Below the pieces are notes generated by a model. It was not told where the DNA came from. It saw only the letters and a list, made by a program, of their open reading frames with translations, and ran no database searches. A stretch of 64,000 bases of DNA, taken from the NCBI GenBank assembly GCA_902791035.1, contig CADAUA010000020.1:1-64000 (forward strand). The letters are read 5' to 3'. Of the stretch, positions 1-64,000 are shown one piece after another. A program made the position numbers and the translations under genes. The stretch comes from an uncultured Coriobacteriaceae bacterium (lineage in GTDB: Bacteria; Actinomycetota; Coriobacteriia; Coriobacteriales; Atopobiaceae). The first letter of the stretch is position 1; each line of letters opens with the position of its first letter.

Positions 1-11
1 TGCGCCGATTT

Positions 12-55
12 CTCGAACGCACCACTTTTGACCTGCGGTTTTGTTGTGTTTCGAG
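12..55. repeat. Imperfect inverted repeat downstream of guaA
   Basis: CTCGAA at 12-17 pairs with TTCGAG at 50-55, and the bases just inside partly pair as well. It lies 3' of guaA. The loop carries GACCTGCGGTTTTGT, and the same 15 bases recur in the intergenic repeats near 14577. It may be a 3'-end hairpin or a dispersed repeat; there is no clear T-run. Confidence 0.4.
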
Positions 56-87
56 GTGGAGTATGAAATACCGTTTTGTCCCGAGTT

Positions 88-1677
88 TTATTCCCACTCG
101 ATCGTGGCAGGCGGCTTGGGAGTCACGTCGTAGACCACGCGGTTGACGCCGTCCACCTCGTCCACGATGCGGCTGGATATGCGGCCGATCACGTCGTAGG
201 GGAGCTTTGCCCAGTCCGCCGTCATGGCGTCGCTCGACTCCACGGCGCGCACGATCACGGGCCGCTGGTAGGTGCGCTCGTCGCCCATCACGCCCACGGA
301 GCGGATGTCCGGAAGCACCGCAAAGTACTGCCAGCAGGCGTGCTCGGAGTTGCGCTCGCCGGTCTCCTGGAAGAGGCGGGCGTTGTAGGCGTCCAGCTCC
401 TCGCGCACGATGGCGTCGGCCTCTTTGAGGATGGCCAGCTTCTCGGGCGTCACCTCGCCGATGATGCGGATGGCCAGGCCCGGGCCCGGGAAGGGCTGGC
501 GCCAGACCATCTTGTCGGGAAGCCCCAGCGCGATGCCCAGCTCACGGACCTCGTCCTTGAAGAAGTGGTCCAGCGGCTCGATGAGGTCAAAGTGCACCCC
601 CTCCGGGAAGGGGATCAGGTTGTGGTGGCTCTTGATGGTCGAGGCCTTGCCGCCAGTCTTGCGCGCGCCGGACTCGATGATGTCCGGGTAGATGGTGCCC
701 TGGGCCAGGTACTCGATGCCGTCGAGCTCTTGCGCCACGGAGAAGAACTCCTTCCAGAACTGCGTGCCTATGCGACGGCGCTTCTGCTCGGGGTCGTTGA
801 CACCGGCCAGCAGCTGGGCGTAGCGGTCCTCGGCATGCACGTGGACGAGGGGCACGTGGAACTGCTCGCGGAAGACCTCCTCCACCATCTCGGGCTCGCC
901 CTTGCGGAGCATCCCGTGGTTGACGAAGACGCAGGTAAGCTGGTCGCCGATGGCGCGGTGCACGAGCGCGGCCACCACGGAGGAGTCCACGCCGCCACTG
1001 AGCGCCAGGATGACCTTCTTGTTGCCCACCTGCTCGCGGATCTGGGCCACCAAGTCATCGATGATGTTGCTCATGGTCCAGGTGGGCTCCAGCCCGCAGA
1101 TGCCAAAGAGGAAGTTGGACAGAAGGTCGCGGCCAAACTCCGTGTGGCGCACCTCGGGGTGGAACTGGGTGGCATAGAGGTTGCGGGAGGCATCCTCCAT
1201 GGAGGCCACGGGACAGGTGCCGGTGGTGCTGGTCACCGAGAAGCCCGCGGGCACCTGGCTCACGGCGTCGCGGTGGCTCATCCACACGCGCTGCTGGGCC
1301 GGGGTCTCGCCGAAGAGCCGGCTTTCGCCCTGACGCTCGAGGGCAGCCGGGCCGTACTCGCCCTTCTCGGTGTGGCCCACGGAGCCGCCCAGCTTGACGG
1401 CCATGATCTGTTGGCCGTAGCAGAAGCCCAGCACTGGCACGCCCAGTTCCAGCACGCCCTCGTCCATGTCGGGTGCATCGTCGGCGTAGACGGAGGCCGG
1501 GCCGCCGGAGAGGATCACCGCGGAGGGCCCCATGGCGGCGAGCTCCGCCGCTGGGATGTCGCAGGGCACGATCTCCGAGTAGACGTGCAGGTCGCGCACC
1601 CTGCGGGCTATGAGCTGCCCGTACTGCGCGCCAAAGTCCAGAACCGCCACGAACTGCTTGGGACGTGCCTGAGTCAT
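88..1677 (-). CDS. guaA: GMP synthase (glutamine-hydrolysing)
   Basis: Converts XMP to GMP with glutamine and ATP in cytosolic purine synthesis. The protein is 529 residues, normal for the family. The glutamine amidotransferase domain comes first, with FGAQYGQLIARRVR near residue 15, nucleophile Cys86 in GFCYGQQ, and His173/Glu175 in FHPE. The ATP-pyrophosphatase PP-loop ALSGGVDSS follows at about 225-233, then the dimerisation domain ending PATIEWE. A start 22 codons upstream is open, but the ATG chosen has GGAGGGG just before it. The gene is divergent from the LCP gene, and I see no purine riboswitch in the 260-bp gap. The identification is secure. Confidence 0.97.
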   Translation of the reverse strand: MTQARPKQFVAVLDFGAQYGQLIARRVRDLHVYSEIVPCDIPAAELAAMGPSAVILSGGPASVYADDAPDMDEGVLELGVPVLGFCYGQQIMAVKLGGSVGHTEKGEYGPAALERQGESRLFGETPAQQRVWMSHRDAVSQVPAGFSVTSTTGTCPVASMEDASRNLYATQFHPEVRHTEFGRDLLSNFLFGICGLEPTWTMSNIIDDLVAQIREQVGNKKVILALSGGVDSSVVAALVHRAIGDQLTCVFVNHGMLRKGEPEMVEEVFREQFHVPLVHVHAEDRYAQLLAGVNDPEQKRRRIGTQFWKEFFSVAQELDGIEYLAQGTIYPDIIESGARKTGGKASTIKSHHNLIPFPEGVHFDLIEPLDHFFKDEVRELGIALGLPDKMVWRQPFPGPGLAIRIIGEVTPEKLAILKEADAIVREELDAYNARLFQETGERNSEHACWQYFAVLPDIRSVGVMGDERTYQRPVIVRAVESSDAMTADWAKLPYDVIGRISSRIVDEVDGVNRVVYDVTPKPPATIEWE

Positions 1678-1938
1678 GTGGGACCCCTCCGTATGCGTGT
1701 GTCTGCATGCCGCCTCGCGCGCCGCGCCACGTGCCGGGCGCACCCCACGGCCTGCCGCAATGATACTTCATCGGGGACGAATGCCGGACATGCACGGGCT
1801 TATCCACCCCAACAGGCCTGCTGGCTGGGCTTTCTTCATCAGGAGTACACGACGGAACTGTATTATCTGCGGCTACTTGTGTAAGGTGGCGCATAACCCG
1901 CGCGGGCGCGCCACGACCCGAGGACCGAGGAGTACCAA

Positions 1939-3576
1939 GTGGCCGAGAGGCACACCCATGGTCGCATGACCCGTACCGAGCAGCGCCGCCTGGCACGGAG
2001 CCGGACCGCCGCGGATGCGTACGCAGACGAGAACGAGGGGCCAGAGCAGGGAGATGGCGCCGCGGGCAGGCGTCGCTACGCGCGCGAGGTTCCAGACGAG
2101 CCTGTCTACCAGGCCAAACGCTTTCGTACCACGGACGACGGGACGGGTGACGGCTCGGCCTTTGGCACCGCCGGTCGCTCGCGCGACGTGACGCCAGCAC
2201 ACGCCGTGTCGCGCTATGTGGGCGCCGAGCGCTACAGCGAGAGGCGCCGCAAGCAGGGGCGCGGACGCGTGCTGCGCAACGTCCTTATCGCCGTGGCGGC
2301 CGTCGTCGTGGTGGCCGTCGTGGCCGTGGCCTGGTACATGGGTGACCTGAACAGCCGCCTGAGCGGCGACGTAAGCGACGACCTGCGCAACCAGCTCGTG
2401 TCGGTGGAGCCGCAGGACCCCTTCTACATGCTGCTCCTGGGCGTGGACAAGGACGAGGGCCGCTCCGAGGCCTGGGGTGACGACCAGTCCAACTTCCGGT
2501 CCGACACCATCATCCTGGCGCGCGTGGACCCGCCCGCGAAGAAGATCACCTTGGTGTCCATCCCCCGCGACACGCAGGTTGACATGGGCCAGAACGGCAA
2601 GCAGAAGATTAACGCCGCCTACTCCATCGGCGGACCGGCCTACATGGTGGAGGTCGTGTCCAAGTTTGCCGGGGTGGACATCTCGCACTACGCGGAGATC
2701 GACTTCGAGCAGTTCATCCGCATCGTAGACACCATCGGCGGCATCGAGGTGGACCTGCCCGTGCCGGTGTCCGACATGGAGCATGCCGGCATCGACCTAC
2801 CGGCCGGCAAGCAGACCCTGGACGGCACCCAGGCGCTCGGCCTCTGCCGTAGCCGTCATGCCTACGACGCCTACGGTGGCGGCGACTTCTATCGCGCGGC
2901 CAACCAGCGCATGGTCATCGGTGCCATCCTGCGCAAGGTGCTGGCGCTCGACCCCGTGAACATGTCGAGCGCAATCTCCACCATGGCGGACGGCGTGGAC
3001 ACGGACCTCTCCGTGACGGACATCCTGAGCCTGGCAACGCAGTTCAACGGGCTCGACGTGGACAAGGACGTCTACTCCGGCCAAACTCCCACCAACTCCG
3101 AGCTCACCGATGGCATTTGGTGGGAGATTCCCGACGCCGAGGGCTGGAAGACCATGATGGAGCACGTGGATGCGGGCGAGACCCCCTACTCCGACGCCTC
3201 GCAGGACTTTACCGCCGGCATAGCCGGCTCCGTGAGCAGCAACGGCCCCACCATCTCGTCCGGCGAGGGCGACGGGGCGGTAGAACGCGAATACTCGGGC
3301 ACCGTGCTCGTGCTCAACGGGACTGGCACCACTGGCTTGGCCAAGGACCGCTCCTCCGAGCTGGATGGCGCGGGATTCGAGGCCACGCCCGACAACGCCG
3401 GCAAGACCCAGCAGGCAACGGCCATCGTGTACAACGGGGACGGCAAGGCAAAGGCGCTGGGCGTAGCCTCCACACTGGGGGTGGACGACTCCCAGGTGAT
3501 AGAGAACGACGGGAGCTACTCCACCGAGACCGACGTGGTGGTGATCCTGGGCGAGGACCAGGTGAAGGACCAGTAG
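1939..3576 (+). CDS. LytR-CpsA-Psr (LCP) family cell-wall polymer ligase
   Basis: LCP proteins transfer lipid-linked glycopolymers onto peptidoglycan outside the cell. The protein is 545 residues with a GTG start preceded by GAGGAG. A basic, disordered cytoplasmic N-terminus of about 110 residues precedes one membrane segment (about 114-134). The LCP catalytic domain runs from about 162 to 335, with YMLLLGVD, RSDTIILARV and the arginine-rich SIPRDT and LCRSRHAYD motifs. A LytR_C domain occupies about 440-535 (TVLVLNGTGTTGLAKD). The gene is monocistronic and ends at a perfect 15-bp hairpin. Family assignment is firm; the polymer handled is unknown. Confidence 0.92.
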   Translation: MAERHTHGRMTRTEQRRLARSRTAADAYADENEGPEQGDGAAGRRRYAREVPDEPVYQAKRFRTTDDGTGDGSAFGTAGRSRDVTPAHAVSRYVGAERYSERRRKQGRGRVLRNVLIAVAAVVVVAVVAVAWYMGDLNSRLSGDVSDDLRNQLVSVEPQDPFYMLLLGVDKDEGRSEAWGDDQSNFRSDTIILARVDPPAKKITLVSIPRDTQVDMGQNGKQKINAAYSIGGPAYMVEVVSKFAGVDISHYAEIDFEQFIRIVDTIGGIEVDLPVPVSDMEHAGIDLPAGKQTLDGTQALGLCRSRHAYDAYGGGDFYRAANQRMVIGAILRKVLALDPVNMSSAISTMADGVDTDLSVTDILSLATQFNGLDVDKDVYSGQTPTNSELTDGIWWEIPDAEGWKTMMEHVDAGETPYSDASQDFTAGIAGSVSSNGPTISSGEGDGAVEREYSGTVLVLNGTGTTGLAKDRSSELDGAGFEATPDNAGKTQQATAIVYNGDGKAKALGVASTLGVDDSQVIENDGSYSTETDVVVILGEDQVKDQ

Positions 3577-3603
3577 GGCCGGAGAAAACGGATCGCAGCA
3601 ACC

Positions 3604-3637
3604 GGGGGCCACCGGACCGATTGGTCCGGTGGCCCCC
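3604..3637 (+). terminator. Hairpin terminator after the LCP gene
   Basis: A perfect 15-bp stem (3604-3618 with 3623-3637) closes a GATT loop 27 bases after the LCP stop codon. There is no long T-run, so it may also protect the 3' end. Confidence 0.7.
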
Positions 3638-3659
3638 GAAGTTGTGGATTGCCTAAAAG

Positions 3660-3802
3660 TGACGTCAGATTCGAACTTGTCGGTGTCGGTTCTTCTTAAG
3701 TAACACTGTTATGTCCAAAATGACCGACTTCTGGGGCGGCTGGACGCCTTGCATCCGCCCGGATCGCCGCAACCGACACCGAAAAGTTCGGATTTGACGT
3801 CA
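3660..3802. repeat. 143-bp element with 32-bp terminal inverted repeats
   Basis: Positions 3660-3691 and 3771-3802 are reverse complements at 29 of 32 positions. Both arms begin with the palindrome TGACGTCA. The 79-bp interior has no convincing gene. Size and symmetry suggest a miniature inverted-repeat element or a long hairpin RNA. I see no target-site duplication. It sits between two transcription terminators, so it is not part of either neighbouring gene. Confidence 0.6.
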
Positions 3803-3883
3803 TCTTGGGCAAAACTTCTACTTCAAGCCTAGCGGAACCATTAATCTGTCCGCACCCATCCCAATGACCGTGCTTGGCGCAGC

Positions 3884-3964
3884 AAAAAAGTCGGGGCCGG
3901 CAACCCTTCTCGGCGCGAGTTCGCCCAGCGCTGTCTGAGCGCAGAGAAGGGGCACCGGCCCCGA
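3884..3964 (-). terminator. Rho-independent terminator of ychF
   Basis: The 10-bp outer stem pairs 3891-3900 with 3955-3964. A second helix pairs CCCTTCTC (3904-3911) with GAGAAGGG (3944-3951). On the minus strand it is followed by six T residues (the A-run at 3884-3889). It lies just downstream of the ychF stop. Confidence 0.8.
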
Positions 3965-3981
3965 TGAGCACTTTGTTGTGC

Positions 3982-5058
3982 CTACACGTTGAACATGAAC
4001 TCCATGACGTCGCCGTCCTGCACCACGTAGTCCTTGCCCTCCATGCGCATGCGACCGGCCTCGCGGGCACCAGACTCGCCGCCGAGGGTCACGTAGTCCT
4101 CGTAGCTGATGGTCTTCGCCTTGATGAATCCGCGCTCGAAGTCGGAGTGGATCACGCCGGCGGCTTCGGGGGCCTTGGCGCCGATGCGCACAGTCCAGGC
4201 GCGAACCTCCTTGGGGCCAGCCGTGAAGTAGGACTGCAGACCCAGCAGGTGGTAGGCCGCCTGGGCAAGCACCTCCAGGCCAGACTTCTCCAGGCCCAGT
4301 GCCTCCAGGTACTCGGCGGCGTCCTCCGGGTCCATCTCGGCAAGCTCCGCCTCGACCTCGGCGCAGATGGGGATGGGGGTGATACCACCGATGGGGGCCG
4401 GAGTCTCGGCGACCTTGTCCTCGTCGACGTTTGCCACGTAGAGCATGGGCTTCATGGTAAGGAGGAAGAGGTCGTGGGCGGCGGCGCGCTCGTCGTCGGA
4501 CATGTCCATCTCGATGGCTCGGTGTCCGTCGTTGAGCCAGTCGCGCAGACGAAGGGCCACGTCCAGCCGGCCCTTGAGGTCCTTGTCGCGCTTGGCCTCC
4601 TTCTCCAGCTTGGGAATGGAGCGGTCGAGGGAGCCGAGGTCGGCCAGAATGAGCTCGGTCGCGATGGTCTCGGCGTCGGCGGCGGGGTCCACGAAGGCGT
4701 CCGCGCGGCCCACCTCGCGCATGACGTTGGGATCGGAGAAGTAGCGCACGACCTCGCAGATGGCGTCGCAGTTGCGGATGTTTGCCAGGAACTGGTTGCC
4801 CAGGCCCTCGCCCTGGTTGGCGCCCTTGACCAGGCCGGCGATGTCCACGAACTCGACCGTGGCCGGCACGATGCGGGCGGGGTTCACGAGCTCGGCCAGC
4901 TTCTGGAGGCGCTCGTCGGGGACGTCCACGATGCCCACGTTGGGGTCGATGGTAGCGAAGGGGTAGTTGGCCGCCAGGCCGCCCTTCTTTGTGAGGGCCG
5001 TGAAGAGGGTGGACTTGCCCACGTTGGGCAGGCCGACGATACCGATGGAAAGCGACAC
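3982..5058 (-). CDS. ychF: Redox-regulated ribosome-binding ATPase YchF (Obg family)
   Basis: YchF is a universally conserved P-loop NTPase that binds ribosomes and prefers ATP. The protein is 358 residues, full length. The P-loop GLPNVGKSTLF is at 8-18, a Walker-B-like VDIAGLVKGA follows, then a coiled-coil helical arm, and a C-terminal TGS domain ends VQDGDVMEFMFNV. It starts at a GTG with AAGGAG upstream. A strong terminator follows on the same strand. Upstream, hairpin repeats separate it from the iron-sulfur protein gene read in the same direction, so co-transcription is possible but uncertain. Confidence 0.96.
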   Translation of the reverse strand: MSLSIGIVGLPNVGKSTLFTALTKKGGLAANYPFATIDPNVGIVDVPDERLQKLAELVNPARIVPATVEFVDIAGLVKGANQGEGLGNQFLANIRNCDAICEVVRYFSDPNVMREVGRADAFVDPAADAETIATELILADLGSLDRSIPKLEKEAKRDKDLKGRLDVALRLRDWLNDGHRAIEMDMSDDERAAAHDLFLLTMKPMLYVANVDEDKVAETPAPIGGITPIPICAEVEAELAEMDPEDAAEYLEALGLEKSGLEVLAQAAYHLLGLQSYFTAGPKEVRAWTVRIGAKAPEAAGVIHSDFERGFIKAKTISYEDYVTLGGESGAREAGRMRMEGKDYVVQDGDVMEFMFNV

Positions 5059-5088
5059 TTGGTTCTCCTTACCTGCTTACTTGCGATC

Positions 5089-5154
5089 GCCCCAAAGGGT
5101 TTGGCCCCTTTGGGGCAGCTTGTGTCACAAAAGTGACTGACACTTTTGTGACAC
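5089..5154. repeat. Two adjacent hairpins between the iron-sulfur gene and ychF
   Basis: An 11-bp stem pairs 5089-5099 with 5106-5116. A 14-bp stem pairs 5122-5135 with 5141-5154 (GTGTCACAAAAGTG and its complement) and touches the last base of the upstream stop codon. The second resembles the 47658-47688 palindrome and the wider GTGACA repeat family. They may attenuate read-through into ychF. Confidence 0.6.
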
Positions 5155-6422
5155 TACTTGTCGAGCTTCTCGAGGATGTCGCCCGCCTTGTTGAGCGACT
5201 TCTTGCCCTGGGCCATGAGTTTCTCGGCCTCGGCCTTGGCCTTGGCCTTCTGTGCGGCGACCATCTGGGCGTCTTTGTCGGGCACCACGAGCTCCTGCGT
5301 GTCCATGGGCACCATGGTGAGCGCCCCATCCTCGCAGACCTTGGCACAAGCCCCGCAGCTCACGCAGTAGGCCGGCGTGACCACGATGGCACCGCTGTTG
5401 TTCAGGTCGATGGCGCGCACCGGGCAGACCTTGACGCAGTCGCCGCACATGGTACAGAGAGTGGGATCGCAGGCCGGCACCTCGAGCTTGATGCGGCGGG
5501 CCAGGCGCGGCTCGTGCTGGAGGGCGGCCATCATGAGCTTGCGGTTCTGGGTGAGCATGCGCTGGCGGTTGCCTGTGGTCTTGGCGCCCACGGCGTTCTC
5601 GAGCTCGCGCTGGATCTGGTCCAGGCGCTTGGCGTGGTTGGAGATCTTGTTTGCCACGGCCTGGGCACCGGCCAGGGCGCCGTTGCTGCGCGTGACCAGG
5701 CGTTCGGCGGACTTGACCGCGCCGCTCATGAACTGGCTGCGCTTGTACTCGCGGCTGAGCTCGTGGTCGAGGGCCTTGTCTTCCACCTCGAGGCCCACCG
5801 ACGAGACCGCCCACTCCTCCGCCGTGGCGATGGCGTCGGAGTAGAACTCTTCGCCCGTGGTCGTACGGCAGCGGTCGCAGATGCCCAGGGGCAGGTAGAC
5901 GTTGACGTTCGTGTAGTCCGCGAGCAGGGAGAACCAGAGGTCGCGCGAGATGCAGCCCACGCAGGCGAGCGTGATCTCGTTGGGCTTGGGCAGGCGCTTG
6001 AGGGCGCGCGTGCAGGTGACGTAGACCTGGTTGTAGCTGGAGGCGGCGCGGGCGATCTGGTCGTAGAGCTGGCGTGGGGTGTGGCGGCGCGTGCCGATGG
6101 CTTCCGTGGGGCAGACCGACACGCAGAGGCCGCACTTGCGGCAGTTGTCCGCTATCGAGACGGACTTGCCATGGATGGTGATGGAGTCCGTGGGGCAGAC
6201 GTCGCGGCAGCGCGTGCACACGTCATCGCGCTCCGCCGTGGTGCAGAGGCAGCGGTTGGAGTTGGCGAAGGGCTTCTCCTTGTACTCCGCCGGGTCGAAG
6301 ACCTTGCGCTTGGCCGGGTCCTCGGCAAGTGCGTTTGCCACGTCGCCCAGCGGGTTCTGGAGAGCCTGCCAGTCGGACTGGATATCGATGAGGTCGTCGA
6401 GCATGTCGCGCTTCTTGGCCAT
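5154..6422 (-). CDS. 4Fe-4S ferredoxin-type protein with two di-cluster modules
   Basis: A predicted soluble electron-transfer protein of 422 residues. The N-terminal ferredoxin module has Cys69, 72 and 76, then Cys94, 97, 100 and 104. The second module near residues 318-360 reads CTMCGDCVKVCP then CVSCGACAKVC. Between them lies a domain with four more cysteines (CTRAL, CVGC and CDRC) that could hold another metal site, followed by a helical basic linker. The C-terminus is an Ala/Lys-rich helix. The ATG has GAGGAGGGG before it. I recognise the ferredoxin folds but not the partner enzyme; no oxidoreductase gene is adjacent. Confidence 0.8.
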   Translation of the reverse strand: MAKKRDMLDDLIDIQSDWQALQNPLGDVANALAEDPAKRKVFDPAEYKEKPFANSNRCLCTTAERDDVCTRCRDVCPTDSITIHGKSVSIADNCRKCGLCVSVCPTEAIGTRRHTPRQLYDQIARAASSYNQVYVTCTRALKRLPKPNEITLACVGCISRDLWFSLLADYTNVNVYLPLGICDRCRTTTGEEFYSDAIATAEEWAVSSVGLEVEDKALDHELSREYKRSQFMSGAVKSAERLVTRSNGALAGAQAVANKISNHAKRLDQIQRELENAVGAKTTGNRQRMLTQNRKLMMAALQHEPRLARRIKLEVPACDPTLCTMCGDCVKVCPVRAIDLNNSGAIVVTPAYCVSCGACAKVCEDGALTMVPMDTQELVVPDKDAQMVAAQKAKAKAEAEKLMAQGKKSLNKAGDILEKLDK

Positions 6423-6486
6423 GCCGCCCCTCCTCTAGTGAGTTGATGCAGACAAGCTCTTATTATAACAAGCGCCAGGCACCAGG

Positions 6487-6563
6487 GGGTGGGCACTAGG
6501 GGGTACTCCCCTGCTGCCCACCCGTGCCCAACCGCGAAAAACACGGGGGAGTACCCCCTGTGT
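6487..6563. repeat. Two AGTACCCC-family palindromes
   Basis: The first copy pairs GGGTGGGC (6487-6494) with GCCCACCC (6516-6523) around a GGGGTACTCCCC core. The second, 6541-6563, is a shorter ACAC...GTGT palindrome with the same core. Related copies lie at 10204, 49436, 61065 and 61096. Confidence 0.65.
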
Positions 6564-6571
6564 TCCACCGC

Positions 6572-6615
6572 AAAAAAGAGGAAGCCCCGCGGGTCGTGAG
6601 ACCTGCGGGGCTTCC
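6572..6615 (-). terminator. Rho-independent terminator of groES-groEL
   Basis: An 11-bp stem (6580-6590 with 6605-6615) is extended by GGTC/GACC around a GTGA loop. On the minus strand it is followed by TCTTTTTT. A textbook terminator 31 bases after the groEL stop. Confidence 0.9.
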
Positions 6616-6646
6616 GGGCAGAGCAACTGGCGATAAGGGCCGGCGA

Positions 6647-8329
<1,683 letters not shown>

Positions 8330-8381
8330 TTAGCTGGTGGGGCTGGCGACAAGCGCCTGGGACCCTAGGTGGAACTCGGGA

Positions 8382-8672
8382 CTAGGCCTCGATGATGGCG
8401 TAGATGTCGTCGGCACGGAGCAGGAGGAAGTCCTCGCCGTCGACCTTGACCTCGTTGCCACCGAACTTGCCATAGAAGACCTCGTCGCCGGCCTTGACAT
8501 CCATGGCGATGCGGTTGCCGTTATTGTCGAGCTTGCCGGCGCCCACGGCGATGACGGTGCCGCGCTGCGGCTTCTCCTGCGCGCCAGAGGAGATGTAGAG
8601 GCCCGTGGAGGTCTTCTCCTCCTTGGGTGCGGGCTTAACGAGAACGCGGTCTCCCAGCGGCTTCAGTGTCAT
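8382..8672 (-). CDS. groES: Co-chaperonin GroES (Hsp10)
   Basis: The lid of the GroEL cage. The protein is 96 residues with the usual start MTLKPLGDRVLVKP, a mobile loop around residues 19-35 and the closing motif DDIYAIIEA. AAGGAGGTT lies upstream of the ATG. It is the first gene of groES-groEL. The upstream region has no CIRCE element, so control by HrcA is not supported. Instead it carries CTAAGA and TATAAC boxes like those of the hsp20 gene. Confidence 0.97.
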   Translation of the reverse strand: MTLKPLGDRVLVKPAPKEEKTSTGLYISSGAQEKPQRGTVIAVGAGKLDNNGNRIAMDVKAGDEVFYGKFGGNEVKVDGEDFLLLRADDIYAIIEA

Positions 8673-8775
8673 GCTCAAGAACCTCCTTAAGTGCGCCCGG
8701 CGGGCGCATGCGTGCGAGTGGCGCGGCCAGGCCACGCCTTTGTCCGACGTTGGGATTATTACCCAGTGCGGCAAG

Positions 8776-8805
8776 GTTATACCGCGACAAGAGAAAAAAT
8801 CTTAG
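8776..8805 (-). promoter_or_regulatory. Candidate groES promoter with CTAAGA motif
   Basis: On the minus strand, CTAAGA (8800-8805) and TATAAC (8776-8781) are 18 bp apart. The same pair, CTAAGA and TATAAA at 17 bp, precedes the hsp20 gene. A second CTAAG lies about 10 bp further upstream. Likely a shared heat-shock promoter or operator; inferred from the comparison only. Confidence 0.5.
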
Positions 8806-8885
8806 TCGTGGCGCTTAGATTTTCTTCTGTTTGGGGCTGAGGGGTCGGACGGCGGCGGGCGGCGGCGGGCAGTTCTGCCCGTTTG

Positions 8886-9052
8886 CCCGCGGCGGCTGCA
8901 CGTTTGTGGGGCGCAAATGGGCTCCCGCGGCGGCTGCACGTTTGTGGGGCACAAATGGGCTCCCGCGGCGGCTGCACGTTTGTGGCGGGCAAATGGGCTT
9001 CCACCGCAGGCAAATGGGCTTCCACCGCGGACAAACGGGCTCCCGTGGCGGG
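8886..9052. repeat. Tandem repeat array: three 38-bp units then 21-bp units
   Basis: Units begin at 8886, 8924 and 8962 with near identity (core GGCGGCTGCACGTTTGTGG then CAAATGGGCT). Three shorter units beginning AAATGGGCT or AAACGGGCT follow at 8991, 9012 and 9033. The array fills the gap between the lipase-like gene's 3' end and the groES promoter. I see no gene in it. Confidence 0.85.
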
Positions 9053-9171
9053 AGGCGGGCAGCAGGCGGCGGGCGATGAGCGGCAGTGCAAAGCGCCCCA
9101 CCGGGACCGACCGGCGGGGCGCAGGGCATCAGACGCGCGATGGCGCGGGGCCTCGTGGCACCTCCGTGCCG

Positions 9172-10104
9172 CTACTCCTGCGGCACGTGGGCGTCGAAGA
9201 AGTCCACCACGCCCTGGACCACCTGGTCGCGGATGTCGGGGTAGTTGTGGATCTCGTGCCGGTAGCCGCTGTAGAGGCGCGTGGTCACGTCGGTGTGGCC
9301 GGTCTTGACCAGCCAGTTGCTCACCAGGTAGGGGCCCTCGCCGTAGGAGCCGAAGGGGTCCTGGTCGCCGGCGATGGAGTAGACGGGCAGGGCCGTGGGG
9401 ACCTTGCGCGCCCAGGTGAGGCCCGTCACGTCGTCGATCATCTGCAGGAAGTAGAGGAAGGACTGGTTGGTGGTGGGCTTGGTGAAGGCGTCGAAGGGGT
9501 CGGCAGCATGGTCGGCCTGCACGTAGGGGTCGGAGCAGATCCACTCGTTGCCGTAGCGGATCTCGCCGCAGCGCTCCCCCATCCAGCCCATGGCCACGCC
9601 CATGGCGGCAGTGTCGGTCTCGGCCCCCTTGCCCACGCGCACGTCGTCGCGCAGCATGGCCTCGGCCTTGGTGGTGGGGAACTCGCCGCAGGTGCCGCAG
9701 ATGGTGGCTGCCGTGAGCTCGGCGCCGTAGGCCGCCATGAACTCGCGGGTGATCACCGAACCCATGGAGTGACCGAACATGAGGTAGGGCAGGTCGGGAT
9801 AGCGCTCCTCCACCTCGGCCTTGAGGCGATGCTCGTCCTCGACCATGGTCTTGAAGCCCTTGTCGCCCCAGTCGCCCCAGGTGTTGGAGTCAGCCGCGGT
9901 CTTGCCGTGGCCCACGTGGTCGTCGGCGGCCACGATGTAGCCGGCCTCCACGAAGCGGGAGATCATGTGCAGGTAGCGGCGGCTGTGCTCGCCGAAGCCG
10001 TGGACCAGCTGGATGACGCCCTTGGGGTAGGCGGCCGGTGCGTAGATCCAGGAGAAGATCTGGTCGCGCTCGTTGTAGGACGGGAACGTGAACTCATGCA
10101 GCAT
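9172..10104 (-). CDS. Alpha/beta hydrolase, monoacylglycerol lipase/lysophospholipase-like
   Basis: A predicted soluble serine hydrolase acting on lipid esters. The protein is 310 residues with no signal peptide. The hydrolase_4 type fold shows an oxyanion region VHGFGEHS, nucleophile Ser113 in GHSMG, an acidic residue in AGDQDPFG and catalytic His in GYRHEIHNYPD. The start is the ATG with AGGAGG upstream; an open frame continues 44 codons further without a ribosome site. It stands alone between repeat regions. The fold and triad are clear but the natural substrate is not. Confidence 0.85.
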   Translation of the reverse strand: MLHEFTFPSYNERDQIFSWIYAPAAYPKGVIQLVHGFGEHSRRYLHMISRFVEAGYIVAADDHVGHGKTAADSNTWGDWGDKGFKTMVEDEHRLKAEVEERYPDLPYLMFGHSMGSVITREFMAAYGAELTAATICGTCGEFPTTKAEAMLRDDVRVGKGAETDTAAMGVAMGWMGERCGEIRYGNEWICSDPYVQADHAADPFDAFTKPTTNQSFLYFLQMIDDVTGLTWARKVPTALPVYSIAGDQDPFGSYGEGPYLVSNWLVKTGHTDVTTRLYSGYRHEIHNYPDIRDQVVQGVVDFFDAHVPQE

Positions 10105-10203
10105 GGGGTGCCTCCTAGGACGGCCTTCGCCTATGCGACTACTGTACCCCGCCGGCAGCGATAAGTGCGCAGCTGCCGTGAGCGGCCGGGGAGCGGCACG
10201 CAT

Positions 10204-10232
10204 GGGCACTAGTGGAGTACCCCCTAGCGCCC
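10204..10232. repeat. AGTACCCC-family palindrome downstream of ftsH
   Basis: GGGC (10204-10207) pairs with GCCC (10229-10232), with CTAG on both sides of an AGTACCCC core. It belongs to the same family as the copies at 6487, 49436, 61065 and 61096. It lies 3' of ftsH, possibly as a 3'-end structure. Confidence 0.6.
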
Positions 10233-10240
10233 GCACCCGC

Positions 10241-12127
<1,887 letters not shown>

Positions 12128-12187
12128 TTGGAAAGGCTCCTTGCATGCCGGCGCCGCCCGGCGGCCCATGCCGCCGGAGCCCGCCAG

Positions 12188-12739
12188 CTAGTGGGTGTAG
12201 ACCTCGGGCTTGAGGACCCCGAGGTAGGGCAGGTTGCGGTAGCGCTCGGCGTAGTCGAGGCCGTAGCCCACCACGAACTCGTCGGGCACGTGCACGCCCA
12301 CGTAGTCGGGCTTGACGGCGGGCGTGTGGCCGGGGATGTCCTTGACCGAGAAGGCCGCGATGCGCACGGAGGCCGCCTTGCGGCCCTTGAGCATCTCCAC
12401 CAGGTAGGACAGGGTGAGGCCGGAGTCCAGGATGTCCTCGGCGATGATGACGTCGCGCCCCTCGATCTTCGTGTCCAGATCCTTGACGATGCGCACCACG
12501 CCCGAGCTCTTGACGCCGCCGCCGTAGCTGGAGACGGCCATGAAGTCCACCGCGCAGGGCACCGTGATGGCGCGCAGCAGGTCCGCGGTAAAGATGAAGG
12601 CCCCGCGCAGGACGGCCACCACCAGGGGGTTCTTGTCTTTGTAGTCCTCCGAGATCTCCTGACCCATACGCTTGACGATGCCCTGGATGTCCTCCTCGGT
12701 GAGCAGCACCTTCTGGACGTCAGGATGAAGCTCTGCCAT
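12188..12739 (-). CDS. hpt: Hypoxanthine phosphoribosyltransferase
   Basis: Purine salvage: joins hypoxanthine or guanine to PRPP to give IMP or GMP. The protein is 183 residues and full length. The PRPP-binding loop VIIAEDILDSGLTL lies in the middle, with the flexible-loop SSYGG before it and the base-binding segment PDEFVVGYGLDYAERYR near the C-terminus. GAGGAG precedes the ATG. It lies between tilS and ftsH, as in many Gram-positive bacteria. Confidence 0.96.
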   Translation of the reverse strand: MAELHPDVQKVLLTEEDIQGIVKRMGQEISEDYKDKNPLVVAVLRGAFIFTADLLRAITVPCAVDFMAVSSYGGGVKSSGVVRIVKDLDTKIEGRDVIIAEDILDSGLTLSYLVEMLKGRKAASVRIAAFSVKDIPGHTPAVKPDYVGVHVPDEFVVGYGLDYAERYRNLPYLGVLKPEVYTH

Positions 12740-12877
12740 GCCCGCTCCTCTCGTTGCCCCGTGGGTCCGCCTCCGGGCGGGCCGCCTCCGGGCGATCGCG
12801 TCCGCCTGGGTGGACGCCCTCGAATGGACGCTCTTGTCTCTGAGTGTAATCCCCGCGGCGCCCCTACTCGCGCACCG

Positions 12878-14383
12878 TTACGGACGGAGTCCCAATTCTA
12901 GCAGGTAGTGGGTTGCGGGCGTGCAGCGGGAGCGCTCGTCGGCCCTTATCCCCGCCACCCACACGATGGGACCGGTGGGGTCGGTGCGCACCACGGGGAC
13001 GGCCGGACGGTCGGCAGCCGGCACGTGCGCCTCGTTGAGAAGGTCGGAGAGCTTCTTTGACTGGCCGTGCATGCCCAGGGGGCACACCACGTCGCCCTCG
13101 TGGGGGCCGTCCACCCACAGGCGGCCGCCGCGCGCGGGGTCCACGCCCGCGGCCTCGGCATCCAGGAGGACGGACTCCCCCGCCCACTCCAGGCCGTGGC
13201 TTCGCGCATAGGCCGCAACGTCGATGCCCGCGGGCGCCGGCAGGATGCGGGCCGTGAGGGTGCGGCCGTCTGCCAGCTCCAGCGAGCCTGGGACCTCCAG
13301 CCAGAGGGCCTGGGGTGCGCCGAGCTCGCGGCGGGCCCGCAGGAAGAGAAGGCCGTACTCCACGCGGGCGTCCACCCCCATGGGGATGGTGACCGAGCCC
13401 GCGCCCGCGGCCACCAGGCGCAGCACGCCGTTGACGTGGCGTGCCTCCAGGCGGGCCTCGGGACAGACGGAGAGGATGGCCTGGCGGACCACCCGGCGGG
13501 CGATGGCCACGTCGCAGGCGGCCAGGCGCTTGGCGTCGAGGGCCACCACGCCCTCGCCGGCGCGGTGGGTCAGGTCGCGCAGGGTGCGGGCCGCCACGGC
13601 CGTGAGGTAGGAGTCCTCGTCGGACAGGATGTCGCAGGTGGTGGAGAGGCTGAACGACACACGGGGGTTGCGCTCGCGCATGACGGGCATGACCTCGTGG
13701 CGGACGTAGGCACGCAGGTAGTGGGTGTCGGCGTTCGTGTCGTCCTCGCGCCAGACGATGCCCCGCATGCGGAGAAGGTCGCAGAGCTCCTGGTGGGTGC
13801 GGTCCAGGAGGGGCCGGACCACTCGGTTGCGGCGGCGCGGGATGGAGGAGAGGCCCGCCGGGCCGGTGCCGCGCATGGCGTTCATGAGGAAGGTCTCGGC
13901 GCGGTCGTCGGCGGTGTGGGCCGTGAGGATGCGGGCGGCGGAGCGCGGCGTGCCGAACTGCGCGGAGAGCTCGTTTGCCAGACGGGTGGCCTCGGCGTAG
14001 CGGACCTCCCGGCCGGCGTTCTCCACGTTGCCCTCGGCCGCGCCGGTGGCCGCCAGGGCCGCCACGTCCACGCGGCGGATGGTGCAGGGGATGCCGTAGC
14101 GGGCCGAGAGGTCGCGGACGAACTCCTCGTCCTCCTGGGCGTCGATGCCGCGCAGCATGTGGTTGATGTGGAGCACGTGGAGGCGCTCGCGGGCGATGCG
14201 GGCCTCGCCGCGGCCGTCACCGATGTCCAGGCGCGAGGTGGCGGCCAGCACGAGCAGGGCCGTGGAGTCCGCCCCGCCCGAGACCATGAGGATCACGGGG
14301 GCGCGGGTCTCGGGGTCGTCGTTGGGGCCGGGGCGGTCGAAGCGGCTGGTGCCGGTGGCGTAGCGGCGGGAGACGCTGGTCAT
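12878..14383 (-). CDS. tilS: tRNA(Ile)-lysidine synthase TilS
   Basis: Modifies C34 of the CAU-anticodon isoleucine tRNA to lysidine, so that it reads AUA. The protein is 501 residues. The PP-loop VSGGADST lies near residue 34, then LHINHMLRG and the HTADDRAET motif. A substrate-binding domain and a C-terminal TilS_C domain follow (CPLGMHGQSKKLSDL). The second ATG is used because GGAGGT precedes it; the first ATG, five codons upstream, contains that ribosome site itself. It is first in the tilS-hpt-ftsH operon. A 138-bp gap with two copies of CCGCCTCCGGGCG precedes hpt. Confidence 0.94.
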   Translation of the reverse strand: MTSVSRRYATGTSRFDRPGPNDDPETRAPVILMVSGGADSTALLVLAATSRLDIGDGRGEARIARERLHVLHINHMLRGIDAQEDEEFVRDLSARYGIPCTIRRVDVAALAATGAAEGNVENAGREVRYAEATRLANELSAQFGTPRSAARILTAHTADDRAETFLMNAMRGTGPAGLSSIPRRRNRVVRPLLDRTHQELCDLLRMRGIVWREDDTNADTHYLRAYVRHEVMPVMRERNPRVSFSLSTTCDILSDEDSYLTAVAARTLRDLTHRAGEGVVALDAKRLAACDVAIARRVVRQAILSVCPEARLEARHVNGVLRLVAAGAGSVTIPMGVDARVEYGLLFLRARRELGAPQALWLEVPGSLELADGRTLTARILPAPAGIDVAAYARSHGLEWAGESVLLDAEAAGVDPARGGRLWVDGPHEGDVVCPLGMHGQSKKLSDLLNEAHVPAADRPAVPVVRTDPTGPIVWVAGIRADERSRCTPATHYLLELGLRP

Positions 14384-14505
14384 GTGGGTCACCTCCATGC
14401 GGTTGGGTGGGGCACCGGGCGGGCGCGCGGGGCACGTGGGCGGGTCGAGCGGGCGGGTCTACCTGCAGTCTAGCGCACGGAGAGTGTCCGGACAGATACA
14501 GAGGA

Positions 14506-14708
14506 CGCAGGCGTTCGGGGCGGGCACCCGCCGCGACCGGGACGGGGGCCGGACGCCTGCAGGGGGCCGACCCGCTGACCTGCGGTTTTGTCGGTATCGG
14601 CCGCAGGCGTTCGGGTACGTCGGACCTCCGACCGAAGCGGTGGGCCATCGTCTGCGCGCTTCCGCAGGCGTTCGGGGCGGGCACCCGCCGCGACCGGGAC
14701 GGGGGCCG
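14506..14708. repeat. 46-bp direct repeats in the tilS-potD gap
   Basis: Positions 14506-14551 and 14663-14708 are identical. Each is followed by a related CCTGCAGG-containing segment, the second with an extra GACGGGGGCC. The arms also hold short inverted repeats (GCAGGCGT with ACGCCTGC). No gene is visible between the tilS start (14383) and the potD stop (15110). Confidence 0.8.
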
Positions 14709-14874
14709 ACGGGGGCCGGACACCTGCAGGAGTCGATACGCTTCCTGCCGCCTTGCTGCGTGACGGGAGGCGCTTCTTCCTGGTGAGGCGCATGACGGTC
14801 CTGGCGATCCGGCGCGCGTGTCACACGTTGCGACTCCCGTGCAGTGGGGACGACTTCCATGCGGTGGAGCCCAA

Positions 14875-14914
14875 GAAAAGACCGCCCCGAAGGTGGCGAG
14901 CACCTTTGGGGCGG
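14875..14914 (-). terminator. Terminator of the M20-ade-potBCAD operon
   Basis: CCGCCCCGAAGGTG (14882-14895) pairs with CACCTTTGGGGCGG (14901-14914), with one mismatch. On the minus strand it is followed by TCTTTTCTT. It lies about 195 bp after potD, beyond the 19-bp tandem array. Confidence 0.8.
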
Positions 14915-15028
14915 CTGGAGCGGTTCGAGCGGGCTGGAGCGGTTCGAGCGGGCTGGAGCGGTTCGAGCGGGCTGGAGCGGTTCGAGCGGGCTGGAGCGGT
15001 TCGAGCGGGCTGGAGCGAACCAAGCGGG
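14915..15028. repeat. 19-bp tandem repeat, five exact copies plus one degenerate
   Basis: The unit CTGGAGCGGTTCGAGCGGG starts at 14915, 14934, 14953, 14972 and 14991, with a diverged copy at 15010. There are no spacers, so this is not a CRISPR. It lies in the 3' untranslated region of the potD operon, immediately before its terminator. Confidence 0.9.
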
Positions 15029-15109
15029 GCGACTTGCACCTGGGCGACCGGTCCCGGCAGGTAGCTGGAGCCGGACGGCCGCGACGGGCGGCTGCGCGGT
15101 GCCGGTCGG

Positions 15110-16237
15110 CTACGCGACGTTGACCGTGCGCTGGAACTCGTCGATCCAGTCGGACTTGTGGTCGGTGATGTAGGCGTCGTCGAACTCCTTGAGGTTGGCG
15201 ATGGCGTCCTCGCCGAAGGCCAGGTAGGTCTTGAGCTCGTCCTCCATGGTGGCGTTCTTGCTCACGGGCGCCTCGTTCATGACCGGGGCGATGTTGTTCT
15301 GGGTGTCGTCGCAGATCATGTACTCCACGAAGAGCTGCGCCAGGTCGGGGTTGGCGCAGCCCTTGACCACCTCGACGGTGGCCGGCGCGGCGAAGGAGCC
15401 CTCGGTGGCGTTGACCCACACCATGTTGAGCCCGCCCTTGGAGAGCGACGGCATGTTGATGTCCATGAAGAGGGCGATGGCGATCTCGCCGGTGGTGAAG
15501 GCGTTCTGCACGTCGGAGGAGGTGGTGTACCAGATGCCGACGTTGTCCTTCTTCTCCTGCATGAGGCTCATGGCAGGCGACACGTCCTCCTGGCTGCCGC
15601 CCAGCTCCTCGGCCAGGGTCACCAGCAGATAAGGGCCTGCCGTGGAGGTCATGTCGGGCAGGGCCACGAGGCCTGCGTACTTGTCGTCAAAGAGGTCCTT
15701 GTAGGACGTGGGGTAGTCCAGGCCCTTCTCGTCCAGGGCGTCCTTGTTGTACATGATGCCGTAGCGGCAGACGGAGTAGCAGGGGCCGTAGCCGTCCGCG
15801 TTCTTGGCGAAGTCGTAGAGGTTGTCGAGGCTGGTGACCACGGAGGTGTCGACCTTCTCGAAGAGGTCCTCGCCCTCGCCCGTCACGGCGAAGCTCTTGG
15901 TGAGGAAGGCCACGTCGGCGGTGGGCTCGGACTTCTCGGCCATGAGCTTGTTCAGGCGGTCGGAGTTGCCGCTGGTGGGGTCGACCACGATGGAGCAGTT
16001 GTACTTGGACTCGAAGTCGGCGGCCAGGGTCTTGAGGCCGTTCTCGGCCCAGCCCCAAGTGGCCACGACGAGCTCGGCGCCGCCGAAGTCGGTCTTGGCC
16101 TCGCCCGAGGCCTCGGAGCCGGCGTCGCTGGTAGCCGGGGCCTCGGACGCGGTGTCGTCGCCACAGGCGGCAAGCCCGAGCGCGGCGAGCGCCGAGGCGG
16201 AGAGGCCGATGAAGTTTCTACGAGAGATGTTGGTCAT
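15110..16237 (-). CDS. ABC transporter substrate-binding lipoprotein, PotD-like
   Basis: A predicted polyamine-type solute receptor anchored outside the membrane. The protein is 375 residues. The N-terminus combines a twin-arginine motif (SRRNFIG, 5-11) with a lipobox LAAC ending at Cys25, so it is probably a Tat-exported lipoprotein. A Ser/Glu-rich linker precedes a two-lobe binding domain (ELVVATWGWAENG to the C-terminus). It is the last gene of the M20-ade-potB-potC-potA-potD operon. The 163-bp gap after potA holds small hairpins that could lift receptor mRNA level. PotD-like by fold and gene order; the ligand is not proven. Confidence 0.85.
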   Translation of the reverse strand: MTNISRRNFIGLSASALAALGLAACGDDTASEAPATSDAGSEASGEAKTDFGGAELVVATWGWAENGLKTLAADFESKYNCSIVVDPTSGNSDRLNKLMAEKSEPTADVAFLTKSFAVTGEGEDLFEKVDTSVVTSLDNLYDFAKNADGYGPCYSVCRYGIMYNKDALDEKGLDYPTSYKDLFDDKYAGLVALPDMTSTAGPYLLVTLAEELGGSQEDVSPAMSLMQEKKDNVGIWYTTSSDVQNAFTTGEIAIALFMDINMPSLSKGGLNMVWVNATEGSFAAPATVEVVKGCANPDLAQLFVEYMICDDTQNNIAPVMNEAPVSKNATMEDELKTYLAFGEDAIANLKEFDDAYITDHKSDWIDEFQRTVNVA

Positions 16238-16255
16238 GCTGACCTTCCCTTCTTC

Positions 16256-16398
16256 CGGGGCCGCAGCCCCAGGGGCCGCAGCCCCACTTCCTTCCCATAT
16301 CGCGACGTCCCGGAGGGCGGGACGGTCGTGCCAAGCAGATGCCGCACCGACGCGCGCCGGGCGGACTAGCGTACCAGAGGCGGACTAGCGTACCAGAG
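16256..16398. repeat. Small repeats between potA and potD
   Basis: The 19-bp unit GCGGACTAGCGTACCAGAG occurs twice in tandem (16361-16379 and 16380-16398). Nearer potD, GGGGCCGCAGCCCC occurs twice around 16257-16285; each copy can form a short hairpin. This may tune expression of potD relative to the genes before it. Confidence 0.6.
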
Positions 16399-16400
16399 TC

Positions 16401-17519
16401 CTAGTCCTGGGGCACCGGGTCCTCGGGCGTGTCGGCAAAGACGCGGATGTCCTCCACGGGCAGGCCCACCAGCACGCGGGCGCCGTCGGGCAGGTCGCGA
16501 TGGCCGGGCACCGACGGGAAGAGCCGCTCCGCGAAGGCACCCGAGACCTCCAGCCGCGTGGTGTGGCCCCGATAGGTGCTGTGGTCCACGGTGCCCACGT
16601 AGGTGTTCGTACCGGCGTCGGTCCCAGCCCCGGCCCCCGCCGGCTCCACCGTCATGGCCTCGGAGCGCAGGGAGAGGACCACCGGGGCGCCCTTGCCCTT
16701 GCCCATGCCCTTGCAGGCGGCCTCCTCCACCATGACCTCGGAGTCCCCGCACAGGACCATGCGGCGGCCGTCGCGCGCGTCCATGAGGGTGCCGTGCAAG
16801 AAGGTCTGGAAGCCCATGAAGTCCGCCACGAAGACGGAGGACGGGTGGTCGAAGACCTCCGCGGGCGCGCCCAGCTGCTGGATCTGGCCCCGCCGCATGA
16901 CGGCCACGCGGTGCGCGAGCGAGACGGCCTCCTCCTGGTCGTGGGTCACGATGATGGTGGTGATGCCCAGCTCCTGCTGGATGCGCTTGATCTCCAGCTG
17001 CATCTCGGTCCGGAGCTTGGCGTCCAGGTTGGAGAGGGGCTCATCGAGCAGGAGGATCCGCGGACGCGTGACGAGCGCTCGCGCCAAGGCCACGCGCTGC
17101 TGCTGGCCGCCGGAGAGCCTGCGGGGATGCTCGCCGTCCAGCCCGGAGAGGCGCACCATGCGAAGGGCGTCGGCCACACGCTCGCGGCACTCGTCGTCGG
17201 GGACCTTGTGCATCCTGAGGCCGAAGGCCACGTTCTCGTAGACCGTCATGTGGGGGAAGAGGGCGTAGTTCTGGAAGAAGATCCCGATGTTTCGCTTGTA
17301 GGGCGGGACGTTCGGCCCCAGCTCCTCGCCGTCCACGAGCACGCGACCGGAGGTGGGGGTCTCGAAGCCCGCGATCATGCGCAGGGTGGTCGTCTTGCCG
17401 CAGCCGGACTCACCCAGAAGGGCCAGCATCTCGCCGTCCTCCACGGTGAGGGAGAGGTCGTCCACGGCGGTGATCCGCTTGTACTGCTTGGTAAGATGGT
17501 CGAGCTCCAGGGTAGCCAT
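16401..17519 (-). CDS. ABC transporter ATP-binding protein, PotA-like
   Basis: The cytoplasmic ATPase of the importer. The protein is 372 residues. Walker A GESGCGKTT is at 36-44, the Q-loop reads FFQNYALFPHMTVYENVAFGL, the signature is LSGGQQQRVALARAL and Walker B is ILLLDEPLSNLDAK, followed by the THDQEEA switch histidine. A TOBE domain fills the C-terminal third. It is closely packed after potC (12-bp gap). Sequence places it in the spermidine/putrescine/iron/thiamine (CUT1-like) group, and the gene order favours polyamines. Confidence 0.9.
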   Translation of the reverse strand: MATLELDHLTKQYKRITAVDDLSLTVEDGEMLALLGESGCGKTTTLRMIAGFETPTSGRVLVDGEELGPNVPPYKRNIGIFFQNYALFPHMTVYENVAFGLRMHKVPDDECRERVADALRMVRLSGLDGEHPRRLSGGQQQRVALARALVTRPRILLLDEPLSNLDAKLRTEMQLEIKRIQQELGITTIIVTHDQEEAVSLAHRVAVMRRGQIQQLGAPAEVFDHPSSVFVADFMGFQTFLHGTLMDARDGRRMVLCGDSEVMVEEAACKGMGKGKGAPVVLSLRSEAMTVEPAGAGAGTDAGTNTYVGTVDHSTYRGHTTRLEVSGAFAERLFPSVPGHRDLPDGARVLVGLPVEDIRVFADTPEDPVPQD

Positions 17520-17531
17520 GACGTGGCCTTT

Positions 17532-18326
17532 CTACTTGAGGAACATGTCCAGGCCGATGGTCTTGTCCATGGCCACGATGATCGCGAGGGCACCCAGGAT
17601 GAGCAGGGTGGAGACGGCCGCCAGGGTGGGGTCGAAGGTGAGCTCCATGTAGTTCATGAGGCGGATGGGCAGGGTCACGAAGCGCGGGGTGGAGAGCAGG
17701 CTCGTGAGGGCCACCTCGTCGAAGGAGTAGAGGAAGGCCAGCACCGCGCCCGCCACCACGCCCGGGCGGATGAGGGGCAGGGTGACCTTGGTGAGCACCT
17801 GCACGGGACTGGCGCCCAGCGAGGCCGCCGCGTCCTCGAGCGACCAGTCGAAGGAGTGGAGCACGCTCACGCAGTTGCGCACGATGTAGGGCAGGATGAG
17901 GACGGCGTGGCCTATGAGCACGCGGGCAAAGCCCGAGAAGCCGCCGATCTGCGAGAAGACCTGCAGGAGCACGAAGGCCAGGGTCACGCTGGGCACGTAG
18001 AGGGGCGAGGTGAAGTAGGCCAGGAGCGCCCCCTTGCCCTTGAAGTCGTAGCGCGTGACGCAGAGGGAGGCCGTGACTCCCAGGACGATGTCCACGAGGG
18101 TGGCCACGAAGCCCACCTGCAGGCTCTTCCACAGGCCGTTCATGAAGTGCGTGCTGGGCGAGAAGACGTTGGCGTACCAGCGGGTGGAGAAGCCCTGCGG
18201 CGGGAAGACCACCACCTCCGTGGGCGTGAAGGACGCGAACACGATGACCACCAGCGGCGCCACCAGGAAGAGCATGGTGAGGACCGCCATGACCTTGCAG
18301 AAGACGTTGACGTGACCGTCACGCAT
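17532..18326 (-). CDS. ABC transporter permease, PotC-like
   Basis: The second membrane subunit. The protein is 264 residues with about six membrane segments. The EAA coupling loop is recognisable as EDAAASLGASPVQVLTKVTLPLIRPG; I split it here as EDAAASLGASP and TLPLIRPG. The start is the ATG with GGAGGT seven bases upstream rather than the GTG nine bases earlier that overlaps that site. It overlaps the end of potB by 8 bases, implying translational coupling. Confidence 0.9.
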   Translation of the reverse strand: MRDGHVNVFCKVMAVLTMLFLVAPLVVIVFASFTPTEVVVFPPQGFSTRWYANVFSPSTHFMNGLWKSLQVGFVATLVDIVLGVTASLCVTRYDFKGKGALLAYFTSPLYVPSVTLAFVLLQVFSQIGGFSGFARVLIGHAVLILPYIVRNCVSVLHSFDWSLEDAAASLGASPVQVLTKVTLPLIRPGVVAGAVLAFLYSFDEVALTSLLSTPRFVTLPIRLMNYMELTFDPTLAAVSTLLILGALAIIVAMDKTIGLDMFLK

Positions 18327-19155
18327 CGCGACCACCTCCCAGGCGCCGCATCCGGCCGTTCGTAGCCAGGGTGACCACGACCTGGACCAGGAGGATGGCC
18401 ACCAGCAGGATGTAGCTGATGGCGGCCGCGGCGTTTATGTCGAAGTTCACGTTGACCTCCTGCACCACCATGGTGGCCATCATGCGGAACTTGGAGCCAC
18501 CCAGGAGCTTGGGCGTGACGTAGGAGGTCATGGAGAGGGTGAACACGAGCACGCAGCCGTTGAGGATGCCGGGCAGGCTGAGCGGCAGCGTGACGTTGAG
18601 GAAGTTCTGGAGGGGGTTGGCGCCCAGGCTGTAGGCCGCGAGCTCGACGTTCTTGTCGATGCCCTGGAGCACGGCCACGAGGGCCAGGATCATGTAGGGG
18701 ATCAGCAGGTGCAGCATACCCAGGATCACGGCGCCCTCGGTGTTCATGAACTTGACGGGCGCGGACGTAAGGCCCACGGCCTGGAGGAACTGGTTGAGAA
18801 GGCCGTTCGTGCCCAGGATGACCATCCACCCGTAGGAGCGCACCACAGCGCTCACCAGGAAGGGGAAGAGGATAACCACGATCATGACCTTGCGGAAGCC
18901 CGAGCTCGTGCGCGCCATGTAGTAGGCCACGGGGTAGCCGATGAGGAGTGCCAGGGCCGTGGTCACGAGCGACACCCGCACCGTGGTCCAGAGGATGTCC
19001 AGGTAGAAGGGGTCCGTCATGAAGCCCACGAAGTCCGTAAGGCCGTCCTCCGCCAGGGTGCGCACCAAGATCCACACCATGGGCGCCAGGAAGCAGACCG
19101 CCAGGGCTATGCCTGCCGGCAGGGCCAGCAGGATTGCGTCTCGCTTGCGTCCCAT
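18319..19155 (-). CDS. ABC transporter permease, PotB-like
   Basis: The first membrane subunit of the importer. The protein is 278 residues with six predicted membrane helices. The EAA loop reads ELAAYSLGANPLQNFL then TLPLSLPGI. The ATG shares its first base with the adenine deaminase stop codon (TGATG) and uses GAGGGGAG as ribosome site, tying the transporter to the deaminase gene. An alternative GTG one codon upstream is less well placed. Confidence 0.9.
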   Translation of the reverse strand: MGRKRDAILLALPAGIALAVCFLAPMVWILVRTLAEDGLTDFVGFMTDPFYLDILWTTVRVSLVTTALALLIGYPVAYYMARTSSGFRKVMIVVILFPFLVSAVVRSYGWMVILGTNGLLNQFLQAVGLTSAPVKFMNTEGAVILGMLHLLIPYMILALVAVLQGIDKNVELAAYSLGANPLQNFLNVTLPLSLPGILNGCVLVFTLSMTSYVTPKLLGGSKFRMMATMVVQEVNVNFDINAAAAISYILLVAILLVQVVVTLATNGRMRRLGGGRDA

Positions 19156-21023
19156 CACTCACTCCCCTCCACCACGAGCGGCACCAGCCGCCGGTTCGCA
19201 ACGTCCACGAGGCCGCGGTCGCCCAGCTTGAGCTCGGGCGAGACCGCAAGGGCCCCCAGGGTAAAGAACGAGAGCAGCCGCTCGTGCGCGAAGCCCATGG
19301 CCACCGCCGCGGCAAGAAGGTCGTCCACCTGCGCGAGCAGGACCTTCGGCTCCTCGGGCGACATGAGGCCCGCTATGGGCAGGGGCACCTGGGCCACCAC
19401 GCGACCGTCGCGGGCGGCAACGAGACCGCCGCCCAGCTCGCAGGCACGCCGGGCCGCCAGGGTCATGTCGCGCGCGGCGTGGGGGCCGCCGCCATAGACC
19501 ACCAGGTTGTGCGAGTCGTGGGCGTAGGTGGTGGCCACGGCGCCGCAGACCCCAGGCATGCCCGTGACCACGCCCAGACTGCGGTCGGGCGCGCCGTGGC
19601 GGTTGAGCACGGCCATGGTCAGGTCCGGCGCCACGTCCGCCACCAGGGTGCCGTCCGCGTCCGCGTGCAGGGGGTAGGTGCGGCGCTCCTCGGTGGTGCG
19701 GAAGCTGGCGCCGTCCGTGTGGATGCAGCGGAGGGTGACCGTGGTGGGCACGGCGGGGTCGGACGGCGCCGGGTCGGTTGGCGCCCGATCGGGCGGGGTC
19801 GGGCTTATCGCCAGGCGGAAGTCCCTCTCCGTGGGCGGGTCCACGCGCATGGTGTGGAGGGCCGGCGCGGCGAAGGCGCTCGCCGGGACGTCCGCCACGA
19901 AGGCGCCCTCCTCCACCACAGGCCGGCCCGCCACCCAGACCCAGTCGGGCCGGGGCGCGCGGAGGTCCGACACCAGCTGCAGGTCCGCGCGCATGCCGGG
20001 GGCCACCGCGCCGCGGTCGGCCAAGCCCAGGCGGCGGGCCGGGTTTATCGTGGCCAGACGGGCCGCCAGCACAGGGTCCAGCCCCAGCTCCACGGCGTGG
20101 GCCACCACGTGGTTGAGGTGGCCCTGGTGCATGAGGGTGGAGAGGGGCACGTCGTCGGTGACCAGACAGAGCTGGTCGGCAAAGCGGGAGGACCGGATGG
20201 CCTCCACCATGGCGGCGGACAGGTTGCAGTCCTGCACCTGGGCCGAGAAGCCCAGCGAGACCTCGCGGAGCAGCTTGGCCGGGTCGCGCACGGTATGGTC
20301 GCTCGTGATGCCCACGGCGCGGAACGCCTGGAGGCCGCGGCCGTCGAGCAGGCTGGCGTGGCCGTCGACCATGAGGCCAGCGTCCTGGGCGGCGGCCACC
20401 ACGCCCAGGATGTGGGGGTCGCCCGCCGCCACGGCGTTGAAGTCCATGACCTCGCCCAGGGCGGACACAGGCAAGGCATCGAGCATCTGCGCGAGCTCGG
20501 CCGCGCCGACCGACCAGCCGGAACCCTCCAGGCCCGGCGCGGAGGGGATGGTGGAGGGGGCGCACATGCGCACGTCGAGGGGGGTGGCCGCCGCGGCGCA
20601 CGCCAGCTCGCGCACGCCCTCCTGACCCATCACGTTCGCGATCTCGTGCGGGTCGGCCAGGCAGGTCGTGGTGCCGCAGGCCAGGGCCACCCGGGCGAAG
20701 TTGCCGGGCGTGAGCATACTGGACTCCAGGTGCATGTGGGCGTCCACGAAGCCCGGCAGGAGGTAGCGGCCGGCTGCGTCCACCTCGCGCGCGGCATGCA
20801 GGTCCGCGAGGTCGCCCAGGCAGACGATCGTGCCAGCAAGCACGGCCACGTCGGCAGCCGCGAGACCGCCGCCAAGGACGTCCACCACCTGGGCACCGCG
20901 GACGATGAGGTCGCAGGGGACCTCGCCGCGGATGGCCCGCACGCGCTGCACGAGGGTGCATGCGGTTTGCGTGCTTGTGGCCTTCTCGCTAGTGGCCTTC
21001 TCGCTTGTGGCCTTCTCGCCCAT
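19155..21023 (-). CDS. ade: Adenine deaminase
   Basis: Hydrolyses adenine to hypoxanthine and ammonia in purine salvage. The protein is 622 residues, slightly long for the family. The metal-binding amidohydrolase motifs are GFVDAHMHLESSMLTPGNF and DPHEIANVMG, followed by DGHAS (usually DGHAP) and the C-terminal YAHDSHNLVVYG typical of Ade. The N-terminus holds three EKATS repeats from a 15-bp tandem DNA repeat. GGGGGAGG precedes the ATG. It is second in the operon, 15 bp after the M20 gene. The hypoxanthine product could feed the Hpt enzyme encoded at 12.2 kb. Confidence 0.92.
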   Translation of the reverse strand: MGEKATSEKATSEKATSTQTACTLVQRVRAIRGEVPCDLIVRGAQVVDVLGGGLAAADVAVLAGTIVCLGDLADLHAAREVDAAGRYLLPGFVDAHMHLESSMLTPGNFARVALACGTTTCLADPHEIANVMGQEGVRELACAAAATPLDVRMCAPSTIPSAPGLEGSGWSVGAAELAQMLDALPVSALGEVMDFNAVAAGDPHILGVVAAAQDAGLMVDGHASLLDGRGLQAFRAVGITSDHTVRDPAKLLREVSLGFSAQVQDCNLSAAMVEAIRSSRFADQLCLVTDDVPLSTLMHQGHLNHVVAHAVELGLDPVLAARLATINPARRLGLADRGAVAPGMRADLQLVSDLRAPRPDWVWVAGRPVVEEGAFVADVPASAFAAPALHTMRVDPPTERDFRLAISPTPPDRAPTDPAPSDPAVPTTVTLRCIHTDGASFRTTEERRTYPLHADADGTLVADVAPDLTMAVLNRHGAPDRSLGVVTGMPGVCGAVATTYAHDSHNLVVYGGGPHAARDMTLAARRACELGGGLVAARDGRVVAQVPLPIAGLMSPEEPKVLLAQVDDLLAAAVAMGFAHERLLSFFTLGALAVSPELKLGDRGLVDVANRRLVPLVVEGSE

Positions 21024-21038
21024 GGCGCCTCCCCCGCC

Positions 21039-22226
21039 CTAGGACAGCCGGTCGCGGACGAGGTCGCACCAGTACTGGATGCCGTACGGCAGGGCCTCCT
21101 CGTCCATGAGGTAGTGGGGGTTGTGGTGCGGGCAGGTGATGCCGCGGGCCTCGTCGCGCGCGCCCAGCTCCACGAAGAAGCCCGGGCAGTGGCCTTGGAG
21201 GGCGGAGTAGTCCTCGCCGGGCATGAGGGGCTCTATGTCGAAGGTGGCCCCCTTGCCAAAGGACCTCTCGATAAGTTCGCGCGTATGGGCGGCGAGCTGC
21301 GCGTCGTTTATCACCGAGGCATAACCCTTGATAAAGCGAAAGCGGTAGGTCGAGTCGTCCGCGGCGGTGATGCCGGCCACGATGCCCTCCATGAGAGCGG
21401 GCAGGCGGTCGCGGGTGGCCTCGCTGAAGGTGCGGGTGGAACCCACCAGGTGGACCTCGTCGGGCAGGATGTTGTAGGCGCTGCCGCCCTCCACCTGACA
21501 GACCGAGACCACGGCTGGCTCCGTGGCGGAGACGCGGCGGGCCACGATGGTCTGCAGGGCCAGGACGACCTGGGCCGCCATGACCACGGCGTCGTGGGCG
21601 GTCTCGGGGTAGGCCGAGTGGCCGCCCTTGCCCACGATGTCGATCTCAAAGCGGTCGGTCGCGCTGGTGAGGGCGCCCGCGCGCACGCCGAAGCGACCGG
21701 TGGGATAGTTCGAGCTTAGATGCAGTCCGTAGAGCTCGTCCACGCCGTCCATGACGCCTAGCCGGTCGAGCTCCGCGGCGCCGCCTGGGGGCAGCTCCTC
21801 GGCATGCTGGAAGAGGAAGCGGACCTCGCCGGCCAGCTCGCCCGCGTGGCGGGAGAGGATGCGGGCGGCGGCGAGCATCATGGCGGTGTGGCCATCGTGA
21901 CCGCAGGCGTGCATGACGCCGGGATTGCGGGAAGCATAGGGCAGGCCGGTCTCCTCCTGGATGGGGAGGGCGTCGATGTCGGCCCGAAGGAGGATGGTGC
22001 GACCGGGACGGGCACCGCGCAGGATGGCCACGACGCCGGTCTTTGCATAGCGGCGCAGCTCCATGCCGCCGATGTCCTCCAAGGCGGCGATGATGTAGTC
22101 CGTGGTGTCGAACTCCTGGAACGAGAGCTCGGGGTTCTCGTGCAGGTGACGGCGCCAGGCCACGCATTCGGGCACCTCGGCCAGCACCTCTGGGGACACC
22201 GCCGTTGGGGACACCTCTGGGGACAC
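21039..22226 (-). CDS. M20 family amidohydrolase (hippurate/N-acyl-amino-acid hydrolase-like)
   Basis: A predicted cytosolic metal-dependent amidase or carboxypeptidase. The protein is 395 residues. Metal ligands are seen in HACGHDGHTAMML and QHAEELPPGG, and the dimerisation domain contains GGHSAYPE. The exact start is uncertain because the first codons repeat GTGTCCCCA three times, so any of several GTG codons could serve; the first has GGAGG ten bases upstream. It is the first gene of the operon, 38 bp after a clear promoter. The substrate is unknown; its place beside a polyamine-type transporter could suggest an N-acylated amine or amino acid. Confidence 0.88.
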   Translation of the reverse strand: MSPEVSPTAVSPEVLAEVPECVAWRRHLHENPELSFQEFDTTDYIIAALEDIGGMELRRYAKTGVVAILRGARPGRTILLRADIDALPIQEETGLPYASRNPGVMHACGHDGHTAMMLAAARILSRHAGELAGEVRFLFQHAEELPPGGAAELDRLGVMDGVDELYGLHLSSNYPTGRFGVRAGALTSATDRFEIDIVGKGGHSAYPETAHDAVVMAAQVVLALQTIVARRVSATEPAVVSVCQVEGGSAYNILPDEVHLVGSTRTFSEATRDRLPALMEGIVAGITAADDSTYRFRFIKGYASVINDAQLAAHTRELIERSFGKGATFDIEPLMPGEDYSALQGHCPGFFVELGARDEARGITCPHHNPHYLMDEEALPYGIQYWCDLVRDRLS

Positions 22227-22263
22227 CGTGCGACCACCTCCGCATCGAAGGGAAACTGGCAGT

Positions 22264-22292
22264 ATTATCCGGCAATTGTTATGGGCGTATAA
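22264..22292 (-). promoter_or_regulatory. Sigma-70-type promoter of the M20-ade-pot operon
   Basis: On the minus strand, -35 TTATAC (22287-22292) and -10 GATAAT (22264-22269) are separated by exactly 17 bp. The predicted start lies about 30 bases before the M20 gene. Confidence 0.65.
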
Positions 22293-22479
22293 GCGGCGGT
22301 ACCGGATTTTGGCGGCTTGGTCACGAGATGTTTATGGGGGCAGCAGGGCGAAGCGACTAGCTCCGGCCTCCCCCGCGGCTGCGAGCGGGGTAGTATCGTT
22401 CCCGCGCAGTCAGACAGCGGCGCGCGACCAGCGAGCCGCGACCAGCGAGCCGAGGCCACTCACCCGAGAAAGAGAGCTC

Positions 22480-23283
22480 ATGACACCACAGATCCACCTG
22501 TACGTGCTGGCCAGCGGTTCCAAGGGGAACGCCTACGTGGTGGCGGGACCCGAGGGCGCCGTGCTCGTGGACTGTGGGATCTCCCTGCGCGAGCTGCGCC
22601 GGCGGGCCGCCGCGGTGGGGGCGCCGCTCGACGACGTCCGCGCGGCGTTCCTTACCCACGAGCACTCAGACCACGTGGCCGGCCTCAGCGTGTTCTGCAA
22701 CCACTTTGATGGCAAGCTCTATGCGACGGCGGGTACCGTGGCGGCGCGGCGCTACCTGTCTGACCTGCCCTTCTCGCTCGTGGACCACTCGGAGGAGCTC
22801 GTGGTCTGCGGCATGCGGGTTCGCACCTTCCCCACTTCGCACGACGTTGCCGACCCCATCGGCCTGCGCTTCTCCGCGGCAGACGACGCCCTGGGCATCT
22901 GCACCGACACCGGCGTCCTCACGCTCGGCGCGCACGAGGCGCTTGCCGGCTGTCGCGTCCTGGCGCTCGAGTCCAACCACGACCGCCACATGCTCGCTAC
23001 CGGTCCCTACCCTGCCTTCCTCAAGGCCCGCGTGGGCGGAGACCGCGGGCACCTGTCCAACGACCAAGCCGCCGAGGCCCTGCGCGAGCTCGTGGGGCCC
23101 GACACCGAGACCGTGGTGGCCATGCACCTCAGCGAGAAGAACAACCGCCCCGCCGTCGCCATACGGACGCTGGCCGCGGCTTTGGACGCGCAGGTGACGG
23201 AGGGTGGGCTCGAGGCCCGCACGCCCGACGGCCGGCTCACGATCTGTGCCGCGAGCCAGACGGAGCCGCTGGCGGTGTGGTAG
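22480..23283 (+). CDS. MBL-fold metallohydrolase, YycJ/WalJ-like
   Basis: A predicted metal-dependent hydrolase. The YycJ/WalJ family is linked to DNA processing and cell-wall coordination in Firmicutes. The protein is 267 residues. ASGSKGNAYVV opens the domain, HEHSDH is the metal motif at about 59-64, a later histidine lies in SHDV, and ICTDTG and SNHD supply further ligands. There is no signal peptide. The start ATG follows AGAGAG; the long upstream open frame is not supported. A -10-like TAGTAT lies about 90 bases upstream. It stands alone here, without the walRK genes that accompany it in Firmicutes. Confidence 0.85.
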   Translation: MTPQIHLYVLASGSKGNAYVVAGPEGAVLVDCGISLRELRRRAAAVGAPLDDVRAAFLTHEHSDHVAGLSVFCNHFDGKLYATAGTVAARRYLSDLPFSLVDHSEELVVCGMRVRTFPTSHDVADPIGLRFSAADDALGICTDTGVLTLGAHEALAGCRVLALESNHDRHMLATGPYPAFLKARVGGDRGHLSNDQAAEALRELVGPDTETVVAMHLSEKNNRPAVAIRTLAAALDAQVTEGGLEARTPDGRLTICAASQTEPLAVW

Positions 23284-23352
23284 CGGCCGGGGCGTCGACG
23301 GGCTCCGGGTGGAGCGGCGACGGCCGGGCGGAGCGGCCTGCCGGCGCACGAA

Positions 23353-23382
23353 AAGGGGGCGGCGCCGAAGCACCGCCCCCTT
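23353..23382. terminator. Bidirectional terminator between the MBL-fold gene and hsp20
   Basis: A perfect 10-bp stem, AAGGGGGCGG with CCGCCCCCTT, and a 10-base loop. A four-base T-run on the minus strand suits the convergent hsp20 gene. Confidence 0.75.
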
Positions 23383-23447
23383 GCAGCTTGCGGGCCTTGT
23401 TGCCTGCAGTGTTGCCTGCGACCTAGCCCGCGGCTCGGGAACCGCAG

Positions 23448-23885
23448 CTAGTCGATGGCAACCTTGGTCACGTTGCCCTTCTCGTCCTGCTTGGGCACGT
23501 TGACCGTGAGCACGCCGCCGTCGAGCTTGGCCGTGAGGCCCGCCGTGGCCGCGTCCTTGAGGTAGACGCCACGAGTGGCCGTCCACTCGCCGGTCTCCTT
23601 GTGCAGGTAGTTCTTGCCCTTCTCCTCGTCGGACTCCTTCTTGTCGACGGTGATGGAGAGCCTGCCCTCGTTGAGCTCGACGTCGATCTGATCCTTCGTG
23701 ACACCCGGGAGCTCGGCCGTGACGACGTAGGCCGTGCCCGCGTCCTCGACGTTCATGCGGAAGCTCATCGCGTTGTCGGACAGTGCCGCGAACGGCGCGT
23801 CGAAGAAGTCGTCAATCGCCGAACCGAACGGCCACGCGTTGCGGAGAGCCCTCGAATAACGATCGTAAGGAACCATGCTTGCCAT
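23448..23885 (-). CDS. Small heat-shock protein, Hsp20/alpha-crystallin family
   Basis: An ATP-independent holdase that binds unfolding proteins. The protein is 145 residues. The alpha-crystallin domain starts about MNVEDAGTAYVVTAELPGV and closes with the conserved ATAGLTAKLDGGVLTVNVPK strand; the C-terminal tail contains VTKVAID in place of the usual I-x-I. The ATG chosen has AAAGGGTG upstream; a GTG three codons earlier overlaps that site. The upstream region carries the CTAAGA/TATAAA pair also seen before groES. Confidence 0.93.
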   Translation of the reverse strand: MASMVPYDRYSRALRNAWPFGSAIDDFFDAPFAALSDNAMSFRMNVEDAGTAYVVTAELPGVTKDQIDVELNEGRLSITVDKKESDEEKGKNYLHKETGEWTATRGVYLKDAATAGLTAKLDGGVLTVNVPKQDEKGNVTKVAID

Positions 23886-23971
23886 AACGATCACCCTTTC
23901 AGTCCTCGTATGGGCGCCTCGCTTGCCCTGCGCCCCTCGTTACATTGGTACTTGTTCCCTCGTACGCGAGG

Positions 23972-24000
23972 TTTATACACGCGAGAAAAGATTTTCTTAG
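23972..24000 (-). promoter_or_regulatory. Candidate hsp20 promoter with CTAAGA motif
   Basis: On the minus strand CTAAGA (23995-24000) and TATAAA (23972-23977) are 17 bp apart. Further CTAAT/ATTAG and CTAAG copies lie at 24000-24045, suggesting several repressor half-sites in an AT-rich patch. Confidence 0.5.
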
Positions 24001-24137
24001 TCTAATGCGATTAGTATTTCTAAGTCCAAGACGCTTAAGTCTGCAACTTTGGACTGTTCGTATTGCTTTGGCATGTGAAAGACAATGGCTTATGATGGGT
24101 AGACAACCGTGCATCACCAAACCGGAGGCACGATCTC

Positions 24138-24803
24138 ATGACTGAGACCCCAGACCTGAGCAACGCCGGCAACCCGGCGGATCAGGATTCCCTACGGCCC
24201 GTCACCGCCAGCGACATCGTTGGCGCGCGCGGACAGCAGCCGCGGCCGACCACCGGCCAGCCCCAGGCGCGCTCCGCTGCCCAGACGGCCCGCCCCCCAT
24301 ACCCTTCCGCATACCAGCAGTCCGACTACCAGCAGGCCGGGTACCAACCGCAGGACGCGTACCAGCCGTCGCAGGCCTACGAGGCGGAGGGCGAACCGGC
24401 CTACGGGGCCGCGTCCGAGGCCGAGCCGGCGCCGCGGCCGCAGCGCGCGCCTTACGTGCGTGCGCCCAGGCCACACAAGACCGTCGAGCCCATCGACGAC
24501 CTGGCTGCCGACGAGTCGCCTGCGGAGCGCTACTCGCACGACTCGGGCTACGCCACCGGCGGCAACCCGCTCTCTGGCCACGGCTATCGCAAGTCGCGCT
24601 CGGACATGCCGCAGCTGCGCCGCGACCTCAAGTACGGCCAGTACCTGGAGATCCCCAAGGGTCGGCGCGACATCTTCGCCTCGCGCGAGAAGAAGGCCCG
24701 CACCCGCTCCATGGTGGCGCTGATCGCCGTCGTGATCGTGCTGGCCATCGTGGTCATCGTGGTGTGGCGCTACATGCAGACCAACTGGGGCGCCATCGGC
24801 TAA
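24138..24803 (+). CDS. Tail-anchored membrane protein with Gln/Tyr/Pro-rich disordered N-terminus
   Basis: 221 residues, family not recognised. Residues 1-120 are low complexity, with a YQQ/YQPQ-type repeat stretch around 58-82. A basic segment (RRDLKYGQYLEIPKGRRD, then REKKARTRS) follows, and a single hydrophobic helix at about 191-210 leaves a short extracellular tail. The topology predicts a cytoplasmic N-terminus. The start follows a GGAGG run. No neighbour gives a function. The architecture is like small division or wall-associated membrane proteins, but that is only a resemblance. Confidence 0.7.
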   Translation: MTETPDLSNAGNPADQDSLRPVTASDIVGARGQQPRPTTGQPQARSAAQTARPPYPSAYQQSDYQQAGYQPQDAYQPSQAYEAEGEPAYGAASEAEPAPRPQRAPYVRAPRPHKTVEPIDDLAADESPAERYSHDSGYATGGNPLSGHGYRKSRSDMPQLRRDLKYGQYLEIPKGRRDIFASREKKARTRSMVALIAVVIVLAIVVIVVWRYMQTNWGAIG

Positions 24804-24808
24804 GCTGG

Positions 24809-24859
24809 CGTGACACGAGCTCCGACCCCGCGTGACACGAGCTCCGACCCCGTGTCACG
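24809..24859. repeat. GTGACA...CTCCGACCCC dispersed repeat, two copies
   Basis: Two direct copies; the second forms a 9-bp hairpin, CGTGACACG (24831-24839) with CGTGTCACG (24851-24859). It lies between two convergent genes and could act as a shared terminator. Confidence 0.75.
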
Positions 24860-24868
24860 ATTCCCATG

Positions 24869-25057
24869 TCAGGCCCAGGGGTCGCGCTCGAAGAGCGGCT
24901 CCGGGATGGGCCGGCGGTCCGACCAAGGATCGTAGCCGTCGTCATCCTCGTTCTCAGCCCGGGCGAACTCGGGCGAGACGGGCTTGTCGCCCTTGTCCCG
25001 CTTCTCGGGCCTGTCGCGCTCGGGCTTGTCGTCCTTGTCGCGCTCGTCCTTGTCCAT
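24869..25057 (-). CDS. Small highly charged protein, unknown function
   Basis: 62 residues, rich in Asp, Lys, Arg and Glu, starting MDKDERDKDDKPERDR and ending LFERDPWA. GGGAGG lies seven bases before the ATG. It begins 13 bp after the PASTA protein stop on the same strand, so the two are probably co-transcribed. No known domain is visible. The good ribosome site and tight spacing support a real gene; low-complexity composition is the main doubt. Confidence 0.55.
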   Translation of the reverse strand: MDKDERDKDDKPERDRPEKRDKGDKPVSPEFARAENEDDDGYDPWSDRRPIPEPLFERDPWA

Positions 25058-25070
25058 GCGCCGTCCTCCC

Positions 25071-26972
25071 CTACTCCGTCGAGAAGTCGCCATACGCCAC
25101 GAACTCGGCGACGGACCCGCCGAAGTCCGAGAGGTCCTGCGCGTCGTAGACGCTCTTGGGCGCGGCCGTTACCACGACCTTGAAGGCGCCGGGATAGCCG
25201 CCGATAAGGACCGTCCACACGTAGCCGTCCTGCTCGCCGGAGCCGCACACGAAGTCCAGGCCGGCCGCGGACGTGCGCTCGGCGCCCTCGTCCGCGTGCG
25301 TGGCCCCGCCGGCTTCGCCAGCACCGCCTTCGGCCCCACCCTGGGCCCCACCCGCGCCGTCGGTCGTGGTAGCCGTGGTGCCCTTGTTCGCCAGCTGCCT
25401 CTCCAGCATGTCGTGGATGTCGTCCTCGGTGGCGGTCGAGGTCAGGCCCATGAGGCCGCAGTGCTCCATCACGGCGCGCACACCCGCCTCGCTCACCTGC
25501 GTGCACGCCGCCGGCAGGGCGTCCACGGCCAGCTTGAGACGGATGCCGCCGATGGGGGCCGCGCTGTCCAGCGGGTCGCTCGGGGTCTCCACCACCTCGT
25601 AGTCCGACGACCATGGCTCATCGGTGAAGCGCAGGAGGTTTCCGTTCGAATCCTGATACACCGCCTCGAGATTGCCGGACTCGGCGCGTGCGCCCGTGAC
25701 CAGCGAGAAGCCCTGGTCGTGCACGAAGTCGCCCAGCTGGCTGCGAGGGATGCCGAAGTACTCCACTACCTGGGCGAAGTCCGCAGGATAGGGGCTCGGG
25801 ACCTTGAGGGTCACGGTCGAGCCGGGGGTTATCTCGGTGTTTGCCGCGGGGTCGGTCTCGGCGACCTTGCCCTTCTCGCCTTCGGAATTTATGTAGTCGA
25901 CCTTGACGAGCAGGCCCTGCTGCTGGAGGACTGCCGTGGCCTCGTCGACCGTCATACCCGTGACGTCGGGCACCTTGTATGCCTGGGCGACCGTGAGCGT
26001 GACTGGGTCGGCGGACACGAAGGTCGCGCCCGCCTCCGGCGTGACGGAGATGACCTGGCCCGCCGGCAGCGTGGAGTTGGAGAAGGCGATCGTGATGTTT
26101 GCAGCGCCTACGTCGAGAAGGGCCTGGCGGGCGTCGTCGACGTTCTTGCCCACCACGTCCGGAATCGTGCGCGCCGTGGCCACCGCGATCGTAACGGACT
26201 GGGTAGTCTCCGTGCGGATGCCGCCCTCGGGACTCTGCCAGAGCACGGTGCCGATGCCGTCATCGGCCAGCTGGTCGGTAACCTCCACCGCGAAGCCCAG
26301 ACCCTCGATCTGCGCGCGGGCGTCGGCCTCGGTAAGCCCCACGACGTCGGGTAGGGTGTGGCCGCCCCAGTATTCGTGCTGGTAGGTATACCAGGCGGCG
26401 CCTCCGCCCAGGGCCAGCGCCACGACGAGGGCGAGGACGGCCACCCAGGGTCGGGACTTCTTGTGGTAGCTCTCGGTGGGAGGGGCGATGGCCACGGGGG
26501 CCTGGATGTCGGTGAGCTCGTCGCCTTCGAGGATGCTCGCGTAGGGGTCGTCCATGGCGTCGATGCCGTCCGTGGCGTCCGGGTAGTCGGGGTCGTCCTC
26601 GTCCTCGAACATGGGGCGGGCCTCGGGGACCACGGTCGTGGGCGCGGCGTCGTTGAGAAGGGTGGCGTCGGCATCGGCCAGGCGAGTGGCGTCGGCATCG
26701 GCCTGGCGGGTGACGCCGGCGTCGGCAGGCATCAGGGTCGTGGCGGCGGCGTCGGCGTCGGCAGGCATCAGGGTCGTGGCGGTGGCGGCGTCGGCAGGGT
26801 CGGCGGCGGCGTCGGCAGGGTCGGTGGCGGCTTCTGCATCGGCGAGAAGGACGGTCGCGTCGTCGGGCCCGGGGACAGCGGACGCTGTGTCGTCGCCGGA
26901 GTCCGTCAGCGCGTCCAGTGCGGCCTGCGAGAAGTGCTTTGCCCTCGGTTCGTTTGTGTTGTCGTTTGTCAT
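25071..26972 (-). CDS. Membrane protein with three PASTA domains, no kinase
   Basis: PASTA domains bind peptidoglycan fragments. The protein is 633 residues with the ATG preceded by GGAGGTG. A Thr/Asp/Ala-rich cytoplasmic N-terminus with repeated TTLMPADA and ADATRLADADAT units runs to about 165, and one membrane helix follows (WVAVLALVVALALGGGAAW). Three PASTA repeats begin LPDVVGLT, IPDVVGKN and VPDVTGMT, and a C-terminal domain of about 240 residues follows, interrupted by a Gly/Ala linker. There is no Ser/Thr kinase domain, unlike PknB or PrkC. The Thr-rich tail might be a phosphorylation target; that is speculation. Confidence 0.85.
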   Translation of the reverse strand: MTNDNTNEPRAKHFSQAALDALTDSGDDTASAVPGPDDATVLLADAEAATDPADAAADPADAATATTLMPADADAAATTLMPADAGVTRQADADATRLADADATLLNDAAPTTVVPEARPMFEDEDDPDYPDATDGIDAMDDPYASILEGDELTDIQAPVAIAPPTESYHKKSRPWVAVLALVVALALGGGAAWYTYQHEYWGGHTLPDVVGLTEADARAQIEGLGFAVEVTDQLADDGIGTVLWQSPEGGIRTETTQSVTIAVATARTIPDVVGKNVDDARQALLDVGAANITIAFSNSTLPAGQVISVTPEAGATFVSADPVTLTVAQAYKVPDVTGMTVDEATAVLQQQGLLVKVDYINSEGEKGKVAETDPAANTEITPGSTVTLKVPSPYPADFAQVVEYFGIPRSQLGDFVHDQGFSLVTGARAESGNLEAVYQDSNGNLLRFTDEPWSSDYEVVETPSDPLDSAAPIGGIRLKLAVDALPAACTQVSEAGVRAVMEHCGLMGLTSTATEDDIHDMLERQLANKGTTATTTDGAGGAQGGAEGGAGEAGGATHADEGAERTSAAGLDFVCGSGEQDGYVWTVLIGGYPGAFKVVVTAAPKSVYDAQDLSDFGGSVAEFVAYGDFSTE

Positions 26973-27085
26973 GGGGCACCTCCACGTACGGATGCCTTCT
27001 ATAGTGCCCCAAAACGGCACCGGCGTGGCGGAGCGTGACAAAAGGTCAGACCTTGGCAAGGGCGCGGCGGGCAGGCAGCCGCGCA

Positions 27086-27162
27086 GCTAGCATACACTCT
27101 GTGACGATGCACGCGCGTCTACCCAGTTGACATCGTCTGCGGTACGCAGTGTGTATGCTAGC
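27086..27162. repeat. 77-bp stem-loop with 16-bp arms
   Basis: GCTAGCATACACTCTG (27086-27101) pairs with CAGTGTGTATGCTAGC (27147-27162), with one mismatch. Inside, GACGATG (27103-27109) pairs with CATCGTC (27131-27137). It lies upstream of the PASTA gene and downstream of clpB's repeats, in a gap with no other gene. It could be a structured RNA, a mobile-element remnant or a protein-binding site. Confidence 0.5.
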
Positions 27163-27340
27163 GAACCAATGATGCATTCGCTCGCGCACCCTGAGCCGGG
27201 ATAGCGCGCTGGATGCACCGAAAACAGGCCCCTAGGGGATCAAAATGGTGCAATCAACGCGGAATGTCCGCAGCGCCGGTGCAAACAGCGCGGAATCGCA
27301 CGACTCACCAAGCCATCGGTTCCCCGGCGGCGCGCCAGAA

Positions 27341-27521
27341 GGTGACGGCAACTCCGACCCCGCGTGACAAAAGGTCAGACCCCTGGTGACGGCGGGGGCG
27401 TGACACGGGACCCGACCCCACGTGACAAAAGGTCAGACCCCTGGTGACAGCGGGGGCGTGACACGGGACCCGACCCCGCGTGACACGGGACCCGACCCCG
27501 CGTGACACGGGACCCGACCCC
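27341..27521. repeat. Cluster of GTGACA-type dispersed repeats
   Basis: At least seven copies: GTGACGGCAACTCCGACCCC, two copies of a 58-bp compound unit containing GTGACAAAAGGTCAGACCCC, and tandem CGTGACACGGGACCCGACCCC units. There is no coding content. It fills the gap 3' of clpB. Confidence 0.8.
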
Positions 27522-27545
27522 ACCTCCCGGGACCTTGGAGGGCAA

Positions 27546-27570
27546 GGCCCCCACCGCGGGGGTGGGGGCC
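27546..27570 (-). terminator. Hairpin at the 3' end of clpB
   Basis: A perfect 10-bp stem GGCCCCCACC with GGTGGGGGCC and a 5-base loop, seven bases after the clpB stop. It has no T-run, so termination strength is uncertain. Confidence 0.65.
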
Positions 27571-27577
27571 TGGGAAG

Positions 27578-30277
<2,700 letters not shown>

Positions 30278-30367
30278 ATGCCTCACCCTTTCCTTGCCCC
30301 ACATGGGGGCTCCCCGCTTTGGGGACTCGCTGTTTGTCAAGGGTGATTGTTCCCGCTGCGGGGCTGT

Positions 30368-30400
30368 GCTATGCACAATCTAAGTGTGTTTGCAATAGAT
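30368..30400 (-). promoter_or_regulatory. clpB promoter with candidate HspR operator
   Basis: The inverted pair ATCTA (30378-30382) and TAGAT (30396-30400) has a 13-bp spacer. The larger half-site ATCTAAGT resembles one arm of the HspR HAIR box (CTTGAGT-N7-ACTCAAG). Just downstream on the minus strand lies a GCATAG -10-like box. The block is nearly identical to that before dnaK. Confidence 0.6.
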
Positions 30401-30423
30401 TTTCTCACGCGGCGAATTGAGAT

Positions 30424-30535
30424 GGGGGGTCGGAGCTGCTGTCACGGGGGGTCGCTGTCACGGGGGGTCGGAGCTCGTGTCACGCAGTCAAGAGCGTGAC
30501 ACGAGCTCCGACCCCCCGTGACAGCAGCTCCGACC
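30424..30535. repeat. GTGACA-type repeats forming a 25-bp perfect hairpin
   Basis: Positions 30461-30485 and 30494-30518 are perfect reverse complements with an 8-base loop. Outer copies of GGGTCGGAGCTGCTGTCAC extend the symmetry. It lies 3' of hspR and may serve as the end of the dnaK operon transcript. Confidence 0.85.
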
Positions 30536-30554
30536 CTCAGCCGACACCTGCCAG

Positions 30555-30971
30555 TCAGTCGCCGCTGGAGAGGAGGCCGCGCATGACGGTCTCGGGGCTG
30601 GCACCGTCGTAGCGTGCCAGGGCCGTGATCTTCTCGCGCATCTTGTACTCGTGGAGCTCGTCCTCCAGCTCCCGCACGCGCGCGGTGAGCTCGTCTATCT
30701 GCTTGTCCTTCTCGAGCGCCCGCTCGCGCATGTCGAGGATGCGCACCACGCCGGCCAGGTTGATGCCCTCGTCGGTGAGCTTGGAGATCAGGTTGAGCCG
30801 GTCGATGTCGGCCCGGGAGTAGAGCCGCGTGTTGCCGCGCGAGCGGCCCGGGGTCACGAGCCCCTTCTGCTCGTAGACGCGCAGGGTCTGCGGGTGCATG
30901 CCCGTAAGCTCTGCCGCCACGCTGATCATATAGAGGGGCTTGTCCCTGTCCTCCGAGTCGCTGCGCGCCAT
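30555..30971 (-). CDS. hspR: Heat-shock repressor HspR (MerR family)
   Basis: Represses chaperone operons with DnaK as co-repressor in actinobacteria. The protein is 138 residues. A MerR-type helix-turn-helix (YMISVAAELTGMHPQTLRVYEQKGLVTPGRS) is followed by a coiled coil (about 85-112). It is the last gene of dnaK-grpE-dnaJ-hspR, 4 bp after dnaJ, the standard autoregulated arrangement. Its predicted targets in this window are the CTAAG-containing sites before dnaK and clpB, and perhaps groES and hsp20. Confidence 0.95.
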   Translation of the reverse strand: MARSDSEDRDKPLYMISVAAELTGMHPQTLRVYEQKGLVTPGRSRGNTRLYSRADIDRLNLISKLTDEGINLAGVVRILDMRERALEKDKQIDELTARVRELEDELHEYKMREKITALARYDGASPETVMRGLLSSGD

Positions 30972-30975
30972 GGTG

Positions 30976-31890
30976 CTACGCGTCCTTTCCGTACGTGCGG
31001 GTGTCCGCCTCGCGCAGCGCCTCCAGGGCGTCGCGCTCCTTCTTGCTCAGCATGGTAGGCACCTTGACCTCCACGGTCACGAACATCGCGCCCCGCGAGC
31101 CCTTACGCTTAACATTGGGCGCCCCCAGGTTGGGGAAGCGGAAGGTCTTGCCGTTCTGCGTGCCGGCGGGAACCTTGAGGCGGACCTCCTCGCCCTCGGG
31201 CGTGGGCACCGTGACGGTGGCGCCCAGGGCGGCGTCGTACATGCTCACCGGCACCGTCATGCGCACGTCCGCGCCGTCGCGCTTGAAGACGGGATGGTCC
31301 TCCACCTTGGTGGTGATCACGAGGTCGCCGCGCGGCCCGCCGTTCACGCCGTACTCGCCGCGGTTGCGGTAGCGGAGCTTGCCGCCGTCCACCGCTCCGG
31401 CCGGGATCTTGACCGTGAGGCTCTGGACCTCGCCCGTGGAGGGCACGCGGTAGGTGACCTTGCGGGTGGAGCCGCGGAAGGCCTCGTCGAAGGTCACGGT
31501 GATGGACATGGTGAGGTCGCCGCCCTTGGCGGGCTGCTGCGCCGCGCGGCCGCCCCCCGGCACGCCCCCGCCAAAGATCGACGAGAAGTCGAAGTCGTTG
31601 AGGATGTCCTGCCAGTTGCCGCCCATGTTCGTGTAGCTGTAGCGGGGGCCGCCCGACCCGCCGAAGTCGGCGCCAGGGATGCCGCCGAACATCAGGAGTT
31701 GGTCGTACTCCTTGCGCTTCTTGGGATCGGACAGCGTGGTGTAGGCCTCGGATATCTCCTTGAACTTCTCCTCGTCGCCGCCGCGGTCGGGGTGGTACTT
31801 GGCCGCCAGCTTGCGGAAGGCCTTGCTGATCTCCTCCTGGGTGGCGTCGCGCTTGACCCCCAGGATGTCATAGAAGTTCTTCTCTGCCAT
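30976..31890 (-). CDS. dnaJ: DnaJ-type co-chaperone lacking the zinc finger (CbpA-like)
   Basis: Stimulates DnaK ATPase and delivers substrates. The protein is 304 residues. The J domain at 1-68 has the HPD motif (KYHPDRGG), then a Gly/Phe-rich linker and two C-terminal beta domains. The CxxCxGxG zinc repeats of classical DnaJ are absent, making it type II (CbpA-like), as in the operon-linked DnaJ of several actinobacteria. It lies between grpE and hspR. Confidence 0.93.
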
Positions 31891-31963
31891 GGGCTTGCAC
31901 GAGCCCCCTCCCTAGAATTGGGCGCCCGGGTCTGCCGGCCCGGGCGCGCATCGCTGATAAGTG

Positions 31964-32788
31964 CTACTTGCCGGACGCCGCACCCTCGGCGCCGCCCTTG
32001 GCGTCGCCGCTGTCGGGCTTGGGCGCCTCGCGCTTGGGCCCGCCGTAGGCCACCGTGACCATGGCGGTGCGGATGACCTTCTTGCCCATGCGATAGCCCT
32101 TCTGGTAGACCTGGGCCACCGTCTCGTCGGGCACGGTCGCATCGTCCACGCGGCCCACGGCTTGGTGGGCCAGCGGGTCGAAGGCCTCGCCCACCGGGTC
32201 GATGACCTCCACGCCCTCCTTGGCCAGGATGCCCAGCATCTTCGTGTGCACGGCGTCGATGCCGCTCACGAACTGGTCGAGCTGGGTGTTCTCGCCGTCG
32301 GTCGCGGCCGCCTTGCCGGCATGCTCGATGGCACGCTCCATGTCGTCCAGCACGGGCAGGAGGCTCACCACCAGCTTCTCGGCCGCGCGCTCGCGCTCCT
32401 CGTTGCGCTCGCGGGCCGTGCGGGTGCGGTAGTTCTCCCAGTCGGCCTGCAGGCGCATCAGCTGGTCTGCTGACTTGGCAGCGGCCGCCTTGGCCTGAGC
32501 AGCCTCGTCCTGCGCCTCGGCGAGCTCGGAGGCCAGCTTGTCGCGCTCGGCCTTCATGCGACCGGCGTCGGACTCGATCTCGCGCTGGGCCGCCTCCTCG
32601 CCACGGCGCTTGGCCGCCTCGACCATCTCCTCCTCGGTCATCTCGTGGGGCGCCTCCACCTCGTCGGCGGCGACCGCCTCCTCGGCAGCCTGGGCCCCCT
32701 CGTCCTCCACGGGAGCCGCGGTGTCTGCGGCCTGCTCCCCGGGCCTCATCTCGTCGTCCTCGCCTGCCACCTCAACCGGCACCTTCAC
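31964..32788 (-). CDS. grpE: Nucleotide exchange factor GrpE
   Basis: Releases ADP from DnaK. The protein is 274 residues with a GTG start and GAGGAGGG upstream. A long acidic N-terminal extension and a coiled coil (about 65-150) precede the conserved GrpE core ([11 protein letters not shown], then [20 protein letters not shown] and MVTVAYGG). It lies 99 bp after the natural dnaK stop. The frame-shifted dnaK frame would run 4 bases into grpE, which is an artefact of the shift. Confidence 0.95.
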
Positions 32789-32887
32789 GTCACCCTCCTC
32801 GCAAAAGTCCCCGAAGGGAGCGGCCGCGCGTTGCGTCCGCTCCCCCGGTGTGGTGCCCCTCGCGCAAGCGAGAAGCCCGTCGTCTGG

Positions 32888-34767
<1,880 letters not shown>

Positions 34768-34862
34768 GGTGTGTTCCTTTCTCTCTGCGCCGTGCGGTCC
34801 TAGGGCCGACGCGTGCGCCCTTCGTTGGTTGTTCAGTGGGCATTGTTCCCCTGCTTTTGGAT

Positions 34863-34895
34863 TCTATACATTATCTAAGTCTCTTTACGATAGAT
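34863..34895 (-). promoter_or_regulatory. dnaK promoter with candidate HspR operator
   Basis: ATCTA (34873-34877) and TAGAT (34891-34895) have a 13-bp spacer, exactly as before clpB. The -10-like TATAGA (34863-34868) and TCGTAA 16 bp upstream form the likely promoter. Between clpB and dnaK about 30 of 40 aligned bases agree, including AAAATCTAT and ACTTAGAT. Confidence 0.6.
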
Positions 34896-35010
34896 TTTTT
34901 GTTTGCGCAAATGGCAAGGCGTGCCGAGAGGCCCGCAAGCGGGCTCGGCAGGCGGTTTTGCGCCCCTCGCGCGGGCGCCGGCAGCGAAAACCGACCGTCG
35001 TGGCGGCGCG

Positions 35011-35115
35011 CTACTCGGGGTGTGCCGAAAAAGTCAGCGTTCAGAGGTATCGCGTGCACGTTTTTCTGCTCGCATATACCCTGAACGCTGACTTTATTTC
35101 GGCCACCTTGAGTAG
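35011..35115. repeat. Long imperfect inverted repeat upstream of yfcE
   Basis: AAAGTCAGCGTTCAG (35030-35044) is a perfect complement of 35081-35095. The match continues inward (GGTAT) and, with small gaps, outward through GCCGAAA and CTACTC to about 35115. The arms are about 40 bp and the centre about 25 bp. It lies in the 450-bp gap between the dnaK promoter and yfcE and looks like a non-autonomous element or a long hairpin. Confidence 0.6.
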
Positions 35116-35218
35116 CCGGCCCGTCGTATGCCGCCCGCCGACCGCAATTCGCCGTCCCAAGCCCGCCGGATGTGGCAACATCGTGAACAAGACGCACGTC
35201 CGGCCCCGGGAGGTACCC

Positions 35219-35776
35219 ATGAAGCTCCTCATCGCATCCGACATCCACGGCGCAGCCGACTGGTGCGCCCGCCTCATGGTCGCAATCGAGGCCGAGCAGC
35301 CCGACCGCGTGGTCCTCCTGGGCGACCTCCTCTACCACGGCCCCCGCAACGACCTGCCCGCCGACTACGCACCCAAGCGCGTGATTGACATGCTCAACTC
35401 CATAGCCGACCAGGTGATTGCCGTGCGCGGCAACTGCGAAGCCGAGGTGGACCAGATGGTTCTGGACTTCCCCTGCATGGCCGACTACGACGTGCTGTGG
35501 GACCCTGACGCAGGCCGCGAGCTCTTCCTCACCCACGGGCACGTGTGGGGGCCGGGCATCCACAACTCGGTGGACCGGTGGCCCACGCTACCTGCCGACG
35601 CAGCCCTCGTGTATGGCCACACGCACAAGAAGGTCAACGGCTCGAGCGATGCGCACCCAGGCATCACCGTGTTCAACCCCGGCTCCGTGGGCATCCCCAA
35701 GGACGATAGCCACAGCTACGGCATTTATATAGATGGTGCCTTCGAGCATCGCATGCTGAGCCAGCCGGGGGCCTAA
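35219..35776 (+). CDS. yfcE: YfcE-family phosphodiesterase (calcineurin-like metallophosphatase)
   Basis: A small cytosolic metal-dependent phosphodiesterase; the E. coli enzyme is 184 residues and this one is 185. The metal-binding motifs appear in order: SDIHGA (8-13), LLGDLLYHGPRN, VRGNCEAEVD, THGHVWG and VYGHTHKK. The ATG has GGGAGG upstream; longer in-frame extensions cross the inverted repeat and are not supported. It is followed after one base by the pentapeptide-repeat gene, so they form an operon. Confidence 0.93.
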   Translation: MKLLIASDIHGAADWCARLMVAIEAEQPDRVVLLGDLLYHGPRNDLPADYAPKRVIDMLNSIADQVIAVRGNCEAEVDQMVLDFPCMADYDVLWDPDAGRELFLTHGHVWGPGIHNSVDRWPTLPADAALVYGHTHKKVNGSSDAHPGITVFNPGSVGIPKDDSHSYGIYIDGAFEHRMLSQPGA

Positions 35777-35777
35777 C

Positions 35778-36428
35778 GTGGCCGGACGCGACGGCCGACC
35801 TTCCCGCACCGAGTCCGAGCGCGGGGCGGAGGCCCTCCTGGCGGCAATCGACGAGGGTGACGGCATTGTGGTGGGGCGCGACTTCGCAGACGCGGACATC
35901 TCGGGCCAAGCCCTGGGCCACGTGGAGTTCGAGGACGTGACCTTCGAGCGCTGCTCGTTAGCGGAGGCGGACATCCACCGCGCGAGCTTCTCGGATGTGT
36001 CGCTGGCGGACTGCGACCTCACGGGGGCCCGGCTCTCGCAGGGCTACTGGGCCGGCTGCACGCTCCAGGGCTGCCGGGCGGTAGGGGCAGACCTGACCAA
36101 GAGCTACCTCAAGGCCGTGCGGCTCCGCGACTGCAACCTAGGGTTTGTCAACCTGTCGGAGTCCAAGCTGGAGGGCGTGGGCTTTGTGGGGTGCGACCTG
36201 CACGAGGCGTCCCTCGCCCGCCTCAAGCTGCGCCGCACCACCTTTGGCCAGTGCGACCTCACGCGGGCAGAGCTCTTCCTCACCCGGCTCTCCGGCATGG
36301 ACCTTGCGGACAACGTGCTTGCAGGCCTGCGCCTCTCGGACGGCTTTGGCGAGCTTCGCGGCGCCCGCATCGCGTCTGACCAGGCCGTGGACCTAGTGGG
36401 CCTCTTGGGCGTCAAGGTGGAGCAGTAG
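35778..36428 (+). CDS. Pentapeptide-repeat protein
   Basis: 216 residues from a GTG one base after the yfcE stop. About 16 pentapeptide repeats of the A(D/N)Lxx type occur between residues 38 and 200 (for example ADISG, CDLTG, ADLTK, CNLGF, CDLTR, MDLAD), which should fold as a right-handed quadrilateral beta-helix. There is no signal peptide. Some family members protect DNA gyrase (Qnr, MfpA); nothing here shows that specifically. It ends 15 bp from the convergent AraC regulator gene. Confidence 0.85.
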   Translation: MAGRDGRPSRTESERGAEALLAAIDEGDGIVVGRDFADADISGQALGHVEFEDVTFERCSLAEADIHRASFSDVSLADCDLTGARLSQGYWAGCTLQGCRAVGADLTKSYLKAVRLRDCNLGFVNLSESKLEGVGFVGCDLHEASLARLKLRRTTFGQCDLTRAELFLTRLSGMDLADNVLAGLRLSDGFGELRGARIASDQAVDLVGLLGVKVEQ

Positions 36429-36443
36429 GGCCCAGCGGCACGT

Positions 36444-37430
36444 CTATGCCTGCGCGCGGGAGCGATACTCCTGGGGCGTGCAGCCGGCGTACTCGCGGAA
36501 CCGCTTGTAGAACTGCGTCAGGTTTGATATCCCGACCTGGCGGGCCACGTCGTACACGGGCATGGTGCCCGCCTGCAGGAGCGCCGTGGCGTGGCGCATG
36601 CGCTCCTCGTTGACCACCTGCTTGAAGGTGCTTCCGGTGGCGTTTCTGATGACCCCCGAGAGGTACGTGGGCTCGTATCCAAGCGCCTGGGCCATGTTGC
36701 CCAGGTTGCCGTCCGCGTAGTTCTGCTCTATGTAGCCGCGGATGATACCCATGAGCTCCGAACGCCTCTGGTCCTCCTCCGCCCCCTTGCCAATGGGCTC
36801 GTACGTACGAAAGAGGTGCGTGAGCAGGGCGGCGCAGAAGTCGTCGACAAGGTCGGCCGACCCCAGGCGCGGGTCCAGATGCTCGCACAGGATGCGCTCC
36901 ACGCAGTCGCGCGCCAGGTCGTCCTCCGCCGTGCGGTACACGCGGTAACCCGTATGCACGGCACCCGGGGTGGCCAGCGTGGCGGCAAAGTCCACGTGCA
37001 GGTGCGCAAAGTCGGTGAGCACCCGGCGCTGGAAGAACCGGTCCGACAGCACGATGTTCACCGCAATGTCATCCGGCCCCGTGGCAAGGACCCCGTGCGG
37101 CACCAGGCGGTCCGCCACCAGGCAGTCGCCCCGCTCGAGCGTGACGGCCTGGTTGTCCACGCCCATGCGAAACCTCCCGCTGTAGCAGTAGGTAATGAGC
37201 ACATACTGATACACGTGCTCCGGGGTGACCTCCTGGCGCGACCCGTGGAGGGACACGATGTGCTTGTTTGCGCCAAACTCGCGCGCGTTGGTAAAGAGAA
37301 AGACCTCGCGTCCCTCGTGCATGACAGTCGGGTACTTCTGACGAAAGTGGTCCAGGATCAGCTCCTCGGAATACCGGGGCAGGGCGGCGTCGGCCTGGGC
37401 CACCGCCTGTGGAAGATCCCCTCTCCTCAT
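36444..37430 (-). CDS. AraC-family transcriptional regulator
   Basis: A predicted sugar-responsive activator. The protein is 328 residues. An N-terminal cupin-like ligand domain (about 45-150) contains FRMGVDNQAVTLERGDCLVADRL, of which I quote FRMGVDN and LERGDCL. Two C-terminal helix-turn-helix motifs follow (NMAQALGYEPTYLSGVIRNA and DVARQVGISNLTQFYKRFRE), ending YAGCTPQEYRSRAQA. The ATG follows GGAGAAGG. It is divergent from the alpha-L-rhamnosidase gene across an AT-rich 160-bp gap, so it probably controls it. Confidence 0.9.
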   Translation of the reverse strand: MRRGDLPQAVAQADAALPRYSEELILDHFRQKYPTVMHEGREVFLFTNAREFGANKHIVSLHGSRQEVTPEHVYQYVLITYCYSGRFRMGVDNQAVTLERGDCLVADRLVPHGVLATGPDDIAVNIVLSDRFFQRRVLTDFAHLHVDFAATLATPGAVHTGYRVYRTAEDDLARDCVERILCEHLDPRLGSADLVDDFCAALLTHLFRTYEPIGKGAEEDQRRSELMGIIRGYIEQNYADGNLGNMAQALGYEPTYLSGVIRNATGSTFKQVVNEERMRHATALLQAGTMPVYDVARQVGISNLTQFYKRFREYAGCTPQEYRSRAQA

Positions 37431-37590
37431 GCCTTCTCCCCTCGACGGCAAAGCAGCAGTCTATTGCCACTGCGTGACAAGTTTTTTGTTAGTCATAATC
37501 TTATTATTTGTCATTGTACCTGTTAAATGCCTTGTAATAAGGTCGTCTTATAAGTTGCTTATCGTATATTCCTGGAGAAGGGACAGCATT
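37431..37590. promoter_or_regulatory. AT-rich divergent promoter region, AraC regulator/rhamnosidase
   Basis: A markedly AT-rich gap in a G+C-rich neighbourhood. It carries TGACAA and TTTGTCA as an inverted pair around 37476-37520, plus several TTATAA/TATATT tracts close to the rhamnosidase start. A likely binding site for the divergent AraC-type regulator; exact boxes cannot be fixed by eye. Confidence 0.4.
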
Positions 37591-39982
37591 ATGTCCGCCT
37601 TTTCTGCCGCAGCGAAGTGGATCTCCGGCCCCGTCTACGACTACGGCCCCCGACGATGCCGGCTACTACGCAGACAACCGCAACCACGTGCTGGTGCGCG
37701 ACTTCGAGCTCGACGCCGTGCCCGACCGCGTCGTGCTGCGCCTGGCGGTGCTGGGCTACGCCCGTGCCTATGTGAACGGCCGGCGCGTGAGCGACGCCGA
37801 GCTCGTGGGCGACTGGACCAATCCCACGCGCCTGGTGTACTACGTGGAGGACGACGTGACCGCCCTCCTGCGCCCCGGCGCCAACCAGCTGCGCGTGGAG
37901 CTGGGCAACGGCTGGTACAACCCCTCTCCCCTCACGCTCTTTGGCAAGTACAACCTCCGCCAGCGCCTGGCCGAGGTGGGCACCCCCCAGGTCCTGGCCG
38001 CACTCGTGGCCCGGGACAAGGACGGCGCCGACCGCGAGCTGCTCGCGAGCGACGCCACGTGGGGCTGCACGCTGGGCAACCTGACCTTTAACAACGTCTA
38101 CCTGGGCGAGAGACGCGACCTGCGTCTGGAGGAGCCGTCGGCCCAGCCCGTCCGTGTGGTGGGCGAGAACCGCCGCGAGCTTGCCCCCTCCCCCGTGGCG
38201 CCCATTCGTCGCCGGGGCACCGTGGCCGCCACGGACGTGCGCCCGATGGCCCTAGACAACCTGGACGGCGAGCCCGCCGGCACGCCCGCGTTGGTGGTGG
38301 ACTTGGGCCAGATGGTCACGGGCTTTGCCTCCCTGCGCGTGGCAGCGCACGAGGGCGACGTGGTGCGCGTGCGCTACGCAGAGCTGGCGGACGCCGAGGG
38401 CCGGCCCGTCTTCGACTCCAACCACGCCGGCATGGTGGGCACCGTCATCCCCCGCGCCATGCCCGACGGCTCGGACGTGGTCGTGCCGGGTGGCCCGGGC
38501 GCACCGGCCACCGGCACCGAGACGGACGTGATCGTGTGCCGCGAGGGCGAGAACGCCTTCGAGAGCGAGTTCTCCACCCACTCCTTCCGCTACGCGGCGA
38601 TCACGGGCCTGGCACCCGAGGCCCTGCTGGACTTCCACGCCACCTACGTGCACACGGACCTGCCCGCCGCCGGCACGCTGCGCACGGGCAACGCCTGGTA
38701 CGACGAGCTCCTGGCCGCCGCGGTACGCACCAAGCTCAACAACATCCACGGCACCTGGGAGGACTGCGCCCGTGAGCACCTGGGCTACGGGGGAGACATG
38801 GTGGCCCTGGCCACCAGCAACCTCTGCTGCTTTGACGCCGAGGGGCTCATCCGCAAGGTGGTGCGCGACTTCCGCAACGACCAGACCGCCGCGGGCGGCG
38901 TGCCCGAGACGGCCCCCTACATGGGCATCCAGTCGCTGGGCACGGGCCAGGGCGAGGGGCCGCTGCTCTGGCAGCTGGCCTATCCCTACCTGACCCTCAA
39001 GGCCTGGCAGTGGTACGGCGCGCGCGACCTGGTGGAGACCGAGTGGCCCCACCTGCGGCGCCTTGCAGACTACCTGCTCTCGCGCGACCCGGAGGAGCTC
39101 TCCCAGCGCTGCCTGGGCGACCACGGCAGCGTGAGCACCAAGAAGGCGGACGACGGCGACTGGAAGGGCGGCACGCCCGACCGCGCGTTCACCGGCTGGT
39201 GCGCCATCCTCTGGCACACCCGGCTGGCGGCGCGGCTGGCAGCCGTGGTGGGCGACGCCCAGGCACAGGCGCGCTTCTCCGCCGCGGCGGACGGGCTAGC
39301 GGCCACGATCACGGCGCGCTTCCGGCACGCCGACGGCAGCTTTGGCGACGGCACGCAGACCTCCTACGCCTTTGCCGGAGGCCTTGGCCTCATGGACCGC
39401 GCCGCCGCAGGAGACGCCCTTGCGCGCCTGATGCGCCAGGAGGGAGACGTCCTCTCCTGCGGGATCTTTGGGGCCAGCTTGGCCTGGGGCATCCTGCACG
39501 AGACCGGCCACGACGACGCTGTGGAGGCCTGGCTCAACCGCGAGGCCTCGCCTAGCTATCACCGCATGCTGGCCAACGGCAGCGGCAGCCTGGCCGAGAT
39601 GTTCGAGGTCACGGTGGACTCCTACAACCATGCCATGTTCTCCAGCTACGCGCAGTGGCTCTACGAGGCCCTGGGTGGCATAGCCGTAGCCGATGACGCC
39701 GTGGCGGCGGACCACGTGGTGATAAGCCCGTACCTCTCGCCGGCGACCAACCGGGTGGAGGCCAGCCTGGCCACCAGGAGCGGTCGCGTTGCCACGCGCT
39801 GGACGCGTGGGGACGACGGCACCGTGGAGCTCGTGGCCAGCATCCCTGCGGGCATGCGCGCGGACTTCCGTGCGCCGACGGGCTACGAGCTGGTGCGGAC
39901 GAGCGAGCGCGCGGACGATGGTGTGGTCACGCGCAGCTGGTGGCTGCAGCCCCAAGCAGCACCTGCAGGCAGCCGAGCTTAG
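37591..39982 (+). CDS. Alpha-L-rhamnosidase-like glycoside hydrolase (GH78), one-base frameshift near the N-terminus
   Basis: Predicted to release L-rhamnose from plant or host glycans; no signal peptide, so intracellular. The ATG at 37591 with GGAGAAGGG upstream starts MSAFSAAAKWISGPVYDYGP, but a C5 run (37647-37651) shifts the frame. With one C fewer it reads on as DDAGYYADNRNHVLVRDFEL and stays open for about 796 residues. As given, the main frame can only start at the GTG at 37688 (764 residues), losing the first strand. The catalytic (alpha/alpha)6 barrel carries EDCAREHLGYGGD, the GH78 acid-motif region, and ends at a beta-sandwich. Confidence 0.85.
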
Positions 39983-40018
39983 GAGCGCCGCAGACCGAGC
40001 GGGAGCGGGCCCGGCGCG

Positions 40019-40048
40019 CCGCGGCCCGCCATAATGCCGCGGCCCGCC
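40019..40048. repeat. Short direct repeat at the rhamnosidase/metA convergence
   Basis: CCGCGGCCCGCC occurs at 40019-40030 and 40037-40048 in the 92-bp gap between convergent genes. No terminator with a T-run is visible here. Confidence 0.5.
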
Positions 40049-40074
40049 TTAGTTCGGGACACCAGCTCGGGCCG

Positions 40075-41040
40075 CTAGAACTTGTCAACCATGCCGTCGG
40101 AGTCGGACCGCAGGGCCGCAATGGCGGCCGGAATCTGGTCGCGGTCGTAGGGCGTCATCTGGTAGACCCAGTTGAGCCAGTTGCGGTAGAGCAGGTTGGC
40201 GTGGGCGCGCCAGGTAAAGAGGGGCTGGCGCTCCGGGTCGTCGTCGGGGAAGTAGTTCTCGGGCACGCGGATGGGCAGGCCCTTGTGGAAGTCGCGCCAG
40301 AACTCCTGGCCCAGCGTGTCGCGCCCGTACTCAAAGTGGCCCGTCACGTAGACCTCGTGGAAGTCGCGCGTGGCTATGATGGCGGGACCACTGGTAAAGC
40401 CCTCGGAGAGCACCTGCAGCTCCGGATGCATGGCAAGGTCCGAGGTCTCCAGCGCGGCGTGGCGCGAGTGCGGCATGTAGTGGATCTCGTCAAAGCCGTT
40501 GGTCAGGAAGTTGTACTCGTCGCAGAGCCGCTGGGGGAAGACGCCAAAGAGCTTGGAGCCCAGCATGCGCTTGCGGATGCCATAGAGGTGATAGAGGCCC
40601 GCCATGGCGCCCCAGCACAGGTACATGGTGGAGAAGACGTGCTCCTGGCTCCAGTCCATGATCCGGCAGAGCTCGTCCCAGTAGTCCACGTCCTCGAAGG
40701 CCAGATGCTCCACCGGCGCGCCCGTGATGATGAGACCGTCGTAGTTCTTGTCTTTGTAGGCATCAAAGGTTTCGTAGAACTTGACCAGGTGGTCGTGGCT
40801 CACGTGGGTGGACTCGTGGGTGCTCACGCGCATGAAGTCGCAGTTGACCTGCAGGGGGGACTTGGAGATGAGGCGCAGGATCTGGGTCTCGGTCTCTATC
40901 TTCGTGGGCATGAGGTTGAGGATGACCACGTTGAGCGGGCGCACATCCTGGGCGCTGGCCACCTCCTCCTCCAGCGCGAAGATGCGCTCGGAGTGCAGGA
41001 TCTGCTTGGCGGGCAGGCCGTCGGGAATGTTGATGGGCAT
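40075..41040 (-). CDS. metA: Homoserine O-acyltransferase MetA, predicted acetyl-CoA type
   Basis: The first committed step of methionine synthesis. The protein is 321 residues. The catalytic Cys142 sits in YLCWGAMAG, with His in PHSRH and Glu in HFEYG. Residue 111 is Glu (ITGAPVEHLAFEDV). In this family Glu111 goes with acetyl-CoA and Gly111 with succinyl-CoA, so the product is predicted to be O-acetylhomoserine despite the usual succinyltransferase name. It has a long leader of about 200 nt after a TATACT-like box near 41240. It is monocistronic, convergent with the rhamnosidase gene. Confidence 0.95.
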   Translation of the reverse strand: MPINIPDGLPAKQILHSERIFALEEEVASAQDVRPLNVVILNLMPTKIETETQILRLISKSPLQVNCDFMRVSTHESTHVSHDHLVKFYETFDAYKDKNYDGLIITGAPVEHLAFEDVDYWDELCRIMDWSQEHVFSTMYLCWGAMAGLYHLYGIRKRMLGSKLFGVFPQRLCDEYNFLTNGFDEIHYMPHSRHAALETSDLAMHPELQVLSEGFTSGPAIIATRDFHEVYVTGHFEYGRDTLGQEFWRDFHKGLPIRVPENYFPDDDPERQPLFTWRAHANLLYRNWLNWVYQMTPYDRDQIPAAIAALRSDSDGMVDKF

Positions 41041-41245
41041 GAGGGGCTCCTATCGGGTGGCGCGGGCGCAACGCGGCCCGCGGCATGGCATGTGGGGACA
41101 AGGACGCGCCACCGCAGGTCCGCGGCGGGCGGGGTGCGGCTAGAGGCTACACATTCGAAGCGTCAGCGGGACGCCTGTCCTTGTTTGCCAGCTCATGCGA
41201 TAACCCCCTCTGGGAGCGTTCTGCGTCTGGTAGCTAGTATATCCG
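41041..41245 (-). other. Long 5' leader of metA, no recognised riboswitch
   Basis: About 200 bases separate a TATACT box from the metA start, with several G+C-rich hairpins possible. I looked for SAM-I, SAM-II, SAM-IV and T-box cores and found none complete; CATGAGCTGGCAAAC is only a loose match to SAM-I family sequence. Confidence 0.3.
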
Positions 41246-41282
41246 CTGCAGGGCAATTGGGGGGGTGCGGCGGCCGCACGGC

Positions 41283-41422
41283 GGGAAGGGCCGGACGGTT
41301 AGGCGGGGCTAAGCGTCGGGACTCTCCCGTTTCGGGAAGGGCCGGACGGTTAGGCGGGGCTAAGCGTCGGGACTCTCCCGCGGGACTCTCCCGTTTCGGG
41401 AAGGGCCGGACGGTTAGGCGGG
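41283..41422. repeat. 51-bp tandem repeat upstream of the DEAD-box helicase gene
   Basis: Units begin at 41283, 41334 and 41398 (GGGAAGGGCCGGACGGTTAG...). The second has an internal 13-bp duplication of CGGGACTCTCCCG, itself an inverted repeat, and the third is partial. The array ends about 55 bp before the helicase promoter. Confidence 0.85.
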
Positions 41423-41476
41423 TTTGACGGCGAATCTGCGCTTATGGCCCTCGCGGCCGGTCGCATGCGACATTTA

Positions 41477-41485
41477 TGCGATACT
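41477..41485 (+). promoter_or_regulatory. Extended -10 promoter for a probably leaderless helicase mRNA
   Basis: TGCGATACT fits the extended -10 pattern TGN-TATAAT and lies only six bases before the ATG at 41492. There is no Shine-Dalgarno sequence. Transcription would begin at or next to the start codon. Confidence 0.5.
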
Positions 41486-41491
41486 GGGCCC

Positions 41492-42772
41492 ATGGACACT
41501 ACATTTGCCGAGCTCGGGCTAAACGAGCAGATACTGGCCGGGGTGGATGCCCTCGGCTTCTCCACGCCGACGCCGGTGCAGGCCCAGGCCATTCCCCAGG
41601 TGCTGGAGGGCCGCGACGTCGTGGCCTCGGCCCAGACGGGCACGGGCAAGACCGCGGCCTTCGCCCTGCCCACCCTGCAGCGCATAGCCCAGGCGGGCCG
41701 CGCAGGCGCCCAGGACGCCGGCAAGGGCCCCTTTGCGCTGGTCGTGACCCCCACCCGCGAGCTGGCCGCGCAGATCGACGCCGTAGTGAGCGTCGTGTGC
41801 AAGGAGACCGGCCAGCGCGCCGTGATCGTGATGGGCGGCGCCAAGTTCGACAAGCAGATAAAGGCGCTGGACCGCGGCTGCGACCTGCTCGTGGCCACGC
41901 CGGGACGGCTCCTCGACCTCATGGAGCACGACCACGTGAGCCTGGCGCAGGTGCAGGTGCTGGTGCTGGACGAGGCGGACCGCATGCTGGACATGGGCTT
42001 CTGGCCCAGCGTGCGGCGCATCATGGCGGCCCTGCCGGCCCAGCGCCAGACCCTGCTCTTCTCGGCCACCATACCGCCGTCGATCAAGTCGACCATCGAC
42101 GCCATGCTGCGCGACCCCGCCTACGTGGAGATCTCCCGCGTGGGCGAGACGGCCTCCACCGTGGAGGAGCACCTCTGCCCCGTGACCCAGGGCCAGAAGT
42201 GCCAGCTGCTGGAGGCCCTCATCCGCACGGGCGCCGGCACGGGCGTCACGCCCGAGCGCGTGCTCGTGTTCTGCCGCACCAAGCACCGCGTGGACGACGT
42301 GAGCAAGGTCCTCAAGGCTGCCGGCCTCAAGGTGGACGTCATGCACGCCGACCGCCCCCAGCAGGCCCGCGCCCGGGCGCTCGAGCGCTTCCGCGAGGGC
42401 AAGGTGCAGGTGCTCGTGGCCACCGACGTGATGAGCCGCGGCATCGACGTCTCTGGCATCGACGCGGTGGTCAACTTCGACGTGCCCATGGACCCCGAGG
42501 ACTACGTGCACCGCATCGGCCGCACGGGCCGCGCCGGCGCCACGGGCCAGGCCTTCACCTTCATGGCGCCCGACGAGGTGAGTCCCCTGCGGGAGATCGA
42601 GTACTTTACCAAGAAGCTCGTGCCCGCCTGGGACCTGCCCGACTTCGCCTACGACGAGGGGCGGATCACCCCGCCGGCCGACCGCTCTGCCAAGAAGCCC
42701 ACGCGCGTGATGTTCGCAGGGTCCAAGGGCCGCGGCCGCGGCTTTGGCGGCCGGTACGGGCGGCACTACTAG
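41492..42772 (+). CDS. DEAD-box ATP-dependent RNA helicase
   Basis: RNA remodelling in ribosome assembly or mRNA decay. The protein is 426 residues. Motifs in order: Q motif (FAELGL...GFSTPTPVQ), I AQTGTGKT, Ia PTRELAAQ, II DEAD, III SAT, IV region VLVFCRTK, V TDVMSRGID and VI HRIGRTGRAG. A short Arg/Gly-rich tail (SKGRGRGFGGRYGRHY) should bind RNA. RhlE-like by its compact core and RG tail. The upstream ATG options are not supported; the -10 box is almost adjacent to this ATG. Confidence 0.93.
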   Translation: MDTTFAELGLNEQILAGVDALGFSTPTPVQAQAIPQVLEGRDVVASAQTGTGKTAAFALPTLQRIAQAGRAGAQDAGKGPFALVVTPTRELAAQIDAVVSVVCKETGQRAVIVMGGAKFDKQIKALDRGCDLLVATPGRLLDLMEHDHVSLAQVQVLVLDEADRMLDMGFWPSVRRIMAALPAQRQTLLFSATIPPSIKSTIDAMLRDPAYVEISRVGETASTVEEHLCPVTQGQKCQLLEALIRTGAGTGVTPERVLVFCRTKHRVDDVSKVLKAAGLKVDVMHADRPQQARARALERFREGKVQVLVATDVMSRGIDVSGIDAVVNFDVPMDPEDYVHRIGRTGRAGATGQAFTFMAPDEVSPLREIEYFTKKLVPAWDLPDFAYDEGRITPPADRSAKKPTRVMFAGSKGRGRGFGGRYGRHY

Positions 42773-42782
42773 GGCGGCGCGA

Positions 42783-43067
42783 CTAGGCGGAACGCAGCAG
42801 CTTGTCTGCAAGCGCCCCGCGTGCATACTCACTGGTGGAGATGCCCGCCTTGCTAGCCTCCCGCTCGATGGCGCGCTTCATGCCGATGGGCACCTTTACA
42901 GACACCACCGCGGTACCCTCACTCGACAGGGGCGGGCGCCCGTAATGAACGCCACCAACGGTACGCTCGCCCTCGGGGAAGTCGCCTCTCTCGTATGCCT
43001 CGCTCCAACGGTCGATCATTTCGTCGGTAATGGGCGTACCGTCTGCTGCAATGTAAGACTTGGTCAT
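42783..43067 (-). CDS. Antitoxin, ribbon-helix-helix (CopG/Arc) type
   Basis: 94 residues. The C-terminal half VVSVKVPIGMKRAIEREASKAGISTSEYARGALADKLL reads as a ribbon-helix-helix DNA-binding fold, of which I quote VVSVKVPIG and ISTSEYARGAL. The N-terminal part, with conserved TPITDEMIDRWSEAYERGDFPEG, is the likely toxin-binding arm. Its ATG overlaps the toxin stop by ATGA. It should repress its own operon. Confidence 0.82.
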   Translation of the reverse strand: MTKSYIAADGTPITDEMIDRWSEAYERGDFPEGERTVGGVHYGRPPLSSEGTAVVSVKVPIGMKRAIEREASKAGISTSEYARGALADKLLRSA

Positions 43068-43330
43068 ATCTCTCCCCTCTCCGTCCGCTCTATCTCTCGC
43101 ATAAACTTGGGTTCCGCCGGAGACTTTGCGTGGATAATCAGCCACCCGGTCAGCGTCTCTACCATTACCAGCTCCACGGTCTTGCCACTCGGAAGGAATC
43201 CCATAGCGAGCCATCGAGGCGGCTCATCGTCGCTCTGCCGTTGAATGCACTTCTGTATTGACCACCACGCGCTCATGACCTCCTCTGCGGTCAGATGCTT
43301 GAGCGCGTGAGGATGAATCTCCACGTCCAT
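43064..43330 (-). CDS. Toxin of a toxin-antitoxin pair (RelE/BrnT-like fold)
   Basis: 88 residues. IHPHALKHLTAEEV opens like BrnT-type toxins, and the core RWLAMGFLPSGKTVELVMVE followed by WLIIHAKSPAEPKFMREIER matches the beta-sheet and closing helix of small RNase toxins. The toxin precedes its antitoxin, the reverse of the commonest order. A TATACT -10 box lies about 25 bp upstream in an AT-rich patch. Family assignment rests on shape and neighbour. Confidence 0.72.
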   Translation of the reverse strand: MDVEIHPHALKHLTAEEVMSAWWSIQKCIQRQSDDEPPRWLAMGFLPSGKTVELVMVETLTGWLIIHAKSPAEPKFMREIERTERGEI

Positions 43331-43495
43331 GCAGTGCCCCTTCGACAGTTTAGTATACCTAATTGTATTCTCTTATGTATGACTTATCATAACCGTAGTG
43401 CGAGCTCAGAATGCCTGAGCATTGCTCTTTTCATGCCGAGCGTTGCACGATAATGGCACCCGTTGGGCACCACTCCAAGCAGCAGGGAGAAGACC

Positions 43496-44779
43496 GTGAA
43501 GCAGGTACGTCCTTATCCGCAGGTCATCGTGTCACACAAGGCCGCCAAGGCACTGGCTGCGGGGCATCCCTGGGTCTTTTCGGGCGAGGTCCTGCGCATG
43601 GAGCCCTCCCCCACCGACGGCCGGCCCGCCGCCAACGGCGACCTGGTGGACGTGCGCGAGGAGAACGGCACCTGGCAGGGCACGGGGCTCCTCTCCGAGC
43701 TCTCGACCATCCGCGTGCGCGTGGTCTCCCGCAACGCGAACGACCGCTTTGACCAGGCCTTCTGGCGCAGGCGCATCGAGTACGCCTGGAACCACCGCAA
43801 GGTGACGATGGGCGGGCGGGCCCTGCCCGGCTGCGAGCCCGACACCAACTGCTGCCGGGTGGTCTTCTCCGAAGCGGACGGCCTGCCGGGACTCGTGGTG
43901 GACCGCTACGAGTGGGCGCTCGTGGCCCAAGTGGGCACGGTGGGCATGGAGCGGCTCAAGCCCCGACTCTACCCCCTGCTGCTGGACGTGCTGCGGGCGG
44001 ACGGCCAGGACGTGCGGGCCATCTTCGAGCGCAACGACGGGGCCAGCCGCCTCAAGGAGGGTCTGCCGCAGGAGAAGGGCTGGTGGACTGGGGCGGAGGT
44101 GCCCGAGACGCCGCGCCTGGTGGTGCGCGAGAACGGCATCGCCTTTGACCTTGACCTGCTGGACAGCCAGAAGACGGGCTTCTTCCTGGATCAGAAGTAC
44201 AACCGACGCGCCGTGCGGGAGCTGGCCGCCGGCAGGCGCGTGCTGGACTGCTTCTGCCACGTGGGGCCCTTCGGCCTCAACGCGGCGGCCGGTGGGGCCC
44301 AGTTCGTACGCTGCGTGGACGTGAGCCAGGTGGCCATCGACCTCGCAACACAGAACGCCCGCCTCAACGGCCTGGACGACCGCATGGCCTTTACCTGCGC
44401 AAACGTCATGGACTACCTGCCCGAGCTGGCGCGCGACAAGCGCCGCCTGCACGAGGAGGGCGGGCCCTTCGACCTCATCGTGCTGGACCCGCCGGCCTTT
44501 ACCAAGAGCCGGTCGACCGTGCGCAACGCCGAGCGCGGCTACCAGGAGATAAACACCCTGGCCATGCGGCTGCTGCCACGCGGCGGCTACCTGGCCACCT
44601 GCTCGTGCAGCCACTTCATGACGCGCGACCTCCTGGCGGGGGCCATCGCCCGCGCCGCCCACGACGCCGGCGTGCAGCTCAAGCAGGTGGAGGAGCGCCA
44701 GCAGGCACCCGACCATCCCATCCTCTGGGGCGTGCCCGAGACTCACTACCTGGACTTCTTCGTCTTCCAAGTGGTGTAG
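43496..44779 (+). CDS. rlmI: 23S rRNA m5C methyltransferase, RlmI-like
   Basis: A predicted SAM-dependent methylase of C1962 of 23S rRNA. The protein is 427 residues. An N-terminal PUA domain (HPWVFSGEV) is followed by a Rossmann methylase with DCFCHVGPFGLNAA as SAM loop, CVDVSQVAIDLA, and the catalytic LDPPAFTKS motif. The GTG start has GGGAGA upstream; an in-frame TTG 11 codons earlier is unlikely. It stands alone between two toxin-antitoxin pairs. Confidence 0.92.
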   Translation: MKQVRPYPQVIVSHKAAKALAAGHPWVFSGEVLRMEPSPTDGRPAANGDLVDVREENGTWQGTGLLSELSTIRVRVVSRNANDRFDQAFWRRRIEYAWNHRKVTMGGRALPGCEPDTNCCRVVFSEADGLPGLVVDRYEWALVAQVGTVGMERLKPRLYPLLLDVLRADGQDVRAIFERNDGASRLKEGLPQEKGWWTGAEVPETPRLVVRENGIAFDLDLLDSQKTGFFLDQKYNRRAVRELAAGRRVLDCFCHVGPFGLNAAAGGAQFVRCVDVSQVAIDLATQNARLNGLDDRMAFTCANVMDYLPELARDKRRLHEEGGPFDLIVLDPPAFTKSRSTVRNAERGYQEINTLAMRLLPRGGYLATCSCSHFMTRDLLAGAIARAAHDAGVQLKQVEERQQAPDHPILWGVPETHYLDFFVFQVV

Positions 44780-44816
44780 GCGGGTGGGTCAAGAGTGTCT
44801 GACACCTTTGTATTGG

Positions 44817-45086
44817 CTATGTAGCCATACGCTGGTTGATGAGGGCGTAGACGCGAACTTCTTCCTTCTCCGCGTCGTACTCGTATACGAGGTCGTAGGG
44901 GTTCACGGCACACTTGCGCACGTTGGGGCCGAACTCGCGCCGAATGGATTCGGGCACGTTTGGCGAGCCCGCCTCAGGAAAGGCCTCGAGCATAGCTAGA
45001 ACTCGCCTCAGGTAGGCCTCGACTCTCGGCGACCAGATCGTCGCAGCATCATCCGCCACACGCTCGGCAAACCTAAGCCTTGCCAT
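44817..45086 (-). CDS. RelE/ParE-family toxin
   Basis: 89 residues. MARLRFAERVADDAATIW starts the two helices typical of ParE/RelE; FPEAGSPNVPESIRREFG and the basic strand VRKCAVNPYDLVYEYD lead to VRVYALINQR, the usual C-terminal strand. Its start overlaps the antitoxin gene by 14 bases. Whether it acts on ribosomes (RelE) or gyrase (ParE) cannot be told. Confidence 0.85.
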   Translation of the reverse strand: MARLRFAERVADDAATIWSPRVEAYLRRVLAMLEAFPEAGSPNVPESIRREFGPNVRKCAVNPYDLVYEYDAEKEEVRVYALINQRMAT

Positions 45087-45369
45087 GTTGGGCCACCTTC
45101 GCGTGGACCACATCAAAGAAGGCATCGGCGCCCTCGATCACGCGGCCCTCGGCAAAGTCCGCCCTGCCGTCGAGCAGCGCACCCCGCATCCGCTCGGCGT
45201 AAGCCGCCTCCTCCGCGGCCTCGTCAAGCTTGCGTTGGAAGAGCTCCTCGGAGCAGAGCACGAAGGCGGCATTGCCGTTCTCCGTTATGTGCACGACCTC
45301 CTGCCGTGCCGCGTCCTTCACCTCGCGCTGGCGTGTCTTGAGTGCTGCCGAAGAGTAGATGGCCGTCAT
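45073..45369 (-). CDS. Phd/YefM-family antitoxin
   Basis: 98 residues. The N-terminal MTAIYSSAALKTRQREVKD is the Phd/YefM DNA-binding region (strand, helix and short turn), followed by VVHITENGNAAFVL. The acidic C-terminal tail should wrap the toxin. It is first in the pair. The AT-rich 45380-45430 segment upstream, with TATATAGT, is the likely promoter and operator. Confidence 0.85.
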   Translation of the reverse strand: MTAIYSSAALKTRQREVKDAARQEVVHITENGNAAFVLCSEELFQRKLDEAAEEAAYAERMRGALLDGRADFAEGRVIEGADAFFDVVHAKVAQHGKA

Positions 45370-45592
45370 GTTGCACCTTTCTTTGCACCTTATTAGGTAC
45401 TATATAACATACGATAATCTAACGATAGGACACGGACCAAAAGTGCCCGACGCTCTTGGCGCACACGGGTACGGCTGCGGATTCGACCGACTTATGATGA
45501 ACGCATACACGTGTTCGAATACTTGCCTCTCATGCGCATAACACCGTTCCGCCGCCTATGATGGAGCCACTGGCTACCTTGGGGAGGTTCTC

Positions 45593-47647
45593 ATGGACGA
45601 GAGGCTCGAGGCACTGTTCACACCGTGGAGCATCGGCGGCTGCGAGGTAAAGAACCGCATCGTCATGACCTCCATGGGCGGGACCAACATCTTTGGTTGG
45701 ATGGAGAAGAACCACTTCGACCAAGCGGGCGCCGAGTTCCTGCTGGAGCGCGCCAGGCATGACGCGGGCCTCATCCTGCCCGGTTGCCAGCCGGTCTACA
45801 ACCCCATGCGGGGCGAGTGGCTGGATCAGAACCAGCAGATGTATGCGGACCTCAAGCCCTTCATGCAGGAGGTCCACGCCACCGGCTGCAAGATGTTCGT
45901 GCAGCTCACGGCTGGCTTTGGCCGCAGCTTTACCGTGAGCGACCTCATGGAGAAGGCCTGGGCCAACCCCGTGGGCCGCGCCGTCATGCGTCCCTTCATG
46001 GACCTGGACAAGATCTGTGCCACCGCATCGCCCTCGCCCAACCGCTGGAGCGACCGGGTGCCCTCGCGCGAGATGACCATCCCCGAGATCGACCGCTTCG
46101 TGGAGGCCTTCGCACGCTCCGCAAAGATGCTGCGCGACGCCGGAGTCGACGGCGTGGAGGTTCATGCCGTGCACGAGGGCTACCTGCTGGACCAGTTCAC
46201 CCTCCCCTACGTGAACCACCGCCAGGACATCTACGGCGGCTCCTTCGAGAACCGCTACCGCTTCCCGGTGCGCATCGTGCAGGCCATCCACGGCGCCTGC
46301 GGAGATGACTTCCCCGTGAGCCTGCGCTACTCGGTGGTCAGCCGCACCAAGGGCTTCCGCGAGGGGGCGCTCCCCGGCGAGGACTACACCGAGGTGGGCC
46401 GCACCATGGAGGAGTCCGAGCGCGCCGCCCGCTATCTCACCGACGCCGGCTACGCCATGCTCAACTGCGACGACGGCACCTACGACGCCTGGTACTGGGC
46501 ACACCCGCCCATCTACATGCCCGAGAACTGCAACCTGGCGGATGTTGAGCACATCAAGGAGTTCGTGGACGTGCCTGTGGTGTGCGCCGGCCGCATGGAC
46601 CCCTACGTGGGCGCCCAGGCCGTGGCCGAGGGCAAGCTCGACGCGGTGGGCTTCGCGCGGCAGTTCCTGGCCGACGGCGAGTGGGTGAGCAAGCTGCGCG
46701 CGGGCAAGCCCGAGGAGATCCGCCCCTGCATCTGCTGCCACAACGGCTGCTTTACCATGTGCAAGTACGGCAAGCACGCGAACACCCAGCCCCTCGAGGA
46801 CTCCCTCCACCTCTCTCGCTGCGCCGTCAACGCCGAGACCATGCAGACCGACAGGCACTACATCCGGCAGACCACGCGCCCCAAGCGGGTGGCGGTCATC
46901 GGCGGCGGCATAGGCGGCATGGAGTGCGCCCGCGTCCTCAAGCTGCGTGGTCACGAGCCCGTGATCTACGAGAGGACCGGCCAGCTTGGCGGCGTCTTCC
47001 GTGCGGCCTCGCAGGCGTCCTTCAAGGGCAAGCTGCGCGACCTTCTTGCCTGGTACGAGCACCAGATGGACGAGATGGGCATCGAGGTGCACCTCAACAC
47101 CGAGGTCACCGACGTCACGTCCCTGGGCGCCGGCGCCGTGGTCATCGCCACGGGCTCCACGCCCAAGCGTCTGCCCGTGCCAGGCATCGAGAAGGCCGTC
47201 GAGGCAGTGGAGTTTCTCTCCGGCGAGAAGAGCGTGGGCCAGACGGTGGCCGTGATCGGCGGCGGTCTGACCGGCTGCGAGATCGCCTACGAGCTCTTCC
47301 AGCAGGGCAAGAGCCCCCTCATCGTGGAGATGAAGGACGACCTGGTGGCCCAGGACGGGGTCTGCCTGGCCAACTCCAGCTACCTGCGCGAGTTCTTTGC
47401 CTGGAAGAAGGTCCCCGTCTACCTGAACACCAGCCTGACCGAGGTTCGCGACGGCTCGATCGTGGTCACGGACGCGGCGGGGCGGCGCGACATGCTCCCA
47501 TGCGACTCCGTGATCACGGCAGCCGGCTACGACCCCGCCCCGCTCATGAAGGGCGCAGGTCACGTGCACCTGGTGGGCGACTGCGACGGCGTGGGCAACC
47601 TCCGCACCGTGATCTGGCGTGCCTACGAGGTGGCCATGCGCATCTAG
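45593..47647 (+). CDS. Old-yellow-enzyme-type flavin reductase (2,4-dienoyl-CoA reductase/BaiCD-like)
   Basis: Predicted to reduce an activated C=C bond with FMN, FAD and a 4Fe-4S cluster. The protein is 684 residues. The TIM barrel spans about 1-370 (substrate-side HEGYLLDQF, DIYGGSFENRYRF). The Cys motif CICCHNGC with a later Cys in RCAVN replaces the usual CxxC cluster pattern closely. FAD- and NAD(P)-binding folds follow (VAVIGGGIGGMECA and VAVIGGGLTGCEIA), ending YEVAMRI. The aconitase X genes follow after 58 bp on the same strand, suggesting a pathway of dehydration plus reduction. Confidence 0.88.
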   Translation: MDERLEALFTPWSIGGCEVKNRIVMTSMGGTNIFGWMEKNHFDQAGAEFLLERARHDAGLILPGCQPVYNPMRGEWLDQNQQMYADLKPFMQEVHATGCKMFVQLTAGFGRSFTVSDLMEKAWANPVGRAVMRPFMDLDKICATASPSPNRWSDRVPSREMTIPEIDRFVEAFARSAKMLRDAGVDGVEVHAVHEGYLLDQFTLPYVNHRQDIYGGSFENRYRFPVRIVQAIHGACGDDFPVSLRYSVVSRTKGFREGALPGEDYTEVGRTMEESERAARYLTDAGYAMLNCDDGTYDAWYWAHPPIYMPENCNLADVEHIKEFVDVPVVCAGRMDPYVGAQAVAEGKLDAVGFARQFLADGEWVSKLRAGKPEEIRPCICCHNGCFTMCKYGKHANTQPLEDSLHLSRCAVNAETMQTDRHYIRQTTRPKRVAVIGGGIGGMECARVLKLRGHEPVIYERTGQLGGVFRAASQASFKGKLRDLLAWYEHQMDEMGIEVHLNTEVTDVTSLGAGAVVIATGSTPKRLPVPGIEKAVEAVEFLSGEKSVGQTVAVIGGGLTGCEIAYELFQQGKSPLIVEMKDDLVAQDGVCLANSSYLREFFAWKKVPVYLNTSLTEVRDGSIVVTDAAGRRDMLPCDSVITAAGYDPAPLMKGAGHVHLVGDCDGVGNLRTVIWRAYEVAMRI

Positions 47648-47657
47648 CCTGCGACCG

Positions 47658-47688
47658 TGTCACAGAAGTGTCAGACACTTCTGTGACA
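47658..47688. repeat. Perfect 15-bp palindrome between the reductase and aconitase X genes
   Basis: TGTCACAGAAGTGTC pairs with its complement around a single A. It lies between a stop codon and the next ribosome site. Nearly the same as the hairpin at 5122-5154 and part of the GTGACA repeat group. Confidence 0.75.
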
Positions 47689-47705
47689 TCCCGAGAGGAG
47701 CACAC

Positions 47706-48974
47706 ATGCAACTGACCCAGGAAGAGCAGGACATCCTCGACGGCAGGCAGGGAGAGACGCTCGCCAAGGTGATGAGGACGCTCGTGGAGTACGGCGACAC
47801 CTTTGGCGCCGAGCGCATGGTCAAGGTGACGGCACCAGGGCACCTGGTAACGAGCTTTGGCATCTCCATCATGGGCGCGGTCTTCCGCGTGATGGACGAG
47901 CTCGTGGAGGCGGGCCTCCACACCAAGGAGCCCTTTACCGTGGACCCGCGGCCCATCGACAACGCAGACGTGCCGGCCAACCTGATCCAGAAGATTGTGG
48001 GCAACATCACCTATGGCAACCAGGAGAGCTACGAGAAGCAGCTGCGCGCCGTGGGCCTCAAGGACGAGAACGCCTTCACCTGCGCCTGCTACCTGCCCGA
48101 GGTGGGCAACACCCCCAAGCGGGGCGACATCCTCAGCTGGGCGGAATCCTCGGCCGTGGTGTACGCAAACTCCGTGCTGGGCGCCCGCTGCAACCGCAAC
48201 TCCGCCTTCATCGACCTCTTTGGCAACATCCTGGGCGAGGTGCCGGAGTTCGGCTTCCTTACCGACGAGGGGCGCAAGGCCACGTGGGTGGTGGACGTGC
48301 GCTGCGAGCACAGGCCGGAGGCCCAGGTTCTGGGCTCGGCCATAGGCATGAAGGTCATGGAGGAGGTGCCCTACATCAAGGGCCTCGCGCCCTGGCTGGG
48401 CGGCAGGCTGGACGATTCCGCCCGCGCCTACCTCAAGGACATGGGGGCAGCCACGGCCTCCAACGGCGCGGTGGGCCTCTACCATGTGGAGGGCATCACC
48501 CCCGAGGCTGCAGACCTGGGAGAGGACCTTATCGCCGAGGGCGCCAAGACCTACGTGATAGACGACGCCGAGCTCGAGCGGGTGAAGGCCAGCTATCCCA
48601 ACATCTGGAAGAACCCCGACGCCAAGCCGCGCCTGGCCTTCATCGGCTGCCCCCACTGCACGCTCGACCAGCTCAAGGACTGGACCTATCGCCTGCGCAA
48701 GGCCTGCGACGACGCGGGTGAGAAGCGCGTGAGGGTCCCAACGGTGGTCTCGAGCGCCCCGGACGTGCTCGCGGAGTTTGCCAAGTACCCGGAGCACGAG
48801 CTCCTGCTCTCCACGGGCGCCACACTCACCTACATCTGCCCGCTCATGTACATGGACAACCCCATGACCAACCTGCCGGTGATCACCTGCTCGAACAAGC
48901 TGCGCACCTACACCAGCGCCCGCTACTTCGACGAGGGCGACCTGCTGGCAATCATCGCAAGGGGGACGATCTAG
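47706..48974 (+). CDS. Aconitase X catalytic (large) subunit
   Basis: Aconitase X enzymes are dehydratases. Known activities are cis-3-hydroxy-L-proline dehydratase in bacteria and phosphomevalonate dehydratase in archaea. The protein is 422 residues; the family start MQLTQEEQDILDGRQGETLAKVM is clear. Candidate metal or active-site cysteines lie in TCACYLPEVGN, GARCNRNS, FIGCPHCTLDQL and ITCSNK. GAGAGGAG precedes the ATG. The swivel subunit gene begins directly at its stop codon (TAGATG), so they are translated together. The substrate is not predictable from this. Confidence 0.88.
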   Translation: MQLTQEEQDILDGRQGETLAKVMRTLVEYGDTFGAERMVKVTAPGHLVTSFGISIMGAVFRVMDELVEAGLHTKEPFTVDPRPIDNADVPANLIQKIVGNITYGNQESYEKQLRAVGLKDENAFTCACYLPEVGNTPKRGDILSWAESSAVVYANSVLGARCNRNSAFIDLFGNILGEVPEFGFLTDEGRKATWVVDVRCEHRPEAQVLGSAIGMKVMEEVPYIKGLAPWLGGRLDDSARAYLKDMGAATASNGAVGLYHVEGITPEAADLGEDLIAEGAKTYVIDDAELERVKASYPNIWKNPDAKPRLAFIGCPHCTLDQLKDWTYRLRKACDDAGEKRVRVPTVVSSAPDVLAEFAKYPEHELLLSTGATLTYICPLMYMDNPMTNLPVITCSNKLRTYTSARYFDEGDLLAIIARGTI

Positions 48975-49424
48975 ATGGCCGAGAAGACCTTTGCGGGACA
49001 CCCCGTGATCGCCGGGGCCGTGCGCGCCAAGGCGCTCGTGAGCCATGGCGGGTTCAACACCCTGGCAAGCTACCAGCAGCCCCTCCTCCTCAAGGACGCC
49101 AAGGGGACCTGCTCCGACCAGAACAACCCCGACCTGTACAAGAAGCCCCTGGCTGGGACGGCCCTCTGCCTGCCCCAGACCATCGGGTCCACCACAGGTG
49201 GCATGGTGCTCATGTGCGCCTGCGACAACGGGGCGGGCCCCGCGTGCATGCTCTTCTCCAAGCCCATCGACTCGCTGGCCGCGGCAGGCGCCATACTCGC
49301 CGAGAACTGGACCGACCACCCCATGGTCGTGGTCGACCGGCTGGGCGACGACTTCCTGGCCTACGTGCGGACCGGCATGGACGTCGAGGTGGCCGAGGAT
49401 GGCACGGTGACCGTCCGCAGCTAG
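48975..49424 (+). CDS. Aconitase X swivel-domain (small) subunit
   Basis: 149 residues of the DUF126/AcnX swivel fold: GHPVIAGAVRAKALVS at the start, then FNTLASYQQPLL, GTALCLPQTIGSTTGG and the C-terminal DHPMVVVDRLGDDFL. It completes the active site of the catalytic subunit. In many bacteria the two are fused; here they are separate, as in archaea. It ends 19 bp before the convergent tadA gene, separated by an AGTACCCC palindrome. Confidence 0.88.
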   Translation: MAEKTFAGHPVIAGAVRAKALVSHGGFNTLASYQQPLLLKDAKGTCSDQNNPDLYKKPLAGTALCLPQTIGSTTGGMVLMCACDNGAGPACMLFSKPIDSLAAAGAILAENWTDHPMVVVDRLGDDFLAYVRTGMDVEVAEDGTVTVRS

Positions 49425-49435
49425 CGGGACATACG

Positions 49436-49470
49436 GCTGGGCACTAGGGGAGTACCCCCTGGTGCCCAGC
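49436..49470. repeat. AGTACCCC-family palindrome between convergent genes
   Basis: GCTGGGCACTAGGGG pairs with CCCCTGGTGCCCAGC with one mismatch. It overlaps the last codons of tadA and could terminate both the aconitase X operon and tadA. Confidence 0.75.
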
Positions 49471-49941
49471 CTGGCGGGCGCGGCGGCGGGCGCGGAAGAA
49501 GTCCCGCAGGATCTGGGCAGATTCGTCGGCCAGCACGCCCGGCGTTACCTCGAAGGCGTGGTTGAGCCGCGGGTCGGCGCTCACGTCGTAGAGCGTGCCA
49601 AGGGCCCCGCCCTTGGGGTCGGGCGCGCCGTACACGCAACGGTCGATCCGCGAGTTGACCATGAGGCCGGCACACATGAGGCAGGGCTCGAGTGTCACGT
49701 AGACCGTGCAGCCCGTAAGCCGCCAGCGGCCCAGCGCCCGCGCGGCCGCCTCCATGGCCAGGAACTCCGCGTGGGCCGCGGGGTCGGCGTCGAGCTCGCG
49801 GCGGTTGTGGGCACGGGCGACCACCTGGCCGTCGCAGGCGACCACGGCCCCGATAGGCACCTCGCCCTCCTCGGCTGCGGCGCGGGCCTCGTCAAGCGCC
49901 AGCCGCATGAGCTTCTCGTCCAGCTCTTGTCGCTCGTCCAT
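49444..49941 (-). CDS. tadA: tRNA(Arg) adenosine-34 deaminase TadA
   Basis: Makes inosine at the wobble position of tRNA-Arg(ACG). The protein is 165 residues. The cytidine/deoxycytidylate deaminase fold has HAEFLAM (zinc His and catalytic Glu) and LEPCLMCAG (two zinc Cys). The ATG with GGGAGG upstream is used; an open frame five codons longer is not supported. The 3' end runs into a palindromic repeat, so the last residues (HQGVLP) may come from the repeat. Confidence 0.94.
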   Translation of the reverse strand: MDERQELDEKLMRLALDEARAAAEEGEVPIGAVVACDGQVVARAHNRRELDADPAAHAEFLAMEAAARALGRWRLTGCTVYVTLEPCLMCAGLMVNSRIDRCVYGAPDPKGGALGTLYDVSADPRLNHAFEVTPGVLADESAQILRDFFRARRRARQAGHQGVLP

Positions 49942-50037
49942 GCCGCCTCCCGTCAAGTGCCCCCGCCGGCCACCTTGCCCAGCACCTTACGCCTTGGACC
50001 GCCCCGCTTGGGGTACGATAGTACCGCTCACACCCAC

Positions 50038-50123
50038 GGAGGGGTGGCAGAGTGGTTGATTGCAGCGGTCTTGAAAACCGTCGAGCGCCTTGCGTTCCGA
50101 GGGTTCGAATCCCTCCCCCTCCG
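50038..50123 (+). tRNA. tRNA-Ser (anticodon TGA)
   Basis: An 86-base type II tRNA. The acceptor GGAGGGG (50038-50044) pairs with CCCCTCC (50116-50122), followed by discriminator G. The anticodon stem GCGGT/ACCGT encloses the loop CTTGAAA, anticodon TGA at 50072-50074. A long variable arm follows, then the T-loop GGTTCGAATCC. CCA is not encoded. Confidence 0.97.
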
Positions 50124-50167
50124 CCTGCATGCCTCTTGGGCCGCGCGCCCACAGAAGGGAGCCCACC

Positions 50168-50713
50168 ATGGTCTGGATCATCCTCATCATCGTAGCCGCA
50201 CTCGTCGTCTGGTTCATCACCATCCGCAACGGCATCATCACCAAGCGCAACCGCTGCGACAACGCCTGGGAGACCATCGACACCCAGCTCCAGCGCAGGA
50301 ACGACCTGATCCCCAACCTCGTGGAGACCGTCAAGGGTTACGCCAAGCACGAGTCCGACACCCTCCAGGCCGTGACGAACGCCCGCGCCGCCGTGGCCGG
50401 CGCCACCACCCCGGAAGACAAGATGGCCGCCTCCAACGCCCTCTCCGGCACCCTCAAGACGCTCTTTGCCGTGAGCGAGGCCTACCCCGACCTCAAGGCC
50501 GACGCCAACTTCCGCCAGCTCCAGACCCAGCTGCAGGACACCGAGGACAAGCTCAGCTACGCCCGCATGAGCTTCAACGACTGCGTGCTGGAGTACAACA
50601 ATGCAATCGAGACCTTCCCGGGCAGCCTGGTGGCCGGCAGCAGCTTCCAGCGCAAGCAGGGCTTTACCGTTGCCGACGAGTCCGCCCGTCAGGCCCCGCA
50701 GGTCAAGTTCTAG
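50168..50713 (+). CDS. lemA: LemA family protein
   Basis: 181 residues. An N-terminal membrane helix at about 3-19 (IILIIVAALVVWFIT) is followed by a helical domain with the family core KRNRCDNAWETIDTQLQRRNDLIPNLVETVKGYA; I quote DTQLQRRNDLIPNLVETV. It ends QKGFTV region then QAPQVKF. LemA proteins are membrane-linked with poorly known function. It is 44 bp after tRNA-Ser and 13 bp before the DUF3825-like gene, so the two proteins form an operon. Confidence 0.92.
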   Translation: MVWIILIIVAALVVWFITIRNGIITKRNRCDNAWETIDTQLQRRNDLIPNLVETVKGYAKHESDTLQAVTNARAAVAGATTPEDKMAASNALSGTLKTLFAVSEAYPDLKADANFRQLQTQLQDTEDKLSYARMSFNDCVLEYNNAIETFPGSLVAGSSFQRKQGFTVADESARQAPQVKF

Positions 50714-50726
50714 CAGGAGGCGCCGC

Positions 50727-51956
50727 ATGGCACGCGCGCCCTACGCCCGCGAGGGCTTTGGCACAGGCCTCGAGGAGTTTGCCTACCTCCCCAAGACCAC
50801 CTTGGGCCACCTGGAGCATGAGCTCCCGGAGGGCACCGGCACGAGGGAGACCCTCTGCCGTTCGTGGCAGGCAGCGCAGGCATCAGGCCTAGTGGTCGAC
50901 AAGGGCGAGCGGGTCTTCTTCCCCATCGAGGACGGGGTCCGCCGGGGCGATGGCTTCCGCTTGGTGGCCACCCTCTCGCCAAACATCCACCCCGGCACCC
51001 AGCCCTGGGCGCTCTCCTACGCCGGCCCCGACCGCTACCACGTGCTCGATGCCCTGGCCGACGACCCCGAGACCCCGCGCAGGCTCGAGAGCTTTGCCTA
51101 TGTTCCCTGGAACCAGGCCCTGGATGACGTGGCCACGGCTGCCCTGTCCGAGCCCTGGGGCTTCGAGGACGACCCAACGGCCATCCTCTCCTCCTACCTC
51201 AAGTACACCCACCAGCGGGCGGCCCTGCAGGGCAAGGTCCTCTACAGCAAGGCGGACGGCCTGGCCGCCTTCAACACCGGCCTCGTGGACCGCGGCTACG
51301 ACGACCTCTTCCTCTGCTTTACCCCCAACCCCCGCCAGGGCCTCCAATACTGGATCTACGCCGGGGTGTGCACGGCGGGCAGGCGGGGTCTGGGCAAGCA
51401 GCTGGTGGAGACCTTCCACCAGCTTCCGCAGCACGTGACCTACTTTGACGACGTCTCGGACCTCATCTTCGACAGCTCCCAGGAGCTCTACGTGGACACG
51501 AGGCACATCCTCGTAGACAACGTTGACCGCCTGCCCCTGGCCTTCCTCCGCGAGGAGCTCCGCGACCGGCCCGACCTTCTCACCACACTGGACGAGGCCG
51601 AGAAGGCCGCACCCGACAACAAGGCCCCCTACCAGCCCATCCGCGAGGCCCTGGAGTCAGACGACTTCCTCTTCCGTCGCCTCAGGAACCGTCTGGACGA
51701 CGCCATCGACCTCGCGCGCCGCCGAGCCCGGTGGAACTACCGCACGGCCATCCCCAGCTACTACCCCACGACCAACGAGATGTCCCTCCTGCTGCCCCTC
51801 TACCTCACCTCGGCCAGCCGGTCGGACAACGCGCTGGTGGTGCATCTCTCGGAGTCCGGCAGCTACATCGGCGAGACCATCCTCACCATGCGCCAGGCCT
51901 ACCTCGATGCCCGCCTGGTCTGCCGGCCCGAGCATGACTGGCTCCTTCCCGGCTAG
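50727..51956 (+). CDS. DUF3825-like protein
   Basis: 409 residues, no membrane segment or signal peptide. The N-terminal region FAYLPKTTLGHLEHELPEG is followed by a domain (about 75-290) resembling DUF3825 (LESFAYVPWNQALDDVATAALSEPWGF; then YLKYTHQRAALQGKVLYS and LFLCFTPNPRQGLQYW). The C-terminal part includes YYPTTNEMSLLLPLYL and the end LVCRPEHDWLLPG, which looks like an NTPase- or nucleic-acid-associated terminus but is not identified. AGGAGG precedes the ATG. Operon partner of lemA. Function unknown. Confidence 0.78.
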   Translation: MARAPYAREGFGTGLEEFAYLPKTTLGHLEHELPEGTGTRETLCRSWQAAQASGLVVDKGERVFFPIEDGVRRGDGFRLVATLSPNIHPGTQPWALSYAGPDRYHVLDALADDPETPRRLESFAYVPWNQALDDVATAALSEPWGFEDDPTAILSSYLKYTHQRAALQGKVLYSKADGLAAFNTGLVDRGYDDLFLCFTPNPRQGLQYWIYAGVCTAGRRGLGKQLVETFHQLPQHVTYFDDVSDLIFDSSQELYVDTRHILVDNVDRLPLAFLREELRDRPDLLTTLDEAEKAAPDNKAPYQPIREALESDDFLFRRLRNRLDDAIDLARRRARWNYRTAIPSYYPTTNEMSLLLPLYLTSASRSDNALVVHLSESGSYIGETILTMRQAYLDARLVCRPEHDWLLPG

Positions 51957-51959
51957 AAA

Positions 51960-52045
51960 GCGTGACAGCAACTCCGACCCCGCGTCACGGAAGGCGTGAC
52001 AGCAACTCCGACCCCGCGTGACAGCAACTCCGACCCCGCGTCACG
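51960..52045. repeat. GTGACA-type repeats, three copies
   Basis: CGTGACAGCAACTCCGACCCC occurs three times, with GCGTCACG segments able to pair with GCGTGAC. It fills the gap between two convergent genes. Confidence 0.8.
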
Positions 52046-52048
52046 GCG

Positions 52049-55000
52049 TCAGGCGTGCTTGCGGGACTTAGCCCACTTGTTGAGGTCGTAGGCCAGCTTG
52101 ATGGCCATGAGCCCGTCGAGCAGCGCGAGCGCCGTCCCCACGTAAGGGAAGCCCTCGGACTTTACGGGCCGCACGATCTGCTCGCCCTCGGACTCGCGCG
52201 CCAGCACGTTGTAGTCCACGTTGCGCACCTTGGCGTTGAGCCAGGTGTAGAGGACGTTCTTGGTGGCGCGCCGCAGGTTGGTCCGGAAGCTGATGGCCCT
52301 GGCCTCGCTGGCCGTGCCGCGCGCGGCCTCCAGCGAGTTGTGGTCGAACCCGTAGCCAAAGGCACCGTTGCGGAACACGCCGTCCATGTACAGGTCCCCG
52401 CCGGCGCGCAGGGCCTGGTCGGAGTTCATGTAGCGCTGATGGTCGGCGTAGTCCGTGATAACGGTGCCCTCGAAGTCCCACTCCCCGCGCAGCACCTCGG
52501 TGAGCAGGGCCTTGGACCCGCCCGCCCACACGGCGCCAATCCTGTTGTACGAGCTCATGAGGCCGGAGCAGCCGTTCTTCTCAACGACCTCGCGGAAGGG
52601 CCGCAGGTAGACCTCGCGCAGGGTCTGCTCGGTGAGCCAGGTGTAGATGGAGTCGCGGTACATGTCCTGGTTGTTCACCGCGAAGTGCTTGACGTAGCAG
52701 TAGGTTCCCGCGTCGAGCGACCCCTCCACCACGGCGCCGCCCGTCCGCCCGCACACCAGCGGGTCCTCGGAGTAGTACTCGTAGTTGCGCCCGCCGAGCG
52801 GCGTGCGGTGCACGTTCACGCAGGGGGCGTACCAGCCGTCGATCCCCAGGTAGCCAGCCTCGATCCCGATCTGGCGGCCCACCTCCTGTGCCAGGGGCAC
52901 GTTCCACGTCTGCGCCAGCACCGTGGGGTTGGGGTAGCCCACGCCCACCACCAGCTGGTTAAAGGAGCCGATCTGGGCCGGGCCGTCCACCTCCTTGGTG
53001 CGGGGCTTGCCGATGCCGTCGATGGCGGTCGTGCTCAGGTAGCCGTGCAGGACCAGGCGGTTCATGTCAGAGAGCGAGATGCCGTCGAGAAGGTCCTCCC
53101 AGCCCTCGTCGTCGTAGTTGGCGCCCAGGCGCTCGCCCAGCGTGGTGAGCTTGCCGTCGCGCACCAGGAGGTCGCGCGTGAGGGCAGTCGTGCTCGTGGC
53201 GCTCGAGAGGTCGGCCACACCCACCTGGTCCTCGTAGCCGGTGGCGTCGAGCTCCAGCTGGGACTCGTCGTAGAGGTTGAGGGCCGCGACGTTGGCCGTC
53301 ATGGCGCGGTCGCGGTCGCCCTTGCGCGGGAAGGTCCCCGCGAAATCCGCCCGGGTGAGGTAGGTGATGTTGGCCTCGGAGTCCGACCCGTCCACACTCA
53401 CACCGTCCGTGGTCGAGGTTCCCGTAAAGCGGTTGGTCACGGCGGCGCCGGTAACGAGGTCGGTCTCGCAGTCGATGGTCTGAGGCACGAGCACCGTGGC
53501 GGCAGCGCCCGCCGCCTCGGACAGGGTATGGGCGTCGCGCATGACGTCCACCTCATAGCTCCCGGCCTCCAGCTCGAAGCCCGCGAAGCCGTTGCCGTCC
53601 GCGTCGTAGCAGTCGTAGCTGGCCACGTCGTCCATTACGAACGACAGGGTCACGTCCTCGCTGGCACCCGGCTCCAGCAGGCCCGTCTTGGCGTAGTCCA
53701 CCAGGACGCGCGCGGACTTCTCTATGCCCCCGGGCGTGTAGGGCGGCCTCACGTAGAGCTCCACCACGTCCTTGCCAGCCACGGAGCCCGTGTTCGTCAC
53801 GCGGACGGTCACCTGCACCTGGGAGTCGCGCCCCACCTCCACGCCGTCGCCCGGCGTGCGGCCTATGACCTCCCACGAGAAGGTCGTGTAGCTGAGCCCA
53901 TAGCCAAAGGGATACTGGACCACGCCGTCGTAGCCCTGACCGTACCTGTTCGTCACGGCATCCCAGAAGCCCTCGGCGTCCGCCGTCTCGTACCAGCGGT
54001 AACCCACGTAGATGCCCTCCACGTAGTCCAGGAAGCGCACCGACTTGTACGGCTCGGGGGCGCCGATGTTCGCGTTGGTGGTGCCGTCAGCCGGGTAGAG
54101 GCCGGCGCCGTTGGTGTAGATGCCCTCGCCCATGGCACCGGCGTTTGCCCAGCTGGCGGCCGTGCGCATGTCGTAGGCGTAGGTGTCGGTCGTGCGGCCG
54201 GAGGGGTTGGTGGCCCCGCGCAGGACGTCCACCACGGCGTTGGCGCCCACCTGGCCCGGCGTGCCCACGAGCAGGCAGGCGTCGATGCCGGGAGTCGTTT
54301 CGACGGGACCGAGCGACATGGCGTTCGTGGAGTTGACGACCACGACCACGTGCTCGAAGTTGCGGCCCACGTAGCGGAGGAGGGCCTCCTCCTCGGTCGA
54401 GAGCTCCAGGTAGTGGCGGGTCACGTCCACCTGGACCTCTCCCCCGCGCTGGGTGACCTTGTACTGGGCCTGGGGCGCGTCCACGGACTCGCCGTTCACG
54501 CGCGAGATAACGACGATTGCGGTGTCCGAGAAGGACTTGGCGTTGGCCAGGAGGTCGTCGGAGTAGGCGCCCGGGTCGGCGATGCTCGGCTCGTACAGGC
54601 GGCAGAACTCGGTCGCGCGGCTGTTGAGCGCACCGGCGGACTTGTATGGCCGGTCACCCTGGAAGTTGCGATACATGCTGGAGAGCTCGTCGTTCGTCTG
54701 GATGCCCTGGGCCGCGAGCGCGTCGAGGAGGGACGTGCACTCGCCGCTCACCTGGCCCGAGCCGGAGCCGGAGTCCACCCACTGGGTGGAGGCCCAGCCA
54801 AAGACGTTGACCTTGGTCGTGGAGGCTGGCAGGGGCAGGGCAGCGTCCTCGTTGCGGAGAAGGACGATGCCCTCGCCCTCCACGCGCTGGGCGAGGGCGC
54901 GACTGCGCTCCTCCACCGCCTCCACCTGGTCGGGCGTGGTATCGACGGTGTCGCTCGAGAGGTAGGACTCCACGGTGTCGCCCATGAGGGCCATGGCGAC

Positions 55001-55210
55001 GTTGCCGGCTATGAGGGCTACGAGCCCCACGCCCATGAGGACCCTCCCGATGACGTTGCGGACCTTGGTGCGGCGGGCGGCGCGGCGAGCGGGGTCAGCC
55101 GGAGGGGCGGCCGTGGTGCCGGTCGCGGCCTTCTCGCCCGCGGGGTCGGCCTTCTCGCCCGCCCTCCTCGCAGCCTTGCGCCAACCGCCCATGAGTCTCT
55201 TGTTCCCCAC
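52049..55210 (-). CDS. Membrane-anchored GH3 beta-glycosidase with permuted domain order
   Basis: Predicted surface glycoside hydrolase. The protein is 1053 residues from a GTG with AGAGGG upstream; an ATG six codons later is an alternative. A basic cytoplasmic tail leads to one membrane helix (about 54-73). The usual GH3 C-terminal domain comes first (EGIVLLRNEDAALPLP), then an Fn3-like domain (VTVRVTNTGSVAGKDVVEL), then the catalytic barrel with VKHFAVNNQ and nucleophile region GTVITDY near 920. This inverted order is known from some rumen beta-glucosidases. The C-terminus has a second hydrophobic stretch. The substrate is uncertain. Confidence 0.9.
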   Translation of the reverse strand: MGNKRLMGGWRKAARRAGEKADPAGEKAATGTTAAPPADPARRAARRTKVRNVIGRVLMGVGLVALIAGNVAMALMGDTVESYLSSDTVDTTPDQVEAVEERSRALAQRVEGEGIVLLRNEDAALPLPASTTKVNVFGWASTQWVDSGSGSGQVSGECTSLLDALAAQGIQTNDELSSMYRNFQGDRPYKSAGALNSRATEFCRLYEPSIADPGAYSDDLLANAKSFSDTAIVVISRVNGESVDAPQAQYKVTQRGGEVQVDVTRHYLELSTEEEALLRYVGRNFEHVVVVVNSTNAMSLGPVETTPGIDACLLVGTPGQVGANAVVDVLRGATNPSGRTTDTYAYDMRTAASWANAGAMGEGIYTNGAGLYPADGTTNANIGAPEPYKSVRFLDYVEGIYVGYRWYETADAEGFWDAVTNRYGQGYDGVVQYPFGYGLSYTTFSWEVIGRTPGDGVEVGRDSQVQVTVRVTNTGSVAGKDVVELYVRPPYTPGGIEKSARVLVDYAKTGLLEPGASEDVTLSFVMDDVASYDCYDADGNGFAGFELEAGSYEVDVMRDAHTLSEAAGAAATVLVPQTIDCETDLVTGAAVTNRFTGTSTTDGVSVDGSDSEANITYLTRADFAGTFPRKGDRDRAMTANVAALNLYDESQLELDATGYEDQVGVADLSSATSTTALTRDLLVRDGKLTTLGERLGANYDDEGWEDLLDGISLSDMNRLVLHGYLSTTAIDGIGKPRTKEVDGPAQIGSFNQLVVGVGYPNPTVLAQTWNVPLAQEVGRQIGIEAGYLGIDGWYAPCVNVHRTPLGGRNYEYYSEDPLVCGRTGGAVVEGSLDAGTYCYVKHFAVNNQDMYRDSIYTWLTEQTLREVYLRPFREVVEKNGCSGLMSSYNRIGAVWAGGSKALLTEVLRGEWDFEGTVITDYADHQRYMNSDQALRAGGDLYMDGVFRNGAFGYGFDHNSLEAARGTASEARAISFRTNLRRATKNVLYTWLNAKVRNVDYNVLARESEGEQIVRPVKSEGFPYVGTALALLDGLMAIKLAYDLNKWAKSRKHA

Positions 55211-55286
55211 GCGCTCCCTCTCAAGCTCTCTCGAACCTATCACCACATGATAGGGGTTTGGCGTCGCGGCCGACCCGACCCTGCGA

Positions 55287-55400
55287 GCGTGACAAAGGGT
55301 CAGACCCCGGTGACGGCGTGACAAGAACTCCGACCCCACCGGCCGGGCGTGACAAGAACTCCGACCCCACCGGCCGGGCGTGACAAGAACTCCGACCCCA
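55287..55400. repeat. GTGACA-type tandem repeats upstream of the magnesium locus
   Basis: One GTGACAAAGGGTCAGACCCC copy is followed by three tandem 32-bp units (GCGTGACAAGAACTCCGACC plus a GGCCGGG spacer). There is no gene here. Confidence 0.8.
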
Positions 55401-55465
55401 CTGGCCAAGGGCGAGACTTTACGTGTGCGTGACAAACGCACCCCGGCGTCATGGCGGCCGTCGTG

Positions 55466-55620
55466 TAGAATGGCTGGTTGGACAACCGGCCACGGGAGGC
55501 CCTTGTCCGGGTCATCGCAACCAAAGAGAAAGGTCCTCATGAAACCCCGACCTCACAGTCGATGACCCCTCCGGCGTGCTCCGTTCGCGCCGCAGGGGTG
55601 TGAACAGCTAAGGAGCACGC
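55466..55620 (+). promoter_or_regulatory. Structured leader of the magnesium transport operon
   Basis: A -10-like TAGAAT (55466-55471) precedes a leader of about 143 bases. GGGTCATCG (55509-55517) is a perfect complement of CGATGACCC (55560-55568), and the right arm contains the stop codon of the 8-codon ORF. A second G+C-rich hairpin (CCCC...CGGCG with CGCCG...GGGG) lies at 55565-55598. It does not match the M-box magnesium riboswitch by eye. Confidence 0.55.
55539..55565 (+). CDS. Eight-codon leader peptide MKPRPHSR
   Basis: ATG AAA CCC CGA CCT CAC AGT CGA TGA, with AAAGG five bases before the ATG. Alternating prolines at positions 3 and 5 recall the MgtL leader, which senses magnesium through ribosome instability at proline-rich codons. 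Its stop codon lies in the right arm of the long-range helix, so translation would open that helix. Short size makes chance a real alternative. Confidence 0.45.
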   Translation: MKPRPHSR

Positions 55621-57453
55621 ATGATCTATCTGTCCCAACTTCTGGGAAATCCCGTCCTGGACTCGGACGGCGAGAAGATCGGCACCGTGTCTGACCTGGG
55701 CATCGCCACGGGCGAGATCTTCCCCCGCGTGACGAGCCTGGCCTTCATGGGACCCGGTCGCACGCCCTTCATGATCAGCTGGCGCAAGTACGTGGACGAC
55801 TTCGATGACGACGAGGTCCACCTCAAGGTCCCCGCCACCGACATCCGCTTCTCCTACCTGCAGCCCGACGAGGTACTTCTCGCCCGCGACATCCTGAACA
55901 AGCAGATCGTGGACACCCGCGGCATGCGCGTGGTGCGCGTGAACGACCTCAAGCTCTCGGACACGAGCTCCTCCCAGCTCCGCCTCCTGGGCGCCGAGGT
56001 GGGCATCCGCGGCATCCTGCGCACCCTGGCCCCCGGCCTGGAGCGCGCCACCCTCAAGGTCGCCCGGGTCTTCGGCAAGTCCATCCCCGAGCGCATCATC
56101 GCCTGGAACTACATGGACCTGGTGGAGCGCGACCTCTCCAACGTCAAGCTCTCCGTGAGCCACCAGACCCTCGACGACATGCACCCCGCCGACGTGGCCG
56201 ACATCATCGAGCGCCTGGACCCGCGCCTGCGCGGGCAGGTCTTCGCCCAGCTGGACGACGAGCAGCGCGCCGAGACCATGGCAGAGTTCGACGACGACCA
56301 GATGGCCGCCACCCTGGTGGGCGATATGCCCGAGGCCGACGCCTCCCGCATGCTCTCCGAGATGGACCCCGACGACGCCGCCGAGCTCGTGGCCGAGCTG
56401 GGCCAGGACCGCGCCGAGAAGCTCCTGCGCCTGATGGGCATCAAGGAGCAGCGCGCCATCCGCCAGCTCCTGGGCTACCCCGAGGACACTGCCGGCCGCA
56501 TCATGACCCAGGAGTTCGTGCAGCTCCCCGAGGACGCCAAGGTCGCGGACGCCATCCAGGCCCTGCGCGACCTGGACGAGGACTTCGAGACCGTCCACTA
56601 CATCTACCTGCACGACGACGAGCGCCGCCTCTCGGGCGTCGTCTCCCTCAACAACCTGATCGTGGCCACCGAGGGCACCACCCTGCACGACATCGCCTTC
56701 ACCGACATCGTGTCGTGCGAGCCCGACGAGGACCAAGAGGACGTGGCCGAGGACATCGCCAAGTACAACCTCCTGGCCATGCCCGTCGTGGACGAGAACA
56801 AGCACCTCCTGGGCATCGTCACGGTCGACGACGCCCTCGACGTCATGGACGAGGAGCACGAGGAGGACCTGCAGATAGCCGGCGCCTCCACGAACGACGA
56901 GTCCGGCACCCCGCACGACCTGGCCTGGCTCGTGCGGTCCGAGATGTGGGTGCTCGTGTGGCTGGTGGGCATCGGCATCATGGGCATGGCCGACCCGGCG
57001 CACTCCATGGGCACCAGCATCGCCCTGGCGGCACTGGCCCTGCCCGTGGCCATCGTGTCGGCCGGCGACGCCATCACCTACGTGACGAACTTCTTCATAG
57101 CCTACGACGAGGACGACGAGGACGCCCCCTCCATGCTGGGCTTTGCCCTCAAGGGCCTGGGCATGGGGCTGCTTTTGGCCATGCTGGTCCTGCTCATAGC
57201 CAGCGGCATCAACGTCACGCTCTTCTCGTCCGAGCCCCAGATGCAGTCCTACGCCTTCGCGAGCTTCCAGGCCGCGGCTGCCACCATAGTGGTCTCCGCC
57301 CTGCTCGAGCCCCTCTGGCTCCACATCCTGCGCCGCCGCGACGCACAGAACCTGGAGACCTCGGGCACCTCGCTCTCGGCCCTGGCCATGGTGATCGCGC
57401 TCGCGGTCTACCTCGTGGCCGTGGCGGTCCTTACGGGAGGGGTGGTGCTCTGA
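55621..57453 (+). CDS. MgtE-type magnesium-sensing protein (PRC barrel, MgtE_N, CBS pair, five membrane helices)
   Basis: 610 residues. One or two PRC-barrel domains (1-160) are followed by the MgtE_N superhelical domain (about 180-290, MHPADVADIIERLDPRLR and MDPDDAAELVAEL), a CBS pair (about 300-420), and a C-terminal membrane region with about five helices. The canonical MgtE channel signature (GGNxGxQ) is not seen, so this may be a magnesium sensor or partner rather than a classical channel. AAGGAG precedes the ATG. Its stop codon overlaps the start of the Nramp-related gene by one base. Confidence 0.85.
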   Translation: MIYLSQLLGNPVLDSDGEKIGTVSDLGIATGEIFPRVTSLAFMGPGRTPFMISWRKYVDDFDDDEVHLKVPATDIRFSYLQPDEVLLARDILNKQIVDTRGMRVVRVNDLKLSDTSSSQLRLLGAEVGIRGILRTLAPGLERATLKVARVFGKSIPERIIAWNYMDLVERDLSNVKLSVSHQTLDDMHPADVADIIERLDPRLRGQVFAQLDDEQRAETMAEFDDDQMAATLVGDMPEADASRMLSEMDPDDAAELVAELGQDRAEKLLRLMGIKEQRAIRQLLGYPEDTAGRIMTQEFVQLPEDAKVADAIQALRDLDEDFETVHYIYLHDDERRLSGVVSLNNLIVATEGTTLHDIAFTDIVSCEPDEDQEDVAEDIAKYNLLAMPVVDENKHLLGIVTVDDALDVMDEEHEEDLQIAGASTNDESGTPHDLAWLVRSEMWVLVWLVGIGIMGMADPAHSMGTSIALAALALPVAIVSAGDAITYVTNFFIAYDEDDEDAPSMLGFALKGLGMGLLLAMLVLLIASGINVTLFSSEPQMQSYAFASFQAAAATIVVSALLEPLWLHILRRRDAQNLETSGTSLSALAMVIALAVYLVAVAVLTGGVVL

Positions 57454-58844
57454 TGGCCGACAAGGACAAGGACCTCCGGCGGCGAGGCGGGGCGGCCGGC
57501 GCGGCCGGGGCGGATGCGGCCGGGGCGGCTGGGACGACCGGGGCAACCCCCGAGACCGGGACGTCCCTCGAGACCGGCTCGGGCAGCACGACCTTCTCGC
57601 CCGCAAACCACGACACGGCAAGGAAGGCCGGCGCCCTGGCCATGCTCTCCAGCATGGGGCCCGGCCTTCTAACCGCGCTCGCCGGCAATGACGCCGGCGG
57701 CATCGCCACCTACTCCTCGGCCGGCGCGAGCTACGGCTTTGGCATGCTCTGGACCGTGCCCCTCATGTGCCTCCTGCTCATCGTGGTGCAGGAGACGGCC
57801 GCCCGCATGGGCTGCGCCACCGGCAAGGGCTTCGCGTCGCTTATCCGCGAGCGCTTTGGCATCCGCATCACCGCGCTCGCCATGCTGACGCTGATAATAT
57901 CAAACTTTGCAGTTAACCTCTCCGAGTTCGCCGGCATCGCCTCGGGCATGGCGCTCTTTGGCGTGCCCGTGTACGTGAGCGTGCCCGTGGCCGCCGTGGC
58001 TACCTGGCTGCTCGTGATGAGCGGGTCATACCGCCGCGTGGAGAAGGTCCTCCTGGCCATCAGCTGCGTCTTCGTGACCTATGTGGTTGCAGGATTCATG
58101 GCTCAACCCGACTGGGGCCTGGCCATCCACGACACCATCGTCCCCCAGATCCCCAACGACCTCTCGTATGTGAGCCTGCTGGTGGCAAACGTGGGCACCA
58201 CGATAAGCCCCTACATGATCTTCATGGTGGCGAGCGACGTGGTGGAGAAGAACCTCGACGAGGCCGACATCCCCGGCCAGCGGGCCGACAACGCGAGCGG
58301 CGCCATCGTGGCCGAGCTTATCACCTGGTTCATCATCATGACCACGGGCACCGTGCTCTTCCCCGCCGGCATCGAGGTAAACGAGGCCGCCGACGCCGCC
58401 AAGGCCCTGGAGCCACTCGCCGGCCAGTACGCCTCCGGGATGTTTGCCGCGGGGCTCGTGGGCGCGTCCTTCCTGGCGGCCTGCGTCATGCCGGGCATCA
58501 CCGCCGGCGCCGTGTGCGAGGCCTTTGGCTGGGAGCGCGGGACCAACCAGACCATGCGCGAGGCGCCCGTGTACTACGGCATGATCACCGTGATCACCCT
58601 GCTCTCGGCCGTGATCGTGCTGATCCCGGGCGCGGACCTCTTTGGGATCATGATGGTCGCGCAGGTGATAAACGGTGTCATGCTGCCGGTGCTGCTCGTG
58701 TGCATGGTGCTGATCGCGAGCGACAAGCGCGTGATGGGCAAGTGGGCCAACAGCCGCCTGTGGAACGCGCTCACCTGGTTCACGATCGTGGCCGTGGTGG
58801 TCCTCACCGTGATGATGTTCGTCCTCCAGGCCATGGGCCTCTAG
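57453..58844 (+). CDS. Nramp-related magnesium transporter (NRMT-like)
   Basis: A predicted divalent-cation transporter of the SLC11 fold. The protein is 463 residues with an Ala/Gly-rich N-terminus (about 60) and 11 or so membrane helices. Helix 1 has Asp80 in GNDAGGIATYS where classical Nramp has DPGN, and helix 6 has SPYM (252-255) where classical Nramp has MPHN. Loss of the metal-coordinating Met and Asn is the mark of magnesium-transporting Nramp relatives, first described from Eggerthella lenta. Translationally coupled to the MgtE-type gene (TGATG). Transport of Mg2+ is inferred. Confidence 0.85.
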   Translation: MADKDKDLRRRGGAAGAAGADAAGAAGTTGATPETGTSLETGSGSTTFSPANHDTARKAGALAMLSSMGPGLLTALAGNDAGGIATYSSAGASYGFGMLWTVPLMCLLLIVVQETAARMGCATGKGFASLIRERFGIRITALAMLTLIISNFAVNLSEFAGIASGMALFGVPVYVSVPVAAVATWLLVMSGSYRRVEKVLLAISCVFVTYVVAGFMAQPDWGLAIHDTIVPQIPNDLSYVSLLVANVGTTISPYMIFMVASDVVEKNLDEADIPGQRADNASGAIVAELITWFIIMTTGTVLFPAGIEVNEAADAAKALEPLAGQYASGMFAAGLVGASFLAACVMPGITAGAVCEAFGWERGTNQTMREAPVYYGMITVITLLSAVIVLIPGADLFGIMMVAQVINGVMLPVLLVCMVLIASDKRVMGKWANSRLWNALTWFTIVAVVVLTVMMFVLQAMGL

Positions 58845-58849
58845 CCTGG

Positions 58850-58926
58850 GGTCGCCTCTAGCCTGGGGTCGGAGCTCGTGTCACGGTCATTGGGGCCGGC
58901 TGCCAGTGGGGTCTGACCTTTTGTCA
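58850..58926. repeat. GTGACA-type repeats after the magnesium operon
   Basis: CTAGCCTGGGGTCG is duplicated, followed by GGTCGGAGCTCGTGTCAC and GGGGTCTGACCTTTTGTCAC, both in inverse orientation to most other copies. Confidence 0.75.
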
Positions 58927-58978
58927 CATGCGGTTGCACCCGCGAGTGCATAGAGAGGGGCCCGCAGGGTCCCAAACC

Positions 58979-59032
58979 CCATCCCGGGTGCAGAAAACCG
59001 CCCGAAACGGCCTAAATCTGCACCCGGGATGG
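58979..59032. repeat. Perfect 15-bp inverted repeat
   Basis: CCATCCCGGGTGCAG (58979-58993) pairs with CTGCACCCGGGATGG (59018-59032) around a 24-base loop containing CCGCCCGAAACGG, itself self-complementary. The gap between the magnesium operon and mtnA holds no gene, only this and GTGACA repeats. It may be an independent dispersed element. Confidence 0.7.
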
Positions 59033-59082
59033 TGGTTGGCGCCTCCATTGGCCGCCGTAAGCGCGTCGCGGGTGCACGACCC

Positions 59083-59164
59083 CGCGTGACAGCAGCTCCG
59101 ACCCCGCGTGACATGGCCCCGCGTGACAGCAGCTCCGACCCCGCGTGACAGCAGCTCCGACCCC
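59083..59164. repeat. GTGACA-type repeats 3' of mtnA
   Basis: Three CGCGTGACAGCAGCTCCGACC copies and a truncated GCGTGACATGGCCCC copy in direct orientation, ending 26 bases from the mtnA stop. Confidence 0.8.
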
Positions 59165-59190
59165 AACGACCCCAACGACCCAGGCGACCC

Positions 59191-60291
59191 CTACTTGAGG
59201 CCGAGCTTCTTGAAGGCCTTGGCGTAGTTGCCCTGGGCCAGGCCCTTCTCGGTGATGATGCCCGTGATCAGCTCGTGATCGGTCACATCGAAGGCCGGGT
59301 TGAAGGCGTCCACGCCCTCGGGCGCCATGCGCTCCTTGTACCACATCTCGGTGACCTCGTCGGGGTCGCGCATCTCGATGGGGATCTGGTCGCCCGTGGG
59401 GGTGGCAAAGTCGATGGTGGAGCTGGGCGCGCACACGTAGAAGGGCACGCCATAGTGCTTGGCCAGGATGGCCACGCCGGAGGTGCCGATCTTGTTCGCG
59501 GCGTCGCCATTGGCCGCCACGCGGTCGCAGCCCACGAAGATCACGTCGATCTTGCCCTGCTTCATGAGCATGGAGGCCATGTTGTCGCACTGCACCGTGG
59601 TCGTGATGCCGGCGTTGGAGAGCTCGAAGCTGGTAAGGCGCGCGCCCTGCAAGAGGGGGCGGGTCTCGTCACAGTACACGTGCATGTCGGCCCCGGCCCA
59701 GCCCGCCTCGAGCGCCATGTACATGGGAGCCGTTGCCGTACCGTACTTGGCCGTGGCCAGGGTGCCGGCGTTGCAGTGGGTCATGATGCCGATGGGTCGC
59801 CCCTCCGGACGGAGCTTCTCCATGATCTTGAGGCCTATCTGGCCGATGTTTCGGCTGATGGCCACGTCCTCCTCGCGGATGAGGCCAGCCTCGTCGTAGA
59901 GCACCTGCTTGAGCTGGTAGGGCGTGAGGTCCGAGTTCTCCTGGCAGCAGCGGTCCATCCGGTCCAGCGCCCAGAAGAGGTTCACGGCCGTGGGCCGCGA
60001 GGTGGCCAGGTAGTCCTTGCAGGCCTTGAACTGGCGGTAGAAGTCGTCAAAGGTCGTGGCCTCGATCTGGTTGGCCAGCACGGCCATGCCGTAGGCAGCC
60101 GTCACGCCGATGGCCGGCGCACCGCGCACGCGGAGCTTCTTGATGGCCTCCCACATCTCCTCCTTGGTATGAAGGTTGATGCGCTTGACCGTGCCGGGCA
60201 GCAGGGTCTGGTCGATGATGTTCACGGCCTGGCCGTCCTCCGCCAGCTTGACCGTGATCACGCGGTCGAAGAACTCCTCCACGTCGCTCAT
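59191..60291 (-). CDS. mtnA: S-methyl-5-thioribose-1-phosphate isomerase MtnA
   Basis: Converts methylthioribose-1-phosphate (or 5-deoxyribose-1-phosphate) to the ribulose form in salvage of SAM by-products. The protein is 366 residues. KLRVRGAPAIGVTAAYG is the N-terminal signature, the catalytic Cys is in MTHCNAGTLAT, and the catalytic Asp in GCDRVAANGDAANKIGT. It is the second gene after a class II aldolase gene on the same strand (76-bp gap). Other methionine-salvage genes (mtnB, C, D) are not in this window. Confidence 0.94.
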   Translation of the reverse strand: MSDVEEFFDRVITVKLAEDGQAVNIIDQTLLPGTVKRINLHTKEEMWEAIKKLRVRGAPAIGVTAAYGMAVLANQIEATTFDDFYRQFKACKDYLATSRPTAVNLFWALDRMDRCCQENSDLTPYQLKQVLYDEAGLIREEDVAISRNIGQIGLKIMEKLRPEGRPIGIMTHCNAGTLATAKYGTATAPMYMALEAGWAGADMHVYCDETRPLLQGARLTSFELSNAGITTTVQCDNMASMLMKQGKIDVIFVGCDRVAANGDAANKIGTSGVAILAKHYGVPFYVCAPSSTIDFATPTGDQIPIEMRDPDEVTEMWYKERMAPEGVDAFNPAFDVTDHELITGIITEKGLAQGNYAKAFKKLGLK

Positions 60292-60366
60292 GCGATTCCT
60301 TTCTCGTTTGATGGCATTGACGACGCCCGGCAGCGACTGCCGCCGGGCGCCTGCGTACTAGACCCG

Positions 60367-61026
60367 CTAGGCCTTGTCGTCGGGGTGGTGCCAGGCGGCG
60401 AGCTCCTCCGCCGAGAAGGTCGCGGGCTCCGCACCTCCCCCTATCTGCAGGGCATTGAAGTACAGATGGCTGATCTCCTCGACATAGCAGGCCTTGAGGT
60501 AGGCGCCGGCCACGTCGGTCTCGTCGAGGGCCACGGCGCCGTGCCGCTCGAGGAGGAAGCAGTCCGACTCGCGGCAGGCATCCACCACGGAGTCGGCCAG
60601 CTCGGGCGAACCGGGACGCGCGTAGGGCGCCACGGGAAAGCGCGCCTGGCTGGTGCCCAGGGTGAACATCTCGTAGATCACGGCTGGCACGGGCCGCCCC
60701 ACGATGGCGAACGAGGTGGCGTAGAGCGAGTGCGTGTGCACGATGGCGCGCGCGTCCGGCCGGGTGCGGTAGATGGCCAGGTGCATGAGGTACTCGGACG
60801 TGGGGCGCAGGCCCTCGGGGCACTCCAGCACGGTCCCGTCCGAGAGGCGCATGACCACGATGTGCTTGGGGGCAAGAAGGTCGCGGTCCACGCCCGAGGG
60901 CGTGATGGCCACGAGGCCCGCATCGGCATCGAGCGCCGAGAAGTTCCCCGACTTGTGCTTGCAGAGGCCGTCCGCCTGGGCACGCTTGGCGACGGCGCAA
61001 ACCTCCTCGCGCAGCTGGTCGAGCAT
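60367..61026 (-). CDS. Class II aldolase/adducin family protein
   Basis: A zinc aldolase likely to split a 5-substituted ribulose-1-phosphate into dihydroxyacetone phosphate and an aldehyde. The protein is 219 residues. SGNFSALDAD binds phosphate, Glu in SEYLMHL is the catalytic acid, and the zinc histidines are in HTHSLYA and ERHGAVAL. GGGGAG precedes the ATG. The pairing with mtnA matches the DHAP shunt, which recycles methylthioadenosine and 5'-deoxyadenosine. A fuculose-phosphate aldolase role is the main alternative. Confidence 0.88.
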   Translation of the reverse strand: MLDQLREEVCAVAKRAQADGLCKHKSGNFSALDADAGLVAITPSGVDRDLLAPKHIVVMRLSDGTVLECPEGLRPTSEYLMHLAIYRTRPDARAIVHTHSLYATSFAIVGRPVPAVIYEMFTLGTSQARFPVAPYARPGSPELADSVVDACRESDCFLLERHGAVALDETDVAGAYLKACYVEEISHLYFNALQIGGGAEPATFSAEELAAWHHPDDKA

Positions 61027-61064
61027 ATGACGCTCCCCTCTCCTCCGCACCGGGCGCCAGCGGT

Positions 61065-61124
61065 GGGCACTAGGGGGTACTCCCCTTTTGCCCGCGGGCG
61101 CTAGGGGAGTACCCCCTAGCGCCC
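61065..61124. repeat. Two AGTACCCC-family palindromes in tandem
   Basis: The first copy, 61065-61093, pairs GGGCA with TGCCC. The second, 61096-61124, is an almost perfect palindrome in which GGGCGCTAGGGG pairs with CCCCTAGCGCCC. It separates the aldolase gene start from the PRC-barrel gene's 3' end. Confidence 0.8.
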
Positions 61125-61127
61125 ACC

Positions 61128-62198
61128 CTACTTGCTGGCCTTGTCGAACTCGTCCTTGAAGCCGCCGAACATCTTGCCCATGGAACCCAGGCCGCGTCCG
61201 ATGGCCTTGGCCGCCTGGGTGCCGACGTCCTCCTGCTTCTTTGCGGAGGCCTTGGCCGAGGCCTTCTTGGCCGGGGCCTTGGTGCCGGGGCCCGCGGCCT
61301 TCGTGGTCGCGGCCTTCTTGCCCGCAGGCGCATACGTCGCTCCGGCCGCCGGCTTGGCCCCGTCGCCGATATTCCGCTTGGGCTCGCTCACCGTGCCCTC
61401 GACCTTCTGCGACGGGAGCTGGGGCATGGTGTGGCCCGAGGCCTCGTCGGCATTTGCCTTGGCCTCGCGCCAGGCCTTCTGGGTCCGGCCAATGGCGCGA
61501 CCCAGCTCGAAGGAGCCCTTGTCGACGGCCTTGGCAGCCATCTCGCCCGTCTCCTTGGCGTTCTGCTTGGCCTGCTCGCCCAGCTCCGCGCCCTTGACCT
61601 TCATCTTGGCCACGCCCTCGCCGGCCTTGGCCGCGGCGCCGCCATTGAGCTCGATCCTTGCCGCCTCGGGTTTGAGGATCATGAAGCCCTTCCTGTACCC
61701 CACCACCATCGATGGCGGCACCTCCACGGTGCCCACGAGGGCCTGCGCCAGGCTGGAGTCGCCCACGTAGAACTTCTCCACCGCGCCCGTGCGCTCGTCG
61801 AACTCCGCGTCCGACACGTAGCCCAGCTCCCTGCCGTCGGAGGTCTTGGCGTCCATGCCCTCCCAGATGATGCAGGCGTCCCAGTCCACGCCCAGGCGCT
61901 CGCGGGCAGCGTCATCCAGGGAGTCGTCGCCGCGCGTGGTGCGGATGGAGCGGCCCTTCTCGTCGGTGCGATCCAGCTCCCAGGAGTCGATGCCCAGGAA
62001 GACGTCGTCGCGCTTGACCATGCCCGCGATGTCGGGCCGCTTGACGGTAAAGCCCACGATGCGCGACCCGTCCGGCGTGAAGACGGCCATGTGGATCTTG
62101 CCGAGCTTGCCCCAGCGCTCCTCCATCTGCCCGTCCTTGCCCTTCTTGGGCTTCTTTGGGACGAACACCCTGAACTTCTGGAACTCGCTTATCTTCAC
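61128..62198 (-). CDS. PRC-barrel domain protein with Ala/Lys-rich tail
   Basis: 356 residues from a GTG with GGAAGGTG upstream; the frame is open 27 codons further but without a ribosome site. The N-terminal two PRC-barrel-like domains (about 1-185; VKRDDVFLGIDSWELDR and ELGYVSDAEFDERTGAVEKF) are followed by a helical region (about 195-260) and a basic low-complexity tail with KKAATTKAAG and APAKKASAKASAKK that may bind DNA, RNA or polyanions. Precise role unknown. It is read in the same direction as the YtxH-like gene 122 bp upstream. Confidence 0.78.
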   Translation of the reverse strand: MKISEFQKFRVFVPKKPKKGKDGQMEERWGKLGKIHMAVFTPDGSRIVGFTVKRPDIAGMVKRDDVFLGIDSWELDRTDEKGRSIRTTRGDDSLDDAARERLGVDWDACIIWEGMDAKTSDGRELGYVSDAEFDERTGAVEKFYVGDSSLAQALVGTVEVPPSMVVGYRKGFMILKPEAARIELNGGAAAKAGEGVAKMKVKGAELGEQAKQNAKETGEMAAKAVDKGSFELGRAIGRTQKAWREAKANADEASGHTMPQLPSQKVEGTVSEPKRNIGDGAKPAAGATYAPAGKKAATTKAAGPGTKAPAKKASAKASAKKQEDVGTQAAKAIGRGLGSMGKMFGGFKDEFDKASK

Positions 62199-62320
62199 GG
62201 AAGCACCTTCCCGGCGGACGGCACGAACGCACCCCTGCCCCGCCTGAATCGCCTGGCCCAAAGCGGGCGGGGCGCCCACGAGTGACGCCCCGCCCAGCCG
62301 ACATCACACCTGCAGGGAGC

Positions 62321-62761
62321 CTACGCCTCGGGCTCGTCCACGACCTCGACGTGGACCTCCTCGGCCTCGGTCTCGTTTGCGGCAACGGCGTCCTTGACCA
62401 CGCTGGTGGCGGTGTCCACGGCGCTGCTCACGGCACCCTGGACCTGCTCGGACGTGGACGCGACCGCGTCGGACAGGGAGTCCTTGAGCTGGTCCATGCG
62501 CTCGCGGGCCAGGTCGACCTTGGCGCGGAGCTCGTCGGTCTTGGCATCAACGGTGGGGCGAACGGTACCGAACTTGTCGGACACGGCGCGGGAGCCGCGC
62601 TCGTAGGAGTCCACCGCGGAGTCCCAGGCGTCGTTCATGGCATCGGCTGCCATCGCACGACTCTCGGCACCGGGACGCGGGGCCAGCATCATGCCAGCAA
62701 CGACGCCGGCAGCAGCGCCGAAGAGCGTACCAAGGACAAACCCGACTGCGTTCTTGCTCAT
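62321..62761 (-). CDS. YtxH-domain membrane protein
   Basis: 146 residues. An N-terminal membrane helix with small residues (NAVGFVLGTLFGAAAGVVAGMMLAP; I quote GFVLGTLFGAAAGVVAG) is the YtxH hallmark, then an amphipathic helical or apolipoprotein-like domain (about 30-120) and an acidic end VVDEPEA. AGGAGG precedes the ATG. YtxH proteins are general-stress or envelope-associated; the function is not defined. Confidence 0.85.
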   Translation of the reverse strand: MSKNAVGFVLGTLFGAAAGVVAGMMLAPRPGAESRAMAADAMNDAWDSAVDSYERGSRAVSDKFGTVRPTVDAKTDELRAKVDLARERMDQLKDSLSDAVASTSEQVQGAVSSAVDTATSVVKDAVAANETEAEEVHVEVVDEPEA

Positions 62762-62873
62762 AAGAACCTCCTGTCTGCGCTGGTGCGCCTGCGTGCGCAT
62801 CTGTGCATCTCGTATACCCCGGTCCGCGGGTTCCGCAGACCCTCACGACAAAATATTTTGCGGACGCGACCCA

Positions 62874-63950
62874 TTAGCGCACCGGACGGGCACGCGGGAC
62901 GTTGCGCATGTCCCAGCCGGCAAAGGCCGGGCGGGCCTCCTTCGCGGGCGCGGCGTCGGCGTCGGTCGCGGTATCGCCGGCGTCCTCGGCAGCGGGCTCG
63001 GACGTCTCGGGTTGGGCCTCGGCGGCACCGGGCTTGTCGTCCGCCGCGGGCTCGGGGGCCACGTCGGCTGCGGCGTGGACCTCGGCCACCAGGCGCTCCA
63101 CCTGCTCCTCGGGCGCGGGAGCGGCAGGCGCGGGTGCCGGCTCGGGCTCGGGCTCGGGGGCCGCACCAGGCGCCACGGGCTCGGGCTCGTCCAGGTCCTG
63201 CGCGCCCAGCTGGTCCGCCACCATCTGCGCCATCATGGGCGAGAAGACCGTGGCGTCGGGATCCACGGGCTCGGGCTCGGCGGCCGACGCGCTCTCGGCA
63301 GCCGGCGCAGCTGCGGCGGCGGGTTCATAGGCCACGACCTGCGGCTCCGGCATGGGCGCGGTTGCGCCGGCCGCTACGTCAGCAGGCTCGTCGGCACACG
63401 CCTCCGCGCTCTCCTCGACGGGCGGCTCGACGGTCTCCACGACCTCGGGCTCCGGCTGGGGCATGGGCTCCGGCTCCGGCAGGCTCTGCACGAGCCCCAC
63501 GATGCCGCTCACGATGGCATCCACGTCCGGCACGGGCTCGCCGCCGCCGGTGTAGGCCCACTGCAGGATCCAGACGGCGCTCGAGAGCGCGGAGGCCACC
63601 AAGACGTCGTCCGGACAGGCGAGCGTGATGTCGTAGGCGCGCTCCTCCCCCTCCACGGGGGCGGTGCGGCCGGTCGAGACGTCGCCGGCGATGTCGGTGA
63701 GGGCCAGGAGCTCCACCGTCACGTGCTCCAGCAGGTGGGCGAGCTCGGTCTGGTCCATGACCTCGCCGAACTTCTCGGACGAGTCGCCCAGGCACACGTG
63801 ATCCTGGAGGCCCGGCAGGAGGTCGCGGACGAGCGCGGTGCCCTGCGGGTCCTCGTCGGTGGTCAGCGGCGCGTCGGGCGCCAGCACCACCACGGCATCG
63901 AAGTTGCGCGGCCCAACCGTGACCTCGCGTATGTCAAAGATCTGGGCCAT
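62874..63950 (-). CDS. Protein with cyanophycin-synthetase N-terminal-like domain and Pro/Glu/Ala-rich tail
   Basis: 358 residues. Residues about 1-150 resemble the N-terminal domain of cyanophycin synthetase (LLPGLQDHVCLGDSSEKF, then LAHLLEHVTVELLALTD and YDITLACPDDVLVASAL). There is no ATP-grasp or Mur-ligase domain after it, so it is not a cyanophycin synthetase itself. The remaining 200 residues are low complexity, rich in Pro, Glu and Ala with PEPEPMPQPEPE-like repeats, ending ARPAFAGWDMRNVPRARP. The ATG follows GGAAGG; a TACAAT -10-like box lies about 37 bp upstream (63987-63992). Function unknown. Confidence 0.7.
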   Translation of the reverse strand: MAQIFDIREVTVGPRNFDAVVVLAPDAPLTTDEDPQGTALVRDLLPGLQDHVCLGDSSEKFGEVMDQTELAHLLEHVTVELLALTDIAGDVSTGRTAPVEGEERAYDITLACPDDVLVASALSSAVWILQWAYTGGGEPVPDVDAIVSGIVGLVQSLPEPEPMPQPEPEVVETVEPPVEESAEACADEPADVAAGATAPMPEPQVVAYEPAAAAAPAAESASAAEPEPVDPDATVFSPMMAQMVADQLGAQDLDEPEPVAPGAAPEPEPEPAPAPAAPAPEEQVERLVAEVHAAADVAPEPAADDKPGAAEAQPETSEPAAEDAGDTATDADAAPAKEARPAFAGWDMRNVPRARPVR

Positions 63951-64000
63951 GTGAGGCCTTCCCTTCGTTCGGCATGCTTGTAGCTCATTGTAGTCGAACG

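Follow-up and report, generated by a model that had tools for sequence, protein, structure and literature searches.

A short upstream open reading frame and three covarying helices as a probable translation-linked control element of a Mg2+ transport operon in Coriobacteriia

An eight-codon upstream open reading frame (uORF) and a set of overlapping RNA helices precede a Mg2+ transport operon in the 64-kb window, that is, the whole stretch of DNA analysed here. Comparison with the leaders of related bacteria indicates that the conserved uORF and helices very probably constitute a translation-linked magnesium control element. No previous report of this uORF was found in a literature search limited to open-licence papers, and the window leader (55400–55700) gave no Rfam match at E values up to 10.

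The leader ORF and its relatives

The uORF (55539–55565, + strand) is composed of eight codons and a stop, ATG AAA CCC CGA CCT CAC AGT CGA TGA, and encodes MKPRPHSR. The initial annotation had placed the ORF correctly to the base and had noted its ribosome-binding site. The elements in this part of the window are as follows.

55315–55406, 51962–52037, 24810–24851, 27342–27361, 30426–30515, 58865–58884, and 59086–59164: repeat family around GTGACAAGAACTCCGACCCC (window positions)
55466–55471, + strand: TAGAAT, candidate −10 box (sequence; TANAAT at a similar place in several relatives)
55472–55491, + strand: 5′ hairpin GGCTGGTT/AACCGGCC, start of the presumed leader (fold)
55525–55533, + strand: ribosome-binding site AGAGAAAGG of the uORF (sequence; AGAGAAGG-like in nearly all relatives)
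55539–55565, + strand: uORF, MKPRPHSR and stop (sequence, conservation, and codon-change counts)

The assignment of TAGAAT as a −10 box is presumptive, because a promoter scan gave no −35/−10 pair in the window leader. No intrinsic terminator was found on the + strand of this leader. The seemingly intergenic repeats number 16 copies in the window, compared to 0.01 expected, and partly form 31-bp tandem copies just upstream of the presumed promoter of the leader.

A pattern search detected the uORF in 106 of the 140 genomes of the family, almost always as a single copy and at this operon, and the reversed pattern matched nowhere in the same genomes. Extra sites in two genomes (G051 and G108) were rejected as matches with three mismatches. 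A second perfect copy in G129 was also rejected; it sits at the end of a contig, and the same leader sequence follows it. Throughout the class, 167 distinct leaders were found to carry a uORF, with lengths of 6–11 codons. When the leaders were assigned to families by names inferred from named loci, the Atopobiaceae form was MKPRPHSR, the Coriobacteriaceae form MK[SP]KPRPHS[RS], and the Eggerthellaceae form MKVRKxKPHS[KNML]; six-codon uORFs (MKPHSP, MTPSSP, and MRPFSQ) occur in deep branches, where many leaders end in S-P-stop. The lengths differ between families by whole codons. The common core is P-x-S(AGT)-x-stop, and its proline, the fourth codon before the end, is present in all of the Atopobiaceae and Coriobacteriaceae leaders, 27 of the 29 deep leaders, and 24 of the 34 Eggerthellaceae leaders. 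Lysine or arginine, not aspartate or glutamate, stands beside proline in nearly all uORFs. Alignment of the leader across relatives, which had been set beforehand as a test, thus showed the ORF and a covarying helix to be conserved, but the proline-containing core to be lost in a Slackia-type subgroup that retains the N-terminal MKVRK. None of 40 homologous leaders from outside the class contained the uORF, in support of a restriction to Coriobacteriia; among the leaders compared, the uORF family appears to be confined to this class. Just upstream of the SD sequence of the uORF, there is also a patch, CTGTAGCCNAAGAGA (CTGCAGTCTAAGAGAA in many Atopobiaceae), that is more conserved than the SD needs (L275–L287).

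The pattern of substitutions shows that the uORF evolves as a coding sequence. Changes counted along a tree built from the first genes of 77 Atopobiaceae numbered 4, 11, and 24 at codon positions 1, 2, and 3, respectively. Twenty of the 30 sense-codon changes were synonymous (24% expected, P about 7e-7), and all stop-codon changes yielded another stop (TGA, TAG, or TAA), while codon 6 (His) is free to vary. The distance from the NTGA start to AGTNNN-stop was a multiple of three in 187 of 190 cases, a regularity that is partly built in because the leaders were chosen partly by their in-frame ORF. The AGT codon is used in all of the 66 Atopobiaceae, 18 Coriobacteriaceae, and 29 deep leaders tabulated, and neither this AGT (Ser) nor the first CGA (Arg) was ever changed to a synonym. 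The codon-usage reference consisted of the four window genes and the first genes of relatives: in the Atopobiaceae first genes, AGT encodes 24 of 801 Ser residues and CGA 23 of 749 Arg residues, and AGT, AAA, and CCT are absent from the four window genes. The invariance of AGT and CGA despite their rarity suggests a constraint on bases or codons, not on residues alone; either slow codons are selected, or the bases are needed for structure.

Three overlapping helices

The helices of the window leader are listed below.

55509–55517, + strand: helix A, left arm, GGGTCATCG (sequence, fold, and covariation)
55560–55568, + strand: helix A, right arm, CGATGACCC, holding the uORF stop codon (sequence and covariation)
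55565–55576, + strand: helix B, left arm, ACCCCT and CGGCG (covariation and duplex energy)
55588–55599, + strand: helix B, right arm, CGCCG and AGGGGT (covariation and duplex energy)
55574–55582, + strand: helix C, left arm, GCGTGCTCC, anti-SD (fold and covariation)
55612–55620, + strand: helix C, right arm, GGAGCACGC, covering the SD of the first operon gene (fold and covariation)

The two arms of helix A are perfectly complementary over 9 bp, and the uORF stop codon (55563–55565) is located inside the right arm, exactly as the initial annotation had described; it had overlooked helices B and C, on which the output would depend. In most relatives, the equivalent of the left arm lies on the SD of the uORF itself, at −8 to −1. 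Helix C, likewise a perfect 9-bp helix, extends to the operon's start codon. Helices A and B overlap by 4 nt (55565–55568), and helices B and C by 3 nt (55574–55576). For the window leader, helix B alone amounts to −19.7 kcal/mol, the MFE fold includes helix A, and folding is better than that of dinucleotide shuffles (z −2.6). A single 9-bp helix is weak evidence by itself, because at least one perfect helix of this length is found in 3.9% of the dinucleotide shuffles of this 155-nt GC-rich leader. Two such helices, as in the window leader, are found in 1.5%. Taken alone, the window helices are only moderately above chance. This doubt is removed by the relatives: non-conservation there had been named in advance as evidence against the proposal, and the ORF and the helix turned out to be conserved class-wide.

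The arms of helix A change jointly among relatives, as seen in the pairs GGACCT/AGGTCC, GGGCCTA/TAGGCCC, GGGTCT/AGACCC, GGTCATCG/CGATGACC, GGCTATTG/CGATAGCC, GGTCAGC/GCTGACC, and GGGCTAC/GTAGCCC. In each of the six Atopobiaceae leaders whose uORF stops with TAG, the left arm has matching GGCT, GGGC, or GGCC changes. For helix A in 20 deep leaders, a formal count showed 95% paired cells, with nine cells changed on both sides, and the covariation score was reached by none of 500 shuffles. In a strand-exchange test on 126 representatives, with permutations that ignore phylogeny, the own strands were better than permuted strands for helices A (z 12), B (z 13.7), and C (z 14.6). An upstream control pair gave a z of −0.7; a second control pair, the left arm of helix C with a stretch upstream of its right arm, gave a z of 4.9, and the complementarity signal is therefore partly diffuse. 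Helix B is unsupported in the Coriobacteriaceae group (z −1.2). The comparison of leaders as a whole shows that helices A, B, and C covary, with an arrangement in which A would exclude B, and C would close the SD of the first gene while sharing bases with B. A TCGAC/GTCGA inner hairpin of the Atopobiaceae was discarded as a class feature, because it is broken by codon-8 variants and in several Coriobacteriaceae.

The downstream operon and the M-box

Two genes follow the leader.

55621–57453, + strand: gene 1, PRC-barrel, MgtE_N, CBS, and a C-terminal membrane part, MgtE-like (domain search)
57453–58844, + strand: gene 2, NRAMP-related Mg2+ transporter, NRMT type (similarity to EleNRMT)

The stop codon of gene 1 overlaps the start of gene 2, and gene 2 is directly 3′ of gene 1 in 80 of 80 related loci. 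The Pfam search assigned PRC, MgtE_N, and two CBS domains to gene 1 and did not find the Pfam MgtE membrane domain; the TIGR00400 score (219.7 bits) is below the cut-off (232.75). The earlier designation "MgtE-type gene" is hence roughly right with respect to the MgtE_N and CBS domains, but not to the membrane domain. The solved structure closest to gene 2 is EleNRMT of Eggerthella lenta (7QIA/7QIC, E 7e-149), with which it has the GNDAGG motif in common, and the earlier term "magnesium operon" holds in the sense of a Mg2+ transport operon. Mg2+ transport by EleNRMT has been shown in proteoliposomes (PMC8806188). By these similarities, gene 2 is likelier than gene 1 to be the transporter of the operon. 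The first genes of Atopobiaceae encode about 610 aa with the C-terminal membrane part, and those of Eggerthellaceae (L072–L108) about 450 aa without it, the leader being kept.

Operons consisting of an MgtE_N fragment and nramp have already been linked to M-box riboswitches (PMC4072509). The M-box covariance model (RF00380) had no match over the 64 kb of the window, and none in 55400–55700 at E values up to 10, bearing out the earlier statement that the leader is not an M-box. M-boxes were found in 56 of the 199 class genomes. With a covariance model of the deep-branch uORF, matches at E below 0.01 were obtained in 49 genomes; an M-box precedes the uORF on the same strand in 48 of these, and in the remaining one the contig ends there. 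The distance from the M-box to the uORF was 97–182 nt in 13 leaders measured and is about 90–190 nt overall. Between the two elements, a strong GC hairpin runs into T-rich sequence, resembling an intrinsic terminator, and is accompanied by a conserved CTGTAGCCNAAGAGA-like patch. No M-box was found at the MgtE/NRMT locus in the order Coriobacteriales. The only two M-boxes found in this order both precede P-type cation ATPases of the MgtA kind (L273, 352–510; L274, 337–494), and the MgtE/NRMT operons of the same genomes are without an M-box. One of the two genomes, G283 (L179), is also without the uORF. An M-box without the uORF occurs in G261 and in several leaders from other classes. By these distributions, the M-box alone, the M-box with the uORF, and the uORF alone all exist at one operon type. 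The position of the M-box upstream of the uORF is the strongest, though indirect, support for Mg2+ as the probable signal.

Other elements were noticed outside the class. In L269, from another class, a c-di-GMP-II riboswitch (3209–3274, 57.7 bits) is located downstream of an M-box-controlled MgtE_N gene. A different leader without an Rfam match is shared by homologous genes of another class, in L234, L236, L237, L240, L242, and L243; in it, a stretch similar to CTTGATCTGAT precedes a CCCTCTTCC(T)GAGGG hairpin, after which there is a T-run.

A possible switch, its alternatives, and known systems

The partition function of the leaders was calculated with masked codons mimicking a stalled ribosome, in a model that excludes pseudoknots (B loop with SD). 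In the free leaders, helices A and C were dominant and B was rare. Masking the start region or codon 3 raised the expected pairs of B from 1.7 to 7.5 and lowered those of C from 8.9 to 5.3 in the Eggerthellaceae; the corresponding changes were 3.2 to 6.3 and 6.8 to 5.2 in the deep group and, more weakly, 2.5 to 4.3 and 9.0 to 7.5 in the Atopobiaceae. The Coriobacteriaceae leaders hardly responded to masking. With the stop codon masked, C stayed closed except in the deep group, where it fell. The predicted change in SD accessibility was small in every group. In the leader of the window itself, C was closed in every scenario and B never formed, which lends no support to the translation-linked switching that the initial annotation had proposed for this genome. 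The model supports possible switching in many relatives but not in this leader, and the masking results would fit a scheme in which slow uORF translation turns the operon on, the same sign as in mgtL. The direction is put forward as a hypothesis, because the SD change is small, the Coriobacteriaceae and window leaders barely respond, and pseudoknots are excluded.

We have moderate confidence that a translated uORF gates an RNA switch composed of helices A, B, and C in this Mg2+ operon; the direction of switching, the step at which sensing occurs, and the response to Mg2+ are inferred. The leader would act in cis, linking translation to a Mg2+ uptake operon. In the resting RNA, A and C would be formed and both ribosome sites restricted. 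A ribosome delayed early on the uORF by slowly read Pro and rare codons, the situation expected when Mg2+ is low, would open A and free the arm with the stop codon, so that B could form and C open, allowing translation of the MgtE-like protein and the NRMT. A ribosome running fast to the stop codon would cover the left arm of B, C would persist, and the operon would stay low. In deep-branching relatives, the M-box and the terminator-like hairpin precede this uORF module; in the Coriobacteriales, where the M-box is absent from the locus, the module is the only recognisable leader element.

The stall might instead occur at termination. The nascent P-x-S-x would then cause an arrest on the uORF stop codon, and the arrested ribosome, covering the left arm of B (in six-codon leaders also the anti-SD), would set the state of the downstream SD. 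Conservation of the peptide is indeed highest at its C-terminus, PxS(AGT)x-stop, S-P-stop is the ending of many deep leaders, and masking of the stop codon lowers C, though in the deep group only. We regard such an arrest as unlikely, since the final sense codon is free to encode many different residues (R, K, S, P, M, N, L, Q, and others), the x residue is also variable, the PxS motif is missing from the Slackia-type leaders, and a ribosome at the stop codon leaves C closed in the Atopobiaceae, Coriobacteriaceae, and Eggerthellaceae. The rare AGT and first CGA, never synonymously changed, could alternatively belong to an RNA that senses metal through helix A and its loop, as a new aptamer or a fold of similar kind; the ORF would then only set ribosome loading, and the peptide would be irrelevant. 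The strong coding signature, loop insertions of 6–15 nt in whole codons, swaps among the three stops, and the absence of an Rfam match at any score make this quite improbable.

Two further explanations dispense with the RNA switch. The peptide itself might act, for example, as a micro-subunit of the transporter, with the helices only tuning its translation; there is a precedent in the conserved uORFs after mycobacterial M-boxes, which have been proposed to encode functional peptides (PMC12810186). Here, however, the peptide of deep lineages is as short as six residues, of which hardly any but P and S are constant, and its stop codon is inside a covarying helix, so that we consider a role of this kind very unlikely. 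It is hardly credible that the inverted repeat GGGTCAT...ATGACCC is a DNA operator for a metal regulator, even though it forms an imperfect palindrome near the presumed promoter with one copy per genome: the arms differ completely between families and yet are complementary (GGACCT, GGGCCTA, GGTCATCG, and AAGGTT), their spacing is variable, the ORF is under coding selection, and the element of deep lineages is far inside the M-box transcript. We prefer the switch gated by the uORF.

The best-documented cases of Mg2+ transporters controlled by leader peptides are those of enterobacteria. In MgtL, Pro codons are located at positions 3, 5, 7, and 9, and mutually exclusive stem-loops are coupled to translation (PMC6460261, PMC6335274, PMC11552253). 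When mgtL is translated slowly at its m1G37-dependent codons for Pro, Leu, and Arg, as happens at low Mg2+, mgtA is turned on (PMC6335274), and acidic residues together with Pro were reported to be important (PMC11552253). Like mgtL of Salmonella mgtA (and mgtP, mgtQ, and corL), the present leader places a short, Pro-containing ORF ahead of a Mg2+ transporter gene; the arm with the stop codon is common to helices A and B, which covary, and coupling to translation is presumed here. It differs in having 6–11 codons compared to 17 and K or R compared to D or E beside Pro, and no shared sequence was seen by eye against the published features of mgtL. Its output looks like SD sequestration, with no evidence for Rho, and the phylum and the transporter families are different. 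The likeness to MgtL pointed out in the initial annotation is thus apparently one of analogy (a Pro-containing ORF at a Mg2+ operon), not of homology.

The M-box (ykoK, RF00380) of mgtE-nramp operons serves a homologous operon type (PMC4072509) and lies upstream of the same uORF in deep Coriobacteriia, but the uORF module lies downstream of it as an element of its own. The M. tuberculosis pe20 M-box with uORF2 (Rv1805A) is comparable as a conserved small uORF after an M-box at a Mg2+-related operon, forming a translational platform, although its peptide was reported to be specific to mycobacteria (PMC12810186); the ORF of Coriobacteriia is different and shorter and occurs without an M-box in the Coriobacteriales. 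In M. tuberculosis, atypical B12 riboswitches coupled to uORF translation represent another interplay of riboswitch and uORF in an actinomycete, with another ligand and other genes (PMC11260477).

The Coriobacteriia leader would add to these an unrelated, class-wide case in the Actinomycetota, including the genera Collinsella, Eggerthella, and Olsenella, in which the conserved leader ORF is very short. The series of M-box alone, M-box with uORF, and uORF alone allows the supplementation or replacement of a riboswitch by translation-based sensing to be tested at one operon, together with whether the ribosome reads low Mg2+ through Pro or rare codons. Only tentatively do we suggest that the 6–11-codon ORF and the three alternating helices might be a self-sufficient Mg2+ sensor, in tandem with the M-box in deep lineages and in place of it in the Coriobacteriales. 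If this were true, the ribosome would have taken over the sensing task of a metal aptamer.
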